Below are positions 1 to 64,000 of a stretch of DNA of 64,000 nucleotides, piece after piece (position 1 is the stretch's first letter; each line of letters opens with the position of its first letter). The notes below the pieces were generated by a model. The model searched no databases and had not been told where the DNA came from. It saw only the letters and a program-made list of their open reading frames with translations. Source of the stretch: Pectobacterium carotovorum (GTDB lineage: Bacteria; Pseudomonadota; Gammaproteobacteria; Enterobacterales; Enterobacteriaceae); contig NZ_FQWI01000004.1 in NCBI RefSeq assembly GCF_900129615.1, positions 186,001-250,000 on the forward strand, read 5' to 3'. The translations under genes were made by a program, and so were the position numbers.

Positions 1-151
1 GCACACCAACATCGACAAAACCGTTAATAAAGCGGTAATTCACCTTATCCGGCAGCGTATCCGGCTCGGCGAAATAACGTTTTTCCGTCAACTCGGTGAT
101 GAGAAACCGATTAATGACGCCGTTCTTCTTTAATTTCCAACCGATATTCAT
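1..151 (-). CDS. Unknown protein, N-terminal fragment
   Basis: The first 50 codons of a minus-strand gene run off the left edge of the window. The readable N-terminus begins MNIGWKLKKNGVINRF and has no signal peptide or membrane segment. I do not recognise the family. It is divergent from a sugar ABC binding-protein operon and shares its promoter region, so a role in the same carbohydrate pathway is a reasonable inference but nothing more. The start is the only in-frame ATG near the open intergenic region. Confidence 0.6.
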   Translation of the reverse strand, partial: MNIGWKLKKNGVINRFLITELTEKRYFAEPDTLPDKVNYRFINGFVDVGV

Positions 152-285
152 ACGAAATCCTGTTTACGGCGTTGAAAAATAAAATAACGAAAATGTATGG
201 CGGCACTTATTTGCACTTTCGCTGTGCACACCCTGCCAATATTTAGGGCAACGGGTCATTCCCTGCACTGTGATATCGCAATTAG

Positions 286-301
286 AATGCAAATTTGCAT
301 T
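286..301. promoter_or_regulatory. Palindromic operator candidate, copy 1
   Basis: AATGCAAATTTGCATT is a perfect 16-bp inverted repeat. An identical copy lies at 482-497, and the identity extends to GAATGCAAATTTGCATTAA in both. Two exact copies in one promoter region strongly suggest a transcription-factor operator. The cognate regulator is unknown. Confidence 0.65.
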
Positions 302-366
302 AAATTGCCATTTGCATTCATTTATTGACATTTCGCATTAATAAATAAGATTATCGCGTTTATATA

Positions 367-382
367 TGTGATTAATATCACA
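367..382. promoter_or_regulatory. CRP binding site (perfect consensus half-sites)
   Basis: TGTGATTAATATCACA matches TGTGA-N6-TCACA exactly. It lies between the two 16-bp palindromes in the divergent region upstream of the sugar ABC operon, consistent with catabolite control of sugar genes. Confidence 0.8.
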
Positions 383-481
383 AAAATGCTTTATTTAAAT
401 CAACATTTAAAATATCTTTAACCTGCTTCACATAAATCAATCAGGGTTCTGTCCATGATTGCATGATGAAAATGACAGATG

Positions 482-497
482 AATGCAAATTTGCATT
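482..497. promoter_or_regulatory. Palindromic operator candidate, copy 2
   Basis: Exact second copy of AATGCAAATTTGCATT, about 97 bp before the binding-protein start codon and 196 bp from copy 1. A regulator binding both copies could repress by DNA looping around the central CRP site (inference). Confidence 0.65.
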
Positions 498-593
498 AAT
501 TAAAAGACAGGATAAATCGCAGGAATAAAATAAGCCCGTCGCCAACGCCTGGGTATTTACGCCATTAATCAAACCTATGATGTGGAGATGTTT

Positions 594-1901
594 ATGATGC
601 GTCCCAACACCGCGTTATTTTTTTCCGCCCTTACACTGGGGTTATTCGGCAACAGCGCGTTAGCTGCCAAAACGCAAATAACATTTTTATATAGTGACGA
701 CGATCCCGAATTAGTGCATTTCATGGAGCAGAAAGTTAAATCCTTCTCTCAAAGTAATGAGCGCATCGATGTGAATTTTGTCAGCACCGGCTATAACGCG
801 CTGCAAACGCAGTTGCCGATGCAGCTGGCGGCAGGCTTAGGCCCGGATATTGCCAAAACCACGCAAATGGGGCTGCTCGGCTATACGCTGGATTTACGTC
901 CCTACCTGAAAGATCCCGCCGCCTTTGAGAAACGCTACAGCGCTGGCATCGAAAAAATCATGCGTGTGAAAGGCGTGCATAAAGCGGATGCGCTGCCGGG
1001 CTTTGTCGCTTCCTGGACCGCCGACCTGCCGTTCGTTAACGTGACGCTGTTTGAGCAGGCGGGCGTTCCGCTACCGCAGCCGGGCTACACGATTGATGAT
1101 TTGATGAAAGCCTCGAAGCTGGTCGCAGAAAAAACCGGCGTGCATATTCCCTTCACCATCGACCGCAGCGGTTTCCGCTTCTCCGGCCCCGCCTATTCCT
1201 ATGGCGCACGTTACGATAAAGACGGGCTGATCAACTTCCCGGATGCGGCGGCACAGCAGTGGATTAAAGATCTGAAACGCTGGTCGGACGAAGGTGTGTT
1301 CCCGCGTGAAATGTGGGGCGCGGCGGGCGGCGGTCAGTACAAGAGCATGGCGGACGATTTCGTGAACGGCAACATCGTGACCTACTTCTCCGGCAACTGG
1401 CTGTTGAACCAGTTCAGTAAGCAGATTGGCGACGGTTTTGACTGGAAAGTGCTGCCCGCACCTTGCAAAGAGAAGTGTATTTCGATGGGTGGCGCAACCT
1501 TCATCATGCCGTTCACCACCACCAAACACCCGCAGGAAGTCGCCGAATTCATGGAATGGCTGGGCAGCGAACCGCTACAGCGTGAGATTGCCGAGCGCTT
1601 CAATATCATCGTCGGCGCGGATATTGCCGATCTGCACTACCAGACCAAAGATAAGCACGTGATCGACGGCCTGAACACCGCGCGCGAAGAGATCAAAAAG
1701 ATCCCGTCTTACGTCTTTGATTGGGAACGCATGGAAAGTCTGGGCGCGAACGAACTGTACCCCATCATCCTGACGCGCTTTACCCAATACCTGAACGATC
1801 AGGTGTCGTTTGATGAGTATCTGCGCCTGACTTCAAACGATGTGAAGCGCCTCAACGAAACGATCGCGACCAATCAACAACAGCGGAAAAACGCACCGTG
1901 A
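594..1901 (+). CDS. ABC transporter extracellular sugar-binding protein
   Basis: A 435-residue periplasmic solute-binding protein of the family 1 sugar type. A signal peptide (MMRPNTALFFSALTLGLF, cleaved after ALA near residue 24) is followed by a mature fold with the usual TGYNALQTQLPMQLAAG and NWLLNQF segments typical of maltose/oligosaccharide binders. ATG at 594 is preferred because GGAG lies 6 bases upstream; an upstream GTG at 582 lacks spacing for it. No permease or ATPase gene follows on this strand, so the membrane components must be encoded elsewhere, perhaps beyond the left edge. The stop overlaps the next gene's start by GTGA. Substrate unknown; the two kinase-like neighbours suggest a sugar or amino sugar. 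Confidence 0.85.
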   Translation: MMRPNTALFFSALTLGLFGNSALAAKTQITFLYSDDDPELVHFMEQKVKSFSQSNERIDVNFVSTGYNALQTQLPMQLAAGLGPDIAKTTQMGLLGYTLDLRPYLKDPAAFEKRYSAGIEKIMRVKGVHKADALPGFVASWTADLPFVNVTLFEQAGVPLPQPGYTIDDLMKASKLVAEKTGVHIPFTIDRSGFRFSGPAYSYGARYDKDGLINFPDAAAQQWIKDLKRWSDEGVFPREMWGAAGGGQYKSMADDFVNGNIVTYFSGNWLLNQFSKQIGDGFDWKVLPAPCKEKCISMGGATFIMPFTTTKHPQEVAEFMEWLGSEPLQREIAERFNIIVGADIADLHYQTKDKHVIDGLNTAREEIKKIPSYVFDWERMESLGANELYPIILTRFTQYLNDQVSFDEYLRLTSNDVKRLNETIATNQQQRKNAP

Positions 1902-2449
1902 AAGGGCAACTGAGGGAGATCGGCATTGATGGCGATCGCCCCTTTGATCGGGCGCAGGAGAGCACGTTGTGCGAACAGCGCTGGCCGGGACAAAGCCGCT
2001 ACCTGCTGGTCACTGGCGGCTTTACCCGGCTGCTGCACTGGCATGACGGCCTTCTGACCTGTCGCGGCGGCGATAGCTTTCCCATCGGCAACCCAGCCAG
2101 CCTGTCGCGGCTGGGGCTGTGGGCGGTACAGGAGATGCTTCAGGCCGTTGAGGGCATCACCCCACTGACGCCACTCAGTGAAGCGCTGTTCCTGCACTTC
2201 GATAAGCATGTCGATCGGGTTATCGACTGGTCAAAGCAGGCGCAGGCCGCAGACTACAGCACGCTAGGACACGTTGTGCTGGCGCACCCGCAGGATACGC
2301 TGGCGGTGCAACTGCTGACACGCTGCGCGGATGAGCTGGCTCTGCTGCTCAGCAGCCTGCCGGACTCACAGACTGAAACCGTCAGTCTCAGCGGCGATCT
2401 GGCGGTTGCCTGCCTTCCCTATCTGGATTCTGGAGCACGCGCATCATGA
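1898..2449 (+). CDS. Half-length BadF/BadG-family kinase-like protein, degenerate
   Basis: This 183-residue protein starts with GTG inside the stop of the preceding gene (GTGA) and ends in an ATGA overlap with the next gene, so it is embedded in the operon. Residues ~37-140 align by eye with the C-terminal half of the kinase encoded immediately downstream: GGDSFPIGNPASLSRLGL here against GGHEFPISDQGSGARLGL there. The N-terminal phosphate-binding half (DGGGT motif) is missing, and the AGTGS and DQGS segments are replaced by VTGGF and NPAS, so catalysis is unlikely. It may be a regulatory or heterodimer partner of the downstream kinase, or a decaying duplicate. The intact frame and the start/stop overlaps on both sides favour a retained gene. 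Confidence 0.65.
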   Translation: MKGQLREIGIDGDRPFDRAQESTLCEQRWPGQSRYLLVTGGFTRLLHWHDGLLTCRGGDSFPIGNPASLSRLGLWAVQEMLQAVEGITPLTPLSEALFLHFDKHVDRVIDWSKQAQAADYSTLGHVVLAHPQDTLAVQLLTRCADELALLLSSLPDSQTETVSLSGDLAVACLPYLDSGARAS

Positions 2450-3360
2450 CAACATGGCTCTATGCTGGGGTGGATGGCGGCGGCACAGGCTGTCGGGCAC
2501 GAATTTATCAGGCGGATGGAACGCCGCTCGGACAGGGACACGGCGGTCGCGCCAATCTGCTGCTCGGCGTGGAGAACGTTCGCCAGTCGGTGGACGACGC
2601 TATCGCGCAGGCGTTGAAGCACAGCGGACTGTCACCGGATGACGTATCACGGCTGAAAGTCGGGCTGGCACTCGCCAGCGCAGAACACCGCGCCGCCTAT
2701 GATGCCTTTCTTGCACTGCCGCATCCTTACGCCGCTCAGGTACTCAATACCGATGCGCTGGGCGCCTGTCTGGCAGTCAACCAAGGGAAAGATGCGGGCG
2801 TAGTGATTGCCGGCACGGGTTCTTGCGGGCTGGCGTGGCAAAACAGGACGATTACCGCCTACGGCGGCCATGAATTCCCGATTTCCGATCAGGGCAGCGG
2901 CGCACGGCTTGGGCTAGCGGCGCTGCAACATACCTACGATGTGCTGCAAGGCTGGTGCGCGCCGTCTGCGCTCAGTCAACGCATCGACGATTTCTTTTCT
3001 GCCAGCGCAGCGCCCGCGCAGGCCGCGAACACACTCGACGCACTACAGACGTTTAGTCAGCAGGCGAAACCGGGCGACTATGCGCAGTTCGCCCGCCACG
3101 TATTTGACTGCGCTCAGCAGGACGATACTGTTTCTTACGCGCTACTCACGCAGACAGCCAGCGAAATCGGCCTGCTGTTGGCCGCCGTGGCACGCCATAC
3201 GCCTCCCCGCCTGTCGCTCATGGGCAGCATCGGCTTACATATTCGTCCGTGGCTACCGGACGAGTGGCAATCCCAACTCGCGGCCCCGATGGGCGATGCA
3301 CTCGACGGCGCACGGTTGATAGCCTGTCATGATTATGCGTTATACAGCCATCCGTTATAA
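2446..3360 (+). CDS. BadF/BadG/BcrA/BcrD-type kinase, N-acetylglucosamine kinase-like
   Basis: A 304-residue ASKHA-fold sugar kinase. It has the N-terminal phosphate-1 motif AGVDGGGTGCRAR (residues ~7-19), the phosphate-2/adenosine region VVIAGTGSCGLAW (~125-137) and GGHEFPISDQGSGARLGL (~145-162), as in eukaryotic-type GlcNAc kinases and related bacterial enzymes. It should act in the cytoplasm on the sugar delivered by the ABC system. Its start overlaps the preceding half-kinase gene by ATGA, indicating translational coupling. Length is normal for the family. Substrate is inferred; glucosamine or another hexose is possible. Confidence 0.75.
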   Translation: MTTWLYAGVDGGGTGCRARIYQADGTPLGQGHGGRANLLLGVENVRQSVDDAIAQALKHSGLSPDDVSRLKVGLALASAEHRAAYDAFLALPHPYAAQVLNTDALGACLAVNQGKDAGVVIAGTGSCGLAWQNRTITAYGGHEFPISDQGSGARLGLAALQHTYDVLQGWCAPSALSQRIDDFFSASAAPAQAANTLDALQTFSQQAKPGDYAQFARHVFDCAQQDDTVSYALLTQTASEIGLLLAAVARHTPPRLSLMGSIGLHIRPWLPDEWQSQLAAPMGDALDGARLIACHDYALYSHPL

Positions 3361-3385
3361 AAAATAAATAATGCCGGAGACATCA

Positions 3386-5209
3386 ATGACATCACTCACT
3401 CGCAGAACCTTCGTCAAGCTCGGTGCAGGCAGCGCCATTACGCTGGCTGGCGGCTTTTTCCACGCTAACGGCGAATCGGCAGCACCCGCCAGACCGCTGC
3501 GTATTGCCATTATTTCGGATGTCCACGTCCACAATATCTACGGCAACTATGATTTTGACGGCCTGCCTGATGCGCAGACGGGAAAGAAGCTGACCATTCG
3601 TACACTGAAAGATTCGGTGAATTCGACCCGCATCTTCAACGAACCCTACTTTGCGCTGCTGGCCGCGCTGGACGAACTGGCAAAACAGCAGGTGAAATAC
3701 GTCGTGCTGTCCGGCGATTATTCTGATGATGGCCAACAGCCTACCGTTGAAGGTATTGCCGCCATCCTGATGCAGTATGAGCAGCGTCACGGTATGCGCT
3801 TCTTCGCCACACCGGGCAACCACGACGTTAATCGTCCGCAGGGGGATGATTCCTCGGAGAGAATGCTCAATGCCGACGGCAGCAGCACCATGCTGAGCAG
3901 TAAATCCGACGTCAAACTCGGTGATGCAAAATCGTTGATCGTCACGGCCAAGATGCAGGCGCTCGGCTATGAGCGTGGCCTGCCGCTGATGAAGCCGTTT
4001 GGTTTCTTTAAACGCGACGATTTTCTGCACTGGGAAACTCCGTTTGGTGACAGTGATGAACTCAGTCAGCGTCAGTATCTCGCCCGTTCGCCGGACGGCA
4101 GCAAACAGTGGAACATCGTAGACGCCTCCTATCTGGTGGAGCCGGAAGCTGGACTGTGGCTGCTTTCCATTGATGCCAACGTGTATCAGGTTAAAAACGG
4201 CCCAGAAAAGCGTGAGGAGATCAAAGGCTACTCCACCAGCAGCGACACGGGCTGGAACGCCTTGTTGACGGAAAAGCCGTTCATGCTGCCGTGGGTGAAA
4301 TCGGTAGTGCAACGGGCGAAAACGCAGAACAAGAAGCTGCTGGTGTTCTCGCACTATCCGCTGGTCGATTTTCTCGACGGCACGATAGAAGATGAAAAAC
4401 AGCTCTTTGGCAGCAACAGCTTCATTAAACGCACGCCGCGGCCAGAGGTCGCCGAACAGGCGCTGGCAGCAGGTATTCGCCTGCATTTCAGCGGCCACCT
4501 GCACGTTAACGACACCGGCGTGTATCGCGGTTCACAGGGGACGCTGGTCAATGTTGCCGTGCCATCGCTCGCTGCCTATCCGCCAGCCATGAAGCTGGCG
4601 ACGCTGCACAACGACAGGGTAGATATCGATACGCTAGTCCTGCGCAACGTGCCGCAGTTCAACCATCTGTTCCCGTTTTATCAGAAAGAGTTGGATCGCA
4701 CCGGTGAACCGCTGGGTGACATCCTGAAAAGCCGCGATTATTACGATTTCCTGCACCATCATCTGGCGCTGCTGGTACGCCAGCGTTTTCTGGTGAAAGA
4801 CTGGCCGGAAGATTTGTCACCCCTCATCAACACACTGAACTGCGCCGATCTGCTGTGGATCGCACAGCAGCAGGAACCGATCAGCGCCAAAACGCTGCCC
4901 GACGCCGCCGAGCGCAAACCGACTGTGGTTGCAGGCACTGAAGGGTTACAGGATATTTCGCTGCTCACGCTGGTGACCGACTGGTATTGCCTGCGCAACG
5001 GCAGCGATCTCGCCTGGCAGGATATTCCAACTGCGCGGGTGAAGCAGTACCGCGCACTGCTGGCGGCCTACACACCAACGACCACGCTACCGCCGGACAG
5101 CCTGCAATACCGCTTCGGCCTGATGCTGAAGATCCTCGCTGGTTATATTAATGACGAGCCTGCGACTCGCTTTGTGGTTGATATGCAGGGGAATTTCGTC
5201 ACGGTGTGA
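3386..5209 (+). CDS. Tat-exported calcineurin-like metallophosphoesterase
   Basis: A 607-residue protein with a twin-arginine signal (LTRRTFVK, residues 4-11) and hydrophobic stretch, followed by a complete metallophosphoesterase signature: SDVHVHN (D45, H47), SGDYSDDGQ, PGNHDVNRP, SHYPL and GHLHVND. These residues bind two metal ions and hydrolyse phosphomonoesters or diesters in the periplasm. The C-terminal ~230 residues are not recognised. ATG at 3386 is chosen because GGAGA lies 5 bases upstream; an ATG 15 bases earlier would precede that site. It follows the kinase gene by 25 bases in the same operon, which suggests dephosphorylation of a phosphorylated sugar or glycan before uptake (inference). 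Confidence 0.8.
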   Translation: MTSLTRRTFVKLGAGSAITLAGGFFHANGESAAPARPLRIAIISDVHVHNIYGNYDFDGLPDAQTGKKLTIRTLKDSVNSTRIFNEPYFALLAALDELAKQQVKYVVLSGDYSDDGQQPTVEGIAAILMQYEQRHGMRFFATPGNHDVNRPQGDDSSERMLNADGSSTMLSSKSDVKLGDAKSLIVTAKMQALGYERGLPLMKPFGFFKRDDFLHWETPFGDSDELSQRQYLARSPDGSKQWNIVDASYLVEPEAGLWLLSIDANVYQVKNGPEKREEIKGYSTSSDTGWNALLTEKPFMLPWVKSVVQRAKTQNKKLLVFSHYPLVDFLDGTIEDEKQLFGSNSFIKRTPRPEVAEQALAAGIRLHFSGHLHVNDTGVYRGSQGTLVNVAVPSLAAYPPAMKLATLHNDRVDIDTLVLRNVPQFNHLFPFYQKELDRTGEPLGDILKSRDYYDFLHHHLALLVRQRFLVKDWPEDLSPLINTLNCADLLWIAQQQEPISAKTLPDAAERKPTVVAGTEGLQDISLLTLVTDWYCLRNGSDLAWQDIPTARVKQYRALLAAYTPTTTLPPDSLQYRFGLMLKILAGYINDEPATRFVVDMQGNFVTV

Positions 5210-5702
5210 TGTGTTCCCTTTCGCGGGACTGTCTCTTAGACACATTATTATGCAGAAGCAGAGATAGTTTCGTGCGCTTCGAGCACTGTTCTCTTCATGC
5301 TACGTCGTAGCACGCGCCCGACATAGGGGGCTACGCCAGCCCCCTATGAACCCCGGCTTTTGGCGGAAATTATGCCGCTAAAGCGGTGCCTTCGGTGCCC
5401 ATGACCGCTTTTCGAGCCGCCAGTGACGCGTTCCCGACGCGGCACTGGCTTTCGCGGCATCCATGCCGCTCACACGGCGTTCATGTTCACCTCAGCATAA
5501 TTTTTTACGCCGTGAAGAGAAAAACCATCGCGATATGATTTAACTGGGTTTTGTCAGCAGTGTGGCGCACGAAATATCGCACTCCCGCCCCAGCAACCGC
5601 TTACAACCAAACCCAATCAGCTTACATAATTTTTTACCTATTCCCTCTGTCGTTATTGTTAAAAAGTGATATGTTATAATATAACAATTTAGCTTTTTGC
5701 CG
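5210..5702. other. Intergenic region with strong hairpin, possible dispersed element
   Basis: About 490 bp without a convincing gene. A perfect 11-bp inverted repeat with a 5-base loop lies at 5322-5348 (CATAGGGGGCT / AGCCCCCTATG), and several GC-rich short palindromes such as GCCGCTAAAGCGG follow. The composition is unlike the AT-rich promoter that begins near 5630. It resembles a dispersed intergenic repeat, but only one copy is in the window, so this cannot be confirmed here. Confidence 0.35.
5672..5686. promoter_or_regulatory. Zur-type operator
   Basis: TGTTATAATATAACA is a perfect palindrome about one central base and matches the core of the enterobacterial Zur consensus (GAAATGTTATANTATAACATTTC). 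It also contains a TATAAT -10-like hexamer, so zinc-loaded Zur bound here would block the promoter of the downstream metal ABC operon. Confidence 0.75.
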
Positions 5703-5813
5703 ATGATAATGACAAGTTTTTACTCTCTCTCCGCGTTCAAGCGCGTGTTACTGGTTTCCCTGCTGTTGGTGTTGTTGTGGCTATTGGTTGGGTGGGCGGT
5801 GATGTTGCCATGA
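5703..5813 (+). CDS. 36-residue single-span membrane peptide coupled to metal ABC ATPase
   Basis: A short ORF between the Zur-type box and the ATPase gene encodes 36 residues: a polar N-terminus, KR, then a hydrophobic span of about 22 residues (VLLVSLLLVLLWLLVGWAV). Its stop overlaps the ATPase ATG (ATGA at 5810-5813), the arrangement used for translational coupling. An internal ATG at 5709 is an alternative start. No strong ribosome-binding site is visible. It could be a real accessory membrane peptide of the transporter or a leader that only couples translation; the tight overlap and clean membrane profile argue against chance. Confidence 0.5.
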   Translation: MIMTSFYSLSAFKRVLLVSLLLVLLWLLVGWAVMLP

Positions 5814-6520
5814 TTGCTCTACAGGAACTGGCCTTTGGCTATCGTCATCAGCCACCGCTCGCGACACTCAGCGGATGCTTTCATCAGGGATCGCTGACGG
5901 CGATTATCGGCGCGAACGGCAGCGGAAAATCTACGCTGCTGAAAACGCTGGTGGGTCTGCTGCCGCCGCTTTCCGGTTCGTTCAGCCTCGGTAACGATAG
6001 CAACAATAATGCTATTGGCTATCTACCCCAGCTCTCCGAATTTGATCGGCAGTTTCCTATCAGCGTGCGCGATCTGGTGCTTATGGGATCGCTCCCTCAC
6101 CGCGGGTTGCTGCGGGGGATCAACACCAACTGGCATCGCAAAGCGATCGACGCGCTCGACGCCGTCTCCATGACGGACTTCGCCGATCGGCATATTGGCG
6201 TCCTGTCCGGCGGGCAACTACAGCGCGTGCTCTTCGCGCGACTGCTGCTGACACAGGCTCCCATTATTCTGCTGGATGAGCCTTTTACTGGCGTCGATAG
6301 CCAGACCACGCAGGCGCTCTTGCAGATTATCGAACAGCTTCACGCCGAAGGCAGAACCATTCTGGCCGTATTGCACGATCTAGAACTGGTCGGGCAGCAT
6401 TTTCCCAACATCTTGCATCTCACCCCAGACGGCCACCGCTGGGGAGATGCCCACCCCATATTACATAGCCTGCGCAAGGCCGACAGCGATACGCCAACGC
6501 TCAGGATCGTCACGTCATGA
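5810..6520 (+). CDS. Metal (zinc-type) ABC transporter ATP-binding protein
   Basis: A 236-residue ABC ATPase of the ZnuC/MntB family. Walker A GANGSGKST (residues ~35-43), Q-loop LPQLSEFDRQF, signature LSGGQLQRV, Walker B IILLDEP and switch histidine VLHD are all intact. The start is ATG 5810 (MIALQELAFGY), which overlaps the stop of the small membrane ORF; a longer version starting further upstream would run through that ORF. It ends in an ATGA overlap with the permease gene. It powers metal import with the permease and binding protein that follow, probably under zinc/Zur control. Confidence 0.9.
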   Translation: MIALQELAFGYRHQPPLATLSGCFHQGSLTAIIGANGSGKSTLLKTLVGLLPPLSGSFSLGNDSNNNAIGYLPQLSEFDRQFPISVRDLVLMGSLPHRGLLRGINTNWHRKAIDALDAVSMTDFADRHIGVLSGGQLQRVLFARLLLTQAPIILLDEPFTGVDSQTTQALLQIIEQLHAEGRTILAVLHDLELVGQHFPNILHLTPDGHRWGDAHPILHSLRKADSDTPTLRIVTS

Positions 6521-7371
6521 TGCTATTTCACCTGATTACTTCTCCTTTTGCCGAATTCGGTTTTATGCGTCGTGCGCTGGTCGGCTGTCTGGTCATCACG
6601 CTGAGCGCCGCGCCGCTGGGCTGTTTCCTGCTGTTGCGGCGTATGAGCCTGATTGGTGATGCGCTGTCACACGCGGTCTTACCCGGCGTTGCCATCGGCT
6701 ACCTCATCTCCGGGATGTCGCTGCTGGCGATGGGGATCGGCGGTTTTATCGCCGGTCTGTCTGTCGCCATGCTTTCCGGCTTTGTCACTCGCCACACGGA
6801 ATTAAAAGAGGACGCCAGCTTTGCCGGATTTTACCTCGGCTCGCTAGCGCTCGGCGTCACGCTGGTGTCACTGCGCGGTTCCAGCGTCGATCTGTTGCAT
6901 GTGCTGTTCGGATCGATTCTCGCAGTGGATCGCGCCGCGCTGATCGACATTGCGCTGATCGGATCGACTTCCTTGCTGGTGCTGGCGGTGATCTATCGGG
7001 CGTTGGTGATTGAATCGTTTGACGTGACCTTCCTGCGCATCAGTTCAGGACGCTATCGGGCGTTAATCCACGGTCTTTTTCTGTCGCTGGTGGTGTTGAA
7101 TCTGGTCGCCGGGTTCCAGCTGTTAGGCACGCTGATGACGGTCGGCATGATGATGCTGCCTGCCGCCAGCGCACGCTTCTGGACGCAGCGCCTGCCCGTC
7201 ATGCTCGGCATTGCGGTGCTGCAAGGGATGCTCGCCAGCCTGATCGGGCTGCTGTGGTCCTATTATGCCGAGCTGCCCGCCGGGCCCGCCATCATTCTGA
7301 CGATTACGCTGTTTTTTTGTTTCTCGGTCTGCGTTGGTCACAACGGTGGGCTGTTACGCCTGCGTCGGTGA
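6517..7371 (+). CDS. Metal ABC transporter permease (ABC-3 family)
   Basis: A 284-residue hydrophobic protein with about eight membrane spans, of the ZnuB/MntC type. Recognisable family segments are GDALSHAVLPGVAIGYL near residues 46-62 and the C-terminal GLLWSYYAELPAGPAIIL. It overlaps the ATPase gene by 4 bases and is followed 40 bases later by the binding-protein gene. It forms the inner-membrane channel for zinc or a related divalent metal. Confidence 0.9.
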   Translation: MMLFHLITSPFAEFGFMRRALVGCLVITLSAAPLGCFLLLRRMSLIGDALSHAVLPGVAIGYLISGMSLLAMGIGGFIAGLSVAMLSGFVTRHTELKEDASFAGFYLGSLALGVTLVSLRGSSVDLLHVLFGSILAVDRAALIDIALIGSTSLLVLAVIYRALVIESFDVTFLRISSGRYRALIHGLFLSLVVLNLVAGFQLLGTLMTVGMMMLPAASARFWTQRLPVMLGIAVLQGMLASLIGLLWSYYAELPAGPAIILTITLFFCFSVCVGHNGGLLRLRR

Positions 7372-7411
7372 CCGATGAATCTCGTTATCTGCAACTGTCT
7401 GTGAGGGAAAA

Positions 7412-8290
7412 ATGAAACGTTCACTGTTAGCTATTGCGTTATCCGGCCTGCTGCTTAGCCCACTGGCGATGGCAAAGAACCTTGATGTTGTCGCCAGCTT
7501 TTCCGTACTTGGCGATATGGTCAGCCACATCGGCGGCGATCGCGTTACCGTGACCGATCTGGTGAAGCCCAATGGCGATCCGCATGAGTTTGAACCATCT
7601 CCGAAAGACAGCAAAACGCTGGCTAACGCCGATCTGGTTTTCGTTAACGGGCTGGGGCTGGAAGGGTGGATCGATCGACTGGTCACCGCCTCCGGCTACC
7701 GTGGTGAGGTCATCACAGCATCAAACGGAATTGAAACACGCTCGATGGTGGAAGACGGAAAAACCGAAACCGATCCGCATGCCTGGAACAGCATGAGCAA
7801 CGGCGTGGTCTACGCGCATAACATCGTCAATGCGTTGGTTAAAGCCGATCCAACGAATGCCGATTACTATCGTCAGCAGGGTGACACCTACATCAAACAG
7901 CTACAGGGACTGGATAGTTACGCGAAGAAGACGTTCGCCGCCATCCCGCCAGAAAAACGTAAAGTGCTGACCAGCCATGATGCGTTCGGCTATTTCGGCC
8001 AGGCCTACGGCGTGACGTTCCTGTCGCCAGTGGGCTACTCTACCGAGTCGGAAGCCAGCAGCAAAAAAGTGGCCTCGCTGATTAAGCAAATCAAACAAGA
8101 GAAGGTGAAAAGCTACTTCATCGAAAACCAGACCGATGGACGTCTGGTGAAGCAAATCGCGACGGCCAGCGGCGCGCAGCCCGGTGGTGAACTGTACCCG
8201 GAAGCGCTGACCGATGCATCCGGCCCCGCGTCAACCTACACGGCCGCGTTTAAGCACAACGTCGATACCCTCGCCGCCAGTATGAAGTAA
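7412..8290 (+). CDS. Metal ABC transporter periplasmic binding protein (cluster A-I)
   Basis: A 292-residue binding protein with a signal peptide cut after AMA (residue 21). Metal ligands are readable: H58 in GDPHEFEPSP, H123 in TDPHAWNS, an acidic residue in STESEASS (E212 or E214) and D268 in LTDASGP. This His-His-Glu-Asp set is typical of PsaA/YfeA-like manganese, iron or zinc binders rather than the three-His set and His-rich loop of ZnuA. The Zur-type promoter box nevertheless points to zinc. GAGGG 5 bases before ATG supports the start. A perfect 12-bp hairpin follows the stop. Confidence 0.85.
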   Translation: MKRSLLAIALSGLLLSPLAMAKNLDVVASFSVLGDMVSHIGGDRVTVTDLVKPNGDPHEFEPSPKDSKTLANADLVFVNGLGLEGWIDRLVTASGYRGEVITASNGIETRSMVEDGKTETDPHAWNSMSNGVVYAHNIVNALVKADPTNADYYRQQGDTYIKQLQGLDSYAKKTFAAIPPEKRKVLTSHDAFGYFGQAYGVTFLSPVGYSTESEASSKKVASLIKQIKQEKVKSYFIENQTDGRLVKQIATASGAQPGGELYPEALTDASGPASTYTAAFKHNVDTLAASMK

Positions 8291-8296
8291 ACCCCA

Positions 8297-8326
8297 TTCC
8301 TGCCAGTGTTACATCACTGGCAGGAA
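8297..8326 (+). terminator. Hairpin after metal ABC operon
   Basis: A perfect 12-bp stem (TTCCTGCCAGTG / CACTGGCAGGAA) with a 6-base loop begins 7 bases after the stop codon. There is no T-run, so termination is likely but may be incomplete or the hairpin may mainly protect the 3' end. Confidence 0.5.
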
Positions 8327-8396
8327 CCCTCTCTCTGCCCGCCGTCTGGAAAAAATTCACTACACTTAAGAAACACCATCTTTTATGGGAGTGCTT

Positions 8397-8867
8397 ATGA
8401 CATCGCAATCTTTCAACAGCAACGGGTTAAGCCAGAAACTTCGCGGGCTATGGTTTCTGGAATCCTTCATTGATGTACTGGATGACGGCAACGTGGTTTA
8501 CATGATGGGAGAAGGAGCGACGGGCTATATCCACTATACCGACGATAACTGGATGACGGTGCAAATCATGGGCAGCGACAGACAGCCCTACGATACGGGC
8601 ATCATGACCGGCGGCTCGGATCAACAGCTGATACAGGCTGCTGCCACCTACTTCGCCTATGCAGGCCGTTATGAAACCAATGACGCAGCGCAGACCGTTA
8701 CGCACTATCTGGATTATTGCCTCATTCCAAACTGGATTGGCTCCAGCCAACTGCGCTATGCGCAGTTCAGTGAAAACGACACGCGTCTCTCTTTGACAAC
8801 GGATCCGATGACGTTCAACGGCGTGGTTCATAAACCCGAACTCAACTGGCGGCGGCAGTCGGCCTGA
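8397..8867 (+). CDS. Lipocalin-like domain protein
   Basis: A 156-residue protein without signal peptide, resembling the lipocalin-like family in which a small beta-barrel begins GLWFLESF and ends with the W-R region ELNWRRQ. Family members are found next to regulators and small-molecule enzymes and their ligands are mostly unknown. ATG 8397 is preferred because GGGAG lies 5 bases upstream; an ATG 12 bases earlier would include that site. It is monocistronic and its stop overlaps a short inverted repeat (CCTGAC/GTCAGG, 8862-8881). Confidence 0.65.
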   Translation: MTSQSFNSNGLSQKLRGLWFLESFIDVLDDGNVVYMMGEGATGYIHYTDDNWMTVQIMGSDRQPYDTGIMTGGSDQQLIQAAATYFAYAGRYETNDAAQTVTHYLDYCLIPNWIGSSQLRYAQFSENDTRLSLTTDPMTFNGVVHKPELNWRRQSA

Positions 8868-8893
8868 CACAACGCGTCAGGCACAAACCCCGC

Positions 8894-9709
8894 TTACACC
8901 AGCGTCAGATTGAACGTTTTGCCTTTCAGCTCCGTTTGCGCCTCGGGTGCTAACGCGCTATCGGTGATGATATCGGTGAGTTCCGACAGGGGCGTGACGC
9001 AGAACAACGAATACGCACCGTATTTACTGCTGTCGGCCAGCAATATCCGGCGGCTGGCATTCGCACCGAGATCTTGTTTTATGCCCGCTTTCTCTTCCGT
9101 CGGCGTGGTAACGCCTTTGTCCAGACTCCACGAGTTGCAGCTGATAAACGCGATATCGGGGTAAATGCTGCGTAACAGACGGCGGCCATGTTCGCCGATG
9201 CAGGACTGACTGCTGTCATCAATACGTCCACCGATAATCGTCACTTCGATCTGCTTGAACTCAGACAAAAACAGCGCAATTTGCAAATCGGCGGTAATCA
9301 CACGCAGCGGCAAATGCGTCAGGTTTCGCGCCAGCTCCAGCATGGTCGTTCCCGCATCCAGCACCACCGCGCTGCCCGGTTTAACCAGCGTCGCGGCATA
9401 GCGGGCTATCGCCTGCTTCTCCTGAAGGCTACGATGTAATTTCTCATTCGTGGTCGGCTGGGAAGGAATAAAACGATTGAGCGTCACGCCGCCATGACTG
9501 CGGCTAATCACGCCCTGCTCATCCAGTTTGATCAAATCACGACGAATCGTCGCTGGGGAAGCGTCGATCACGGACACCAATTCATCTACCGTCACCAGAT
9601 TATGGCTTTTCAGGTAATCCATAATCTGATCAAGACGGCTCTGCCCTTTTACTTTATCCCCGCTCATGCGGAAAGCATCAGTTAATGTAGGATCCACGGC
9701 GATATCCAT
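8894..9709 (-). CDS. DeoR-family transcriptional regulator
   Basis: A 271-residue repressor with an N-terminal DeoR helix-turn-helix ([31 protein letters not shown], residues ~39-69, with the typical SPATIRRDL recognition helix) and the C-terminal sugar-phosphate sensing domain ([26 protein letters not shown]). It is downstream of and co-oriented with pdxA2 and dtnK, matching the YgbI-like regulators linked to D-threonate or related four-carbon acid catabolism. An internal ATG at 9667 is an alternative start. It likely binds the direct repeats upstream of dtnK (inference). Confidence 0.85.
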
Positions 9710-9852
9710 CTTGCTGTTGTCGAGTTATTTTACATTGTTGGTTCTTGATTGCAGGATACCAGAAACCTTCCCGAACGCGGGAAGGAAGATATCCTGCAAT
9801 GTGCACTGTAGCTTAAAAAACCGTGCTATCAACCGTGATGGGTTACTGCCAA

Positions 9853-10833
9853 TCAGGCCAGTTGCATGGCGAGCTGGATAGAGATCGCCATACTTTCTGA
9901 CTTCGCTTTCCCTGTCCAGGCAATATCAAACGCCGTACCGTGGTCAGCAGAGGTGCGGATGAACGGCAATCCGGCAGTGATATTTACCCCATCATAGAAG
10001 CCCAGCAGCTTAAGCGGAATGTGGCCCTGATCGTGATACATCGCCACTACCATGTCGTACTGGCCTTCATACGCCTGCAAATAGACGGTATCCGGCGGGC
10101 ATGGGCCATAGACATCAATGCCTTTAGCTTTCATGGCTTCAACCGATGGCGACACGATGGTGATCTCTTCATCACCAAACAGGCCATTCTCGCCCGCATG
10201 CGGGTTAACCCCGGCAACGGCGATACGCGGGTGAGTAAAACCAACGCGCTTGAGGAAGACATCCGCCATCTCGATCACCGTTTCCACGCGATCGCGGTTC
10301 AGCGTATCCAGGAATTTACGCAGCGCGATGTGCGTTGAAACATGGATCACCTTCAACTTATCGGTATACAGCACCATCGCATAGTCGCGGCTGTTGGTCA
10401 GCTTCGCCAGCAGTTCGGTATGGCCCGGATAGAGGTGGCCTGCCGAGTGCAGCGCTTCTTTATTCAGCGGCGCGGTGGCAATCGCATGGACTTCACCCGC
10501 CATCGCCAGCGCGGTCGCTTTCTTGATGCAGCGGTAAGCTAAATCGCCCGCCTGCGCCTGAACAACGCCAGGCTTCAGCGCCTGAGGATCTTCCAGCGGC
10601 TCATCAATCATGTTGATGACGCCCGGTGCGAAGACCGCGTCAGCCGGTTTATCAATAATTTTCAGCTCTACGGCTGGCACGATATTCAGCGCCAGAATAC
10701 GTCGCATCGTCTGTACGCAGCCCACCACCACGGCGGATGCGCCGGAAAGCTCGCCTTCGGCCAGCGATTTGATAATAATTTCCGGTCCAATCCCTGCCGG
10801 ATCACCCATCGTTACCGCAATAATTTTACTCAC
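9853..10833 (-). CDS. pdxA2: 4-phospho-D-threonate/D-erythronate dehydrogenase (PdxA2)
   Basis: A 326-residue NAD-dependent dehydrogenase of the PdxA family: [12 protein letters not shown] near the N-terminus, and metal-binding histidines in [13 protein letters not shown] and [11 protein letters not shown]. PdxA2 enzymes oxidise and decarboxylate 4-phospho-D-threonate to dihydroxyacetone phosphate. The pairing with a DtnK-type kinase and the absence of pyridoxine genes favour PdxA2 over PdxA. GTG at 10833 has GAGGAGAAGG upstream and overlaps the kinase stop by 8 bases; longer readings into the kinase gene are not supported. Confidence 0.88.
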
Positions 10834-12154
10834 TGACCTTCTCCTCAATAAAACGTAAAACGTCGAGCAAAGTAGTTTCGTTGCCAAAACCCCCCGCTTT
10901 AGTCATCACAGGGGTCGTGCCGACAACGCTGTTCAGCAGGTATCCCCAGGGCACACAGGATGCGATTTGCCCCTTAATCTGAAAGCCAGTCGCGTCCAGT
11001 GCGGTTGCCACGGCAATCGCAATGTCACCACCGGATAAATACAGCCCACCCGGCAGACGCCGGTTAGCTCTGTCCGCCGTCAGGCTGTCTAGCGCCTGAA
11101 CAATATTGCGCGTAAGTTCCCCCAGATAGTGGCTGATCGTTTCGCCAAGCTGCTGTCGGCTAAGCCCAAGCTGCTGGCACCGCGCGTCAATCTCGAAGCG
11201 CTGATTTTCGTTATGACAGGTACGAATAATGCAGTGATTACCGTTCATCAGCGCCTTCACCGCGTCCTGACACTGAGATGCCATGACGGTGGACGAGTCG
11301 GGTGAAAAGAGTGCGTTGATATCAATCTCAACCAGCGTGACATCACTGCGCAGTCTGACGGCCGCAATCTGTTTTTGAGCAATATCGCTCATCGACCCGA
11401 CGACAGCCAGCAGCGGCCTTTCGGTCTTACGCGTAAAATTCTGCGTATTCGCCAGCGCTTCGCTCAGGCCTGCCGAACCGACCAGCAAGGGGCGAAATGG
11501 CAACGTTCTGGCGGCGTGAACGATATGTGTCAGATCGTCCTGCTCGTCGGTATCAAGAATAATCAGACGTACGCCATCGTCCGCCAGTTGCTGCAAACGG
11601 TCGGCTAAATTGTCCTGACGGACGTCATCAAGGTGTATTTCCGCCACGGCTAAAGCGGTTTGCTCTGCCAGACGCGCAGCGATAGAAGCAGAAGCCACCG
11701 GTGTTTTCGGGTCGCTGGCAAATTCCGTTTCGGTAAGCAGGCGACCATTCACCCAGACTTCACCTTTGCGGGTCACGCGCCCCAGCGTCGGGGACGCGGC
11801 AACAATCAGCGCGACGGGCACGCCTGCCGCAGACAGCGCAGCAGCCACTTCCGCCCCCAGATTTCCACGCAGCGTCGAGTCAATTTTCTTAATAATCCAG
11901 CCTTGTCCGCCGGCTGCCTGCCAGGCTGTAACCGCTTCTGCGGTACGTTGAGACGCCACGTCATCACGCGCCGCACGGCTATCGGTGTTGATCACCACCG
12001 CATCGCCCAGTAAATCCGCATGCAGTTTATTAACGTCAAATACGACGCTAACCCGCGCGCCATGCTGCGCCAGACCGACGCCCGCATCATTGGCACCCGT
12101 AAAGTCATCAGCGACTACTAATACCTGTTCTGCTGATTGCTGCACGTTTGACAT
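10826..12154 (-). CDS. dtnK: Four-carbon acid sugar kinase (D-threonate kinase, DtnK-like)
   Basis: A 442-residue DUF1537/four-carbon acid sugar kinase. The N-terminal motif [14 protein letters not shown] (residues ~13-26) and [10 protein letters not shown] (~97-106) and the C-terminal nucleotide-binding GGDIA and GGFGNETTL segments are present. It phosphorylates D-threonate or D-erythronate for PdxA2, whose gene overlaps its end. The gene is divergent from the Fe-alcohol dehydrogenase operon, so the two catabolic units share a regulatory region. Substrate assignment follows the kinase/PdxA2 pairing. Confidence 0.88.
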
Positions 12155-12186
12155 ACCTCATCCCCGGTTCATGATTACCTGATAAT

Positions 12187-12230
12187 GATTATATTGAATC
12201 ACATTTGATTATATGTGAGCAATATCAAAT
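12187..12230. promoter_or_regulatory. Operator/CRP region between dtnK and Fe-ADH
   Basis: Two direct repeats of GATTATAT (12187-12194 and 12207-12214), 20 bp apart, lie about 35-60 bp upstream of dtnK. They overlap a near-consensus CRP site TGTGAGCAATATCAAA (12214-12229). The repeats suit a DeoR-type repressor that binds helically phased sites; the assignment is inference. Confidence 0.45.
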
Positions 12231-12390
12231 TATTTAAAAGGAATTTCACCTATAAATTATCACCACGATGTGGCAAATGGCGTTTCTGCGTGATGAGAAC
12301 CACGCTATTTGACTGAAAGTAATCACCATCGCAACCATTATCATCATAGCGATAACGCTCTGGCGAAAGAGAAAAGGCAAGGTAATAAGC

Positions 12391-13527
12391 ATGAACATCA
12401 ATAGCACTATCCTCAGCGGTTACCGGGTACTTCAGGACATTAGTCACCTGTTGGCAGGGAAACAGCACGTTTTATTTGTCACCGACAAAAACATCGTCGG
12501 GCTGCCTGACGTTCAGGCGCTGATCGCACAAGTTAAGCAAGCCGTTCCGCAGGTTCTGTTGGTTGATAATGTTCCTGCCGAGCCAAGCCAGCACGACGTC
12601 GCCCAGATACTGAGCCAGCTCAATCAAATCCAAACCGATCTGGTCATCGGCGTAGGCGGTGGCAGCGTACTGGACGTTGCCAAACTGCTTTCCGTGCTGT
12701 GCGCGGGCGATGACGCCGTCACGCTGGATAGCCTGTTGGCAGGAGAGAAACCGACTCGCCGCACGACATCACTGTTGATCCCGACCACAGCAGGAACCGG
12801 CTCAGAAGCCACGCCGAATGCCATTCTGGCGATCCCGGAAAAAGAGACCAAAGTCGGCATTATTACGCCGGTGATGCTGCCGGATTACGTTGCGCTGGTG
12901 CCGGAGCTGACCATCAGCATGCCGTCGCATATCGCCGCTTCAACGGGTATCGATGCACTCTGCCACCTGATCGAGTGCTTCACTTCGACGATCGCCAACC
13001 CAGTGAGCGACAACTACGCGCTGATTGGCCTGAAAAAGCTGTTTGCCAACCTCGAAACCTCCGTGCGCGAGCCGAGCAATATGGAAGCCAAACTGAACAT
13101 GCTGTGGGCGTCCTATTACGGTGGTGCTGCTATTGCCCACTCCGGTACGCATCTGGTTCACGCCATGTCTTACCCGCTGGGCGGCAAGTACCACATCCCG
13201 CACGGCGTGGCGAACGCCATCCTGCTCGCCCCTTGCATGCATTTCGTGCAGGACGCCGCACAGGACAAATTCGCACAGGCGTATGACCTGCTGCCGGATG
13301 CCGATCTGACGCTCAGTACGGCGGAAAAAGCGCAGGCGCTGGTGACCTACTTCAGCGAATTGGTTAAACGACTCAATCTGCCTAACACCTTACAGCAACT
13401 CGGTGTGGAAAAAGACCACCTGCCGTACCTGGTTGATGCCGCGTTACAGGTTCAGCGCCTGATGAAAAACGTGCCGACACAGGTCAGCGCCGACGATGTC
13501 CGTGAGGTTTATCTGACCCTGTTTTAA
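12391..13527 (+). CDS. Iron-containing (group III) alcohol dehydrogenase
   Basis: A 378-residue dehydrogenase. The NAD(P)-binding VIGVGGGSVLDVAKLL (~residues 85-100), TTAGTGSEAT, and the metal ligands in STGIDALCHLIE and HAMSYPLGGKYHIPHG are all present. It would oxidise a sugar alcohol or reduce an aldehyde such as that released by the aldolase encoded next. It is the first gene of a six-gene same-strand run and is separated by about 235 bp from the divergent dtnK. Substrate not predictable from sequence. Confidence 0.85.
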   Translation: MNINSTILSGYRVLQDISHLLAGKQHVLFVTDKNIVGLPDVQALIAQVKQAVPQVLLVDNVPAEPSQHDVAQILSQLNQIQTDLVIGVGGGSVLDVAKLLSVLCAGDDAVTLDSLLAGEKPTRRTTSLLIPTTAGTGSEATPNAILAIPEKETKVGIITPVMLPDYVALVPELTISMPSHIAASTGIDALCHLIECFTSTIANPVSDNYALIGLKKLFANLETSVREPSNMEAKLNMLWASYYGGAAIAHSGTHLVHAMSYPLGGKYHIPHGVANAILLAPCMHFVQDAAQDKFAQAYDLLPDADLTLSTAEKAQALVTYFSELVKRLNLPNTLQQLGVEKDHLPYLVDAALQVQRLMKNVPTQVSADDVREVYLTLF

Positions 13528-13595
13528 AGCGCGCGAGTTTAGGTAGAACGCTTTTAAATTTTCATCTTTTTGATTACGTGTCACGAGGAAGAACA

Positions 13596-14480
13596 ATGAG
13601 TAAAAATATTACCGGCGTCCTGACCGCCATCGTCACGCCGTTTGATAACCAGGGCGAATTTAACCCCGCTGCCATGCGTCTTCAGGTTCAGCGCCAGATG
13701 CGCTATGGCAACGGTATTTTCTGTAACGGCACCAACGGTGAGTTTTTCGTTCTGCACACCGATGAGAAAGTCGCCGTCACGGAAACCTGCGTTGATGAAG
13801 TTGCCGGAAAAGTGCCGGTTGTCGGCCACATCGGTGAAATCTCCACGCGGGAAACCATCAAGCTCGGCAAGCGCATCGCCGCGCTGGGTGTCGATGCCGT
13901 TTCGGTCATCACCCCGTATTTCATCCCACTCAAACAGGAAGAACTGATCGCCCACTACACCGCCGTCGCCGATGCGCTGACTGTGCCGGTGTTTCTCTAC
14001 AACATTCCTGCACGCACGGGGAATACGCTGGCACCGGAAACCGTCCGCACGCTGGCGGATCACCCGAACATCATCGGCATCAAAGACAGCGCAGGCAGCT
14101 ATGAAAGCCTGAGCGGCTATGTGCAAGCGGTGAAAGGTGTACAGGGTTTTAACGTATTGAATGGCCCAGACTCGCTCATTCACCAGGGCTTTGTTGACGG
14201 CTGCTCCGCCTGTATTTCCGGGCTGGCTAACGTGGCTCCGGAACCGATCAGCCAGATTTGGCACCGCTTCAACGCGGGTGACATCGAAGGCTCTCGTCAG
14301 GCACAAGAACAGGTTGCCGAATTGCGTAAGACACTGTACGCCATCGCGTTCTCACCGGCTGTGGTGAAAAAAGCGCTGGCAATCATGGGCGAAGATGTCG
14401 GCGTCAGCCGCTATCCGATCCAGTTTTCCGCACAGGATGAAGACAACATCCGCAACATACTTAGTCAATTCTCGCAGTAA
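13596..14480 (+). CDS. Dihydrodipicolinate synthase/N-acetylneuraminate lyase family aldolase
   Basis: A 294-residue class I aldolase. The pyruvate-binding motif appears as NGTNGEF (residues 44-50), the catalytic tyrosine is Y135 in VFLYNIPARTG and the Schiff-base lysine is K163 in IGIKDSAG. The family makes or breaks pyruvate-aldehyde bonds in DHDPS, NanA and 2-keto-3-deoxy acid aldolases. A normal dapA would not sit in a transporter operon, so this is probably a catabolic 2-keto-3-deoxy sugar acid or nonulosonate aldolase. ATG 13596 follows GAGGAAG; upstream ATG-like codons are not needed. Confidence 0.85.
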   Translation: MSKNITGVLTAIVTPFDNQGEFNPAAMRLQVQRQMRYGNGIFCNGTNGEFFVLHTDEKVAVTETCVDEVAGKVPVVGHIGEISTRETIKLGKRIAALGVDAVSVITPYFIPLKQEELIAHYTAVADALTVPVFLYNIPARTGNTLAPETVRTLADHPNIIGIKDSAGSYESLSGYVQAVKGVQGFNVLNGPDSLIHQGFVDGCSACISGLANVAPEPISQIWHRFNAGDIEGSRQAQEQVAELRKTLYAIAFSPAVVKKALAIMGEDVGVSRYPIQFSAQDEDNIRNILSQFSQ

Positions 14481-14518
14481 CAGAGAAATATCAATTTCCA
14501 CTTATAGGCCGAGAAGAT

Positions 14519-15934
14519 ATGAACCATTTTAACTTAACTGACACCCTCATAATCGTTGGGATGATTGTGTTTTATATCGCATTCACCTCATGGTTAACCT
14601 ACAAGCTCCGCAGTAAATCGAACACCGAATTCATGGAAGGCTCACGCGCGCTGCCGGCGTTTATCGTCGGTATCCTGCTGATGACCGAGTTCATCGGTGC
14701 CAAATCCACCATCGGTACGGCGCAGTCCGCCTTTGAGAACGGCTTTGCCGCATCCTGGTCAGTCATTGGTGCCGCCATCGGTTTCCCGCTGTTTGGTATG
14801 ATTCTGGTGAAGAAGATTTATAACACCGGGAAAATCACCATCTCCGGCGCGATTGCCGAGAAATACGGCACCAGCACCAAGAACATCATTTCGATCATCA
14901 TGATCTATGCACTGTTGCTGGTTAACGTGGGCAACTACGTCAGCGGCGCAGCAGCGATTGCCACCGTGTTGAAAGTCTCCCTGCCTGTCGCTGCGTTGAT
15001 CACCGCTGTCGTCAGTACCTTCTACTACTATTTCGGTGGCTTGAAAGGAACGGCCTACATCACGCTGATCCACAGCGCCGTGAAATACGCTGGCGTGATG
15101 ATCATTCTGTTCGTGGCATTGAAAATGACCGGCGGCTTCAAGCCAATGATCGAACAAATGCCGGATTACTACTGGACGTGGGACGGTAAACTCGGTGCCA
15201 GCACCATCTTCGCCTGGCTGATCGGGACCATCGGTTCTATCTTCTGTACGCAGTTCGTGATTCAGGCCATTTCATCAACGAAAGATGCCACCAGCGCCAA
15301 ACGTGCCACTTGGGTTGCCTTCTTCTTCTGTATGCCGATTGCGCTTGCTATCGCGGTCATCGGTGTCGCGGCGAAATTTGCTCACCCTGAAATCAACAGT
15401 CTGTACGCCATGCCTGTCTTCCTGCAAGACATGAACCCGTGGCTCGCCGGTCTGGTCACCACGTCACTGGTCGCGTCTATCTTCATCAGCGTGAGTATGG
15501 TGGCACTGGCTATCGTTTCCCTGCTGATTAAGGACTTCTACGTTCCTTACTGGAAACCGACGCCAGAAAAAGAGATGAAAATGACCCGAATCCTGTCGCT
15601 TGTCGTAGGTTTCGCGCCGCTCGTCTTCGTTCTGTTCGTTCCTGAAATCCTGAAGCTGTCGTTCTTTACCCGTGCTATTCGTCTGTCGATTTCTGTGGTA
15701 GCGGTGATTGCGTTCTATCTGCCGTTTTTCAACAGCGCACGCGGCGCAAACGCCAGCCTGATCTCAGCCTGCGTGGTCACCTCCATTTGGTATATTCTCG
15801 GCAACCCATACGGCATCGATAACATGTACGTCGCGTTGGTTACCCCAGCTATCGTCATGTTGATCGATCGCATGATTCCGAACAAAGCGAACAAAATCAA
15901 AATCTCTCCAACTGAAAATAAATCAGGAGCCTGA
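14519..15934 (+). CDS. Sodium:solute symporter (SSS family)
   Basis: A 471-residue inner-membrane protein with about 13 hydrophobic spans, showing SSS-family features: an early extended span (LIIVGMIVFYIAFTSWL), TEFIGAKSTIGTAQSAFENGF, and the GLKGTAYITLIHSAVKYAGV signature-like region near residues 175-195. It imports the operon's substrate with Na+. It lies 38 bases after the aldolase gene and 3 bases before the BNR gene. The closest functional parallels are sialic acid and sugar-acid symporters, but specificity is unknown. Confidence 0.85.
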   Translation: MNHFNLTDTLIIVGMIVFYIAFTSWLTYKLRSKSNTEFMEGSRALPAFIVGILLMTEFIGAKSTIGTAQSAFENGFAASWSVIGAAIGFPLFGMILVKKIYNTGKITISGAIAEKYGTSTKNIISIIMIYALLLVNVGNYVSGAAAIATVLKVSLPVAALITAVVSTFYYYFGGLKGTAYITLIHSAVKYAGVMIILFVALKMTGGFKPMIEQMPDYYWTWDGKLGASTIFAWLIGTIGSIFCTQFVIQAISSTKDATSAKRATWVAFFFCMPIALAIAVIGVAAKFAHPEINSLYAMPVFLQDMNPWLAGLVTTSLVASIFISVSMVALAIVSLLIKDFYVPYWKPTPEKEMKMTRILSLVVGFAPLVFVLFVPEILKLSFFTRAIRLSISVVAVIAFYLPFFNSARGANASLISACVVTSIWYILGNPYGIDNMYVALVTPAIVMLIDRMIPNKANKIKISPTENKSGA

Positions 15935-15937
15935 GTC

Positions 15938-17125
15938 ATGAGTAGCGAAACCATTACTGTGGAACGTAGCGGAAAAGTTCATCACGCAGAAGGCGATGCC
16001 GCGCGTCTGGATGCCTACATTCCATCGGAATGCCCGCAGAATCATGCGGCCAACCTGCTCCATCTGCCGAACGGCGATGTACTGTGCGTCTGGTTTGGCG
16101 GCACACAAGAAGGGATTGCGGATATCTCTATCTACATGTCCCGTCTGGTGAAAGGCAGCGATAGCTGGAGTAAAGCCGTTAGGTTGTCTGAAGATGCTAC
16201 GCGCTCCGAGCAGAATCCGGTTCTGTTCCTCGCGCCGGACAACGTGCTGTGGCTGCTGTACACCGCGCAGAAATCCGGTAATCAGGACACCGCGATTGTG
16301 CGCTACCGTCAGTCTACGGATTTCGGTGCCACCTGGGGCGAGATCGGCACGCTGCTCGATCAGCCGGGTACCTTCATCCGCCAGCCCATCACCGTGCTGG
16401 AAAATGGTGACTGGCTGCTGCCGGTGTTCTACTGCCGCGTTCAGCCGGGTGAGAAATGGGTCGGCAACGATGATGACAGCGCCGTGAAAATTTCCAGCGA
16501 TCAGGGGAAAACCTGGCAGGAATACCCGGTGCCAAACAGCACGGGCTGCGTGCATATGAACATCACCCCGCTGAAGGACAGCACGCTGCTAGCGCTGTAC
16601 CGCAGCCGCTGGGCGGACTTCATCTACCAAAGTCGTTCAACGGACGGCGGTAAAACCTGGTCAGATCCCGTGGCAACCGATTTGCCGAACAACAACTCGT
16701 CCATTCAGGTGACGACGCTGGAGAATGGCCATCTGGCGCTGGTGTTCAACCACATGAGCGCCGCCGATGCCACCGAGCGCCGTCTGTCGCTGTACGATGA
16801 AATCGAGGATGAAGAAGACAAAGCCAGCGATGCCAAAATGCCGGAAGTACAAGCCGGTGGTCGTAGCGCCTTCTGGGGTGCCCCGCGCGCGCCGATGACG
16901 CTCGCCATTTCGGAAGACGGCGGTAAGAGCTGGCCGTGGCAGCGCAATATCGAAGTGGGCGACGGTTATTGCATGACCAATAACTCCACGGAGAAGCTGA
17001 ACCGCGAGTTCTCTTACCCCAGCGTCAAGCAAGCGCAGGACGGTAAGCTGCACGTCGCGTTCACCTACTTCCGGCAGGCGATCAAGCACGTCGTGGTGAG
17101 CGAGGAGTGGGTCAAAGCGAACTAA
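15938..17125 (+). CDS. Cytoplasmic BNR/Asp-box (sialidase-fold) protein
   Basis: A 395-residue beta-propeller with four Asp boxes: STDFGATW, SSDQGKTW, STDGGKTW and SEDGGKSW. The N-terminus (NHAANLLHLPNGDVLCVWFGGTQEG) is conserved in a distinct group of sialidase-like proteins. There is no signal peptide, so it acts on imported material, unlike secreted sialidases, and I see no FRIP motif or arginine triad clearly enough to call it a neuraminidase. Alternatives are a rhamnosyl-glucuronate-type lyase or another oligosaccharide hydrolase of the same fold. Start codon follows TCAGGAGCC; coupled to the symporter gene. Confidence 0.75.
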   Translation: MSSETITVERSGKVHHAEGDAARLDAYIPSECPQNHAANLLHLPNGDVLCVWFGGTQEGIADISIYMSRLVKGSDSWSKAVRLSEDATRSEQNPVLFLAPDNVLWLLYTAQKSGNQDTAIVRYRQSTDFGATWGEIGTLLDQPGTFIRQPITVLENGDWLLPVFYCRVQPGEKWVGNDDDSAVKISSDQGKTWQEYPVPNSTGCVHMNITPLKDSTLLALYRSRWADFIYQSRSTDGGKTWSDPVATDLPNNNSSIQVTTLENGHLALVFNHMSAADATERRLSLYDEIEDEEDKASDAKMPEVQAGGRSAFWGAPRAPMTLAISEDGGKSWPWQRNIEVGDGYCMTNNSTEKLNREFSYPSVKQAQDGKLHVAFTYFRQAIKHVVVSEEWVKAN

Positions 17126-17170
17126 ACCGCGCGGCTTTTTTTCTCTTTATCAGCGGGGCCTCTCCCCCGC

Positions 17171-17297
<127 letters not shown>

Positions 17298-17313
17298 TAC
17301 CCGGGACACGATT

Positions 17314-17784
17314 ATGATTGCAGGAAACCTAAACGCCCTCAAACTCGCCACGTTACCCGATACGCTGTGGACCATTCTGTCCGCACCGGGCATGTCGTTA
17401 GCTGAGCTGAATGCGCTGCCCGAAGGCCGTTATCAGCCGGAAGGCGCCGAATGGTTCTACAACATCGGCACCGTGAACACCGCACCGCGCGCCACGCGAC
17501 ACACCGAATTTCACAGCAACTACCTTGATATTCAACTGATTCTGGAAGGCGAGGAGATTATCGGTTACGGTCTGAATGATGTGCATGGTCAGCCCGCGAC
17601 TGAACGTAAGCCGGATCTCTATATTTTGGATAATCCTCAGGTGCCGCATCAGATCCACCTGCGGGCAGGCGACTTCGTCACCTTCTATCCAGGTGAAGCT
17701 CATCAGGCGCTGTGTGCGATTAACGACAGCCCAGCCCCGGTCAAAAAAGCCGTGTTTAAAATCCCCGTTACGTTGTTGCAATAA
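17314..17784 (+). CDS. YhcH/YjgK/YiaL (DUF386) family protein
   Basis: A 156-residue cupin-like beta-barrel protein. The family signature HTEFHSNYLDIQLILEGEEIIGY (residues ~65-88) and the C-terminal YPGEAHQAL metal-site region are intact. Relatives assist sugar-acid and sialic acid catabolism, probably as sugar anomerases (NanQ/YhcH in nan operons). Its place after an NanA-type aldolase, symporter and BNR gene strengthens the analogy to sialic-acid-like pathways. The palindromic repeat separates it from the BNR gene. Confidence 0.85.
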   Translation: MIAGNLNALKLATLPDTLWTILSAPGMSLAELNALPEGRYQPEGAEWFYNIGTVNTAPRATRHTEFHSNYLDIQLILEGEEIIGYGLNDVHGQPATERKPDLYILDNPQVPHQIHLRAGDFVTFYPGEAHQALCAINDSPAPVKKAVFKIPVTLLQ

Positions 17785-17828
17785 GAACGGTTGTATCAGA
17801 ACGGTTGAATATTAAGGAGACGTATTTC

Positions 17829-18518
17829 ATGTCAGCGACAGCCCCTAAACACGCCCTGATTACCGGTAGCAGCTCAGGGATCGGTGCCGCCATCACACAA
17901 AAATTACTGGCGGAAGGCTGGCGGGTAACCGGCCTGTCACGCAAGCCGGGTGACTATTCACATCCAAATTTTACCCACCGCGCGGTGGATATCATGGATA
18001 CGCCCGCGCTGACGGCCATTCTGGACGAGATAGCACAGGTTGATGCCGTCATCCATGCCGCTGGCATTATGAAGGCGGCCCCGCTCGGCCAGCTTTCGCT
18101 CGAAGACGGTGAAACGCTGTGGCGATTGCATATCAACGCGGCACAGGTACTGGCCGATCGTCTGGTCGATAAGCTGCCGCAAGGTGGAAGAATTGTGCTA
18201 CTGGGCAGCCGCACGTCCAGCGGTTCAGCAGGACGCAGCCAGTACGTCACGACAAAATCCGCGATGATCGGCATGGCAAGAAGCTGGGCAGCAGAACTGG
18301 CTCCACGCGGCATTACAGTAAACATCGTCGCGCCGGGCGCAACAGAAACTCCGATGCTGACCATGCCGGGTCGCCAAAGCTCTCCGCCGAAGCTGCCGCC
18401 AATTGGACGCTTCATCCAGCCACAGGAAGTGGCCGATCTGGTGGGTTACCTGCTTTCCCCGTCTGCTGCGGCCATTACCGGCCAGCAGTTGGTGATGTGC
18501 GGCGGTGCCTCGCTGTAA
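17829..18518 (+). CDS. Short-chain dehydrogenase/reductase
   Basis: A 229-residue SDR with the cofactor motif TGSSSGIGA (residues ~13-21), the catalytic serine region LLGSRTSSGS, the catalytic YVTTK (Y-x-x-x-K) and APGATETPM after it. It would oxidise or reduce a sugar or sugar-acid intermediate using NAD(P). ATG 17829 is chosen because AAGGAG lies 9 bases upstream; the longer frame has no ATG. It is last in the run before the convergent LacI-type regulator, with a hairpin (18539-18561) between them. Confidence 0.85.
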   Translation: MSATAPKHALITGSSSGIGAAITQKLLAEGWRVTGLSRKPGDYSHPNFTHRAVDIMDTPALTAILDEIAQVDAVIHAAGIMKAAPLGQLSLEDGETLWRLHINAAQVLADRLVDKLPQGGRIVLLGSRTSSGSAGRSQYVTTKSAMIGMARSWAAELAPRGITVNIVAPGATETPMLTMPGRQSSPPKLPPIGRFIQPQEVADLVGYLLSPSAAAITGQQLVMCGGASL

Positions 18519-18563
18519 TTCATCACGATGTCCTTGCCAAACCGACCGCGCAGGCCGGTTTAG

Positions 18564-19754
18564 TTAGCTGCTGGCGCGGGGTTCAAAGATAAATTTCACC
18601 TTTTCCAGCACGGGCGGGTGATCGTCGTTTTCCATCATGGCGAGCACCAGACGCCCAACCTCCGCACCCAGCTTTTCATAGTCAAGCCGCATCGCGGTTA
18701 GCGCTGGGAACGTGTGCTCACATTGTTCGGAACCATCGAGACAGGCAATCGCCAGATCGTAAGGGACTTTCATCAGTCGGCGCTGGCATTCAAAGAGCGC
18801 GCCCAGTGCAATTTCCTCATGGCTACAGATAATCGCATCCAGCTCCGGCTGGTTTTGCAGCAGTTCCGTCATAGCGTAACGGCCAAATTGCAGGCTGGGT
18901 GCTTCTGGGATCGTAATTTTCAAATCCGCATTGTGATAGTGCGCCAGCATGGCTTTATTCCAGCCGTTCAACTGCTGTTTTTGCAAACGGTTATCCGTAT
19001 GAGCGCCAATATAAGCCACGTGACGATACCCCTTTTCCAGCAGCGACATCGTCAGTTGTTCCGCCGCTTCGGCAAGGGCGATATCAATATTGATATTTGC
19101 ACTCAGCGCATCAGCGCCGGAAACGTTCACCGTAATGACGTTACTGGCCTGGATGATGTCCTGAGTTCGCTGTGAGAGTTGGGCACTGAACAGCACCAGC
19201 GCCGCAGGCCGTTGCTGCAAGAGTTTTTCGACCATTCCCGCTTCGGTGTGCTGGCGATATTCATGGCAGCCCATGATTAACGGAATGTTGTGTTTGCCCA
19301 CCGCCTGTTGCAGCGCCTGCACAAAACGCACGCTGGCGCGATCTTGCTGAAAAGGATAAAGCACCGCGATAGCGGGCTGATAGGCTGATGCCAGTGCGCC
19401 TGCGGCCTGATTCGGTACATAGCCCAGCGTTTTTATCGCGTCATTGATTTTCTTCTGCGTGGCATCAGAAACCAGTCCGGGCTCCCGCAACGCGCGGGAC
19501 ACCGTCATGGCGCCAACACCGGCATGGTTCGCGATGTCCTGTAGCGTCACGCGATGGGTGCTCTCGGTAAGCTGGCTGGCTTCTTGATTGGGTTCATAGC
19601 CTAATGCTCTGGCGGCCAGTTCCACTTTGCTGCGTAACTTTTCAGAGACCAGATCGGGTTTGCGCATCACACGCGATACCGTCATCGTCCCTACGCCCGC
19701 GTAGTCGGCGACATCCTGTAGCGTAACCTTACCGGTACTGCGACGCTTACGCAT
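18564..19754 (-). CDS. LacI-family regulator with two tandem HTH domains
   Basis: A 396-residue protein carrying two complete LacI-type DNA-binding domains in series, residues ~9-57 and ~68-117, identical at 28 of 48 aligned positions (both contain VTLQD, MTVSR and LGY-PNQ). A single periplasmic-binding-protein-like sensor follows (~126-396), similar to the GntR/IdnR branch. Normal family members are ~330 residues with one HTH. ATG 19754 follows GGAGAGGAA; an in-frame ATG 33 bases upstream lacks such a site. It lies between the convergent sugar-acid operon and the divergent PTS operon and may control either or both. Confidence 0.9.
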   Translation of the reverse strand: MRKRRSTGKVTLQDVADYAGVGTMTVSRVMRKPDLVSEKLRSKVELAARALGYEPNQEASQLTESTHRVTLQDIANHAGVGAMTVSRALREPGLVSDATQKKINDAIKTLGYVPNQAAGALASAYQPAIAVLYPFQQDRASVRFVQALQQAVGKHNIPLIMGCHEYRQHTEAGMVEKLLQQRPAALVLFSAQLSQRTQDIIQASNVITVNVSGADALSANINIDIALAEAAEQLTMSLLEKGYRHVAYIGAHTDNRLQKQQLNGWNKAMLAHYHNADLKITIPEAPSLQFGRYAMTELLQNQPELDAIICSHEEIALGALFECQRRLMKVPYDLAIACLDGSEQCEHTFPALTAMRLDYEKLGAEVGRLVLAMMENDDHPPVLEKVKFIFEPRASS

Positions 19755-20072
19755 GCTCACTTCCTCTCCATTCGTCATTTTTCTCATCGCACGGTCGCGA
19801 TAACAGCCTGTTACGTCATTGCCTTCAGGCTAGCGTGAAGGGGTAAGCAACGTGCGAACACCCTGATTTCTACTGCGCCATTCACGCCGTGTCATCGCCG
19901 TTCATAGTGTGCCTGTGACAACACGGGGGAACAAATAATGGCCCCGCTTGTGCTAAGCAGGTCACAGTTAATGATAGTCATATCAGTTAGCGCTATCTTT
20001 TTAGATGCTAATCACATTATTTTCGACGCTGGCACACTATCCTGCGTTCAGAATGATACAGAGGTGACTCTA
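19755..20072. promoter_or_regulatory. Divergent region between lacI-type gene and PTS operon
   Basis: A 318-bp region. The sequence GTTAGCGCTATC at 19987-19998 contains the perfect palindrome TAGCGCTA with a central CG, the style of LacI-family operators, but the site is short. An in-frame upstream extension of the IIA gene exists but lacks a ribosome-binding site. No other gene seen. Confidence 0.35.
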
Positions 20073-20516
20073 ATGCTTAACACTTTACTAACACCAGACG
20101 TTGTTCAGATTTTACCTGCCTGTGATGACTGGCGTCACGCTATCGCCTTGTCCTGTAAGCCTTTACTGGATAACGGTTCGATTGAACCCACCTATGTTGA
20201 GGCGATCTACCGCTCTCATGAGGCCATCGGTCCTTACTATGTCGTCGGCCCTGGGATTGCCATGCCGCATGCGCGCCCGGAAGACGGCGTGAACCAACTT
20301 GCCGTCAGCCTGACGCTGATTCGCGACGGCGTGGTTTTCCATTCCGAAGACAACGATCCCGTGCATTTACTGATTGTTTTGGCCGCTACGGACAGCAATA
20401 GCCATATCGATATTATTTCACAGCTTGCTCAGTTGTTCGACACGCCTGATGACGTCGCCGCATTACTCCGCGCGACGAACGTAGAACAGGTGCTTTCCGT
20501 TATTTCTCGTTATTAA
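20073..20516 (+). CDS. PTS enzyme IIA, ascorbate/mannitol-fructose type
   Basis: A 147-residue IIA protein with the phosphorylated histidine in GPGIAMPHARPEDG, near residue 67. The family (PTS_EIIA_2) includes UlaC and SgcA. ATG 20073 is chosen because GAGGTGA precedes it by about 5 bases and the length then matches UlaC-like proteins; the longer frame adds residues unrelated to the family. It takes phosphate from HPr and passes it to the IIB protein encoded next. First gene of the PTS/aldolase operon. Confidence 0.88.
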   Translation: MLNTLLTPDVVQILPACDDWRHAIALSCKPLLDNGSIEPTYVEAIYRSHEAIGPYYVVGPGIAMPHARPEDGVNQLAVSLTLIRDGVVFHSEDNDPVHLLIVLAATDSNSHIDIISQLAQLFDTPDDVAALLRATNVEQVLSVISRY

Positions 20517-20538
20517 TTGCCACCAGAGGACACAGATT

Positions 20539-20826
20539 ATGAAAATTACAGTCGTATGCGGTAACGGTCTTGGTACCAGCCTGATGATGGAAATGAGCAT
20601 TAAAAACATCGTTAAAGAACTCGGCGTGGTTGCTGACGTGGATCACGTAGATTTGGGCTCAGCGAAAGGCACGGATAGCGACATTTTTGTCGGTACAAAG
20701 GATATTGCCGATCAGCTCGTCGCGCAGGCAGTGGGGGGGAAAATTGTGTCCCTGAGCAACATGATCGATAAAGTGGCGATGAAAGAGCGCCTGTCGGTCG
20801 CCCTGACAGAACTTGGCGCATTATAA
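20539..20826 (+). CDS. PTS enzyme IIB, ascorbate/galactitol type
   Basis: A 95-residue IIB protein with the phosphocysteine in ITVVCGNGLGTSLMM (C8), the P-loop arrangement of UlaB and SgcB. It phosphorylates the sugar during passage through the IIC membrane protein encoded 14 bases downstream. Length is as expected for the family. Confidence 0.88.
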   Translation: MKITVVCGNGLGTSLMMEMSIKNIVKELGVVADVDHVDLGSAKGTDSDIFVGTKDIADQLVAQAVGGKIVSLSNMIDKVAMKERLSVALTELGAL

Positions 20827-20840
20827 GCGGGGGATCAAAA

Positions 20841-22100
20841 ATGGAATTCTTCCGTTTTTTAATGAGTGATGTGCTGTCTGAACCCTCCATCCTGGTCGGT
20901 TTGATTGCGCTTATCGGCCTGATTGCACAGAAAAAACCGGCCACAGAATGCATCAAGGGAACCGTGAAAACCGTAATGGGTTTCCTGATCCTCGGGGCAG
21001 GCGCGAGCCTGATCGTGTCCTCACTGGGAGATTTCGCCCAGATTTTCCACCATGCGTTTGGTATCGCCGGTGTGGTGCCTAACAATGAAGCCATTGTCGC
21101 CGTCGCACAGAAGAACTTCGGCACCGAGATGGCAATGATCATGTTCTTCGCGATGGTCATTAATATCGCAATCGCACGCTTTACGCCGTGGAAATACATT
21201 TTCCTGACTGGCCACCACACGCTGTTTATGTCGATGATGGTTGCCGTGATTCTAGCGACCGCGGGTATGAAAGGCGTGCTGCTGATTACCGTTGGGTCGC
21301 TGGTGGTTGGGGTATCGATGGTGCTGTTCCCTGCCATTATTCACCCGTATATGAAGAAAGTCACAGGCTCGGATGACGTCGCCTTTGGTCACTTCTCTGC
21401 AATATCGCAGCTGTTGTCGGCCTTTATCGGCAGCAAGTTTGGTAATAAAGAGAAATCAACGGAGGACATGGAAGTACCGAAGAGCCTGCTGTTCCTGCGT
21501 GATACGCCGGTTGCCATCGCCTTTACCATGTTCTTCATCTTCATTTTCACCTGCCTGTTTGCTGGCCCGGAAGCGGTGAAAACGATGAATGCCGGTGGGA
21601 AAAACTGGTTCATGTTTTCGCTGATCCAATCCATTACCTTTGCCGCTGGCGTGTATATCGTGCTGCAAGGCGTGCGGATGGTCATTGCAGAAATCGTGCC
21701 TGCGTTTAAAGGCATTTCCGACAAACTCGTCCCGAATGCTAAACCCGCATTAGATTGCCCCGTTGTCTTCCCGTATGCCCCGAATGCCGTTCTGGTCGGC
21801 TTCCTGAGCAGCTTTGCGGCTGGGGTGATCGGTATGGTCCTGCTCTACCTGCTGGGCATGACGGTGATCATTCCTGGCGTGGTGCCGCACTTCTTCGTCG
21901 GCGCAGCGGCCGGCGTGTTCGGTAACGCCACCGGCGGGCGTCGCGGCGCGATTTTAGGTTCTTTCGCCAACGGACTGCTGATTACCTTCCTGCCTGTTTT
22001 CCTGCTGCCGGTGTTGGGCAGTATTGGACTGGCAAACACCACGTTCAGCGACTCCGATTTCGGCGCGGTGGGGATTCTGCTGGGCATTATCGTGCGCTAA
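20841..22100 (+). CDS. PTS enzyme IIC, UlaA/SgaT family
   Basis: A 419-residue polytopic membrane protein with about ten spans, similar to the ascorbate PTS permease UlaA/SgaT: QKKPATECIKGTVKTVMGFLILGAGA near the N-terminus, ITGHHT-like LTGHHTLFM, and C-terminal FVGAAAGVFGNATGGRRGAILGSF. It translocates and phosphorylates the substrate with IIA and IIB. No L-ascorbate-6-phosphate lactonase or ulaDEF genes are present, so the substrate is probably not ascorbate. Confidence 0.85.
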   Translation: MEFFRFLMSDVLSEPSILVGLIALIGLIAQKKPATECIKGTVKTVMGFLILGAGASLIVSSLGDFAQIFHHAFGIAGVVPNNEAIVAVAQKNFGTEMAMIMFFAMVINIAIARFTPWKYIFLTGHHTLFMSMMVAVILATAGMKGVLLITVGSLVVGVSMVLFPAIIHPYMKKVTGSDDVAFGHFSAISQLLSAFIGSKFGNKEKSTEDMEVPKSLLFLRDTPVAIAFTMFFIFIFTCLFAGPEAVKTMNAGGKNWFMFSLIQSITFAAGVYIVLQGVRMVIAEIVPAFKGISDKLVPNAKPALDCPVVFPYAPNAVLVGFLSSFAAGVIGMVLLYLLGMTVIIPGVVPHFFVGAAAGVFGNATGGRRGAILGSFANGLLITFLPVFLLPVLGSIGLANTTFSDSDFGAVGILLGIIVR

Positions 22101-22153
22101 GCCCGCATAGTGCATGTCATCCAACAGACCGATTTTAGTTAACGGGGGAAATG

Positions 22154-22819
22154 ATGGAATTCTATTTAGATACGGCGGATGTAGCCGCAGTAGAACGACT
22201 CGCAGGCGTGTTGCCGATTAAAGGCGTGACCACCAATCCGAGTATTGTCGCACGCGGAAAATCCGATATTTACAGCGTGCTACGGGACATGCAAGCCGTT
22301 ATCGGCACGGAAGGACAGCTGTTTGCTCAGGTGATGTCACGCGATCCTGACGTGATGGTGGAAGAGGCGTTGAAGCTCAGGGATGTGATTCCTTCTCTGG
22401 TCGTTAAAGTGCCGGTGACACATGCGGGTTTGAGTGCCATCAGGCAGTTGACGGCGCTGGATATTCCCACCCTCGGCACCGCCGTATACGGTGCGGGACA
22501 AGGGTTTTATGCCGCGCTGGCTGGCGCTCGTTATATCGCGCCTTACGTCAACCGCATTGATGCGCAAGGTGGCGATGGGATTGCGCTCGTGAAAGAACTG
22601 CAAACTCTGATTAACCTGCACAGCCCGCAGACTCAGGTACTGGCAGCCAGCTTTCGCACACCGCGTCAGGTGCTGGACTGCCTGCTGGCGGGGTGTCGGG
22701 CGATTACCGTCGACCCTGCGGTTGCTGAACTGTTCCTGCAAGATCCTGCGGTTGAAGATGCGCTTAATCGGTTCGATTATGACTGGCAGGCACGCTTTGG
22801 TCATGCCGATCTTGGCTGA
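22154..22819 (+). CDS. fsa: Fructose-6-phosphate aldolase-like (transaldolase family)
   Basis: A 221-residue small transaldolase-family aldolase very similar to E. coli FsaA/Fsa[11 protein letters not shown] start, GVTTNPSIV, the Schiff-base lysine exactly at K85 in [29 protein letters not shown] and [18 protein letters not shown]. It cleaves fructose-6-phosphate or a related ketose phosphate to dihydroxyacetone and glyceraldehyde-3-phosphate. The second of two adjacent ATGs matches the family N-terminus. Its place behind a PTS suggests that it cleaves the PTS product. Confidence 0.88.
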
Positions 22820-22874
22820 TTGATGGAAAACACCACTCGCTCGCCGGGTGGTGTTACCAAAATAACGCGGTGAC

Positions 22875-22903
22875 CAAAAAACGATCGTGTTACCAACACG
22901 ATC
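22875..22903 (-). terminator. Rho-independent terminator of yacL
   Basis: On the minus strand a perfect 9-bp stem (GATCGTGTT / AACACGATC, 3-base loop) overlaps the yacL stop codon and is followed by GTTTTTT. A second hairpin (22829-22855, AACACCAC / GTGGTGTT, then TTTT on the minus strand) lies just beyond. Confidence 0.8.
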
Positions 22904-23261
22904 AATGCAGGACGAAATCGCGATACTTTTCCACCAGCGTCAGAAAATCATCCAGACCGCATAAAGACAGGCTCTCTTCGTCGTAATAACTCATGCCTTC
23001 CTCCAGCTCATCCGTAGTGAAAGACAGCTGATTTGCCTGCACCATCACTTCTTCTTCATCCAGCGACAGCGTGTATTCATGGCCCACGCGCCGCCACTGC
23101 CGCTCGCTGCCTGCGACGGAACGCGCGGCGTCTTCAACGTCAGTCAATATCGTCAGTTGGCCTTTCACTTCTTCATTGAACCAGTGCCCGATCGCTTCAT
23201 GTCCCATCGACATACGAACGATGACCTGGCCCGTCACATCCCGCAAAAATTCATAGTCCAT
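22902..23261 (-). CDS. yacL: YacL family (UPF0231) protein
   Basis: A 119-residue acidic cytoplasmic protein recognised from its sequence ([25 protein letters not shown]...) and its position immediately downstream of acnB, as in E. coli. No catalytic motif or known function. A terminator after acnB (23394-23420) means that it has its own promoter or is read by read-through. Confidence 0.88.
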
Positions 23262-23393
23262 GATGCCATCCTCACTGTTATGTTTCTTTTGTTCAGTCTA
23301 GTCGCCTCTACACTCTACCGTCGTGATGCACCTTCACCTTTCATGTTGCAGATGCACACAATCCCGTATGCCAATTCCAGCAGAGATGGCGCA

Positions 23394-23420
23394 TAAAAAA
23401 AGGAGGCACAAGGCCTCCTT
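23394..23420 (-). terminator. Rho-independent terminator of acnB
   Basis: On the minus strand AAGGAGG-N7-CCTCCTT is followed by a run of T residues (A-run at 23395-23400 on the plus strand), 28 bases after the acnB stop codon. Confidence 0.88.
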
Positions 23421-23447
23421 CAATGTTGGGATGCGAACTATAGCGAG

Positions 23448-26045
23448 TTAGACCGTCGTCTGGAAGATCACGCCATCGGCTTTCTCGGTATATTGACCTA
23501 ACTGGTCAAAATTCAGATAGCGATAGGTGTCCTGCGCGGTTTTATCCACCTGAGACATGTAGGTCTGGTACTCTTCTGAGGTCGGCAAGCGACCCAGCAG
23601 CGAAGCCACCGCAGCCAGTTCGGCAGACGCCAGATACACGTTGGCACCGGTTCCCAAACGGTTCGGGAAGTTACGAGTCGAAGTAGAAACGACTGTCGCA
23701 CCGTCCGCTACGCGCGCCTGGTTACCCATGCACAGCGAGCAGCCTGGGATCTCGATACGCGCCCCGCTCTTACCAAACACGCTGTAGTAACCTTCTTCCG
23801 TCAGCTGTGCCGCATCCATCTTGGTCGGCGGCGCAACCCACAGGCGGGTCGGCAGCTGGCCTTTGTGGCTATCCAGCAGTTTACCTGCCGCACGGAAGTG
23901 ACCGATGTTGGTCATACAGGAACCGATGAAGACTTCATCAATCTTCTCGCCCTGCACGTCAGACAACCAGCGTGCATCGTCTGGATCGTTCGGCGCACAC
24001 AGGATCGGCTCTTTGATATCAGCCAGATCGATGTCGATCACCGCCGCGTACTCGGCATCGGCATCGGCTTCCAGCAGTTGCGGATCGGCCAGCCATTTTT
24101 CCATGCCCTGAATACGGCGCTCCAGCGTACGACGATCGCCGTAGCCTTCGGAGATCATCCACTTCAACAGCACAATGTTGGAGTTCAGGTACTCGATGAT
24201 CGGCGCTTTATCCAGCTTGATCGTACAACCAGCCGCAGAACGTTCCGCCGAGGCGTCGGTCAGTTCAAACGCCTGCTCAACTTTCAGATCCGGCAGACCT
24301 TCGATCTCCAAAATACGACCAGAGAAGATGTTCTTCTTACCTTTCTTCTCAACGGTCAGCAGGCCTTGCTTGATGGCGTACAGCGGAATGGCGTGAACCA
24401 GATCGCGCAGGGTAATGCCCGGCTGCATTTTGCCTTTGAAGCGCACCAGAACGGATTCCGGCATATCCAGCGGCATCACGCCCGTCGCGGCAGCAAACGC
24501 CACCAGACCGGAGCCCGCAGGGAAAGAGATACCGATTGGGAAACGGGTGTGGGAGTCGCCGCCCGTACCAACGGTATCTGGCAGCAGCATACGGTTCAGC
24601 CAGGAGTGGATAACGCCATCGCCCGGACGCAGCGATACGCCGCCACGGTTCATGATGAAGTCTGGCAGCGTGTGGTGCGTGGTCACGTCAACCGGCTTAG
24701 GATAAGCCGCAGTGTGACAGAACGACTGCATCACCAAATCAGCGGAGAAGCCCAGACAGGCCAGATCTTTCAGCTCATCACGGGTCATCGGCCCAGTGGT
24801 GTCCTGTGAACCTACAGATGTCATCTTCGGTTCGCAGTATTCGTCAGGGCGAATGCCCGCGACGCCACAGGCACGTCCCACCATTTTCTGCGCCAGCGAG
24901 AAGCCTTTTTTGCTGGCTTCAACCGCTTTGGAAATACGGAACACATCGCTGTGCGGCAAGCCCAGTGACTCGCGCGCCTTGGAGGTCAGTCCACGGCCGA
25001 TAATCAGCGGAATACGGCCACCAGCGCGCACTTCATCCAGCAATACGTCGGTCTTCAGCGCGAACGTCGCCAGCACGTCATTGGTGTCATGACGGCGCAC
25101 TTCACCTTCATATGGGTAGATATCAATCACATCGCCCATATTCAGATCGTTCACATCGACTTCGATCGGCAGCGCACCAGCATCTTCCATCGTGTTGAAG
25201 AAGATCGGGGCGATCTTGCCGCCCAGCACGACACCACCACCGCGTTTGTTCGGGACATAAGGAATATCTTCGCCCATGAACCACAGCACGGAGTTGGTTG
25301 CCGATTTACGCGACGAACCGGTACCGACAACGTCACCGACGTAAGCCAGCGGGAAGCCTTTCTTGTTCAGTTCTTCGATCTGTTTGATCGGGCCCACGGC
25401 ACCAGGTTGATCGGGATCGATACCTTCACGGGCATTTTTCAGCATCGCCAGCGCGTGCAGCGGGATGTCAGGGCGTGACCAGGCATCAGGTGCCGGAGAC
25501 AGGTCATCCGTGTTGGTTTCACCGGTGACTTTAAAGACGGTAACAGTAATTTTTTCCGCCAGTTTCGGGCGGGACAGGAACCACTCGGCATCAGCCCAGG
25601 ATTGAATCACTTTCTTGGCGTGCGCATTGCCTGCTTTCGCCTTTTCTTCTACATCGTAGAAGTTATCAAACATCAGCAGCGTATGGGACAGCGCTTCGGC
25701 GGCAATCGGTGCCAGCTTGTCGTTGTCTAACGCATCAATCAGCGGATGAATGTTGTAACCCCCTTGCATGGTGCCCAGCAGCTCAACGGCTTTTTCCTGA
25801 GTGACCAATGGGGAAGTGGCTTCGCCTTTGGCGACGGCAGCCAGAAAACCAGCCTTCACGTAGGCGGCTTCATCAACGCCGGGGGGGACACGGTTAATCA
25901 GCAGGTCAAGCAATACTTCTTCTTCGCCCGCCGGGGGATTCTTGAGTGACTCAACCAGCGCGGCCATCTGCGTGGCATCTAACGGTTTAGGAACAATCCC
26001 CTGCGCAGCCCGGTCGGCTACGTGCTTACGATATTCTTCTAGCAC
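23448..26045 (-). CDS. acnB: Aconitate hydratase B
   Basis: An 865-residue TCA-cycle aconitase that interconverts citrate and isocitrate and also cleaves 2-methylisocitrate. The N-terminal HEAT-like domain precedes the swivel domain, as in AcnB. The three 4Fe-4S cysteines are in [11 protein letters not shown] and [10 protein letters not shown]. The start is GTG 26045 with GAGGAGAA upstream, giving [16 protein letters not shown] and exactly the E. coli length; an in-frame extension to 26204 is open but would add 53 low-complexity residues not found in the family. Confidence 0.95.
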
Positions 26046-26490
26046 GACGTTCTCCTCGCTCTCATTGTCTTCATTATGCCCGGCGCTCTTGTTCCCGCTT
26101 GTGGTGTCCATGCCTGGGTGCCAGCGTGTGGATGTAAGGTAGTAGAGTGTCCGGTCCAGCCTCGTCAGCATATCAGGATTTGAATTGATTGTTAATTCGT
26201 TCACATAATAGCAACATTAATTTTTATTCAACTATGCTATGTGCCCAATTTCGCTCTCACTGAAAAATGCCGACATCAGCAGAATAGCATGTCCCTGACG
26301 GCACACACTAACTATGCTGAGTTAACCACATAATAGGTAGGTTTTTAACAACATAGCGTGATTAATCATCGTTTGATGGCGTAGCGATAATCAGAATGTT
26401 CGCAATAGAGTCGGGAAAAGTGTTAACAGATGATAGATGCCTTTACGGCAACGATGCCGGATGACCTCTTTGATAACAGGAAAAAATGCC
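26046..26490. other. Intergenic region between acnB and the DUF3060 gene
   Basis: About 445 bp of AT-rich DNA holding the acnB promoter (minus) and that of the small secreted protein (plus). I could not identify a confident regulator site, though several TATGCT-like -10 sequences are present around 26230-26310. Confidence 0.4.
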
Positions 26491-26997
26491 ATGAAGATAA
26501 AACGGTATCTGCCAATGGTTTTCGTCTCTGCTTTCGCGTTCACCGTATCCGTCTATGCCGCCCCTATCGAGCTGGAGGGTATCGGTTTAACGCGCGATAT
26601 TCCTTGTCATGGCAATGATGTCAATATTTCAGGCAACGGCAACAACATCGTACTAACGGGCAAATGTGCCAATATTTCCGTCGCGGGCTCTGAGCACAAC
26701 ATCACATTCGATTCCGCTACATCGCTGGCCGTGACTGGCTCAGAGATTGCCGTCACGGGTCAATCGACGGGCGATCTGACCGTCGCCGCGTATAAAAACA
26801 CCATCCGCACGCACATCGTTGCCGAGGATAAGCCAGCAAAGGTGAACGTGACGGGTACGGAACATCATCTCGATCTCGATTTTAAAGGCCCCGCCGTTGT
26901 CTCCTTCAATGGCATCAGCAACCGCCTCTCATGGGGAGGAACAGAGCCGAAACTCTCTTCCAGCGGTGCTAATAACGTCATCAAACAAAAACCATAA
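26491..26997 (+). CDS. Secreted DUF3060 domain protein
   Basis: A 168-residue exported protein: signal peptide MKIKRYLPMVFVSAFAF... cut after VYA (about residue 24), then a repetitive beta-rich domain with recurrent NGNNIVLTG, GSEHNITF and GTEHHLDL units, characteristic of DUF3060. Two cysteines (CHG and GKCAN) could form a disulfide. ATG 26491 gives a proper signal peptide; the longer frame adds an unrelated leader. Function unknown. It is monocistronic with its own terminator. Confidence 0.75.
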   Translation: MKIKRYLPMVFVSAFAFTVSVYAAPIELEGIGLTRDIPCHGNDVNISGNGNNIVLTGKCANISVAGSEHNITFDSATSLAVTGSEIAVTGQSTGDLTVAAYKNTIRTHIVAEDKPAKVNVTGTEHHLDLDFKGPAVVSFNGISNRLSWGGTEPKLSSSGANNVIKQKP

Positions 26998-27047
26998 CTT
27001 GTAGCATTCCCTCATCCGACAAACGGACGTGGGCAATGAAGAACACA

Positions 27048-27086
27048 CGCCTCAATCGACAGCTCGCCGATTGAGGCGTTATTTTT
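27048..27086 (+). terminator. Terminator of the DUF3060 gene
   Basis: An 11-bp stem CGCCTCAATCG / CGATTGAGGCG with a 9-base loop, followed by TTATTTTT, 51 bases after the stop codon. Confidence 0.85.
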
Positions 27087-27146
27087 AGTACAAAGACTAT
27101 TTTAGTACAAAAACTATCGAATCACTTCCCGCTAGAGCGGGCCACA

Positions 27147-28547
27147 TCAGGCCTTAAACGTCAGCCACGGACGTAGCCGTGCCACGGGTTGAATCAGCCC
27201 TGACTGCGCTTGAATATCAATCACAGGCGCAACCGGTTTATAGGCTGCTGGCGCTTCTTCCCGCAGGCGTTCGTCTTTCAGCGTGATGCATTGCCAGGGC
27301 AACGTATCTGCCTGTTTCGCCGTATCGACCTTGTTACGCATACTTTGCCGACGTTCGGCACGCCCTGCGCCGTGTGAACACGACCACAGCCAATCGGGAT
27401 TTCCCTTCCCTGTCACGAGATAAGAGTAATCGCCCATTGAACCGGGAATCAGCGCAAATTCCCCGGCTTTTGAGGGCGTCGCACCTTTACGATGCAGGTT
27501 CATTTCATGCTCCGGCAGAATGATGTTATGCGACAGATCGACCACCAGTTTGCTGGCGTCATGCGTAAATACCTGCTTCCAGGAGGAACGGATCAGTTCA
27601 GTCAGCACGATCCGGTTGATCCATGCATAGCGGGCGGCGACGCCCATGGCTTCCATATAATCCGTCGCCTGTTCATCAACCAGACCAAACAGGCCGGACG
27701 CCGGATATTTTTCTCCCGCAGGCCAACAGGCTCGCGCTTTATCGATCCCACGCTGGCCGACATAAAAGCCCACGTCCCGTGAACCGGTGTGAATCATTAC
27801 CACGACTTCGCCTTCCTGCACGCCAGCCTGATACGCCGCGTGCCTGTCCAACACGGCATCAACAATTTGCAGTTCAACGAAATGGTTACCCGACCCTACC
27901 GTGCCCAGACTGGAAGGTCGAAGTATCTCACGGGGTGCGAAAAACGGCTCAGGCGCATGTCGACTATCGGCACGAACCGCATCGGTTCCGGCGATGGAAC
28001 CGAGTTCCGCCGCCAGTCGTTGGAAGTCCACGCCCTGCCAAAGCCCCTGCTGAGGCAGTGCCGCCAGCCACGCTTGCAGACCATCATCAAAGAGCGCGGA
28101 AAACGAATCTGGCGTAACGGGAACATCACGCCGATCCAGCAGTAACGTGTCTTTGAGCGCCTGAATCAGCGCGGGTTTGTGCTCATCAGCATCCGTATGA
28201 TGCACGCCCGTCGTCAGCAAGCGCATACCGCAGTTGATATCCGTCCCAATCGCCGCCGGGATAACAAAGTTCTCCGTTGTAGCAACAATGCTGCCAACGG
28301 GCGCAAGCGTACCGGGATGGAAATCCGGCGTCGCGCGGGCGGCACAGACGCGCGCATCGCTGCCCGGTAGGTGTACCGAGGCGAAATCCAGCAGTTGCTG
28401 AACCGCCTTTTCTTCCAGCGGCAACGTTTCCGGCAACAGAACCTGCGCTTCTGCATTCTGCCTGCGGAGATGATAAATAGAATGTTGGTAATCGGTGTCT
28501 ATCCCCAAACGGGATAAACGTTTTTGTAAGCGAGTAAATGTAGACAT
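27147..28547 (-). CDS. RtcB-family RNA ligase-like protein
   Basis: A 466-residue RtcB-family protein that would join RNA 2',3'-cyclic phosphate (or 3'-phosphate) and 5'-OH ends using GTP and Mn2+. Metal and guanylate residues are present in AAIGTDINCGMR (family form DxxCGM), GSGNHFVELQ, IHTGSRDVG, LSHN and SHGAGRAERRQS, the last holding the guanylated histidine. The insert between residues ~150 and 210 and the length (canonical E. coli RtcB ~408) place it in a longer subgroup. No rtcA or rtcR neighbour is seen. It is divergent from the BigR-like regulator gene. It may act in RNA repair after damage. Confidence 0.85.
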   Translation of the reverse strand: MSTFTRLQKRLSRLGIDTDYQHSIYHLRRQNAEAQVLLPETLPLEEKAVQQLLDFASVHLPGSDARVCAARATPDFHPGTLAPVGSIVATTENFVIPAAIGTDINCGMRLLTTGVHHTDADEHKPALIQALKDTLLLDRRDVPVTPDSFSALFDDGLQAWLAALPQQGLWQGVDFQRLAAELGSIAGTDAVRADSRHAPEPFFAPREILRPSSLGTVGSGNHFVELQIVDAVLDRHAAYQAGVQEGEVVVMIHTGSRDVGFYVGQRGIDKARACWPAGEKYPASGLFGLVDEQATDYMEAMGVAARYAWINRIVLTELIRSSWKQVFTHDASKLVVDLSHNIILPEHEMNLHRKGATPSKAGEFALIPGSMGDYSYLVTGKGNPDWLWSCSHGAGRAERRQSMRNKVDTAKQADTLPWQCITLKDERLREEAPAAYKPVAPVIDIQAQSGLIQPVARLRPWLTFKA

Positions 28548-28806
28548 GGTGCTACCTAGAAAAACAAAAAATCACTCCTCCCGTTTCGGAGAGAAGGTTG
28601 TTTTTCCTGCAGCAGCAGATTCAGGAAAGGATGTCGGGCTATTCTAGGGAGGAACGCCTCTCTTGTAAACTGCAGGCCGCATCGCGCTGGCTCCGTTGTG
28701 CGCTGTTTTATCGATGTCAGTCATTCTCCTCGCTCAAGGCCGGGGTATGATAAACTCAATACATTAGGTATCACTAAATTAGTCAGTCACGCAGGATGGT
28801 AGGAAC

Positions 28807-29118
28807 ATGGCGTTGAGCAATTCGGATCGGGAATTTATGCAGGACGGTGCAGCAAAAGCAGCGGCTATGCTGCGCGCGATTGGCAACGAGAACAGGCTAC
28901 TGGTGCTTTGCTTACTTATCGAGAAGGATGAAATGTCGGTTGGCGCGCTGCTTGAACACATCCCGCTCAGCCAGTCCGCTCTCTCGCAGCATCTGGCAAA
29001 AATGCGTGAAGAAGGGTTGATTAGCTATCGGCGCGAGTCACAAACGCTGTACTACCGCATCGAAAATAAGGACGTGGAGAAAATCGTCGCCACCTTAAAA
29101 GGCATTTTCTGTCCCTGA
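28807..29118 (+). CDS. ArsR-family regulator, YgaV/BigR (persulfide sensor)-like
   Basis: A 103-residue winged-helix repressor. The recognition region SQSALSQHLAKMREEGL is typical of ArsR/SmtB proteins. Two cysteines, one in LLVLCLLIE (C39) and one in the C-terminal IFCP (C102), occupy the same places as the redox pair in YgaV, BigR and SqrR, where sulfane sulfur forms a tetrasulfide link and releases DNA. Metal-binding CVC motifs are absent. No sulfur-detoxification gene is adjacent. It is divergent from rtcB, which it may control (inference). Confidence 0.8.
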   Translation: MALSNSDREFMQDGAAKAAAMLRAIGNENRLLVLCLLIEKDEMSVGALLEHIPLSQSALSQHLAKMREEGLISYRRESQTLYYRIENKDVEKIVATLKGIFCP

Positions 29119-29156
29119 TAGCAGCGACACGAAACGGCATAGACGGAATTCCGCAA

Positions 29157-29186
29157 TAAAAACGCCACAGGATTTCCCGTGGCGTT
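29157..29186 (-). terminator. Terminator of the TonB receptor gene
   Basis: On the minus strand AACGCCAC / GTGGCGTT forms an 8-bp stem (9 bp with the next pair) followed by TTTTTATT, 27 bases beyond the receptor stop codon. Confidence 0.85.
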
Positions 29187-29213
29187 CGCGATTAAGTATG
29201 ACGGGTAGAGAAC

Positions 29214-31508
29214 TTAGAACGACGTATTCACGCTGACAAAGAAAGTCCGTCCCGGTTCGTTATAGGTTGCCGCACCCGCACCCGCGATGGTAACCACATT
29301 ATTGTTCACCACATCCTGCGCATTACCCGCGCGGAACAGGCGTTTATCAAACAGGTTATCGACACCGCCGGTCACGCTCAGGTTCTTGTTAAACTTATAG
29401 GTACTGCTTAACCCGAACAACGCATAAGGGCTTAACTCATTGGTTGCGCTACCCGTTACACGCTCACCTTTGTAGCTATATTTCTTCGGCTTCTGGCGAC
29501 CATACCAGGTCACATCGGCCAGGAAGGAGAGGCTCTCCGTCGCCTGCCAGTCCACCGATGAATTCAGGGTAAACTCCGGCGTAATCGACAGATAATCGCC
29601 CGTGGTTTTATTTTTCGATTCCAGCATCCAGGTCAGGTTGTTACGCCAGTTGATGCTTTCCGTGACAGGAACGGTCAGGTTACCTTCTAGTCCCTGAATA
29701 ACGGCTTTCGGTACATTGCCCCACTGGAAGATATTGGCGTTGGCATATTGGGCATTAGTTCCGCCCACTGCTTTACCGATGACATTGTTTCCTGCTTCGA
29801 TCTTGTTACGGTAATCGTTATGGAAGTAGGTGATACCCGCGATCAACCCATCACGGTGAAACTCCAGACCAATCTCTTTATTCAGGCTGGTTTCCGCCTT
29901 AAGGTCTTCATTGCCGATCAGGTAGCAAGAGGTACCGCCAGAGCAGCCCTGTCCACGGCTATAGAGAATATAGTTCTCATTGGTCTGGTACAGGTTCGGC
30001 GCTTTGTAAGCGCGGGCGATACCTAACTTCAGCGTGTAATCGTCACCCAGTTCCTGCGACAGGTTAAGCGACGGGCTCCAGTTGGTGCCTGCCGTGCTGT
30101 GATGATCGACACGCAGCGCTGGTGTCAACATGGTACTGTCCGTCAGTTGGACGTTATCTTCCACGAAGGCAGAAGCCAGACGAGCCGCAGATTTCTCACT
30201 ACGGCCGCTGCTGCTCAGTGAACCCACACTGCCCGCTTCGGTTGTCGTCTGCAAGTTCGAGACCGGATCCTTCATCTTCTGCTCGTTCCACTCAACCCCG
30301 AATGTGAGTACCTGATCGACCCAGACATTCAGCGGAATATTCACTTCGTTATGTGCAGTGAAGTTATCCAGCTTTATCGTGCCATATTGGTTCGGACTCG
30401 TCGTATCAAAAATCCCTTCTAAACCGCCAGACAGTCCCTCAAGGATACGGGTATTGTGCGTGCGTTCGTATTGCAGATACGACGTAGAGCTGACACCGCT
30501 GTCCCAGTAGCCGCGATGCGTGACCGCAAAGTTCTGGCGATACATGCGGTTGGTTTCCTTGCCGTAATTACTCACGACCAGCGGGTTGGTGTTGGTATTT
30601 TGTGAATCGCCCGCATAGATATTGCCCTGACGGCTGGAACCCGCTTCAAACTCCAGCGACTGCTGCTCGGTCATATCCCAACGCAACAGGCCATTGATGT
30701 CTTTATTACGCACCCCTTCGCGCCCAGAAGGCAGCGAGGTAGCCTGATTGCCCGCCCGCGCAGACTGATGCCCTTCATTAATATCACGTGCATCAGCTTG
30801 GGTTTTATTCAGGTTGCCGTACAGACGGAAACTCAGGCTGTCGGTCAGGCCGCCCATCAGGCTGAAATCGGTACGCTTGGTTGCGCCTTCTGAGCTATGC
30901 TCCGGCGCGTTCAGGAAGGTGTTCCAGGTGCCGTGCCATTCTTGCGTCGGCTGCTTGGTGATGATGTTAACCACACCGCCCGCCGCGCCGTTACCATAGC
31001 GCGCCGCCGCTGGGCCGCGCAGCACTTCAATACGCTCGACCATATCGGCAGGCACCCAGTTGGTGTCACCACGGGTATCGCGCTCGCCGCGCCAGCCGTA
31101 ACGCACCGCCGTACGGCTCGACACGGGCTTGCCATCCACCAGAATCAGCGTGTTTTCCGGTCCCATACCGCGGATATCGATCTGGCGATTGTTACCGCGC
31201 TGGCCGCTGGTTGAGTTACCGGACAGATTGACGCCCGGCATGGTGCGAATCAGATCGGACAGATCGTTAGCAGGCGGACGCTTGCTGATATCTTCAGCTG
31301 TAATCACCGACACGCCCGGAGCCTGACGGGTTTGCTCAGCGGCCGTCACCACCATCGTATCGCCCGATGCTTTACTTTCGGCCTGATTCTGCACCTGAGG
31401 GGCAGGTTCTGTTGAAGGCGAGGTCTGCGCAGCGCTCAGAAACGACGTCATCCCGCAGCTAACGCCAATGAGCGTCGCCAGATAGCGACGCGATTGTGGT
31501 AGTTTCAT
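29214..31508 (-). CDS. TonB-dependent catecholate-type siderophore receptor
   Basis: A 764-residue outer-membrane receptor. Signal peptide cut after AAQ/AQT (about residue 29), TonB box DTMVVTAAEQ, plug domain (VSVITAEDI, LIRTMPGVNL, RQIDIRGMGPENTLILVDGKPV, IEVLRGPAAARYGNGAAGGVVNI), then a 22-strand barrel ending in phenylalanine (FFVSVNTSF). The plug resembles FepA, PfeA and IroN, so ferric enterobactin-like catecholates are the likely ligands. ATG 31508 is preferred over the TTG one codon upstream. It is divergent from an AraC-family regulator with a Fur-like box between them. Confidence 0.9.
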   Translation of the reverse strand: MKLPQSRRYLATLIGVSCGMTSFLSAAQTSPSTEPAPQVQNQAESKASGDTMVVTAAEQTRQAPGVSVITAEDISKRPPANDLSDLIRTMPGVNLSGNSTSGQRGNNRQIDIRGMGPENTLILVDGKPVSSRTAVRYGWRGERDTRGDTNWVPADMVERIEVLRGPAAARYGNGAAGGVVNIITKQPTQEWHGTWNTFLNAPEHSSEGATKRTDFSLMGGLTDSLSFRLYGNLNKTQADARDINEGHQSARAGNQATSLPSGREGVRNKDINGLLRWDMTEQQSLEFEAGSSRQGNIYAGDSQNTNTNPLVVSNYGKETNRMYRQNFAVTHRGYWDSGVSSTSYLQYERTHNTRILEGLSGGLEGIFDTTSPNQYGTIKLDNFTAHNEVNIPLNVWVDQVLTFGVEWNEQKMKDPVSNLQTTTEAGSVGSLSSSGRSEKSAARLASAFVEDNVQLTDSTMLTPALRVDHHSTAGTNWSPSLNLSQELGDDYTLKLGIARAYKAPNLYQTNENYILYSRGQGCSGGTSCYLIGNEDLKAETSLNKEIGLEFHRDGLIAGITYFHNDYRNKIEAGNNVIGKAVGGTNAQYANANIFQWGNVPKAVIQGLEGNLTVPVTESINWRNNLTWMLESKNKTTGDYLSITPEFTLNSSVDWQATESLSFLADVTWYGRQKPKKYSYKGERVTGSATNELSPYALFGLSSTYKFNKNLSVTGGVDNLFDKRLFRAGNAQDVVNNNVVTIAGAGAATYNEPGRTFFVSVNTSF

Positions 31509-31930
31509 CAAAATTATCCTGCCCTGTAAGAAATGAATAAGTAGCCTGAAAAAGGATCAACATCGCAGCCGGTACAGCGACACCTAACGACAATCAGCAA
31601 AACGCTGAATAACGGCGGAGATAAAACGCGCAAACGTGGCGGTTATCGGGGAGAAGCGTCATGCCAACGGCATCACGTCGTGTTGTTATGAAATGCTGTG
31701 TGTAATCAATCAGCCCTTTTCTCCGCATTGCCGTAAATGGAAAATGCCTTTATCGTGCAATGTGACGTCCTCAACGAAAAATGCTATTGAGAAGTATTTG
31801 CATTACCATTTTGGCGCGGTCATTGTTACATTTGTCATTCAGGACGGGGTTTGCTCTAGCAGCAAAATGTTTTGCCAAAGCATCAAAATGGAAGGCGCAG
31901 GTCGAAGGGTTCAATCAGGTAGGTAATCAC
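31509..31930. promoter_or_regulatory. Divergent promoter region with Fur-like box
   Basis: About 420 bp. GAGAAGTATTTGCATTACC at 31789-31807 matches 12 of 19 bases of the Fur consensus and lies ~140 bp before the regulator start. Iron-responsive control of both genes is expected from the receptor type. ORFs reading through this region lack ribosome-binding sites. Confidence 0.45.
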
Positions 31931-32914
31931 GTGCGCAGCTTCACTCAGTCATCAAAGCCGATCTATAAAGATCACATCGTTCAGCAATCGAGTCTGGTCG
32001 CGAACAATTACCGTTTTATCGGCCCTCGGCTGATCGATAACACGCCGGTGCTATTTGGCTCGTTCACTGTCGTACAGCTCAATCCGCATCTGATCCTGCA
32101 CACCGCGGATGTGATTAATCGCCACAATATGAAAACCCAAAACCTGCTGGATGGCGCAATCAAGCTGGCCATCGTGGTGAGTGGCAATGCGCATATCTCA
32201 TTTGGTCATCAGGAACTGCATCTGGGAGAGAACCAGCCCGCCTCGCTGATTGCGCTGACGGAGCCGACGATGTTTACCCGCATCGGCAAGCGTGATGAAT
32301 ATGAGCGAACCATTACGCTGACGTTCGACAAGGAATGGCTGTACGGCAATATGATGGACACCGTTGGCGACTGGCAAGCCATCCACGATTTCACGCAGAC
32401 TCACCTGGCGACACACCTGTGGACACCGTCCCGACAGGCGCTGGCGATTGCCTTACAAACGCTGGACGCTGAACCTTGCCAAACACCGCTCCAGCGCCTT
32501 TATCTGGAAATGCAGTGTATGAGCCTGATTATCGAGGCCTTTACTTCATTGACCGCCAGCGTGGCGCAGGAGAAAAGCAGCGGTGTTACCCTGCGCAGCT
32601 ACCACCGCATTCAACAAATCAGAGATATGCTGGAAAGCGGCAGCGCCGACCACCTGTCGATGAGTGAAATCGCTAAAAGCGTCAACATGAGTGAAAGCAC
32701 GCTACAGCGCCATTTTCGTCAGACGTTCAATATGAGCGTGTTTGAATACCTACGTAACTGCCGCTTACAGCGCGCCATGCTGGCCTTGCAGAAAGACGGC
32801 ATCGGTATTGCGCAGGCGGCCAGCATCGCCGGTTACAACAGCCCCGCCAACTTTGCCACCGCTCTGCGCCGTGCATTCGGTATTACGCCGGGGCAGTTAA
32901 AAGACCGCTTCTGA
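31931..32914 (+). CDS. AraC-family regulator, PchR-like
   Basis: A 327-residue activator with an N-terminal ligand-binding domain and a C-terminal AraC double HTH (MSEIAKSVNMSESTLQRHFRQTFNMSVFEYLRNCRLQRA then GIAQAASIAGYNSPANFATALRRAFGITPGQ). The N-terminal region resembles PchR-type siderophore-sensing activators (IKLAIVVSG, FGHQELHL). GTG 31931 with AGGTAGGT upstream gives this length; an earlier ATG would include 50 residues encoded across the Fur-like box. It likely activates the divergent receptor gene when the cognate siderophore is present. Confidence 0.82.
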   Translation: MRSFTQSSKPIYKDHIVQQSSLVANNYRFIGPRLIDNTPVLFGSFTVVQLNPHLILHTADVINRHNMKTQNLLDGAIKLAIVVSGNAHISFGHQELHLGENQPASLIALTEPTMFTRIGKRDEYERTITLTFDKEWLYGNMMDTVGDWQAIHDFTQTHLATHLWTPSRQALAIALQTLDAEPCQTPLQRLYLEMQCMSLIIEAFTSLTASVAQEKSSGVTLRSYHRIQQIRDMLESGSADHLSMSEIAKSVNMSESTLQRHFRQTFNMSVFEYLRNCRLQRAMLALQKDGIGIAQAASIAGYNSPANFATALRRAFGITPGQLKDRF

Positions 32915-32927
32915 TTCTGAATCACTA

Positions 32928-32962
32928 ATAACCAAATGGAATTTATTATTCCGTTTGGTTAT
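32928..32962 (+). terminator. Hairpin after the AraC-type gene
   Basis: A 15-bp near-perfect stem (ATAACCAAATGGAAT / ATTCCGTTTGGTTAT, one mismatch) with a 5-base loop, starting 13 bases after the stop. The tail TAATTGC is not a clear T-run. Confidence 0.5.
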
Positions 32963-33024
32963 TAATTGCTATTCAGCGATGCACAGTAAATTAGTGTTTT
33001 TCTGCCAGCGACACATGACGACCC

Positions 33025-34353
33025 ATGACCAATCAGACTGATATCACCGCAAGGCTTGCCCACCACATCATCCATAGCGAACCCAATCGAGAAGCGATTG
33101 ATGCCGCCCGTGACGGGGTGACAGACTTCGTCTCCACTGCGCTCCCCATCGTACAGGGTGCGATTGCCGATAGCGGGCTCGCGCCGCTAAAGCAGGTATT
33201 CAGCGGCACGGACAGCCTGACGCGTAGTCTGATCCTGGGTTATGCTGGTCACGTATTGGATTTTGACGATTATCATCCGGCGTTTCGCGGCCACCCCAGC
33301 ACCGTCATTCTGCCCGCTCTGTTTGCCCTTGCCGCAGAAAATCCCGCCGTGACGGAAGAGGCGTTTTTGACGGCCTATGTGATCGGCGTGGAAGCCGCAG
33401 GCAGAATCGGGTTGGCATGTGGCCCACGTCATTACAGTCTCGGTTACCACAACACGGCTACGCTCGGCGCTATCGCCGCCGCCGCTGCTGCCGCACGTCT
33501 GGCTGGTGCTTCGGTAGAACAAACGCAAACCATTCTTGGTCTGGCTGCCACACAGGCCGCAGGACTGCGGGCGCAGTTTGGTTCAGCGGTCAAACCGCTA
33601 CATGCCGGGCTTTCCGCCAGAGCAGGACTAACCGCCGTTAAGCTGGGCTTAGCGGGCTTTGAGGGCAATACACAGCAGGTGATTGACGCCTTTCTTGCGG
33701 CGCATGGTGATCAAAAACAACAGCCGGAGTTGCTGGTTGAAAACTGGGGCGCACCGTGGCGCATGCTGTCTCCCGGTCTGGAATTCAAACGCTACCCGAC
33801 CTGTGGCGGCACCCACAGCGCCGCCGAAGCCGCGTTTGCGCTGCGGGAACAGTGGCATAAGCAGAAGGGTGCGGATACCGATCTGGCCGACGCTATCGAA
33901 CAGATCACGGTGACCTTTCCGCCGGGCGGCGATGTCGCCCCCTTTATCCGCAATGCCACAAACGGCGTAGAAGCCCGGTTCAGCCTGGAATATGTGATTG
34001 CGGCGGCGCTGATTGAAGGGGAACTGAAGCTGGCGCATTTTTCGGAAGCACCAGTTGAAACCACAATCTCCGCACTGGCGAATCGCGTCATACGCCGTGC
34101 CGATGAAACCGCGCCACCCGACGAGCTTGACCCGGAGGCGCGTTTTCATGAGGTTACGCTGCACTTACGTAGCGGCGGCACGCTAATCCAGCGCACCACA
34201 CGTCAGGAAACCTCGGCACGCCCCACCGATCTGCGTGCTAAATTGCAGCAAACCATCGGCTCGCTGACGCATCTCGACAGCAACCAGATCGCCGATCGCT
34301 GCGCATTACGGCAAGAAGGCGATCTACGCTATTTGCTGGGGCTGTTGTTTTAA
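33025..34353 (+). CDS. MmgE/PrpD family protein
   Basis: A 442-residue protein of the MmgE/PrpD family: VLDFDDYHPAFRGHPSTVILPALFALA (residues ~74-100), GYHNTATLGAIAAAAAAARLAG and KRYPTCGGTHSAAEA. Family members include 2-methylcitrate dehydratase and cis-aconitate decarboxylase. There is no prpBC neighbour, so a different dicarboxylate or sugar-derived substrate is possible. It stands alone between the AraC-type gene and a convergent lipoprotein gene. A short imperfect tandem repeat starts at its stop codon. Confidence 0.82.
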   Translation: MTNQTDITARLAHHIIHSEPNREAIDAARDGVTDFVSTALPIVQGAIADSGLAPLKQVFSGTDSLTRSLILGYAGHVLDFDDYHPAFRGHPSTVILPALFALAAENPAVTEEAFLTAYVIGVEAAGRIGLACGPRHYSLGYHNTATLGAIAAAAAAARLAGASVEQTQTILGLAATQAAGLRAQFGSAVKPLHAGLSARAGLTAVKLGLAGFEGNTQQVIDAFLAAHGDQKQQPELLVENWGAPWRMLSPGLEFKRYPTCGGTHSAAEAAFALREQWHKQKGADTDLADAIEQITVTFPPGGDVAPFIRNATNGVEARFSLEYVIAAALIEGELKLAHFSEAPVETTISALANRVIRRADETAPPDELDPEARFHEVTLHLRSGGTLIQRTTRQETSARPTDLRAKLQQTIGSLTHLDSNQIADRCALRQEGDLRYLLGLLF

Positions 34354-34394
34354 CAAGATACTGTTTTAACAAGATGCTGGTTTTAACGGGATGC
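34348..34394 (+). repeat. Three imperfect ~16-bp tandem units at the MmgE/PrpD gene end
   Basis: Units starting at 34348, 34364 and 34381 share TTTTAACAAGAT(A/G)CTG, with the third degenerate (TTTTAACGGGATGC). The first unit contains the TAA stop codon. Confidence 0.7.
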
Positions 34395-34477
34395 AAGGTG
34401 TTGTCGATAACCATCATTATCGACAGCCCTATTACTGGCAATACCATGACCGACAACCAGCACGCTGTCAGATCGAA

Positions 34478-36190
34478 TTAGTCTGCCTGATGGGAAAGCC
34501 ACTTCCCTTTTTCATCAAAGACCGTCACGCCCGGCTCACTGGAATAGCTACCTTCCCCCAGTGGTTTATAGTGGGTTGCCAGTATATGGGGGGCACGATA
34601 TTTAAAATCGAAATAGCCCTCATCAGGATTCTTGATAATCAGCTTGCCCGTACTGTCGATGAGACCTTCTTCTACCTTGAAGTAGCGATTATCAAGGTTG
34701 TTTTTAAAAGATGTCGCTTCGCCATACGTAAACAGGTTCTTTTTCTCTTGTGCAGAAATAGCGGGGAAACGCGTCACATCAAGCTGACGTAATACATGCA
34801 GAAACATCAGGCGCTCCAGCGGCGTCCCTGCATCTTTCGGGACTAAAAATTGTAATGTGAGCCCGCTTCCCACATTCACATCGTATTCATATCCGACAAA
34901 CGCGCTGTCGCCATAAATAAAGATGTTATCCACTTGTTTACCTTCGGGGACGATCTCTTTGGTTTCAGCCATGAGTTCAGGAATCGACTGAGGAGCGACC
35001 TTAAAATAAACATCGTACTTAAACACTTCCGACGGGAATTTTATTGTAATGCGCGTTTTTGACATGCTCCGTTTAATAAAGCGCTCAGGCTTTTCCATGC
35101 GCTGTTCGAGTGCTTTCCAGATAGCCTGATGCATTTCTGCGATCTTAAATTCATCAGCGATCTTTACGCCATACTTCGCTTCCAATTCCGGCTGAGATAA
35201 TGCCAGATCGTACATCGACAATGCCTGCTCGCCACGGTAACGTTCATCCATCGTACGCAGTACAGCAAACGCGTTGGCTAACGCGACAGTGTCCTCAGCA
35301 TTCGCTAACCCGATAAAGTAGCGTTGATTAGCCTCATCATATTGAAAATAGACGGCTTCTAATTTTCCCTGTTTATTATCATATGCTGCGCCGTTTTCCG
35401 ACTGGAATAACACACCCTTTTGTCCTTCCAGCCACAATGCCAGATTAAAATCCTCTTTTGCTGCGCTAACGGTAAGCAGGTCAACATCGGTATTATTCTG
35501 CTTATCCCGATAGGTGTAGATCTGCGTGTCTTTATTTTCCCGATCGATAAGCAGACGCCCCATCTTGCGAATATACATCCCGTGCTCCCGTAAGCTCAGC
35601 TTGTCGTACATGCTAAACGGCAGCTTAATCGTGAAATACTCTTCGGGATAAAAAGGGATGCCGGGGAAATCATCCATCGGCGCGCGATTAAATACCGCTT
35701 TCTCTTCAAGAAGCCACGCCTGATAGGCTTTTTTATGTTCTTCAAAACGTTGCTGGATTTTGAGTAAACCGGGTGACTGGTCTTCCGTCTTTTTCAAGAC
35801 CATGGTGATTTCACAATAATAAAACGCACAGGCAGCACTTTTATCCGATACAAACTGAACCGTGTTTTTCCCGGTGATTTTTAGCGTGTGCCACATACCG
35901 TTTACCTGTATACGGTTATCTTTCATCTCTTCGGTATATTCACTCTCCGCACTGTAATAGCTCACCTGCGTCGGCGTCAGATTAAAATAGAGGTCGTTTT
36001 TAATACCCTTGAGGTTTTGCTTTATATGTTCCTGAAGGTTATCTCTGTTTTCATTGGCTTCAGGATGTTTACTGTTATCAAACACCACGCGAATATCCTC
36101 AATCAGATATTTCCCCTCGCGAAGCGTTTCTTCTCCATTACAGCCCGACAGCCATAACGCCATGATTAAAACGCCCAGATATTTCCTCAT
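34478..36190 (-). CDS. Large lipoprotein of unknown function
   Basis: A 570-residue protein with a lipoprotein signal (MRKYLGVLIMALWLSGCNG; lipobox LSGC, cysteine at 17). The rest is charged and soluble, with no recognised enzyme motif; the C-terminus (VEEGLIDSTGKLIIKNPDEG and GVTVFDEKGKWLS) resembles WG-type beta repeats. A Lol-sorting aspartate is not at position +2 (Asn-Gly instead), so outer-membrane anchoring is likely. It looks more AT-rich than its neighbours, which may mark acquisition by transfer. Not recognised beyond this. Confidence 0.7.
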   Translation of the reverse strand: MRKYLGVLIMALWLSGCNGEETLREGKYLIEDIRVVFDNSKHPEANENRDNLQEHIKQNLKGIKNDLYFNLTPTQVSYYSAESEYTEEMKDNRIQVNGMWHTLKITGKNTVQFVSDKSAACAFYYCEITMVLKKTEDQSPGLLKIQQRFEEHKKAYQAWLLEEKAVFNRAPMDDFPGIPFYPEEYFTIKLPFSMYDKLSLREHGMYIRKMGRLLIDRENKDTQIYTYRDKQNNTDVDLLTVSAAKEDFNLALWLEGQKGVLFQSENGAAYDNKQGKLEAVYFQYDEANQRYFIGLANAEDTVALANAFAVLRTMDERYRGEQALSMYDLALSQPELEAKYGVKIADEFKIAEMHQAIWKALEQRMEKPERFIKRSMSKTRITIKFPSEVFKYDVYFKVAPQSIPELMAETKEIVPEGKQVDNIFIYGDSAFVGYEYDVNVGSGLTLQFLVPKDAGTPLERLMFLHVLRQLDVTRFPAISAQEKKNLFTYGEATSFKNNLDNRYFKVEEGLIDSTGKLIIKNPDEGYFDFKYRAPHILATHYKPLGEGSYSSEPGVTVFDEKGKWLSHQAD

Positions 36191-36284
36191 CACTTCATCC
36201 CTGTAAAATTAAAAAGCCCCTGAATGCCGCGGCACGCAGAGGCTAGCAATGCATCAGTAACCTAATGTTATCAAAAAACTTATG

Positions 36285-36412
36285 ATACTCGTCATACTTC
36301 AAGTTGCATGTGCGTTGGCTGCGGTCACTCACCCGAATCACTTACCTGAGTAAGCTCATCGGGATTCCTTCCCTTGCCGCCTTCATGAAACTCGAATTAT
36401 TTAGAGTCTATA
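36285..36412. repeat. Imperfect palindromic intergenic repeat, copy 2 (inverted)
   Basis: Inverted homologue of the repeat at 17171-17297, sharing for example TCAAGTTGCATGTGCGTTGG and GTAAGCTCATCGGG. It lies between the lipoprotein and esterase genes. A 14-base fragment of the same end (AAGTATGACGGGTA) also occurs at 29194-29207. Confidence 0.8.
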
Positions 36413-36427
36413 ATTCAGGTACTGCGA

Positions 36428-37606
36428 CTAGGGTTTTAGCCACTGGTCCAGAAAGCTAAAGACTTCTTCCTGCTGCTCCTGATAGAAAACGTGTCCCAGC
36501 TCAGGCCAGATCTTGGTTTGCAGCTTGCTGTCCGCCCGCTGGGATTGCCACACCTTGTGCATTTTGGCGTAGGCGTCTTCAACGGATTGCGTCGGGAACA
36601 GTTTGTCTTTGCCACCGTTAAATAACAGCATCGGTTTTGGTGCGGCAACGCTCGCCACATCTGGGAAATCAAAGCGTGTCGGTTGCCCCGGATGCAACAT
36701 ATAGAATGCCGACTGCCCTCTCAGCACATTGTTGCCCGGCGTCATCAGGCCATCGTACGTGCCAATCCAGGACACCGCTGCCGTTGCCGCGACCTTGTCG
36801 GACAGCGCGGCGAGCTGCCAGGCACGATAGGCTCCCATCGAGAAACCGACGACGCCAATACGTTGCTTATCAACCTGTTCAAGCGAGGCCAGAAAATCCG
36901 TTGCCCGCATGTCTTCGTAGGCCATCAGCCCCGCGAGCGAGCGCCCCAGATTAAAGAAGTTACTCGCCAGTGCCTGCTGTTGCTCATATTTAATCGGCCC
37001 GCGCGATCCCCAACCTAACGCATCCACCGCCAGCACCACATAACCCCGTTTCGCCAGTTCATCCCCGACAAAGCGCCCGGTGAAAAACTTATCGGCCCAC
37101 GCCTGTGCGGAATCAAGCTGCTCGTTATTCCCCCACGGCTTGATCATCTTCTCTTTGCCGATATCAAACTTCGCGCCATGATCGTGCAGCAGGATGACCG
37201 CAGGATGCGGCCCCGCGCTTTTTGGGGTCAGGAGCAGCGCGTCTACGCGGCTTTCATCGGTCAGGTTAAAGGCAACTTTCTCCGCCGTGTAGCTACCGCG
37301 ATCCTGTTTTTCAATCACCTGCGGGGCAAAGTCTTTGGTGGAGTCCGGCGTTAGGAGCAGCGAACGCAGCGTTTCTCTCGACTGGGCTTGCCACTGGCTA
37401 AAATCCGTAAAATTCCCAGATAGCCAGGAATCCGAGTAGGTCATCTGCTGCTTAAGCTGCGGATAGAATGAAGGAAGCCCTTCATCCGTCACCGCCTGAT
37501 CCGTCGCGGGTTGAATCGTAGGGTTCATATCGTTCGCCATCAGTGAAGGGCTAGCCAGCAAAGCCGTCAACAGCCAGACAGAGGTGCGTAAGGTATTAAG
37601 ATTCAT
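36428..37606 (-). CDS. Secreted alpha/beta hydrolase (acetyl-esterase/dienelactone-hydrolase-like)
   Basis: A 392-residue periplasmic or secreted hydrolase: signal peptide cut after LMA (~residue 24), oxyanion region VILLHDHGAKFD, nucleophile elbow GFSMG, catalytic aspartate in FNGGKDKLFP and histidine in LGHVFY. It resembles the acetyl-xylan-esterase-like group, so it may deacetylate a plant polysaccharide or oligosaccharide. The second of two adjacent ATGs is best spaced from GAGG. A KdgR-like operator and a 37-bp palindrome cover its leader, tying it to pectin catabolism. Confidence 0.75.
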   Translation of the reverse strand: MNLNTLRTSVWLLTALLASPSLMANDMNPTIQPATDQAVTDEGLPSFYPQLKQQMTYSDSWLSGNFTDFSQWQAQSRETLRSLLLTPDSTKDFAPQVIEKQDRGSYTAEKVAFNLTDESRVDALLLTPKSAGPHPAVILLHDHGAKFDIGKEKMIKPWGNNEQLDSAQAWADKFFTGRFVGDELAKRGYVVLAVDALGWGSRGPIKYEQQQALASNFFNLGRSLAGLMAYEDMRATDFLASLEQVDKQRIGVVGFSMGAYRAWQLAALSDKVAATAAVSWIGTYDGLMTPGNNVLRGQSAFYMLHPGQPTRFDFPDVASVAAPKPMLLFNGGKDKLFPTQSVEDAYAKMHKVWQSQRADSKLQTKIWPELGHVFYQEQQEEVFSFLDQWLKP

Positions 37607-37609
37607 CAT

Positions 37610-37646
37610 AACCTCAAAAACAAAACGTCGTTTCTTTTTTGAGGTT
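37610..37646. promoter_or_regulatory. KdgR-like box within a 37-bp palindrome
   Basis: AACAAAACGTCGTTTCTTT (37619-37637) matches 17 of 19 positions of the KdgR consensus AATRAAAYRNYRTTTYATT as I recall it. It is the core of a longer inverted repeat: arms AACCTCAAAAACAAAACG and CGTTTCTTTTTTGAGGTT pair at 16 of 18 positions. One arm contains the esterase ribosome-binding sequence GAGGTT. Confidence 0.55.
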
Positions 37647-37832
37647 TGATTGTAATTGACGCGGCTAAAAATAAACGGACGGAAGGCGCATTCTGCGAAG
37701 CGACTGGCAAAAAAGGTTCGTCGCGGCAGCGTAGGCTAAGAGGGGAATACCACACACGCCAGCGATCAGAGTATTCAATTTATTGCATAGTTAACGATTT
37801 AAGATCGCTTAATGTCTCAGAGCAGAACGACA

Positions 37833-38543
37833 TCAGGCGGCTGATTCGTCTCGTTTGCGTTCAGCCACCAGCACAACTCCTTTTCGCGATTCATTCGGCG
37901 CAAGGCTCCAGATATCGCTTTCGGGAATGCTGCGACCATCGTATCGAATCCGTTCTCCGTCATACGGCCAGAAAGTACGTTGTTCTGAGTCGAACACAAA
38001 TACCTCAATGCCAACCTCTTTACGTGCCATACGCGCCCACAACGCTTTCCCTCCAGGGAACTGAACATTATCGCTAACCAGCACAATACCGTCGTTAATG
38101 AGCGCCTTATACATGGCGCTGGCGACATTAGCATTTCGTTCACGTTTGGTGACAATCACGCCTTCAACCTGAGCGAGATGATCATTCATCGGTTGCAAAT
38201 TCTCGTAGTAACCGATGACGGCCAAAATAGTTTCAGCCTCATCGTCGCTGTTACGGGATTTCAGGTCGATCTTTGCAACAACAACATGCCGTAAATCACC
38301 GTTAACGTCATCAGGCTCTCCATATATGGCAACGGCGTGATGCCGCTCATTATGGATATAAATATCCACGGCGCGACCATTCACACTCGTTTCGCCAATT
38401 TTCCGATATTCCCGCACCATAGTGGCGGGGCTATATGACATTGGAAGAATCGCCATATCAAAACTCCCGCTATCGTTGAGGACTGGTGACATTATAAGCA
38501 TAGCCTGTTGCACGTCGTTGGGGTCTATAATACCAAACATCAT
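37833..38543 (-). CDS. Uncharacterised protein, possible GNAT-like fold
   Basis: A 236-residue soluble protein with no signal peptide. The segment around residues 100-165 (VEGVIVTKRERNANVASAMYKALIND, then SDNVQFPGGKALWARMAR) resembles acetyltransferase-like proteins common in phages and plasmids, which suggests horizontal origin; this is a weak inference. No strong ribosome-binding site precedes either of the two adjacent ATGs. Neighbours are an esterase and a rhamnogalacturonan lyase, with no obvious functional tie. Confidence 0.55.
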   Translation of the reverse strand: MMFGIIDPNDVQQAMLIMSPVLNDSGSFDMAILPMSYSPATMVREYRKIGETSVNGRAVDIYIHNERHHAVAIYGEPDDVNGDLRHVVVAKIDLKSRNSDDEAETILAVIGYYENLQPMNDHLAQVEGVIVTKRERNANVASAMYKALINDGIVLVSDNVQFPGGKALWARMARKEVGIEVFVFDSEQRTFWPYDGERIRYDGRSIPESDIWSLAPNESRKGVVLVAERKRDESAA

Positions 38544-38703
38544 GCGTGTTTATTAGCCAATTTTCGCAACCGCATTATCCTCGCTAACCTTGAGTCGGGC
38601 AGAACGAGGAATCGTTTAGTGCGCACTAGTCCGCGATACTCCCCCAAAATAACCCGATACGTTGAACGAAAGTCGGCACGATCGCCATCGTGCCGATAAA
38701 ACG

Positions 38704-40611
38704 TTATTTCGGTACGGTGTACACACTTTCCCATTTCACCGGAAACGTCATTCCTTCACCAAGATAGAAGCTGGTATGCGGCGGCTGGTTATAGCCCGCA
38801 TTCTGAGCCGCAACCTGTGTCCGATAAGCAGGATCGTGCATCAAGGTTGGCATACGGTATGCGGTTTCCGACGTGGTGCTGAAAATCTGTAGTTCGCTGC
38901 TATCAGATTTGGGAATGATGAACTCCTCACGCCAGTCGCCAAACAGATCGGCACTCAGGACGGGTGTCGCTTTCGTCCCGTTTATCCACGTCCCTGAATT
39001 GTAGGTATAAGCACTGAACAGCCGAGTCGAGCCCGGTTTGGCCGGCCCCCACTTATCAATCACCGCACGATCCCATGTTTCACGCAGCAGGTCGCCATCC
39101 CACCAGATACCAAAATTGATGTGTGATGGTTTTTTATCGGAGATCTGCTCGCCTTTCGCGTTGAACAATCCGCCCTGTGAAGACCAGCATTCCACCCCTA
39201 AGTGGGCAGGATCGATATCCATACAGACGCCACGCCCGTTATCGCCACCTGAACCGTTACTGTATCCCCAGAGGATCTTACCCGTGGCGGCATCGTGCAT
39301 TTCCATCGCGTTCTTGCCATATTGGCTCGCGGACTCATGCACCATAAAGACCTGTTTACCGGAGCGAGAAGGATCGAGAACGCCAAAATGCAACGCATCG
39401 CCATGCCCCAGACCAGTGGAATTTAATAGCTTGCCGTTGCTGCCGATCGTTGCTGCGCCAAAGATAATGTCGTCTTTGCCATCACCATCCGCATCGCCAG
39501 TACGAAGGTGATGCGCGCCTTGCCCATACGCCGTGTTCAGCACATCACCAGCGGTTCCGCTGTCGTACGTCCAGCGCTTCGTCAGCTTGCCATTACGCCA
39601 GTCCCACGCGACCACCACTGCTCGCTTGTAATAGCCGCGTGAAAACACCGCGCTAGGTCGTTCACCATCAAGATAGGCGACACCCGCCAGAAAACGGTCA
39701 ACGCGATTACCATAGCAGTCACCCCAGCCGCACACATCACCACGTTCGGGAAGATAATCCACTGTCGCCATCGCTTTCCCGGTTTGGCCATTAAATACTG
39801 TCAGGTATTCAGGCCCAGTGAGAATATAACCGTTGTTGCTACGGTAATCTGCCTGACTATTACCGATAACCTTTCCTGTACCATCCACCGTACCATCGGC
39901 GGTTTTCATCATCACTTCCGCTTTGCCATCACCATCCAGGTCATACACGATGAAATCGTTGTAATGCGCTCCAGATCGGATGTTTTTCCCTAAATCAATG
40001 CGCCACAGCCGCGTTCCATCCTGTTTATAGGCATCGATATACACATTGCCGGTATAACCGGAATGCGCATTATCTTTCGAGTTACTCGGTGCCCACTTGA
40101 TCACATACTCATATTCGCGATCGCCGTCCAGATCGCCAACCGATCCATCATTCACGCCGTAGGAATAGGTGTCGCCTTTTGGCGTCACCCCATCGGCAGG
40201 TTTCTTTAAAGGAATAGACTGATAACGTTGACCGTTCAGTACCGATTTAGCGACATCTTCTTTCCCCTCAATTCCCTTAATGACCGGGCGTATCGCATAC
40301 GTGGAGTCCGCTTTACCGTCGGGATCGATAAAGTTAGTCGTTGTACTTATAGGGGAAGCATTGATGAGTTGACCATCTCGATAGAGATTAAAAGCAATGT
40401 TTTCGGGATCCGTAGCGAAAAGCCGCCAGCTTAAAAAAACATGTTTCGATGATTTGAATGCAAACAGCCCACGATCCAGCAATTCAATCTGCTTACTTTT
40501 TCCTGCCGCATAAGCCGATGTCATCAGCCCATCCTGCCCACCGCCCATCAGTGTAGCAAGCAATGTAACAGCAATGACGCCTGCTCGCGGCGTTGATAAA
40601 TAGCGTTTCAT
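38704..40611 (-). CDS. Rhamnogalacturonan lyase, polysaccharide lyase family 11-like
   Basis: A 635-residue secreted lyase similar to Bacillus YesW/YesX. After the signal peptide (cut near SAYA, residue ~35) comes the beta-propeller with repeated calcium-binding-type DGDG motifs: GSVGDLDGDREYEYVIKW, YDLDGDGKAEVMMKTADGT and GDADGDGKDDIIFG. WDRAVIDKWG and FGDWREEFI are also present. It cleaves rhamnogalacturonan I backbone at rhamnose-galacturonate bonds by beta-elimination. AAGGAGAG precedes the ATG. It belongs to the soft-rot pectinolytic arsenal. Confidence 0.9.
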   Translation of the reverse strand: MKRYLSTPRAGVIAVTLLATLMGGGQDGLMTSAYAAGKSKQIELLDRGLFAFKSSKHVFLSWRLFATDPENIAFNLYRDGQLINASPISTTTNFIDPDGKADSTYAIRPVIKGIEGKEDVAKSVLNGQRYQSIPLKKPADGVTPKGDTYSYGVNDGSVGDLDGDREYEYVIKWAPSNSKDNAHSGYTGNVYIDAYKQDGTRLWRIDLGKNIRSGAHYNDFIVYDLDGDGKAEVMMKTADGTVDGTGKVIGNSQADYRSNNGYILTGPEYLTVFNGQTGKAMATVDYLPERGDVCGWGDCYGNRVDRFLAGVAYLDGERPSAVFSRGYYKRAVVVAWDWRNGKLTKRWTYDSGTAGDVLNTAYGQGAHHLRTGDADGDGKDDIIFGAATIGSNGKLLNSTGLGHGDALHFGVLDPSRSGKQVFMVHESASQYGKNAMEMHDAATGKILWGYSNGSGGDNGRGVCMDIDPAHLGVECWSSQGGLFNAKGEQISDKKPSHINFGIWWDGDLLRETWDRAVIDKWGPAKPGSTRLFSAYTYNSGTWINGTKATPVLSADLFGDWREEFIIPKSDSSELQIFSTTSETAYRMPTLMHDPAYRTQVAAQNAGYNQPPHTSFYLGEGMTFPVKWESVYTVPK

Positions 40612-40809
40612 TTTCTCTCCTTGATAACGTGAAGAATGCCCTTATTCCAGTTGTACAAATTACATACAGGCATGTCGACGCCAGACTAGTACAGCAGCGT
40701 AATTATCAATCACGAAAACAAGGCAAGAAATCATGGCGTCTATGTATGATAAATAAACAGTTTATTGCGCTAGGAAAAAGTACAGACAAAAAACCGACAC
40801 TTTAACGCT

Positions 40810-41994
40810 TTACCGTCGCGCCACAGGGAAACCGTGTTGTCTGGCAGACCACACCACAACGAACGCAATCAATAACAGCACCAACAGCACCGGAGAGAAG
40901 GCGGCAACGCCGAGGCGTTCCAACAGAACACCACCGATGATGCCTCCCCCTGCAATAGCCATGTTCCAGGCGGTAACCAACATAGACTGCGCTACATCGG
41001 TCCCCCCTTCAGCCGTTCTGACAAGAGCCGTCTGGAATAGCGTCGCCGCACCGCCGAAGGCTAACCCCCAGACGGCCACTGCTGCATAGACCACAGCCAG
41101 TACACCGCCTGCCACGCCAAGTGCCAGTACGGACAGGCAGAACAATGCCGAGCAGGCAAGCGTCAGGGCTCGCAAGTAGCGATCAATCAGCACGCCGACG
41201 ATCCAGATGCCTAGCAGTGATGTGACGCCGAAGACCAGTAGTACCAGACCAGTCTGTGCAACCATGCCCACCGCCGCGAGAAACGACGCAATGTAGGTGT
41301 AGAGAATGTTATGCGCCAGCACAAAGGCCAGCACTGCGCATAGCACGGGGCGCACGCCAGCCATCGTGAACACACGCCCCAGAGATAGCCTCTTGCCAGC
41401 AGATTGCCCAGCGAAATCCGGCACCTGAATACGTACCCACAACATCAGTATTAAGGCCAAACCACTCATCATACCGAAACACATTCGCCAGCCGATCGCG
41501 TTGCCAAGAAAGGTTCCCGCGGGCACGCCGAGCGACAAGGCTAATGGCGTGCCGACCATCGCTATCGCAATAGCCCGCCCTTTCTGGTGTTCAGGCACTA
41601 TACGCGCCGCATAACCCGCCAGCAGCGCCCACAGCAGCCCGGCTGAAACCCCTGCCAGAAAACGCGCCGCCATCGTCAACATATAGCTGCCGGAAAGCGC
41701 CGTAATCATATTGGCGACAGCGAAACCTGCAATGGCTGACAGCAGCAGCAGGCGACGACGCACACCTTGCGTAGCGGCGGTCAGCGGGATCGCGGCCACC
41801 AGAGAACCCATGGCGTAGATAGTGACGGTTTGTCCGACCCAGGCTTCGGACACCGCCAAGCCCTGCGCCATTTGCGGCAGCAAGCCCGCTGGCAGCGCTT
41901 CGGTCAGAATAGTGATGAAAGCTGCCGTGGCTAATGCCAGCAATGAGGCAATGGGCAGTCTGTCACGGTGTATATCGGTCAGTGAGGCAGTCAT
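40810..41994 (-). CDS. MFS transporter (drug/sugar efflux, DHA1-type)
   Basis: A 394-residue protein with 12 predicted spans and the MFS motifs GSLVAAIPLTAATQGVRRR between helices 2 and 3 and GVSAGLLWALLAGYAARIV. It resembles the AraJ/YdhP-like efflux group. Its start overlaps the stop of the serine-hydrolase gene by 4 bases, so the two are co-translated. Likely exports a small molecule; substrate unknown. Confidence 0.82.
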   Translation of the reverse strand: MTASLTDIHRDRLPIASLLALATAAFITILTEALPAGLLPQMAQGLAVSEAWVGQTVTIYAMGSLVAAIPLTAATQGVRRRLLLLSAIAGFAVANMITALSGSYMLTMAARFLAGVSAGLLWALLAGYAARIVPEHQKGRAIAIAMVGTPLALSLGVPAGTFLGNAIGWRMCFGMMSGLALILMLWVRIQVPDFAGQSAGKRLSLGRVFTMAGVRPVLCAVLAFVLAHNILYTYIASFLAAVGMVAQTGLVLLVFGVTSLLGIWIVGVLIDRYLRALTLACSALFCLSVLALGVAGGVLAVVYAAVAVWGLAFGGAATLFQTALVRTAEGGTDVAQSMLVTAWNMAIAGGGIIGGVLLERLGVAAFSPVLLVLLLIAFVVVWSARQHGFPVARR

Positions 41995-43184
41995 CGTGCA
42001 GCCTCCAACTCGCCATACACGGCATCGCGCAGTTCAGTGACAAAACGCCCCGACATCCCTTCGTACATCGTGTTGGTGAAGGCCACTACGCTCAAACCTT
42101 GTGTGCGATCGACAAACCATGAATGACCATAAGCGCCGCCCCAGCGCCAGGTGCCTGGCGATTCCGGCGACTCGGCTAACTGCGGATCGCGCAAGACTGA
42201 GAAACCGAGGCCAAAACCGCAGCCCGGTGCATTGGACAGCTCCAGCCCTTGTGTCTGATCGCCCCCCATCTCCTCGATCAGCGCGTCAGGCAGCAGGACG
42301 CCGCCCCCTTTACGCAGGGCTTCCAGCAGGCGCAACAGATCCCAGGCTGTACCCGCCATGCCAGCGCCACCGGATGGAAAGGCCTGAGGGTCAAAGATAC
42401 GAGCAGGGCTGTACGCGATGCCGATGGCACCGTCGAAGGGAGAAACCGTTTCACCTTCGGTCAGGCGATGCGGCTGCGGGGTGTCGTTCACGTAAGCAGT
42501 AGTCAGGCGCGATGGGTCACGTACAACGAAGCCGGTATCGTGCATTTCCAGCGGGTCGGTCACCAGTTGGCGAACCGCCTCGTCCAATGACGTACCGTGA
42601 ATGCGTTCGATCAAGGCTCCCAAAACATCGGTTGCCAGCGAATAACCCCAAGCCTCTCCCGGCACGTATTGCAGGGGAACGCTGGCGATACGACGCAGGT
42701 TCTCAGTCAGGCTGATGCCGGAGGCATCCATACCGTCTGAGACACCTGCCTGTGCATAGGGGCCGTCCGCATGAGATTCAAAGAAGCGGTAGCCCAAACC
42801 CGCAGTGTGGCTGAGCAACTGCCGCGCGGTAACGTTAGCAGGTCTGCCGTCGGCCAACCGAAGCTGGAACGTCGGCATCCAGCGAGTGATATCTTCATCC
42901 AGATTTAGCCGACCTTGCGCCACCAGTACCAGTGCAGTAACTGATACGATGGGCTTGCTGACAGAAGCCAGCCGGAAGATGGCATCCAGCGCCATAGGAC
43001 GGGCGCTCTCCCGGTCGGACCATCCTGCGGCCTGCTGATGAAGCAATTCTCCGTTGCGCGCGACCAGCACGACAGCACCGACCAAACGCCCATCGTCCAA
43101 CGCCTGTTGAACGGTGGCCTGAATACGGGCAGAGAGAGGGGCTGTTGAAGCACGGGTATCCAGAGGAAATACGGGAGTTATCAC
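41991..43184 (-). CDS. Beta-lactamase-fold serine hydrolase (class C/EstB-like)
   Basis: A 397-residue penicillin-binding-protein-like hydrolase with the SxxK motif SVSKPIVS (about residue 75), a YSL segment in the YxN position and a C-terminal GHSWFVD. No signal peptide is evident, so it is probably a cytoplasmic esterase rather than a beta-lactamase. The GTG start has AAGGAA 6 bases upstream. It is divergent from the LysR-type gene, which probably regulates it and the MFS gene. Confidence 0.82.
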   Translation of the reverse strand: MITPVFPLDTRASTAPLSARIQATVQQALDDGRLVGAVVLVARNGELLHQQAAGWSDRESARPMALDAIFRLASVSKPIVSVTALVLVAQGRLNLDEDITRWMPTFQLRLADGRPANVTARQLLSHTAGLGYRFFESHADGPYAQAGVSDGMDASGISLTENLRRIASVPLQYVPGEAWGYSLATDVLGALIERIHGTSLDEAVRQLVTDPLEMHDTGFVVRDPSRLTTAYVNDTPQPHRLTEGETVSPFDGAIGIAYSPARIFDPQAFPSGGAGMAGTAWDLLRLLEALRKGGGVLLPDALIEEMGGDQTQGLELSNAPGCGFGLGFSVLRDPQLAESPESPGTWRWGGAYGHSWFVDRTQGLSVVAFTNTMYEGMSGRFVTELRDAVYGELEAAR

Positions 43185-43301
43185 GGGGTGTTCCTTTTAT
43201 CAATGAGCGTTCCCGCTACGATAAAAAATCAACAATTAAAGAAAAAGTGGGCTACAGTTCCTCAATATACGGAACAAGATGTCCGCAATTAAGGAAGTAA
43301 T

Positions 43302-44198
43302 ATGGATAGCCTGAATGGCTTCGTGGTGTTTGTGCAGGTGGCCGAAACACGCAGTTTCGTTGCTGCGGGCCGACTACTGGGCGTGTCAGCGTCTGCGGTA
43401 GGCAAAAGCGTCGCACGGCTTGAAGAAAAACTGGGCGTGAGGCTATTCCACCGCAGTACACGCAGCATCACATTGACCGCCGAAGGCTCACTATTTCTGG
43501 CGCGTAGCCGACGAATTCTGGCTGAGATTGAGGCAGCAGAACTGGAGCTATCGCAGACCAGCGCCGTGCCGCGCGGACGCCTGCGGGTAAGTCTGCCGTT
43601 GGTCAGTTCACTGGTGTTGCCCGTACTCGGCGAATTCATGCGTGAATACCCTGAGATCGAACTGGATTTGGATTTCACCGACCGAATGGTGGACGTCATT
43701 GAGGAAGGTTTCGATGCCGTGGTACGGACAGGAGACCCCGTTGACTCACGCCTCACCGCACGGAGGCTGGGTGCCTTCCGCTCTCTGCTAGTCGCTGCGC
43801 CAGACTACCTTACCCGGCGTGGTACACCTCAGATACCTGTCGATCTGATGCAGCACACTTGCCTGCACTATCGCTTTCCCAGCAGCGGCAAGCTGGAGCC
43901 GTGGGCGCTACGACTTCCCCCCGGCGAACCAGAGTTGCCATTACCCACCTCGATGGTCTGCAACAACATCGAAACGCGCCTCTGTTTTGCACTGCAAGGG
44001 CTGGGGATCGCCTACCTGCCAGACTTCTCCATCCGTGAACCGCTGGCCAGCGGCCATCTACAGCCGATCCTGACCGACTATGTGGAACGCAGCGGTGTCT
44101 TCTATGTGTTGTGGCCTGCCAGCAAACACCCGTCACCAAAAGTACGGGCACTCGTGGATTTCCTCTGCGCGCGAGTATTTCCCGCCTCTGATGCGTAA
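43302..44198 (+). CDS. LysR-family transcriptional regulator
   Basis: A 298-residue regulator with the N-terminal HTH (MDSLNGFVVFVQVAETRSFVAAGRLLGVSASAVGKSVARLEEKLGVRLFHRSTRS) and the C-terminal effector domain (VRTGDPVDSRL, LGIAYLPDF), of the subgroup that includes Dsd/aminopeptidase-like CrgA relatives. It is divergent from the hydrolase/MFS pair with a 117-bp spacer and probably controls it. Confidence 0.88.
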   Translation: MDSLNGFVVFVQVAETRSFVAAGRLLGVSASAVGKSVARLEEKLGVRLFHRSTRSITLTAEGSLFLARSRRILAEIEAAELELSQTSAVPRGRLRVSLPLVSSLVLPVLGEFMREYPEIELDLDFTDRMVDVIEEGFDAVVRTGDPVDSRLTARRLGAFRSLLVAAPDYLTRRGTPQIPVDLMQHTCLHYRFPSSGKLEPWALRLPPGEPELPLPTSMVCNNIETRLCFALQGLGIAYLPDFSIREPLASGHLQPILTDYVERSGVFYVLWPASKHPSPKVRALVDFLCARVFPASDA

Positions 44199-44199
44199 A

Positions 44200-44230
44200 A
44201 AAAATCCGGCACCTGTAAAGGTGCCGGATT
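44200..44230 (-). terminator. Terminator of lpd, possibly bidirectional
   Basis: A perfect 12-bp stem AATCCGGCACCT / AGGTGCCGGATT, 4-base loop, followed by eight T residues on the minus strand after lpd. On the plus strand it may also end the convergent LysR-type transcript but lacks a T-run there. Confidence 0.9.
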
Positions 44231-44259
44231 GAATTCACGCTATTCGAACCTGAGCGAAC

Positions 44260-45684
44260 TTACTTCTTCTTCGCTTTCGGGTTCGGCAGGTCGGTGATGC
44301 TGCCTTCAAAGATTTCAGCGGCCAGACCAACGGATTCATGCAGCGTTGGGTGCGCATGGATGGTCAGAGCGATATCTTCTGCATCACAGCCCATCTCGAT
44401 CGCCAGACCGATTTCACCTAACAGTTCACCACCGTTAGTCCCGACAATCGCACCACCGATAACACGGTGAGTTTCTTTGTCGAAAATCAGCTTGGTCATA
44501 CCGTCAGCACAGTCAGACGCGATAGCACGGCCAGACGCTGCCCATGGGAAGGTCGCGGTTTCGTAGCTGATGCCTTTCTCTTTCGCTTCTTTCTCGGTCA
44601 AACCTACCCACGCTACTTCCGGTTCGGTATAGGCGATAGAAGGAATTACTTTCGGATCGAAGTAGTGTTTCTTACCGGAGATCACTTCAGCAGCAACGTG
44701 GCCTTCATGCACGCCTTTGTGCGCCAGCATCGGCTGACCAACGATGTCGCCGATAGCATAGATGTGCGGCACGTTAGTACGCATTTGCTTATCAACATGG
44801 ATGAAGCCGCGATCGTCAACTTCCACGCCTGCTTTGCCAGCATCCAGGTTTTTGCCGTTCGGCACACGACCGATAGCAACCAGAACCGCATCGTAACGCT
44901 GTGGCTCGGCTGGCGCTTTTTTGCCTTCCATCGTCACATAGATGCCGTCTTCTTTGGCTTCTACTGCCGTCACTTTGGTTTCCAGCATCAGGTTGAACTG
45001 CTTGCTGATACGCTTGGTGAAGACTTTAACGACATCTTTGTCAGCAGCAGGGATAACCTGATCGAACATTTCAACGACGTCGATCTGTGAACCCAGAGCA
45101 TGGTAAACGGTACCCATTTCCAGACCGATGATACCGCCGCCCATAACCAGCAGACGTCCTGGGACGTTTTTCAGCTCCAGCGCATCGGTAGAATCCCATA
45201 CGCGCGGGTCATCATGAGGAATGAAAGGCAGTTGGATTGGACGTGAACCCGCCGCGATAATCGCGTTATCGAAGTTGATCGTCGTTTTGCCGTTTTCACC
45301 GTCAACTTCCAGCGTATTGGCACCCGTGAATTTGCCCAGACCGTTAACCACTTTAACTTTACGGCCTTTTGCCATACCAGCCAGACCACCGGTCAGTTGG
45401 GTGATGACTTTTTCTTTCCACAGACGGATTTTATCAATGTCGGTTTTAGGTTCACCAAACACGATACCGTGTTCTGCCAGTGCTTTGGCTTCTTCAATGA
45501 CTTTAGCAACGTGCAGCAGGGCTTTGGAAGGAATACAACCCACATTCAGACACACCCCACCCAGCGTGGAGTAGCGCTCTACCAGTACGGTTTCCAGACC
45601 CAAATCCGCCGCGCGGAATGCAGCAGAGTAACCCGCGGGGCCGGCACCAAGTACCACTACCTGAGCTTTAATTTCAGTACTCAT
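44260..45684 (-). CDS. lpd: Dihydrolipoyl dehydrogenase (E3)
   Basis: A 474-residue flavoprotein shared by pyruvate and 2-oxoglutarate dehydrogenase and the glycine cleavage system. FAD motif VVVLGAGPAGYSAA, redox disulfide GGVCLNVGCIPSK, NAD motif MGGGIIGLEMG and the catalytic HAHPTLHES are intact. The second of two adjacent ATGs matches the E. coli N-terminus (MSTEIK) and length. A terminator separates it from aceF, so it also has its own promoter. Confidence 0.97.
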   Translation of the reverse strand: MSTEIKAQVVVLGAGPAGYSAAFRAADLGLETVLVERYSTLGGVCLNVGCIPSKALLHVAKVIEEAKALAEHGIVFGEPKTDIDKIRLWKEKVITQLTGGLAGMAKGRKVKVVNGLGKFTGANTLEVDGENGKTTINFDNAIIAAGSRPIQLPFIPHDDPRVWDSTDALELKNVPGRLLVMGGGIIGLEMGTVYHALGSQIDVVEMFDQVIPAADKDVVKVFTKRISKQFNLMLETKVTAVEAKEDGIYVTMEGKKAPAEPQRYDAVLVAIGRVPNGKNLDAGKAGVEVDDRGFIHVDKQMRTNVPHIYAIGDIVGQPMLAHKGVHEGHVAAEVISGKKHYFDPKVIPSIAYTEPEVAWVGLTEKEAKEKGISYETATFPWAASGRAIASDCADGMTKLIFDKETHRVIGGAIVGTNGGELLGEIGLAIEMGCDAEDIALTIHAHPTLHESVGLAAEIFEGSITDLPNPKAKKK

Positions 45685-45867
45685 CATGACCTCTTAATTG
45701 ATTTCCGGCGGGTCTGTGACGTCATTGTTATTGAGTCTTAACGCCCTCTTCCACCGGGACGTGTCTTTGCCGCTGTAGTTTACAAAATCGTTAACAATTT
45801 TGAAACAACAAGCGACTAACGATTTGTCCTTGATCACTGACAGCTGTAACAAATAACAGCTTATCAG

Positions 45868-45894
45868 AAAAAAGCCGGCCGTCAGGCCGGCTTT
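45868..45894 (-). terminator. Terminator between aceF and lpd
   Basis: On the minus strand AAAAGCCGGCC / GGCCGGCTTTTTT with a 4-base loop lies 5 bases beyond the aceF stop codon: a strong intrinsic terminator that partly insulates lpd. Confidence 0.9.
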
Positions 45895-45898
45895 TCGA

Positions 45899-47785
45899 TT
45901 ACATCACCAGACGGCGGATGTCAGACAACGTGTTGTTAATGATGGTAATGAAGCGAGCACCATCAGCACCGTCAATGACCCGGTGGTCGAAGGACAGAGA
46001 CATCGGCATCATCAGACGCGGAGTGAACTCTTTACCATTCCAGACCGGTTCCATCGCGGACTTAGACACACCAAGAATAGCGACTTCCGGCGCGTTGACG
46101 ATCGGCGCAAAGTGCGTAGTCCCGATGCCGCCCAGGCTGGAGATAGTGAAGCATCCGCCCTGCATTTCGCCAGCGGTCAGCTTACCGTCACGGGCTTTCT
46201 TGGAGATCGCCATCAGTTCGCGAGACAGCTCAGTGATGCTCTTCTTGTTCACGTCTTTGAACACTGGAACCACCAGACCATTCGGGGTATCAACCGCTAC
46301 ACCGATGTTGATGTATTTCTTCAGCGTCAGACGTTGAGCGTCTTCAGACAGTGAACTGTTGAAGCGTGGCATCTGCTCAAGGGCAGCGGCAACGGCTTTC
46401 ATGATGAAGACAACTGGGGTGAATTTCACATCCAGTCTGCGCTTCTCAGCTTCGGCATTCTGCTGTTTACGGAACGCTTCCAGATCGGTGATATCCGTTT
46501 TATCAAAGTGCGTAACGTGCGGGATCACCACCCAGTTACGGCTCAGGTTGGCACCAGAGATTTTCTGGATACGGCCCAATTCCACTTCTTCAACTTCACC
46601 AAACTTGCTGAAATCGACTTTCGGCCACGGCAGCAGCCCCGGCAGAGAACCACCGGTAGCAGCGGCAGGCGCAGACTCAGCGCGTTTCACGGCATCTTTC
46701 ACGTAAGCCTGAACGTCTTCGCGCAGGATACGGCCTTTACGACCAGAACCCTTCACTTTCGCCAGATTCACGCCGAATTCACGTGCCAGACGACGGATAA
46801 CCGGCGTTGCGTGAACGTAAGCATCGTTCTCAGCGAAGTCGCTCTTGCCTTCAGCTTTCGCTGCCGGTGCAGCAGCAGGTTTTGCCGCTGGAGCCGGTGC
46901 AGCCGCCGCTTCTTGCTTGGCAGCCGGAGCCGCCGCAGGTGCAGCGCCTTCCACTTCGAAGACCATGATCAGTGAACCGGTTTTCACTTTGTCGCCGGTG
47001 CTGATTTTGATTTCTTTAACCGTACCCGCGAATGGCGCAGGGACTTCCATTGAAGCCTTGTCGCCTTCAACGGTGATCAGTGATTGCTCAGCCGCGATTT
47101 TATCGCCAACTTTAACCATCACTTCAGTCACTTCGACTTCGTCACCGCCGATATCCGGTACGTTAACTTCTTTAGCGGCAGAGGCCGCTGGCGCAGCTGC
47201 TGCTGGAGCAGCGGCTTGTGCCGGAGCGGCAGCAGGTGCAGCACCCGCCACTTCGAATACCATGATCAGAGAACCGGTAGAGACTTTATCGCCGGTGCTG
47301 ATTTTGATCTCTTTAACCGTACCTGCGAAAGGTGCCGGGACTTCCATAGACGCTTTGTCGCCTTCTACGGTGATCAGAGACTGTTCAGCAGCAACGGTGT
47401 CGCCCACTTTAACCAGCACTTCGGTCACTTCAACTTCGTCACCGCCGATATCCGGTACGTTGACTTCTTTCGCTGCCGATGCCGCTGGGGCAGCAGCCTG
47501 AGCCGCTTCTTTCTTCTCTTCTGCCTTGGCAGGTGCAGCGTCAGCTGCACCGTCGGCGGAATCGAAAATCATGATCAGTTTGCCAGTTTCAACTTTGTCA
47601 CCGACAGAGACTTTAATCTCTTTCACGACACCAGCCTGCGGAGAAGGGACTTCCATAGAAGCCTTATCACCTTCAACCGTGATCAACGACTGTTCAGCTT
47701 CAACTTTGTCGCCAACCTTCACCAGCACTTCGGTGACTTCAACTTCATCTGCACCGATGTCCGGTACGTTGATTTCGATAGCCAT
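45899..47785 (-). CDS. aceF: Dihydrolipoamide acetyltransferase (E2 of pyruvate dehydrogenase)
   Basis: A 628-residue E2 subunit with three tandem lipoyl domains (starting near residues 1, 106 and 208), each with the lipoylated lysine in [10 protein letters not shown]. These are joined by Ala/Pro-rich linkers to a peripheral-subunit-binding domain ([20 protein letters not shown]) and a C-terminal acetyltransferase domain ending with the active-site [12 protein letters not shown]. Three lipoyl domains match E. coli. Fourteen bases separate it from aceE. Confidence 0.97.
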
Positions 47786-47799
47786 GTAATCTTTACCTC

Positions 47800-50463
47800 T
47801 TATGCCAGACGCGGGTTAACTTTATCTGCATCGATGTTGAATTTAGTGATGGCATCTGCAACCACTTTCTTATCGATTTCACCGCGTTTAGCCAGTTCAC
47901 CCAGAGCCGCAACCACGACGTAAGACGCATCCACTTCGAAGTGGTGACGCAGGTTCTCACGGCTGTCAGAACGACCGAAACCGTCAGTACCCAGTACGCG
48001 ATAATCGCTAGCCGGGACGAAGCTACGGATTTGCTCAGCAAACAGCTTCATGTAGTCAGTAGATGCAACCGCTGGCGCATCGCTCAGAACCTGAGCTACG
48101 TAAGGTACGCGTGGCGTTTCGGTCGGATGCAGCATGTTCCAACGCTCACAATCCTGGCCTTCGCGTGCCAGTTCAGTGAAGGAGGTTACGCTGAATACGT
48201 CAGAACCGATGCCGTAGTCTGTCGCCAGAATCTGAGCCGCTTCACGTACGTGACGCAGGATAGAACCTGAACCCAGCAGTTGCACTTTACCTTTGCTACC
48301 TTCAACCGTTTCCAGCTTGTAGATACCCTTACGGATACCTTCTTCCGCACCCTGCGGCATTGCAGGCATGTGGTAGTTTTCGTTCAGCGTGGTGATGTAG
48401 TAGTAAATGTTTTCCTGCGCTTCGCCGTACATGCGGTGCAGACCGTCATGCATGATGACAGCAACTTCGTAGGCAAATGCCGGATCGTAGGAAATACAGT
48501 TCGGGATAGTCAGAGACTGAATGTGGCTGTGACCATCTTCGTGCTGCAGACCTTCGCCGTTCAGCGTCGTACGACCTGAAGTACCACCGATCAGGAAGCC
48601 ACGCGCCTGTTGGTCACCCGCTGCCCAGCACAGGTCGCCGATACGTTGGAAACCGAACATGGAGTAGTAGATGTAGAACGGGATCATCGGCAGGTTGTTG
48701 GTGCTGTAAGACGTTGCCGCCGCCAGCCAGGAAGAACCTGCGCCCAGCTCGTTGATACCTTCCTGCAGAATCTGACCTTTCTGGTCTTCTTTGTAGTAAG
48801 CAACCTGCTCACGGTCCTGCGGAGTGTACTGCTGGCCTTTCGGGCTATAGATACCGATCTGGCGGAACAGGCCTTCCATACCGAAGGTGCGCGCTTCGTC
48901 AGCGATGATCGGAACCAGACGATCTTTGATAGATTGGTTCTTCAGCATCACGTTCAGGGCACGTACAAACGCGATAGTGGTAGAGATTTCTTTGTTCTGC
49001 TCTTCCAGCAGAGTGCTGAAATCTTCCAGCGTTGGCAGTTCCAGTTTTTCGCTGAAGTTAGGCTGACGAGACGGCAGATAGCCACCCAGTGCCTGACGAC
49101 GCTCGTGCAGGTATTTGTACTCTTCAGACTCTTTATCGAAAGTGATGTACGGCAGTTTTTCGATATCAGCATCAGACACAGGCACGTTGAAGCGGTCGCG
49201 GAAGTAACGCACGCCATCCATGTTAACTTTCTTAACCTGGTGAGCGATGTTCTTACCTTCAGCCGCGTCGCCCATACCATAACCTTTAATGGTATGTGCC
49301 AGAATAACGGTTGGTTTGCCTTTGGTGTCCTGCGCTTTTTTCAGTGCAGCGTAGACTTTCTTCGGATCATGACCACCACGGTTCAGTGACCAAATTTGAT
49401 CGTCAGTCCAGTCTTTAACCAGTTCTGCCGTCTCCGGGTATTTACCGAAGAAGTGCTCACGCACATAGGCACCGTTTTTGGATTTGAAGGTCTGGTAGTC
49501 ACCGTCGACGGTTTCTTCCATCAGTTGGATCAGTTTACCGCTGGTGTCTTTACGCAGCAGTTCGTCCCAACGGTCGCCCCACATGACTTTGATCACATCC
49601 CAGCCAGCGCCGCTGAAGATACCTTCCAGCTCGTTGATAATCTTGCCGTTACCTGTAACCGGACCATCCAGACGTTGCAGGTTACAGTTGATGACGAATA
49701 CCAGGTTGTCCAGTTTTTCACGGGTCGCGATAGTGATCGCACCTTTGGATTCTGGTTCGTCCATTTCACCGTCGCCCAGGAAGGCATAAACGGTTTGTTT
49801 AGAGGTATCTTTCAGACCACGGTTTTCCAGATACTTCAGGAATTTAGCCTGGTAGATAGCACCGATCGGGCCCAGACCCATAGAGACGGTCGGGAACTGC
49901 CAGAAGTCCGGCATCAGTTTAGGGTGCGGATAAGAAGACAGACCGTTACCGTGAACTTCCTGACGGAAGTTGTTCATCTGATCTTCAGTCAGGCGGCCTT
50001 CAAGGAAGGCACGAGCGTAAACGCCCGGAGAGATGTGACCCTGGAAGTAGACCAGGTCGCCGCCGTCCTGCGCAGTGCGAGCACGGAAGAAGTGGTTAAA
50101 GCACACTTCATAGAAAGTGGCGGAAGACTGGAAAGAAGCCATGTGGCCGCCCAGATCCAGATCTTTTTTAGAAGCACGCAGCACTGTCATGATCGCGTTC
50201 CAGCGGATTGCTGAGCGAATACGACGTTCCAGATCCAGATTACCAGGGTATTCCGGCTCGTCTTCCACTGCGATGGTGTTGATGTATTGACGTGCAGCTG
50301 TACCAGCAGCAACGCTGACACCGCCTTTACGTGCTTCACTCAGAACCTGATCAATCAGGAACTGGGCGCGTTCAACACCCTCTTCACGGATGACCGATTC
50401 GATCGCCTGCAGCCAGTCGCGGGTTTCGATCGGATCCACGTCATTATTTAAACGATCTGACAT
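47800..50463 (-). CDS. aceE: Pyruvate dehydrogenase E1 component
   Basis: An 887-residue homodimeric E1 that decarboxylates pyruvate with thiamine diphosphate and acetylates E2 lipoyl groups. The ThDP motif [12 protein letters not shown]...[11 protein letters not shown] is present (around residues 228-262). Length equals E. coli AceE. AAGGAA precedes the start. The 141-bp spacer from pdhR contains a long hairpin. Confidence 0.98.
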
Positions 50464-50499
50464 GGTTATTCCTTATCTTCTCTAATCAGTTAGTTTATG

Positions 50500-50562
50500 G
50501 AGCCTGTCTTCCTGCATTCTGACTTAGGTTTCGTCCTAAGCAAAACGCATGAAGACAGGCTC
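50500..50562 (-). repeat. Long hairpin between pdhR and aceE
   Basis: A perfect 12-bp outer stem (GAGCCTGTCTTC 50500-50511 / GAAGACAGGCTC 50551-50562) encloses an inner 6-bp stem CTTAGG / CCTAAG. It would fold in the pdhR-aceE transcript and may influence processing or the pdhR:aceE ratio. Confidence 0.75.
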
Positions 50563-50604
50563 ATCGTCGTCATTACCGCATTCAGAGCCCCAAAGTACGG
50601 ATGC

Positions 50605-51369
50605 TCAATCCCTGCGTTGCTGGAGCCGACGCAGCGATCTCTCGCGCCGACTATGTTCCCGGTTAAGATCCAGCAATACTTCCTCAATAAACGCCAGATG
50701 ACGGTGTGATGCTTCGCGCGCCTTTTCCGGCTCACGGGCAACAATCGCCTCAAAAATGCTGGCGCGATGAATGCTAACCTGAGCCAACACTTCACGGCTC
50801 AAATAAAGCAATTCAAAATTCTGCCTCACGTTCTGTTCGAGCATCGGCCCCATACAGCGCACCAAATGCAGCAACACCACATTATGCGTGGCTTCTGTTA
50901 CAGCAACCTGATACTGCATAACGGCTTCTGACTCGGCGTCCAGATCGCCCGCTTCCCTCGCCTTCTCAATCACGGCATGACAATCCCGGATACGTTGCAG
51001 ATCCGACTCGGTGCCACGCAACGCAGCATAGTAGGCAGCAATGCCTTCCAGCGCATGACGCGTTTCCAGAAGATCGAACTGTGATTCGGGATGTGTGCTA
51101 AGTAATTCTGCCAGCGGATCGCTGACGCTTTGCCATAGATTGGCTTGAACGAAGGTACCACCACCCTGACGGCGCAAAAGGAGACCTTTGGCTTCCAGGC
51201 GTTGAATGGCTTCTCTCAGAGAAGGGCGGGAAACATCGAACTGTTTTGCTAGTTCGCGCTCCGGTGGGAGCTTCTCGCCGGGGCGCAAGGTTCCCTCAAG
51301 AATCAGAAACTCCAGCTGCTGTTCAATCACATCTGACAGTTTGGGCTGACGGATCTTGCTGTATGCCAT
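50605..51369 (-). CDS. pdhR: Pyruvate dehydrogenase complex repressor
   Basis: A 254-residue GntR/FadR-family repressor: winged [44 protein letters not shown] (residues ~35-75) and an all-helical C-terminal ligand domain. Pyruvate releases it from DNA. It is the first gene of pdhR-aceE-aceF-lpd and should repress its own operon through the palindromes upstream. Confidence 0.97.
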
Positions 51370-51401
51370 AGTGAATTCTTCTCTGCGAATGGCGCGGAGT
51401 C

Positions 51402-51418
51402 AATTGGTAATACCAATT
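51402..51418. promoter_or_regulatory. PdhR box
   Basis: AATTGGTAATACCAATT is palindromic about one central base and matches ATTGGTNNNACCAAT exactly. It lies 33 bp upstream of the pdhR start, the autoregulatory position. Confidence 0.88.
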
Positions 51419-51543
51419 TCAAAAACGTGACGCTAAAGTAACAAAGTATTCACCTTCTGTCCATAAGGACCTTGAGCTAAATCACCAATCCCACCAGATT
51501 TTAACAAATGCACGAGAAACATGCGGCAAAGTGATAGCCCGCC

Positions 51544-51558
51544 TGTGGTATTACCATT
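51544..51558. promoter_or_regulatory. Second PdhR-like site
   Basis: TGTGGTATTACCATT keeps the GGTNNNACC core and four or more flanking matches. It is 142 bp upstream of the first box and could be an auxiliary site. Confidence 0.5.
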
Positions 51559-51705
51559 AATCCCCTCTGTCTATATTTTAACTTTTTTGAAACGTAAAAC
51601 AGGCGTTGCTGAACCGTTTAAATACGAAAATAGTGAATTTAAATGCAAAAAATAAGGTTTTTTATTCTCATAAGGAAAGTGTAATTACCCGCAGATCCCT
51701 ATCGG

Positions 51706-51723
51706 GGTAAACACCATTTTACA
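51706..51723. promoter_or_regulatory. TyrR box upstream of aroP
   Basis: GGTAAACACCATTTTACA matches TGTAAA-N6-TTTACA at 11 of 12 bases, including the invariant G and C. aroP is TyrR-controlled in E. coli, so this is the expected operator, although it is ~330 bp from the start codon. Confidence 0.65.
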
Positions 51724-52051
51724 GCAGGGATAAAGAGATAATAAAAGGGAGTAAACCCAAAGGGGTAGAAAGCCCCTTCTACCCTAAAAAATCATCTCTC
51801 GATTTTCTCGTCATCAGGTTCTTAATCAGGGAGAGGTAAAATTTTTGATGTGGCGATAGTTTTTAATTATCAGACTATAAGAAATCAGTGCAATCTTGCG
51901 TACTTACCACTATTCTCTGCCAAACGGTAGCGGTTTTCTTATTTTAAGAAACATCACCCCGTAAAAATAAAATTACACAAACGTATAGTCACTAATACGC
52001 GTGTTCGTTCACACCGTGTTTTTTACTTGCACTGGCAGAGGGTTAAATTTG

Positions 52052-53410
52052 ATGGATAATCAACAAACGGACGGCACGCTAAAGCGTGGTCTGAAAAACC
52101 GTCATATTCAGTTGATTGCCTTGGGTGGCGCGGTAGGTACTGGCCTCTTTCTTGGTATTGCGCAGACAATCAAAATGGCCGGACCATCGGTCCTGTTAGG
52201 CTATGCGATTGGCGGGCTGATCGCGTTTCTCATTATGCGCCAACTGGGCGAGATGGTGGTTGAAGAGCCGGTAGCCGGATCGTTCAGCCACTTTGCTTAT
52301 AAATATTGGGGCGATTTCGCGGGCTTTGCATCAGGATGGAACTACTGGGTGCTGTATGTTCTGGTCGCCATGGCCGAGCTCAGCGCCGTGGGGATTTACG
52401 TCCAGTACTGGTGGCCAGACATTCCGACCTGGGTATCCGCCGCCGTCTTCTTCCTGCTGATTAACGCCATCAATCTGGCGAACGTCAAAGTCTACGGTGA
52501 GATGGAATTCTGGTTTGCCATCATCAAAGTCGTCGCGATTATTGGCATGATCGTCTTCGGTGGCTGGCTGCTACTCAGCGGTACGGGCGGGCCGGAAGCA
52601 ACCGTAACCAACCTGTGGGCGCAGGGCGGGTTCTTCCCGAATGGCGTGCTCGGTCTGGTGATGGCGATGGCCGTTATCATGTTCTCATTTGGCGGGCTGG
52701 AACTGGTGGGGATTACCGCAGCAGAAGCGGATGACCCAGAGAAAAGCATTCCACGCGCGACCAATCAGGTTATCTACCGCATCCTGATTTTCTACATCGG
52801 TTCACTCGCTATCCTGCTGTCACTGTACCCGTGGGGCAAGGTTGTGGAAGGCGGTAGCCCGTTCGTCATGATCTTCCATGAACTGAACAGCAACGTCGTA
52901 GCAACGGTGCTGAACATCGTGGTATTGACCGCTGCGCTGTCCGTTTATAACAGCTGCGTGTATTGCAACAGCCGCATGCTGTTCGGTCTGGCGAAACAGG
53001 GTAACGGGCCGAAAGTACTGAAAACCGTTGATGGCCGTGGCGTTCCCGTTGTTGCTATCGGCATCTCCGCGCTGGCAACGGCGCTGTGCGTGCTGATCAA
53101 CTACCTTATCCCCGGCAAAGCGTTCGAACTATTGATGGCGCTGGTCGTGTCTGCTCTTGTGATTAACTGGGCGATGATCAGTCTGGCGCACCTGAAGTTC
53201 CGTGCGCAAAAGGACAAAGAAGGTACGGTGACCAAGTTTAAAGCGCTGCTTTATCCGCTGGGTAACTACCTCTGTCTGCTGTTCCTGGCCGGTATACTGG
53301 TCATCATGTTCCTGACGCCGGGCATTCAGATTTCCGTCATGCTGATTCCGGTCTGGCTGGTTATTCTGGGCGTGGGCTACTTTATCAAAAAGAAAAATCA
53401 GGCGAACTAA
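52052..53410 (+). CDS. aroP: Aromatic amino acid permease
   Basis: A 452-residue amino acid-polyamine-organocation transporter nearly identical in key stretches to E. coli AroP: LKRGLKNRHIQLIALGGA, IMRQLGEMVVEEPVAGSF, FGGLELVGITAAEA and NSCVYCNSRMLFGLA. It imports Phe, Tyr and Trp. ATG 52052 matches the family N-terminus; the ORF is open further upstream, without family similarity. It is divergent from pdhR as in E. coli. Confidence 0.95.
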   Translation: MDNQQTDGTLKRGLKNRHIQLIALGGAVGTGLFLGIAQTIKMAGPSVLLGYAIGGLIAFLIMRQLGEMVVEEPVAGSFSHFAYKYWGDFAGFASGWNYWVLYVLVAMAELSAVGIYVQYWWPDIPTWVSAAVFFLLINAINLANVKVYGEMEFWFAIIKVVAIIGMIVFGGWLLLSGTGGPEATVTNLWAQGGFFPNGVLGLVMAMAVIMFSFGGLELVGITAAEADDPEKSIPRATNQVIYRILIFYIGSLAILLSLYPWGKVVEGGSPFVMIFHELNSNVVATVLNIVVLTAALSVYNSCVYCNSRMLFGLAKQGNGPKVLKTVDGRGVPVVAIGISALATALCVLINYLIPGKAFELLMALVVSALVINWAMISLAHLKFRAQKDKEGTVTKFKALLYPLGNYLCLLFLAGILVIMFLTPGIQISVMLIPVWLVILGVGYFIKKKNQAN

Positions 53411-53442
53411 ACAGCTCCAGCGTTCACCGATCCTCCTTTTCC

Positions 53443-53466
53443 ATGGCCGACTCTGTCGGCCATTTT
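53443..53466 (+). terminator. Terminator of aroP
   Basis: A perfect 9-bp stem ATGGCCGAC / GTCGGCCAT with a 3-base loop and TTT tail, 33 bases after the aroP stop. Confidence 0.8.
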
Positions 53467-53598
53467 CATATTTGCAATCTCTATCACACTTTGCCCCACC
53501 CGACCCGTTTGTCCATTTTTGCAACCGATTTCATACGCTCTTTTATCCCTATCGAGGGGAATAATCGTGTTTACACGTTAAGCACAGGAGTCGTATTC

Positions 53599-55032
53599 AT
53601 GAAGAACAACGCACTGTCCGTTAAAGAAAAAATCGGCTACGGAATGGGTGACGCAGGATGCAACATGATTGGCGGAGCCATCATGCTATTTCTGAGCTAT
53701 TTCTACACGGATATCTATGGGCTCTCGCCTGCCTTGGTCGGTACCCTGCTACTCTCCATTCGTGTCATCGATGCCGTCACGGACCCGATTATGGGCGCTA
53801 TCGCCGATCGCACCCAAAGCCGCTGGGGTCGCTTTCGGCCTTATCTGCTTTGGGTCTGCGTGCCCTACGTTCTGTTCAGCGTACTCATGTTTACCACACC
53901 GGATTGGAGCTACAACGGCAAAGTCATCTACGCCTTCGTTACCTATTTTCTGATGTCGCTGACGTATACCGCTATCAACATCCCCTACTGCTCGCTGGGC
54001 GGCGTGATCACCGCGGACCCGCATGAACGGGTGTCCTGTCAGTCATACCGCTTCATCATGGTCGGTATCGCCACGCTCATTCTCTCTTCGACGCTGCTGC
54101 CGATGGCCGAATGGTTCGGCGGTGAAGACAAAGCGCGCGGCTACCAAATGTCGATGGGCGTGATGGCGATCATTGCCCTCTTCATGTTTCTCTTTTGCTT
54201 TGCCACCGTTCAGGAGCGGATTAAGCCCGCCATCCCCACCAACGATGCACTGAAAGCAGATTTGCGAGACGTTTGGAAAAACGACCAATGGCCGCGCATT
54301 CTGCTGTTAACTCTGTGCAATGTCTGTCCTGGATTTATTCGCATGGCGGCTACGATGTATTACGTCACCTGGGTGATGGGAAAGTCCGCCCCATTCGCCA
54401 GCCTGTTTATCAGCCTCGGCGTGGTCGGCATGATGTTCGGCAGTGCATTGGCAAAACCCCTGACTGACCGTTTCTGCAAGCTGAAAGTGTTTTTCTGGGT
54501 CAACATCGCACTGGCGATCTTCTCCAGCGCCTTCTATTTTTTCAACCCTCACCTGACTAGCTTTATTCTGGTGATGTACTTCCTGCTGAATGTCCTGCAC
54601 CAGATCCCCTCCCCGCTCCACTGGTCGCTGATGGCCGATGTGGATGACTACGGCGAGTGGAAAACTGGCAAACGAATCACCGGGATCAGCTTCTCTGGCA
54701 ATCTGTTCTTCCTGAAAGTCGGGCTGGCGATTGCAGGGGCGATGGTCGGTTTCCTGCTGTCCTACTATGGTTATGATGCCAATGCCCCGCAGCAAAATGC
54801 AGAAGCCATGAACGGCATCATTATGTTGTTCACCCTTATTCCCGGCGTAGGTTATTTGATTACCGCAGGCGTGGTGCGTTTGCTGAAGGTCGATCGCGAG
54901 CTTATGCAGCAAATACAAATCGATCTGGAAAAACGCCGTAATAACTATCGGGAACTGAGCGAGAGCCGCGACAGTCAATCACTCAACGTCAAAAGAGGAG
55001 GAGAGAATGATGAACCCACATCAATGGCCTAA
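53599..55032 (+). CDS. Glycoside-pentoside-hexuronide (GPH) family sugar:cation symporter
   Basis: A 477-residue, 12-span transporter of the GPH family: EKIGYGMGDAGCNMIGG at the N-terminus, AIADRTQSRWGRFRPYLLW after helix 2-3 and a mid-protein MADVDDYGEWKTGKR. It imports oligosaccharides, here probably arabino-oligosaccharides for the GH43 enzyme. ATG 53599 with CAGGAG upstream is chosen; the longer frame would begin inside the aroP terminator. Its stop lies 26 bases inside the GH43 gene. Confidence 0.88.
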   Translation: MKNNALSVKEKIGYGMGDAGCNMIGGAIMLFLSYFYTDIYGLSPALVGTLLLSIRVIDAVTDPIMGAIADRTQSRWGRFRPYLLWVCVPYVLFSVLMFTTPDWSYNGKVIYAFVTYFLMSLTYTAINIPYCSLGGVITADPHERVSCQSYRFIMVGIATLILSSTLLPMAEWFGGEDKARGYQMSMGVMAIIALFMFLFCFATVQERIKPAIPTNDALKADLRDVWKNDQWPRILLLTLCNVCPGFIRMAATMYYVTWVMGKSAPFASLFISLGVVGMMFGSALAKPLTDRFCKLKVFFWVNIALAIFSSAFYFFNPHLTSFILVMYFLLNVLHQIPSPLHWSLMADVDDYGEWKTGKRITGISFSGNLFFLKVGLAIAGAMVGFLLSYYGYDANAPQQNAEAMNGIIMLFTLIPGVGYLITAGVVRLLKVDRELMQQIQIDLEKRRNNYRELSESRDSQSLNVKRGGENDEPTSMA

Positions 55033-55966
55033 CCCACTGATAGAACAGCGGGCAGACCCTTTCATTCTTCGTCACACGGATGGGCAGTACTATTTTGTTG
55101 CCTCCGTGCCTGAATACAGTCGACTCGAAATTCGCCGGGCCAGTTCGCTGGAGGCACTTGCCCACGCTACCCCGGTAACGATATGGCGCAAGCATGAACG
55201 TGGCCCTTTAAGCGCGCTGATTTGGGCACCGGAACTGCACGTGATTAATGGCAAATGGTATATCTATTTCGCCGCTGCACCGACGGAAGACATCAAAGAC
55301 GGCTTATTCCAGCACCGCATGTTTGCGCTGGAATGTGCAGACAGCGACCCGCTGAAAGGCAACTGGGTCGAAAGAGGCCGAATTTATACGCACTTCGATA
55401 CCTTCTCACTGGACGCCACCCACTTTGAACATCGGGGCAAGCGCTACTATCTGTGGGCGCAAAAAGATCCCACGATTGCAGGCAACTCGAATCTGTATCT
55501 GGCGGAAATGGAAAATCCGTGGACGCTGAAAGGCACGCCGGTCATGTTGAGCAAGCCGGAGTTGTCGTGGGAAACCATCGGTTTTAAAGTCAACGAAGGC
55601 CCCGCCGTCATTAAGCACGGCGAACGCATCTTTATCACCTATTCCGCCAGCGCCACCGATGAAAATTACTGTATCGGCCTACTGTGGGCGAATATGGACA
55701 GCGATCTGCTGAACCCGACAAGCTGGCATAAATCGCAGCAGCCGGTCTTTACCACCAGCCGAGAAAACCGACAGTTTGGGCCGGGCCATAATAGCTTCAC
55801 CCAAACAGAAACGGGCGAGGACATTCTCGTTTACCATGCCCGCAACTACACGGAGATCGAAGGCGATCCGCTGTATGACCCCAATCGTCACACGCGGATT
55901 AAAACGTTCACCTGGGATCGTGATGGTATGCCCGTATTCGGCGAACCGCCCGCAGACAGGCAATAA
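55007..55966 (+). CDS. GH43 glycosidase, alpha-L-arabinofuranosidase-like
   Basis: A 319-residue five-bladed propeller glycosidase without signal peptide. The GH43 catalytic set is visible: general base D in QRADPFILR (~residue 17), the pKa-tuning D in SLDATHF and the general acid E in VNEGPAVIK. It most resembles exo-arabinofuranosidases that trim arabinan oligosaccharides from pectin side chains. It overlaps the GPH transporter gene by 26 bases and has GGAGGAGAG before the start, so the two form a transport-and-degrade unit inserted between aroP and ampE. Confidence 0.88.
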   Translation: MMNPHQWPNPLIEQRADPFILRHTDGQYYFVASVPEYSRLEIRRASSLEALAHATPVTIWRKHERGPLSALIWAPELHVINGKWYIYFAAAPTEDIKDGLFQHRMFALECADSDPLKGNWVERGRIYTHFDTFSLDATHFEHRGKRYYLWAQKDPTIAGNSNLYLAEMENPWTLKGTPVMLSKPELSWETIGFKVNEGPAVIKHGERIFITYSASATDENYCIGLLWANMDSDLLNPTSWHKSQQPVFTTSRENRQFGPGHNSFTQTETGEDILVYHARNYTEIEGDPLYDPNRHTRIKTFTWDRDGMPVFGEPPADRQ

Positions 55967-56002
55967 GCGAGAAACGGGTGCGCTGGGACGTACGTTAGGA
56001 AA

Positions 56003-56857
56003 TCAAACCAGCGCACCGTATATCGTCAGGAGCGCGACCACCACCACCAAGACCAGCGTCACCTTTTTCGCCAGCGTCACAGCGGCTTTGGGCGTCTCTA
56101 CAGGCTCAACGTGGGACTCACGCGCGAGAGAAAATTGGGCCAACTGAGTTAACACCCAGTATTGAGAGCTTCGGGAATCCCCCAGCGAGGCGAACCAGGC
56201 TGGCAGCGCTTTTTCGCCGTGCCCCAGCAGTGCGTAAGCGGCACCGGCCAAGCGGGCAGGAATCCAGTCAAGCCAATGCAACAAACTATCGACGCCAGAC
56301 TGCGCGCGCTCCAGCGGGGTGTGGTGGCGGGCAAGCCAAGTCTGTCTGGCGCGTAAAAACGCATACCCCGTCAGCGCAATCGGCCCATATGGCCCGGCAG
56401 CGATAAACCAAAACAGCGGGGCTAAATAAAACCGGAAATTTATCCACAGCAGCGCGTTTTGCAGTTCTTTCAACTGCTCGCTTTCCCCCGTACCAACGGG
56501 CAGACCGTGAATCAGCGCCAGTTCTGCCGCCATTTCCCGGCTGGCATCGGCTTCGCCGCGCTGTGCCGCCTGCAAATAGCGCCGATAGTGCTGGCGGATT
56601 TCACCCGCACCAATGCACATCAGGCTGATGATAATCCACAGCAAAAGAGAAATCAGGCCGAACAGAATGCCGCTCGTGAGCCACAGCAGGCCCGCTACCA
56701 CGCCCATGCTGCACAGCGTCAGGAACAGCGTTTGCAACAAAGACGGAGACGGCACGTGCCGGAACACGACCTCAAGCCGATGATCGATCTGCCAGTGCTC
56801 GCCCTGTTTGAACAAGCGCTCCCATGCCAGCGTAAGCAACAGTGTAAACAGCGTCAT
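56003..56857 (-). CDS. ampE: AmpE, beta-lactamase regulator inner-membrane protein
   Basis: A 284-residue protein with about four membrane spans. The N-terminus [29 protein letters not shown] is the AmpE signature. It is linked to AmpD in peptidoglycan recycling and ampC induction, though its biochemical role is unclear. The ATG overlaps the ampD stop by one base (TAATG). Confidence 0.95.
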
Positions 56858-57429
56858 TAATCCAGGCTCCCTTTGTTCTCTGTCCAGTTTTCTTGTAGCA
56901 GACGATGATAGCCGTCCCAGTCAAATGCTGGGCCGGGGTCGGTTTTACGGCCCGGAGCGATGTCGCTGTGTCCGGTAATGCGCGACAGCGTAATGGGATA
57001 GGCCCGCATTAACAGGCGTGTAATCGCAGCCAGTGAGTGATACTGCTCCGCGGTAAAAGGCAGCGTATCCGTCCCTTCCAGCTCAATGCCAATAGAGAAA
57101 TCATTGCAGCGTTCCCGGCCTTCAAACACCGAAACGCCAGCATGCCAGGCGCGCTGATCGAAAGGTACATACTGTGTGATTTGCCCATCACGGCGAATCA
57201 GGCAGTGTGCCGCGACGCGTAAATGGGAAATATCGGCGAAATAGGGATGCGCCGAGGGATCCAAAGTAGCCGTAAACAGTTGATCAATATACGGGCCGCC
57301 AAACTCACCGGGCGGCAGACTAATATTGTGGATCACCAGTAGGGAAGGCACCTCATTATTCGGGCGACCATCATAATGTGGTGAAGGTGTGTGTGTAATG
57401 TCGGATAACCAGCCATTTTCCAAAAGCAT
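56857..57429 (-). CDS. ampD: N-acetyl-anhydromuramyl-L-alanine amidase
   Basis: A 190-residue cytoplasmic zinc amidase that cleaves anhydro-muropeptides during cell-wall recycling and so keeps AmpR-controlled ampC off. Zinc ligands: H34 in [11 protein letters not shown] in ITGHSDIAP and D in KTDPGP. Length and partner ampE are standard. Confidence 0.95.
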
Positions 57430-57847
57430 CGGCGATAACCTCGCATCGTATCGTTTGCCGGCTGAATCAGGCGAAAAATCAATTTCAGGTATAAAACCAT
57501 GTAACCAAAAGTCCTTGTATCCAAGATACCATGTTTCACGCCATGCTATCTATTCAACTGGGTATCAATAGGTTTTACCGTTTGTTTTGTGATATTCGCG
57601 CCAGTTTTCCTGCCTGAAAGTAATCCCGATATCTTTTTTAGTAAGGTGAAATCCCTAACACCATTATGTGATTAAAGTCACATTACAAATGTAATAGAGC
57701 AATAACAGGCAATCGTTTTCGTGCATTGCGTCTATTTTTACTTAAAATGCATGACAAAATTATCTTCTGATTTTTTTAGATATTACCAAAACTTATTTTG
57801 CGGTCTCACGTACGACGTACATGACGTCTAACACTATGGTACTTAAC
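57430..57847. promoter_or_regulatory. ampD-tsx divergent region
   Basis: About 418 bp. It contains the CRP site at 57667-57682 and an AT-rich promoter stretch for tsx. No gene seen. Confidence 0.55.
57667..57682. promoter_or_regulatory. CRP site upstream of tsx
   Basis: TGTGATTAAAGTCACA is an exact TGTGA-N6-TCACA match, 165 bp before tsx. E. coli tsx is likewise controlled by cAMP-CRP, with CytR and DeoR. Confidence 0.85.
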
Positions 57848-58708
57848 ATGAAAAAAACTTTCGCTGCAGGCGCCTTGCTCGCCCTGTCATGCTCAATGCC
57901 TGCTCTTGCCGACAGCAATAAAGCCGAATATCTGTCCGACTGGTGGCATCAGAGCATTAACGTCGTCGGCAGCGCCCACACCCGTTTCGGACCGCAACTG
58001 AACAGCACGACCTACCTGGAATACGAAGCGTTTGCACGTAAAGACTGGTTCGATTTCTACGGCTACGCCGATGCGCCTAAATTTTTTGGTGGCGATCCCG
58101 ACAGCCGTGGCATTTGGGACAAAGGCTCTCCGCTGTTTGTCGAGATCGAACCACGCTTCTCTATTGATAAGCTGACGGGGGCTGACCTCAGCTTTGGTCC
58201 GTTTAAAGAGTGGTACATCGCCAATAACGTTATTTACGATCAGGGTCGCAACAGCGGTTCACGCCAAAGTACGTGGTACATGGGCTTAGGTACCGATATT
58301 GATACCGGCACCGATCTGTCTCTGTCAGTGAACGGCTATGCCAAATACCAATGGCAGAACTACGGCGCAGCGAACGAAAACGAGTGGGACGGCTACCGTG
58401 TAAAAGTGAAATACTCTTACCCACTGGGTTCGATGCTGGGCGGCAACGTCTCGTATATCAGCTTTACCAATTTCGATTTCGGTTCAGAACTGCGTGATAA
58501 ATCGAATGCAAGCCGCACCAACAACTCCATTGCCTCCAGCCATATTCTGGCGCTGGGCTACGACCACTGGCACTACTCTTTCGTCGCACGTTATTTCCAC
58601 AACGGCGGCCAATGGGCTGATGGCGCAGAGCTCAATTTCGGCAAAGGTCCGTTTGAAGTGAAATCTACCGGTTGGGGCTACTACCTGGTCGTTGGTTACA
58701 ACTTCTAA
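57848..58708 (+). CDS. tsx: Nucleoside-specific outer-membrane channel Tsx
   Basis: A 286-residue beta-barrel porin for nucleosides. Signal peptide ends with PALA; the mature protein shares long runs with E. coli Tsx ([52 protein letters not shown]) and ends in phenylalanine. ATG 57848 gives the normal signal peptide; no good ribosome-binding site is seen, only a weak A/T-rich leader. It sits between ampD and nadC, which are adjacent in E. coli. Confidence 0.95.
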
Positions 58709-58719
58709 AATCGCACCCC

Positions 58720-58750
58720 TTTCCGGCGATCGGAGATCGCTCGCCGGAAA
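58720..58750 (+). terminator. Hairpin after tsx
   Basis: Ten-bp stem TTTCCGGCGA / TCGCCGGAAA with a further internal inverted repeat (CGAT/ATCG), 12 bases after the stop. No T-run, so a partial terminator or stabiliser. Confidence 0.5.
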
Positions 58751-58804
58751 GTTAATAGCAGTAACAGATTGAATTGTAATAACTATTCATTCTGGATGTC
58801 CTGA

Positions 58805-59743
<939 letters not shown>

Positions 59744-60065
59744 CCGTTCCTCTATTTCTCCCGGCGAGGTGCTATTTCGCACCTCGTTTCTCTGCCTCTC
59801 ATCCTCTCGCACACCATCGTAACGCCATAGACTGACAATCCCACACGAACGTCCTGCCCCGACAGCGTGAAAATTGCGCCTCTGCTCGCAAAAAATTTTC
59901 AATCCTCTGCAAATATCTAAAAACATGTCGTGGCGCTTTCCTGTTTCACCTTTCCCTGCTCGTCAGCCTTCACGCGCTTTTCTATGCTGCCAGCCATCCG
60001 TATGGATTTCTGTAACGCAACATTTATGCGCCACAAAATTTATATGCAACAACAGGGAAATCAAC
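59744..60065. other. Intergenic region between nadC and ppdD
   Basis: About 320 bp. It holds the nadC terminator at its start and the ppdD promoter. A frame open upstream of ppdD has no family similarity. Nothing else is seen. Confidence 0.5.
59765..59790 (+). terminator. Terminator of nadC
   Basis: An 8-bp stem CGAGGTGC / GCACCTCG with a 6-base loop followed by TTTC, 21 bases past the stop codon. Confidence 0.7.
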
Positions 60066-60512
60066 ATGACAACACAACAAGGATTTACGCTGATTGAGCT
60101 GATGATCGTCATTGCGATCGTCGCCATCCTCAGCGCTATTGGCGTACCGGCTTATCAAGGCTATCTGCAAAAAGCAGCGCTGACGGACATGCTACAAACG
60201 ATGGTGTCTTATAAAACGCCAGTCGATCTCTGTGGTCTGGAAAATGCCGCTTTTACGGCCTGCAATGCAGGTAATCAGGGAATACCGGGCAGCAAATCTT
60301 CACGCTATGTCAGCGCCGTTAGCGTCACTCAAGGGGTGATTACGCTGACTGGACAATCCACTCTGCAAGGGTTGCGCGTTATTCTGACACCAACGTGGGA
60401 TACCGAAATCGGCGCTTCACGCTGGACGAAAAACTGTGCCACGGATGGCAACGCAGAGAGCCTGCAATCCGCCTGTCAGGACGTTTTCCGTTTCGATAAT
60501 ACGGCAGGCTAA
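60066..60512 (+). CDS. ppdD: Type IV major pilin / prepilin
   Basis: A 148-residue type IVa prepilin: short leader MTTQQG cut before FTLIELMIVIAIVAIL with the conserved Glu5, then a C-terminal globular domain with cysteines near C51, C61 and C128-C142. GGGA lies upstream of ATG 60066; a longer open frame would bury the leader. It would form the type IV pilus with HofB and HofC and leave the other assembly genes elsewhere. Confidence 0.93.
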   Translation: MTTQQGFTLIELMIVIAIVAILSAIGVPAYQGYLQKAALTDMLQTMVSYKTPVDLCGLENAAFTACNAGNQGIPGSKSSRYVSAVSVTQGVITLTGQSTLQGLRVILTPTWDTEIGASRWTKNCATDGNAESLQSACQDVFRFDNTAG

Positions 60513-60514
60513 TC

Positions 60515-61999
60515 ATGACAGATTCCTCCTTCTCCTCCGAGCATACGCTCAGCGAGTTACAGACGCTGTGCCGACGTTATCAGGCCCTGTTGCTCAGCCT
60601 CGATGAACAAACGCTGTCGGTCGCCGTCACGGCGTCCCCTTCTGCGGAAATGATTGCCGCGCTGCGTTTCGCCAGCAATCGCCGAATTATGGTAGAACAA
60701 TGGCCACAGGCCAGAATGGAACAGCAGCTTAACCCGGTGAACGCCGTTGCCGAGCCCACAGAAACCTACCATGCCGGCACTTATAACAGCACTCATCACA
60801 ACAGCACCGGGCAACAGGATCATGACGACGATTCCCCCGTTGCACAGTTTATCCATCAAACGCTGCGTCTCGCCATTCAGCGGCGCGCCTCTGATATCCA
60901 TTTTGAGCCGTTACTGGACAGCTATCGCGTGCGACTACGCATCGACGGCGTGCTACAGGCCATATCCGCACCGCCTCCCGAACTGACGAACCGTATTACC
61001 GCGCGGCTGAAAATCATGGGCAAGTTGAACATCGCCGAACGGCGATTGCCGCAGGACGGCCAATTCAGCCTGACGCTGGATCAACAGGCCTATTCGTTGC
61101 GCATCGCTACGCTGCCCGTGCAACAGGGAGAAAAAGTCGTACTGCGTATCTTGCAAACGCATCAGCAGGAGCTGGCACTGGATAAACTTGGGCTCACCGC
61201 AAAGGCATTACAGCAGGTGATTAGCGTGCTGAGCGCCTCACAGGGGATGCTGTTAGTCACGGGCCCAACGGGCAGTGGAAAAACCGTCACGCTTTACAGC
61301 GCAATACGTTGGCTAAATGAGTGCAGCCGCAATATCTGTAGCGTAGAAGATCCAGTTGAAATCCCCCTGGAGGGAATCAACCAAACAGCAATCAATCCCA
61401 AAGCCGAACTGGGCTTTGGCCGAATTTTACGAGCACTGCTGCGACAGGATCCAGACGTCATTATGATCGGTGAAATACGCGATGCCGAAACCGCAGAAAT
61501 TGCGGTAAAAGCCGCACAAACCGGCCATCTGGTCATGTCCACACTGCATACCAATTCTGCCGTAGAAACATTAACTCGCCTCAGTCATCTCGGCATCCCC
61601 GGTTACCTGCTAGCCGCGGCGCTAAAACTCATCATCGCCCAACGCCTTGTTCGTCGGTTATGCCCGCACTGTAAAACCCCAGGAGAACCGCTACTTTCAC
61701 TGCCAAACGACGTATGGCAAGGGCCACTACACCATTGGCAAGCCCGCGGCTGTAGCCACTGTTTTTCTGGCTACTATGGCCGCGTCGCGCTCTATGAATT
61801 GTTGCCTATCACGCCAGATTTTCAGGTCGCACTGGCGGGCAACACCAGCACAGGTGAATTATCCGCACTGTCTCACAACTCAGGTTTTCCAACGTTGCTG
61901 ACCGCAGGGCTTGAGTTGGTCAACGATGGCCTGACCTCACTTGCTGAAGTCTACCGTGTGGTGGGCGATGAGCGATCCATGAATCAGGAGGCGCAATGA
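60515..61999 (+). CDS. hofB: Type IV pilus assembly ATPase (GspE/PilB family)
   Basis: A 494-residue assembly ATPase with Walker A GPTGSGKT, Asp box VEDPVEIPLEGINQ, Walker B DPDVIMIGEIRD and His box GHLVMSTLHTNSA. The tetracysteine zinc site is CPHC ... CSHC. It powers pilin polymerisation in the cytoplasm. It follows ppdD by 2 bases and overlaps hofC by ATGA. Confidence 0.93.
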   Translation: MTDSSFSSEHTLSELQTLCRRYQALLLSLDEQTLSVAVTASPSAEMIAALRFASNRRIMVEQWPQARMEQQLNPVNAVAEPTETYHAGTYNSTHHNSTGQQDHDDDSPVAQFIHQTLRLAIQRRASDIHFEPLLDSYRVRLRIDGVLQAISAPPPELTNRITARLKIMGKLNIAERRLPQDGQFSLTLDQQAYSLRIATLPVQQGEKVVLRILQTHQQELALDKLGLTAKALQQVISVLSASQGMLLVTGPTGSGKTVTLYSAIRWLNECSRNICSVEDPVEIPLEGINQTAINPKAELGFGRILRALLRQDPDVIMIGEIRDAETAEIAVKAAQTGHLVMSTLHTNSAVETLTRLSHLGIPGYLLAAALKLIIAQRLVRRLCPHCKTPGEPLLSLPNDVWQGPLHHWQARGCSHCFSGYYGRVALYELLPITPDFQVALAGNTSTGELSALSHNSGFPTLLTAGLELVNDGLTSLAEVYRVVGDERSMNQEAQ

Positions 62000-63201
62000 G
62001 GCTACAGCGCTTATATCACTGGCAAGCCATCACGTCTGAGGACGAATTTATCGATGGAGAACTCATTAGCACACATCGCCAGCACGCCTATGCCAGCCTG
62101 ATTGCGCAGGGCTACCAGCCGCTTCTCGTAAAAGCCGGCCATTACCTGTCGCTACGCGACTGGAAACGTGAACAGCTAGGCGAGTTAATCAAACAGCTTG
62201 CTGCCCTGCTACAAGCCGGATTACCGCTGCTGGAAGCATTAAAACTGGTATCGGAACAGCATGAACGCCCCAGCTGGCGTTGCGTATTACGGGATGTGCG
62301 TACCCATGTTGCTCAGGGAAATTCGTTCTCTGAGGCGTTACAGGAATACCCGCATATCTTTCCCGTTCTGTATCGTTCCCTCATTGCCGTCGGCGAATTG
62401 ACCGGGAAACTAGATGCATGCTGCCTACAGCTCGCTCAGCAGCAAGAAAAACAGTCCAGACTGCAACAGAAAGTCATCAAAGCGCTACGCTACCCCTGCT
62501 TTGTTTTGGCAATTGCCATAGTGGTCAGCATGATGATGTTGACGCTGGTTCTGCCCGAGTTTGCGTCGCTCTATTCCTCGTTCGATACGCCGTTACCGTG
62601 GTTTACCCGTCAGTTGCTCCATCTGGCAGAGTTAGTAACTGACTACGGATTCATTGGGTTACTGGTACTCAGTAGCCTGATCGTGGGGTACGCCCGCTTG
62701 AGGCAGAAACGGCCATTATGGAAAATTCGAGAGCAAGAGTGGCTGCTGAAGCTTCCTATCGTATCCAGCCTGCTACGCGGTAAATCGCTAAACCAGATAT
62801 TCCATATTCTCGCCATGACGCAACATGCCGGTTTGACGCTCCCGGAAGGACTGGATGCCGCCGCGACAATCCGTCACCCGCTTTATCAGACCGCGATTCA
62901 ACAAATACAAGCGCAACTGCATCAGGGCACGTCGCTATACCATGCCACACAGCATCATGCTTCTCTGTTCCCTGCGCCTTGCCCGCAGTTAATTCGCGTG
63001 GGAGAAGAAACGGGTGCGTTGGATGCGATCTTTACACAACTGGCAGAATGGCATGAGGGTCGGGTACAACAGCAGGCGGACATGCTGACACAAACGCTGG
63101 AACCGTTGCTGATGATGGTCGTCGGGGGAATGGTCGGGGCACTGGTGATTGGCATGTATTTGCCTATCTTCCAGTTGGGGAATGTATTGGCCGGAGCCTG
63201 A
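61996..63201 (+). CDS. hofC: Type IV pilus inner-membrane platform protein (GspF/PilC family)
   Basis: A 401-residue polytopic protein with two GspF repeats: LAALLQAGLPLLEALKLVSEQ and TQHAGLTLPEGLDAAATI. Three membrane spans lie near residues 165-190, 215-235 and 370-395. It forms the inner-membrane platform with HofB. It is coupled to hofB through a 4-base overlap. Confidence 0.93.
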   Translation: MRLQRLYHWQAITSEDEFIDGELISTHRQHAYASLIAQGYQPLLVKAGHYLSLRDWKREQLGELIKQLAALLQAGLPLLEALKLVSEQHERPSWRCVLRDVRTHVAQGNSFSEALQEYPHIFPVLYRSLIAVGELTGKLDACCLQLAQQQEKQSRLQQKVIKALRYPCFVLAIAIVVSMMMLTLVLPEFASLYSSFDTPLPWFTRQLLHLAELVTDYGFIGLLVLSSLIVGYARLRQKRPLWKIREQEWLLKLPIVSSLLRGKSLNQIFHILAMTQHAGLTLPEGLDAAATIRHPLYQTAIQQIQAQLHQGTSLYHATQHHASLFPAPCPQLIRVGEETGALDAIFTQLAEWHEGRVQQQADMLTQTLEPLLMMVVGGMVGALVIGMYLPIFQLGNVLAGA

Positions 63202-63285
63202 ACCGACCAATACAGCACGACAACGTTTACACGTTAGGCCGCACGCTCTCGCTAACAGCAAAAAGACGGCGCGTAACAGCGGCAG

Positions 63286-64000
63286 CTATCCGTTGAAAAT
63301 ACGGTTTTCCTGTTCAGCCACGCGGATAAACGTTGTACGCTTCGTCAGCTCTTTCAAACGGGATGCACCAACATAGGTGCAGGCCGACCGCAGGCCGCCA
63401 AGAATATCGCGTACGGTATTGTCTACCGGACCACGCAGAGGCAATTTCACGGTTTTTCCTTCTGCGGCACGGTACTCTGCCACGCCACCAACGTGACGCT
63501 CCATCGCAGATGCGGAACTCATGCCGTAGAACAGCATCATTTTCTCACCGTTTTCTTCAACGATAGTGCCTTCACATTCATCATGTCCTGCCAACATACC
63601 GCCCAGCATGACGAAATCGGCTCCGCCACCAAATGCTTTCGCGACATCGCCCGGCATGGCGCATCCGCCATCGCTCACGATTTGCCCACCGAGACCATGT
63701 GCTGCATCGGCGCATTCGATCACGGCAGAAAGCTGAGGGTAACCGACACCCGTTTTAACGCGCGTCGTGCAGACAGAACCTGGGCCAATACCAACTTTCA
63801 CAATATCCGCGCCGGAGAGGATAAGCTCTTCCACCATTTCACCGGTCACGACGTTTCCAGCACAGATAACTTTGTCTGGGCAAGCCTCGCGTGCTTTTTG
63901 CAGGAACGTGACAAAGTGCTCGGAATAACCATTGGCCACATCAATACAGATAAATTTCAGCTCAGTCGACAACGCTAAGATTTGCTTTAACTTGATGAAA
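63286..64000 (-). CDS. guaC: GMP reductase (C-terminal part)
   Basis: The last ~237 codons of guaC, whose start lies beyond the right edge. Active-site loop [18 protein letters not shown] (catalytic Cys), [30 protein letters not shown] and C-terminal [18 protein letters not shown] are identical or nearly so to E. coli GuaC. It converts GMP to IMP in purine salvage. The frame is open to the window end. Convergent with hofC as in E. coli. Confidence 0.95.

Follow-up and report, generated by a model that had tools for sequence, protein, structure and literature searches.

The gene at 18564..19754 on the minus strand (stop codon included) of the window, the whole stretch of 64,000 nucleotides that was analysed, codes for a LacI/GntR-type regulator of 396 residues with two HTH modules, as follows from its Pfam matches, its conserved start and its orthologues. 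The architecture is conserved, the proteins that have it form a single clade, and it is accompanied by an altered first hinge and by two operator-like sites in the divergent region, one of which (P1) lacks the central CG that the other (P2) has kept. From these sequences it may be proposed, with a probability that we would place a little short of even, that the regulator is a repressor of the divergent PTS operon, which holds P2 with HTH2 and the arms of P1 with a hinge-free HTH1, and in this way blocks activation by CRP until a sugar releases it.

Two HTH modules in one regulator chain

With residues numbered from the ATG at 19754 (M1), the protein is matched by PF00356 in two stretches with 124.4 bits (cut-off 27), and alongside these two LacI HTH stretches there is one Peripla_BP_3 sensor; the sensor-type families PF13377 and PF00532 both exceed their cut-offs. 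All parts lie on the minus strand. HTH1 with hinge 1, which is acidic at the equivalent of LacI Val52, comprises residues 10-62 (19569..19727), a linker of 6 residues (19551..19568) leads to HTH2 with hinge 2 at residues 69-121 (19392..19550), where the hinge resembles that of single-HTH orthologues, and the single sensor domain with the fold of periplasmic binding proteins is encoded at 18567..19370. The solved structure that is closest to it by sequence and fold is 3d8u, a PurR-family protein of Vibrio parahaemolyticus, with a match that covers the sensor domain only. The two modules are identical in 30 of 53 residues, and over the first 48 residues the count of 28 that the first-pass annotation gave for its two intact modules was reproduced exactly. 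In an AlphaFold model of the monomer (mean 73.0, pTM 0.57) both three-helix heads reach a pLDDT of about 80 and the hinges are of low confidence, and the Foldseek matches of this model (3d8u, PurR, CcpA and LacI) have the LacI-family fold.

LacI itself is the textbook repressor with one HTH per subunit. Such a layout is usual for the family and does not define it; the regulator, which carries two modules, is assigned to the family by homology as a variant, and going by what is known of the family, its dimer would present four HTHs. In the usual description (PMC4052901), members of the family have a single HTH domain at the N-terminus. No LacI protein with two of them was among the matches listed in the open-access literature on two-HTH LacI proteins and overlapping operators, and the two-HTH proteins described in PMC9723621, PMC3302838 and PMC6018408 belong to other families. 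The best NCBIfam matches of the regulator are NF052440 (284.9 bits, cut-off 400) and IdnR (211), followed by the GntR equivalog NF011563 with 192.6 bits, under its cut-off of 433, and CytR NF008269 with 138.3 bits, far under 436. It thus resembles the GntR/IdnR subfamily in these best matches and in that overlapping operators about 13 bp apart have been reported for GntR sites (PMC4052901), but its scores do not reach the curated cut-offs, it carries two HTH modules, the half-sites are GATAGC/GTTAGC, and its neighbour is an ascorbate-type PTS.

The longest open reading frame of the regulator (18564-19787, minus strand) extends beyond the ATG at 19754. This ATG is present at the equivalent place in 24/24 loci examined, with a purine-rich ribosome site ahead of it, which is a Shine-Dalgarno-like GGAGAGG at 19763..19769 (minus strand) in the window, and the sequence further upstream varies between genera; the ATG at 19754 is likely the start. 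A product that consists of HTH2 and the sensor, made from an internal start, was considered and rejected, as the in-frame start is not conserved and a GTG at the first residue of HTH2 occurs in 9/21 loci. The conserved ATG stands ahead of HTH1, where the earlier claim required it.

The difference between the modules lies in the hinges. At the position that we take to be Val52 in LacI, HTH1 has E or D in 18/21 tandem proteins, Q once and P twice, while Ala stands at this place in HTH2 in 19/21 and in the single-HTH proteins in 30/32. The Leu56-equivalent of HTH1 is kept as L in 19/21 and is V in 2/21, and hinge 1 therefore may not be dead; the recognition segment G-x-MTVSR of HTH1 is kept in 21/21. 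The linker between hinge 1 and HTH2 has 6-7 residues in most of these proteins and 16 in Brenneria, which argues for a flexible tether.

Distribution and origin of the tandem architecture

Full-length matches of at least 92% to the regulator occur in 21/25 Pectobacterium genomes without inner stops, and the remaining four genomes (G011, G014, G018, G023) have only distant paralogues (28-29%). Of the 21 tandem loci that were compared, 10 are from Pectobacterium, 7 from Erwinia and one each from Samsonia, Brenneria, Pantoea coffeiphila and Winslowiella; P. versatile KC01 matches with 99%. An assembly artefact, for which the reading frame was to be checked according to the first-pass annotation, is ruled out by the identical architecture in the 21 genomes and 21 loci, and the orthologues with the same duplication that it called for exist in the other taxa of this list as well. 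When scanned with Pfam, 4/4 tandem orthologues had two LacI stretches and the Vibrio hepatarius orthologue had one.

The searches scored about 10 candidates per genome with differing E-value limits, so that divergent tandem proteins could escape, and matches that span both modules were found in 8/392 genomes of the family, in 4/394 of the order, in 1/369 of the class (the own genome; E up to 1e-24) and in 3/398 of the phylum sample (all of the own genus; E up to 1e-17). Outside Pectobacterium, the class (369) and phylum (398) samples contained no LacI protein that matched over both modules. HTH1 had a dN/dS of 0.06-0.17 in 10 chosen pairs, compared with 0.02-0.21 in HTH2 and 0.02-0.13 in the core. 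As the values are low in both modules, neither of them is decaying and both are, as judged by these ratios, under purifying selection; the idea of HTH1 as a decaying copy is excluded by its values in the 10 pairs.

The sensor-domain tree, built from 52 rows, carries a long-branch warning from the tool; in it the 21 tandem proteins form one side of a branch with support of 100/99, and this clade adjoins four rows with a single HTH, which come from two genera of the same family. At its N-terminus (RKRRSTGxVTL) HTH1 is similar to the single-HTH orthologues, and HTH2 is so in its hinge (NxAAGALAS), just as is expected from a duplication within the gene. In the HTH domain tree, which has 55 columns only, HTH1 joins the sister single-HTHs (87/88) and HTH2 stands apart, a result that is compatible with such a duplication, if weakly. 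The mean identity of the modules to the HTHs labelled 'other' is 32-33/53 and no lower than that to the single-HTH orthologues, but some of these 27 rows are actually orthologues, which is why these identities cannot separate a duplication from an HTH2 of foreign origin. We infer that a single duplication, some 59 codons long, gave rise to the second HTH-hinge module in an ancestor among the enterobacteria, and that this duplication would be the source of HTH2.

The divergent control region and its genes

On the plus strand, the regulator is faced by the genes of a PTS, namely EIIA (20073..20516), EIIB (20539..20826) and an ascorbate-type EIIC (20841..22100), followed by a gene of the fructose-6-phosphate aldolase type (22151..22819); EIIC and the aldolase are both over their NCBIfam cut-offs. 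The EIIA gene lies inside a longer open reading frame (19938-20516), which would engulf both operators, and its likely start is MLNTLL at 20073, a start that is shared by relatives. EIIA, EIIB and EIIC are divergent to the regulator in 23/23 loci, the single-HTH locus of V. hepatarius included, and in 28/30 further single-HTH loci, and the four genomes of the genus that have no regulator also have no close EIIC (best 59%, 59%, 49% partial, none).

On the other side, convergent to the regulator, there is an operon at 13578-18518 with genes for a DHDPS-type lyase, a sodium:solute symporter, a BNR/sialidase-like protein, YhcH and a short-chain dehydrogenase. This sialate-type operon lies within 5 kb of the regulator in only some Pectobacterium loci and is an inconstant neighbour, whereas the PTS genes are constant. 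The bridging of both flanking operons, which the first-pass annotation had considered, could not be upheld, as the window has a perfect GWTAGCGCTAWC at 19986 only and one of the two operons is not a stable neighbour.

Between the regulator and EIIA there are two candidate palindromes, P2 (GTTAGCGCTATC, 19986..19997), which keeps the central CG, and P1 (GATAnnnnTATC, 19973..19984), which keeps the arms and is variable in the centre, at a distance of 13 bp from centre to centre. The binding of two adjacent operators that had been suggested for the regulator would fit these overlapping palindromes. They are flanked by two sites that resemble the CRP consensus, site 1 at 19951..19966 and site 2 at 20001..20016; the right halves TCACA, at 19962 and 20012 respectively, are separated by 50 bp. 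The pattern TTAGCGnTA is present in the divergent region of 45/45 tandem rows (24 + 21 loci, species partly shared), and in all of them TCACA halves 50 bp apart flank P1 and P2. Thirteen representatives can be aligned without gaps to the consensus TCACA.Tta.TGATA....TA.CaGTTAGCG.TA.CTTtTtaGAt.t...TCACATtatT, in which capitals stand for 13/13 and small letters for at least 11. Among the 27 distinct 25-mers, arm A of P1 is GATA in all, arm B is TATC in 18 and TAAC in 9, and the centre of P1 has 18 forms and is without the central CG in 27/27; P2 retains GCG in all 27, in rows that were anchored on GTTAGCG.

The double pattern of P1 and P2, which was composed after the site had been seen, occurs once in the window and on average 0.01 times in shuffled sequences, one of 100 of which had it. 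Taken singly and with up to two mismatches, the pattern is not enriched in the window (12 vs 7.3), no perfect GWTAGCGCTAWC exists in the window besides the one at 19986, and a genome-wide regulon is not indicated in the own genome, where GDTAGCGNTAHC has 33 matches vs 51 for the reversed control. One further exact GTTAGCGCTATC in the own genome (L203:1501-1512), between an HNH-type open reading frame and another one, may be due to chance.

For comparison, 32 single-HTH loci were examined, 30 from a search with the Vibrio protein, which matched 62 genomes including a few with tandem proteins, and two Vibrio loci. These orthologues (V. hepatarius and L155-L183 without L160) have the same divergent EIIA-EIIB-EIIC genes and the same half-sites, but have one HTH. 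Two or more palindromes G[AGT]TA[AG]CG[CT]TA[ACT]C lie upstream in 30/32 loci, and in 20/32 a pair is exactly 13 bp apart; other than in the tandem clade, both palindromes of this pair have GCGC centres, and 16 of these loci have a third one 21-22 bp further on. Among the nearest orthologues with one HTH, this third palindrome has the position of CRP-like site 1. TCACA halves at a spacing of 49-51 bp are found in 17/20 loci with the 13-bp pair and in 20/32 overall. The tandem clade thus retains the layout of the single-HTH orthologues, minus the central CG of P1 and the third palindrome.

In 10/32 loci the palindromes of a pair are 34-35 bp apart, among them L175-L183, which have more distant EII proteins (40-56% identity) and a spacing near another one that is preferred in the LacI family. 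The two loci without palindromes are L184, which has no EII gene within its 1.5-kb flanks, and L160, which looks rearranged: its regulator relative has an HTH that is cut short, and EIIC is oddly placed with no EIIA or EIIB nearby. The divergent region of V. hepatarius (L101:4594-4941) contains five palindromes, and one that precedes the start of the regulator by about 50 bp may point to autoregulation.

Possible modes of DNA binding

Within the LacI family the regulator stands near GntR, and it would locally repress the ascorbate-type PTS operon that diverges from it. Its core-proximal HTH2 pair would bind P2 in the canonical way, with the helices of hinge 2 placed at the central CG, and HTH1 would read the arms of the overlapping P1, 13 bp off, without hinge insertion. 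Hinge 1 has turned acidic and is unlikely to enter the minor groove, and if HTH1 reads the arms without it, the central CG of P1 is no longer needed. The protein, with its altered hinge 1, and the DNA, with a free centre between conserved arms, agree with each other in this respect, and HTH1 thus seems to be hinge-free on P1. The bound protein would sit between the two CRP-like sites and block CRP-dependent activation, a location that recalls CytR and suggests anti-activation, and a sugar or sugar phosphate would release it.

It is a less probable proposition that one dimer covers the 13-bp double operator with all four HTHs, two of them hinge-dependent and two hinge-free, and that the operator has changed to match. 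If true, one chain would combine what takes two dimers in the single-HTH orthologues. A difficulty for the main reading as well is that P1 is offset from P2 by 13 bp and does not share the dyad of a P2-bound dimer; as the linkers have mostly 6-7 residues, one dimer would get to all four arms only with an unfolded hinge 1 and with chains of unequal reach.

The 13-bp pair does not by itself need two HTHs, since 20/32 single-HTH loci have it too, and two tandem dimers might sit side by side on P1 and P2 via their HTH2 pairs, as is presumably the case for the single-HTH orthologues, with HTH1 adding only non-specific affinity, so that the operator could decay. The missing third palindrome and the missing P1 centre of the tandem clade are what such a relaxed selection predicts, but simple relaxation should affect the arms as well, which are kept in 27/27, and HTH1 retains its recognition segment in 21/21; we consider this arrangement unlikely. 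It is somewhat less likely still that arm A is kept as the -10 box of the regulator and arm B as an outer contact of P2, while HTH1 binds elsewhere or weakly. On the minus strand, arm A reads TATCAT, which agrees in 5/6 positions with the -10 consensus, and transcription would then begin some 41-45 bp away from CRP-like site 2, a distance usual for class II; arm A could have been kept as a promoter element, which counts against the main reading too. The promoter scan, however, found nothing at its threshold, the change of arm B from TATC to TAAC preserves the half-site type G[AT]TA, and the single-HTH orthologues have full palindromes at the same positions.

Alternatively, HTH1 could be mainly a module for protein contacts, for instance with CRP, in a repression complex like that of CytR, which represses with two CRP sites according to PMC3454398. 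The TCACA halves around P1 and P2 in 45/45 tandem rows would suit this, and PMC6018408 ascribes a contact with RNA polymerase to one of the two HTHs of the AraC-type regulator Rob. As the single-HTH loci share the TCACA pair (17/20 of those with the 13-bp pair), HTH1 is not needed for the CRP-like layout, and a role of this kind is improbable. Least probable of all, in our judgement, is that HTH1 lets one dimer hold two DNA segments and thereby loop or bridge operators. Four HTHs would enable a dimer to do this, and the single-HTH V. hepatarius has further palindromes 43 and 259 bp away, but there is no second perfect site in the window outside the PTS region, the genome shows no excess of the motif (33 vs 51 for the reversed control), and the linker has mostly 6-7 residues.

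CytR is a usual LacI-type protein with one HTH and, other than the tandem regulator, acts on nucleoside genes. This LacI-family protein of Escherichia coli represses with CRP sites that flank it, and its relaxed half-site spacing has been ascribed to a flexible linker (PMC3454398). For the LacI family, the distances between sites have been described to peak at 13, 22 and 32 bp, and overlapping operators about 13 bp apart have been reported upstream of 110 operons and demonstrated in the case of GntR; as they are hard to fit to the known structures, a partial unwinding of the DNA has been offered as a possibility (PMC4052901). The two-HTH clade and the single-HTH orthologues with a matching operator layout amount to a natural experiment: a comparison of both kinds of regulators on matching sites makes the puzzle of the overlapping operators directly testable and may show how repressor and operator change together. 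Two HTHs per subunit in combination with a LacI/GalR-like sensor are also known from XylR of Escherichia coli (PMC6018408), but there the pair belongs to an AraC-type domain, whereas both modules of the tandem regulator are of the LacI type and have hinges.
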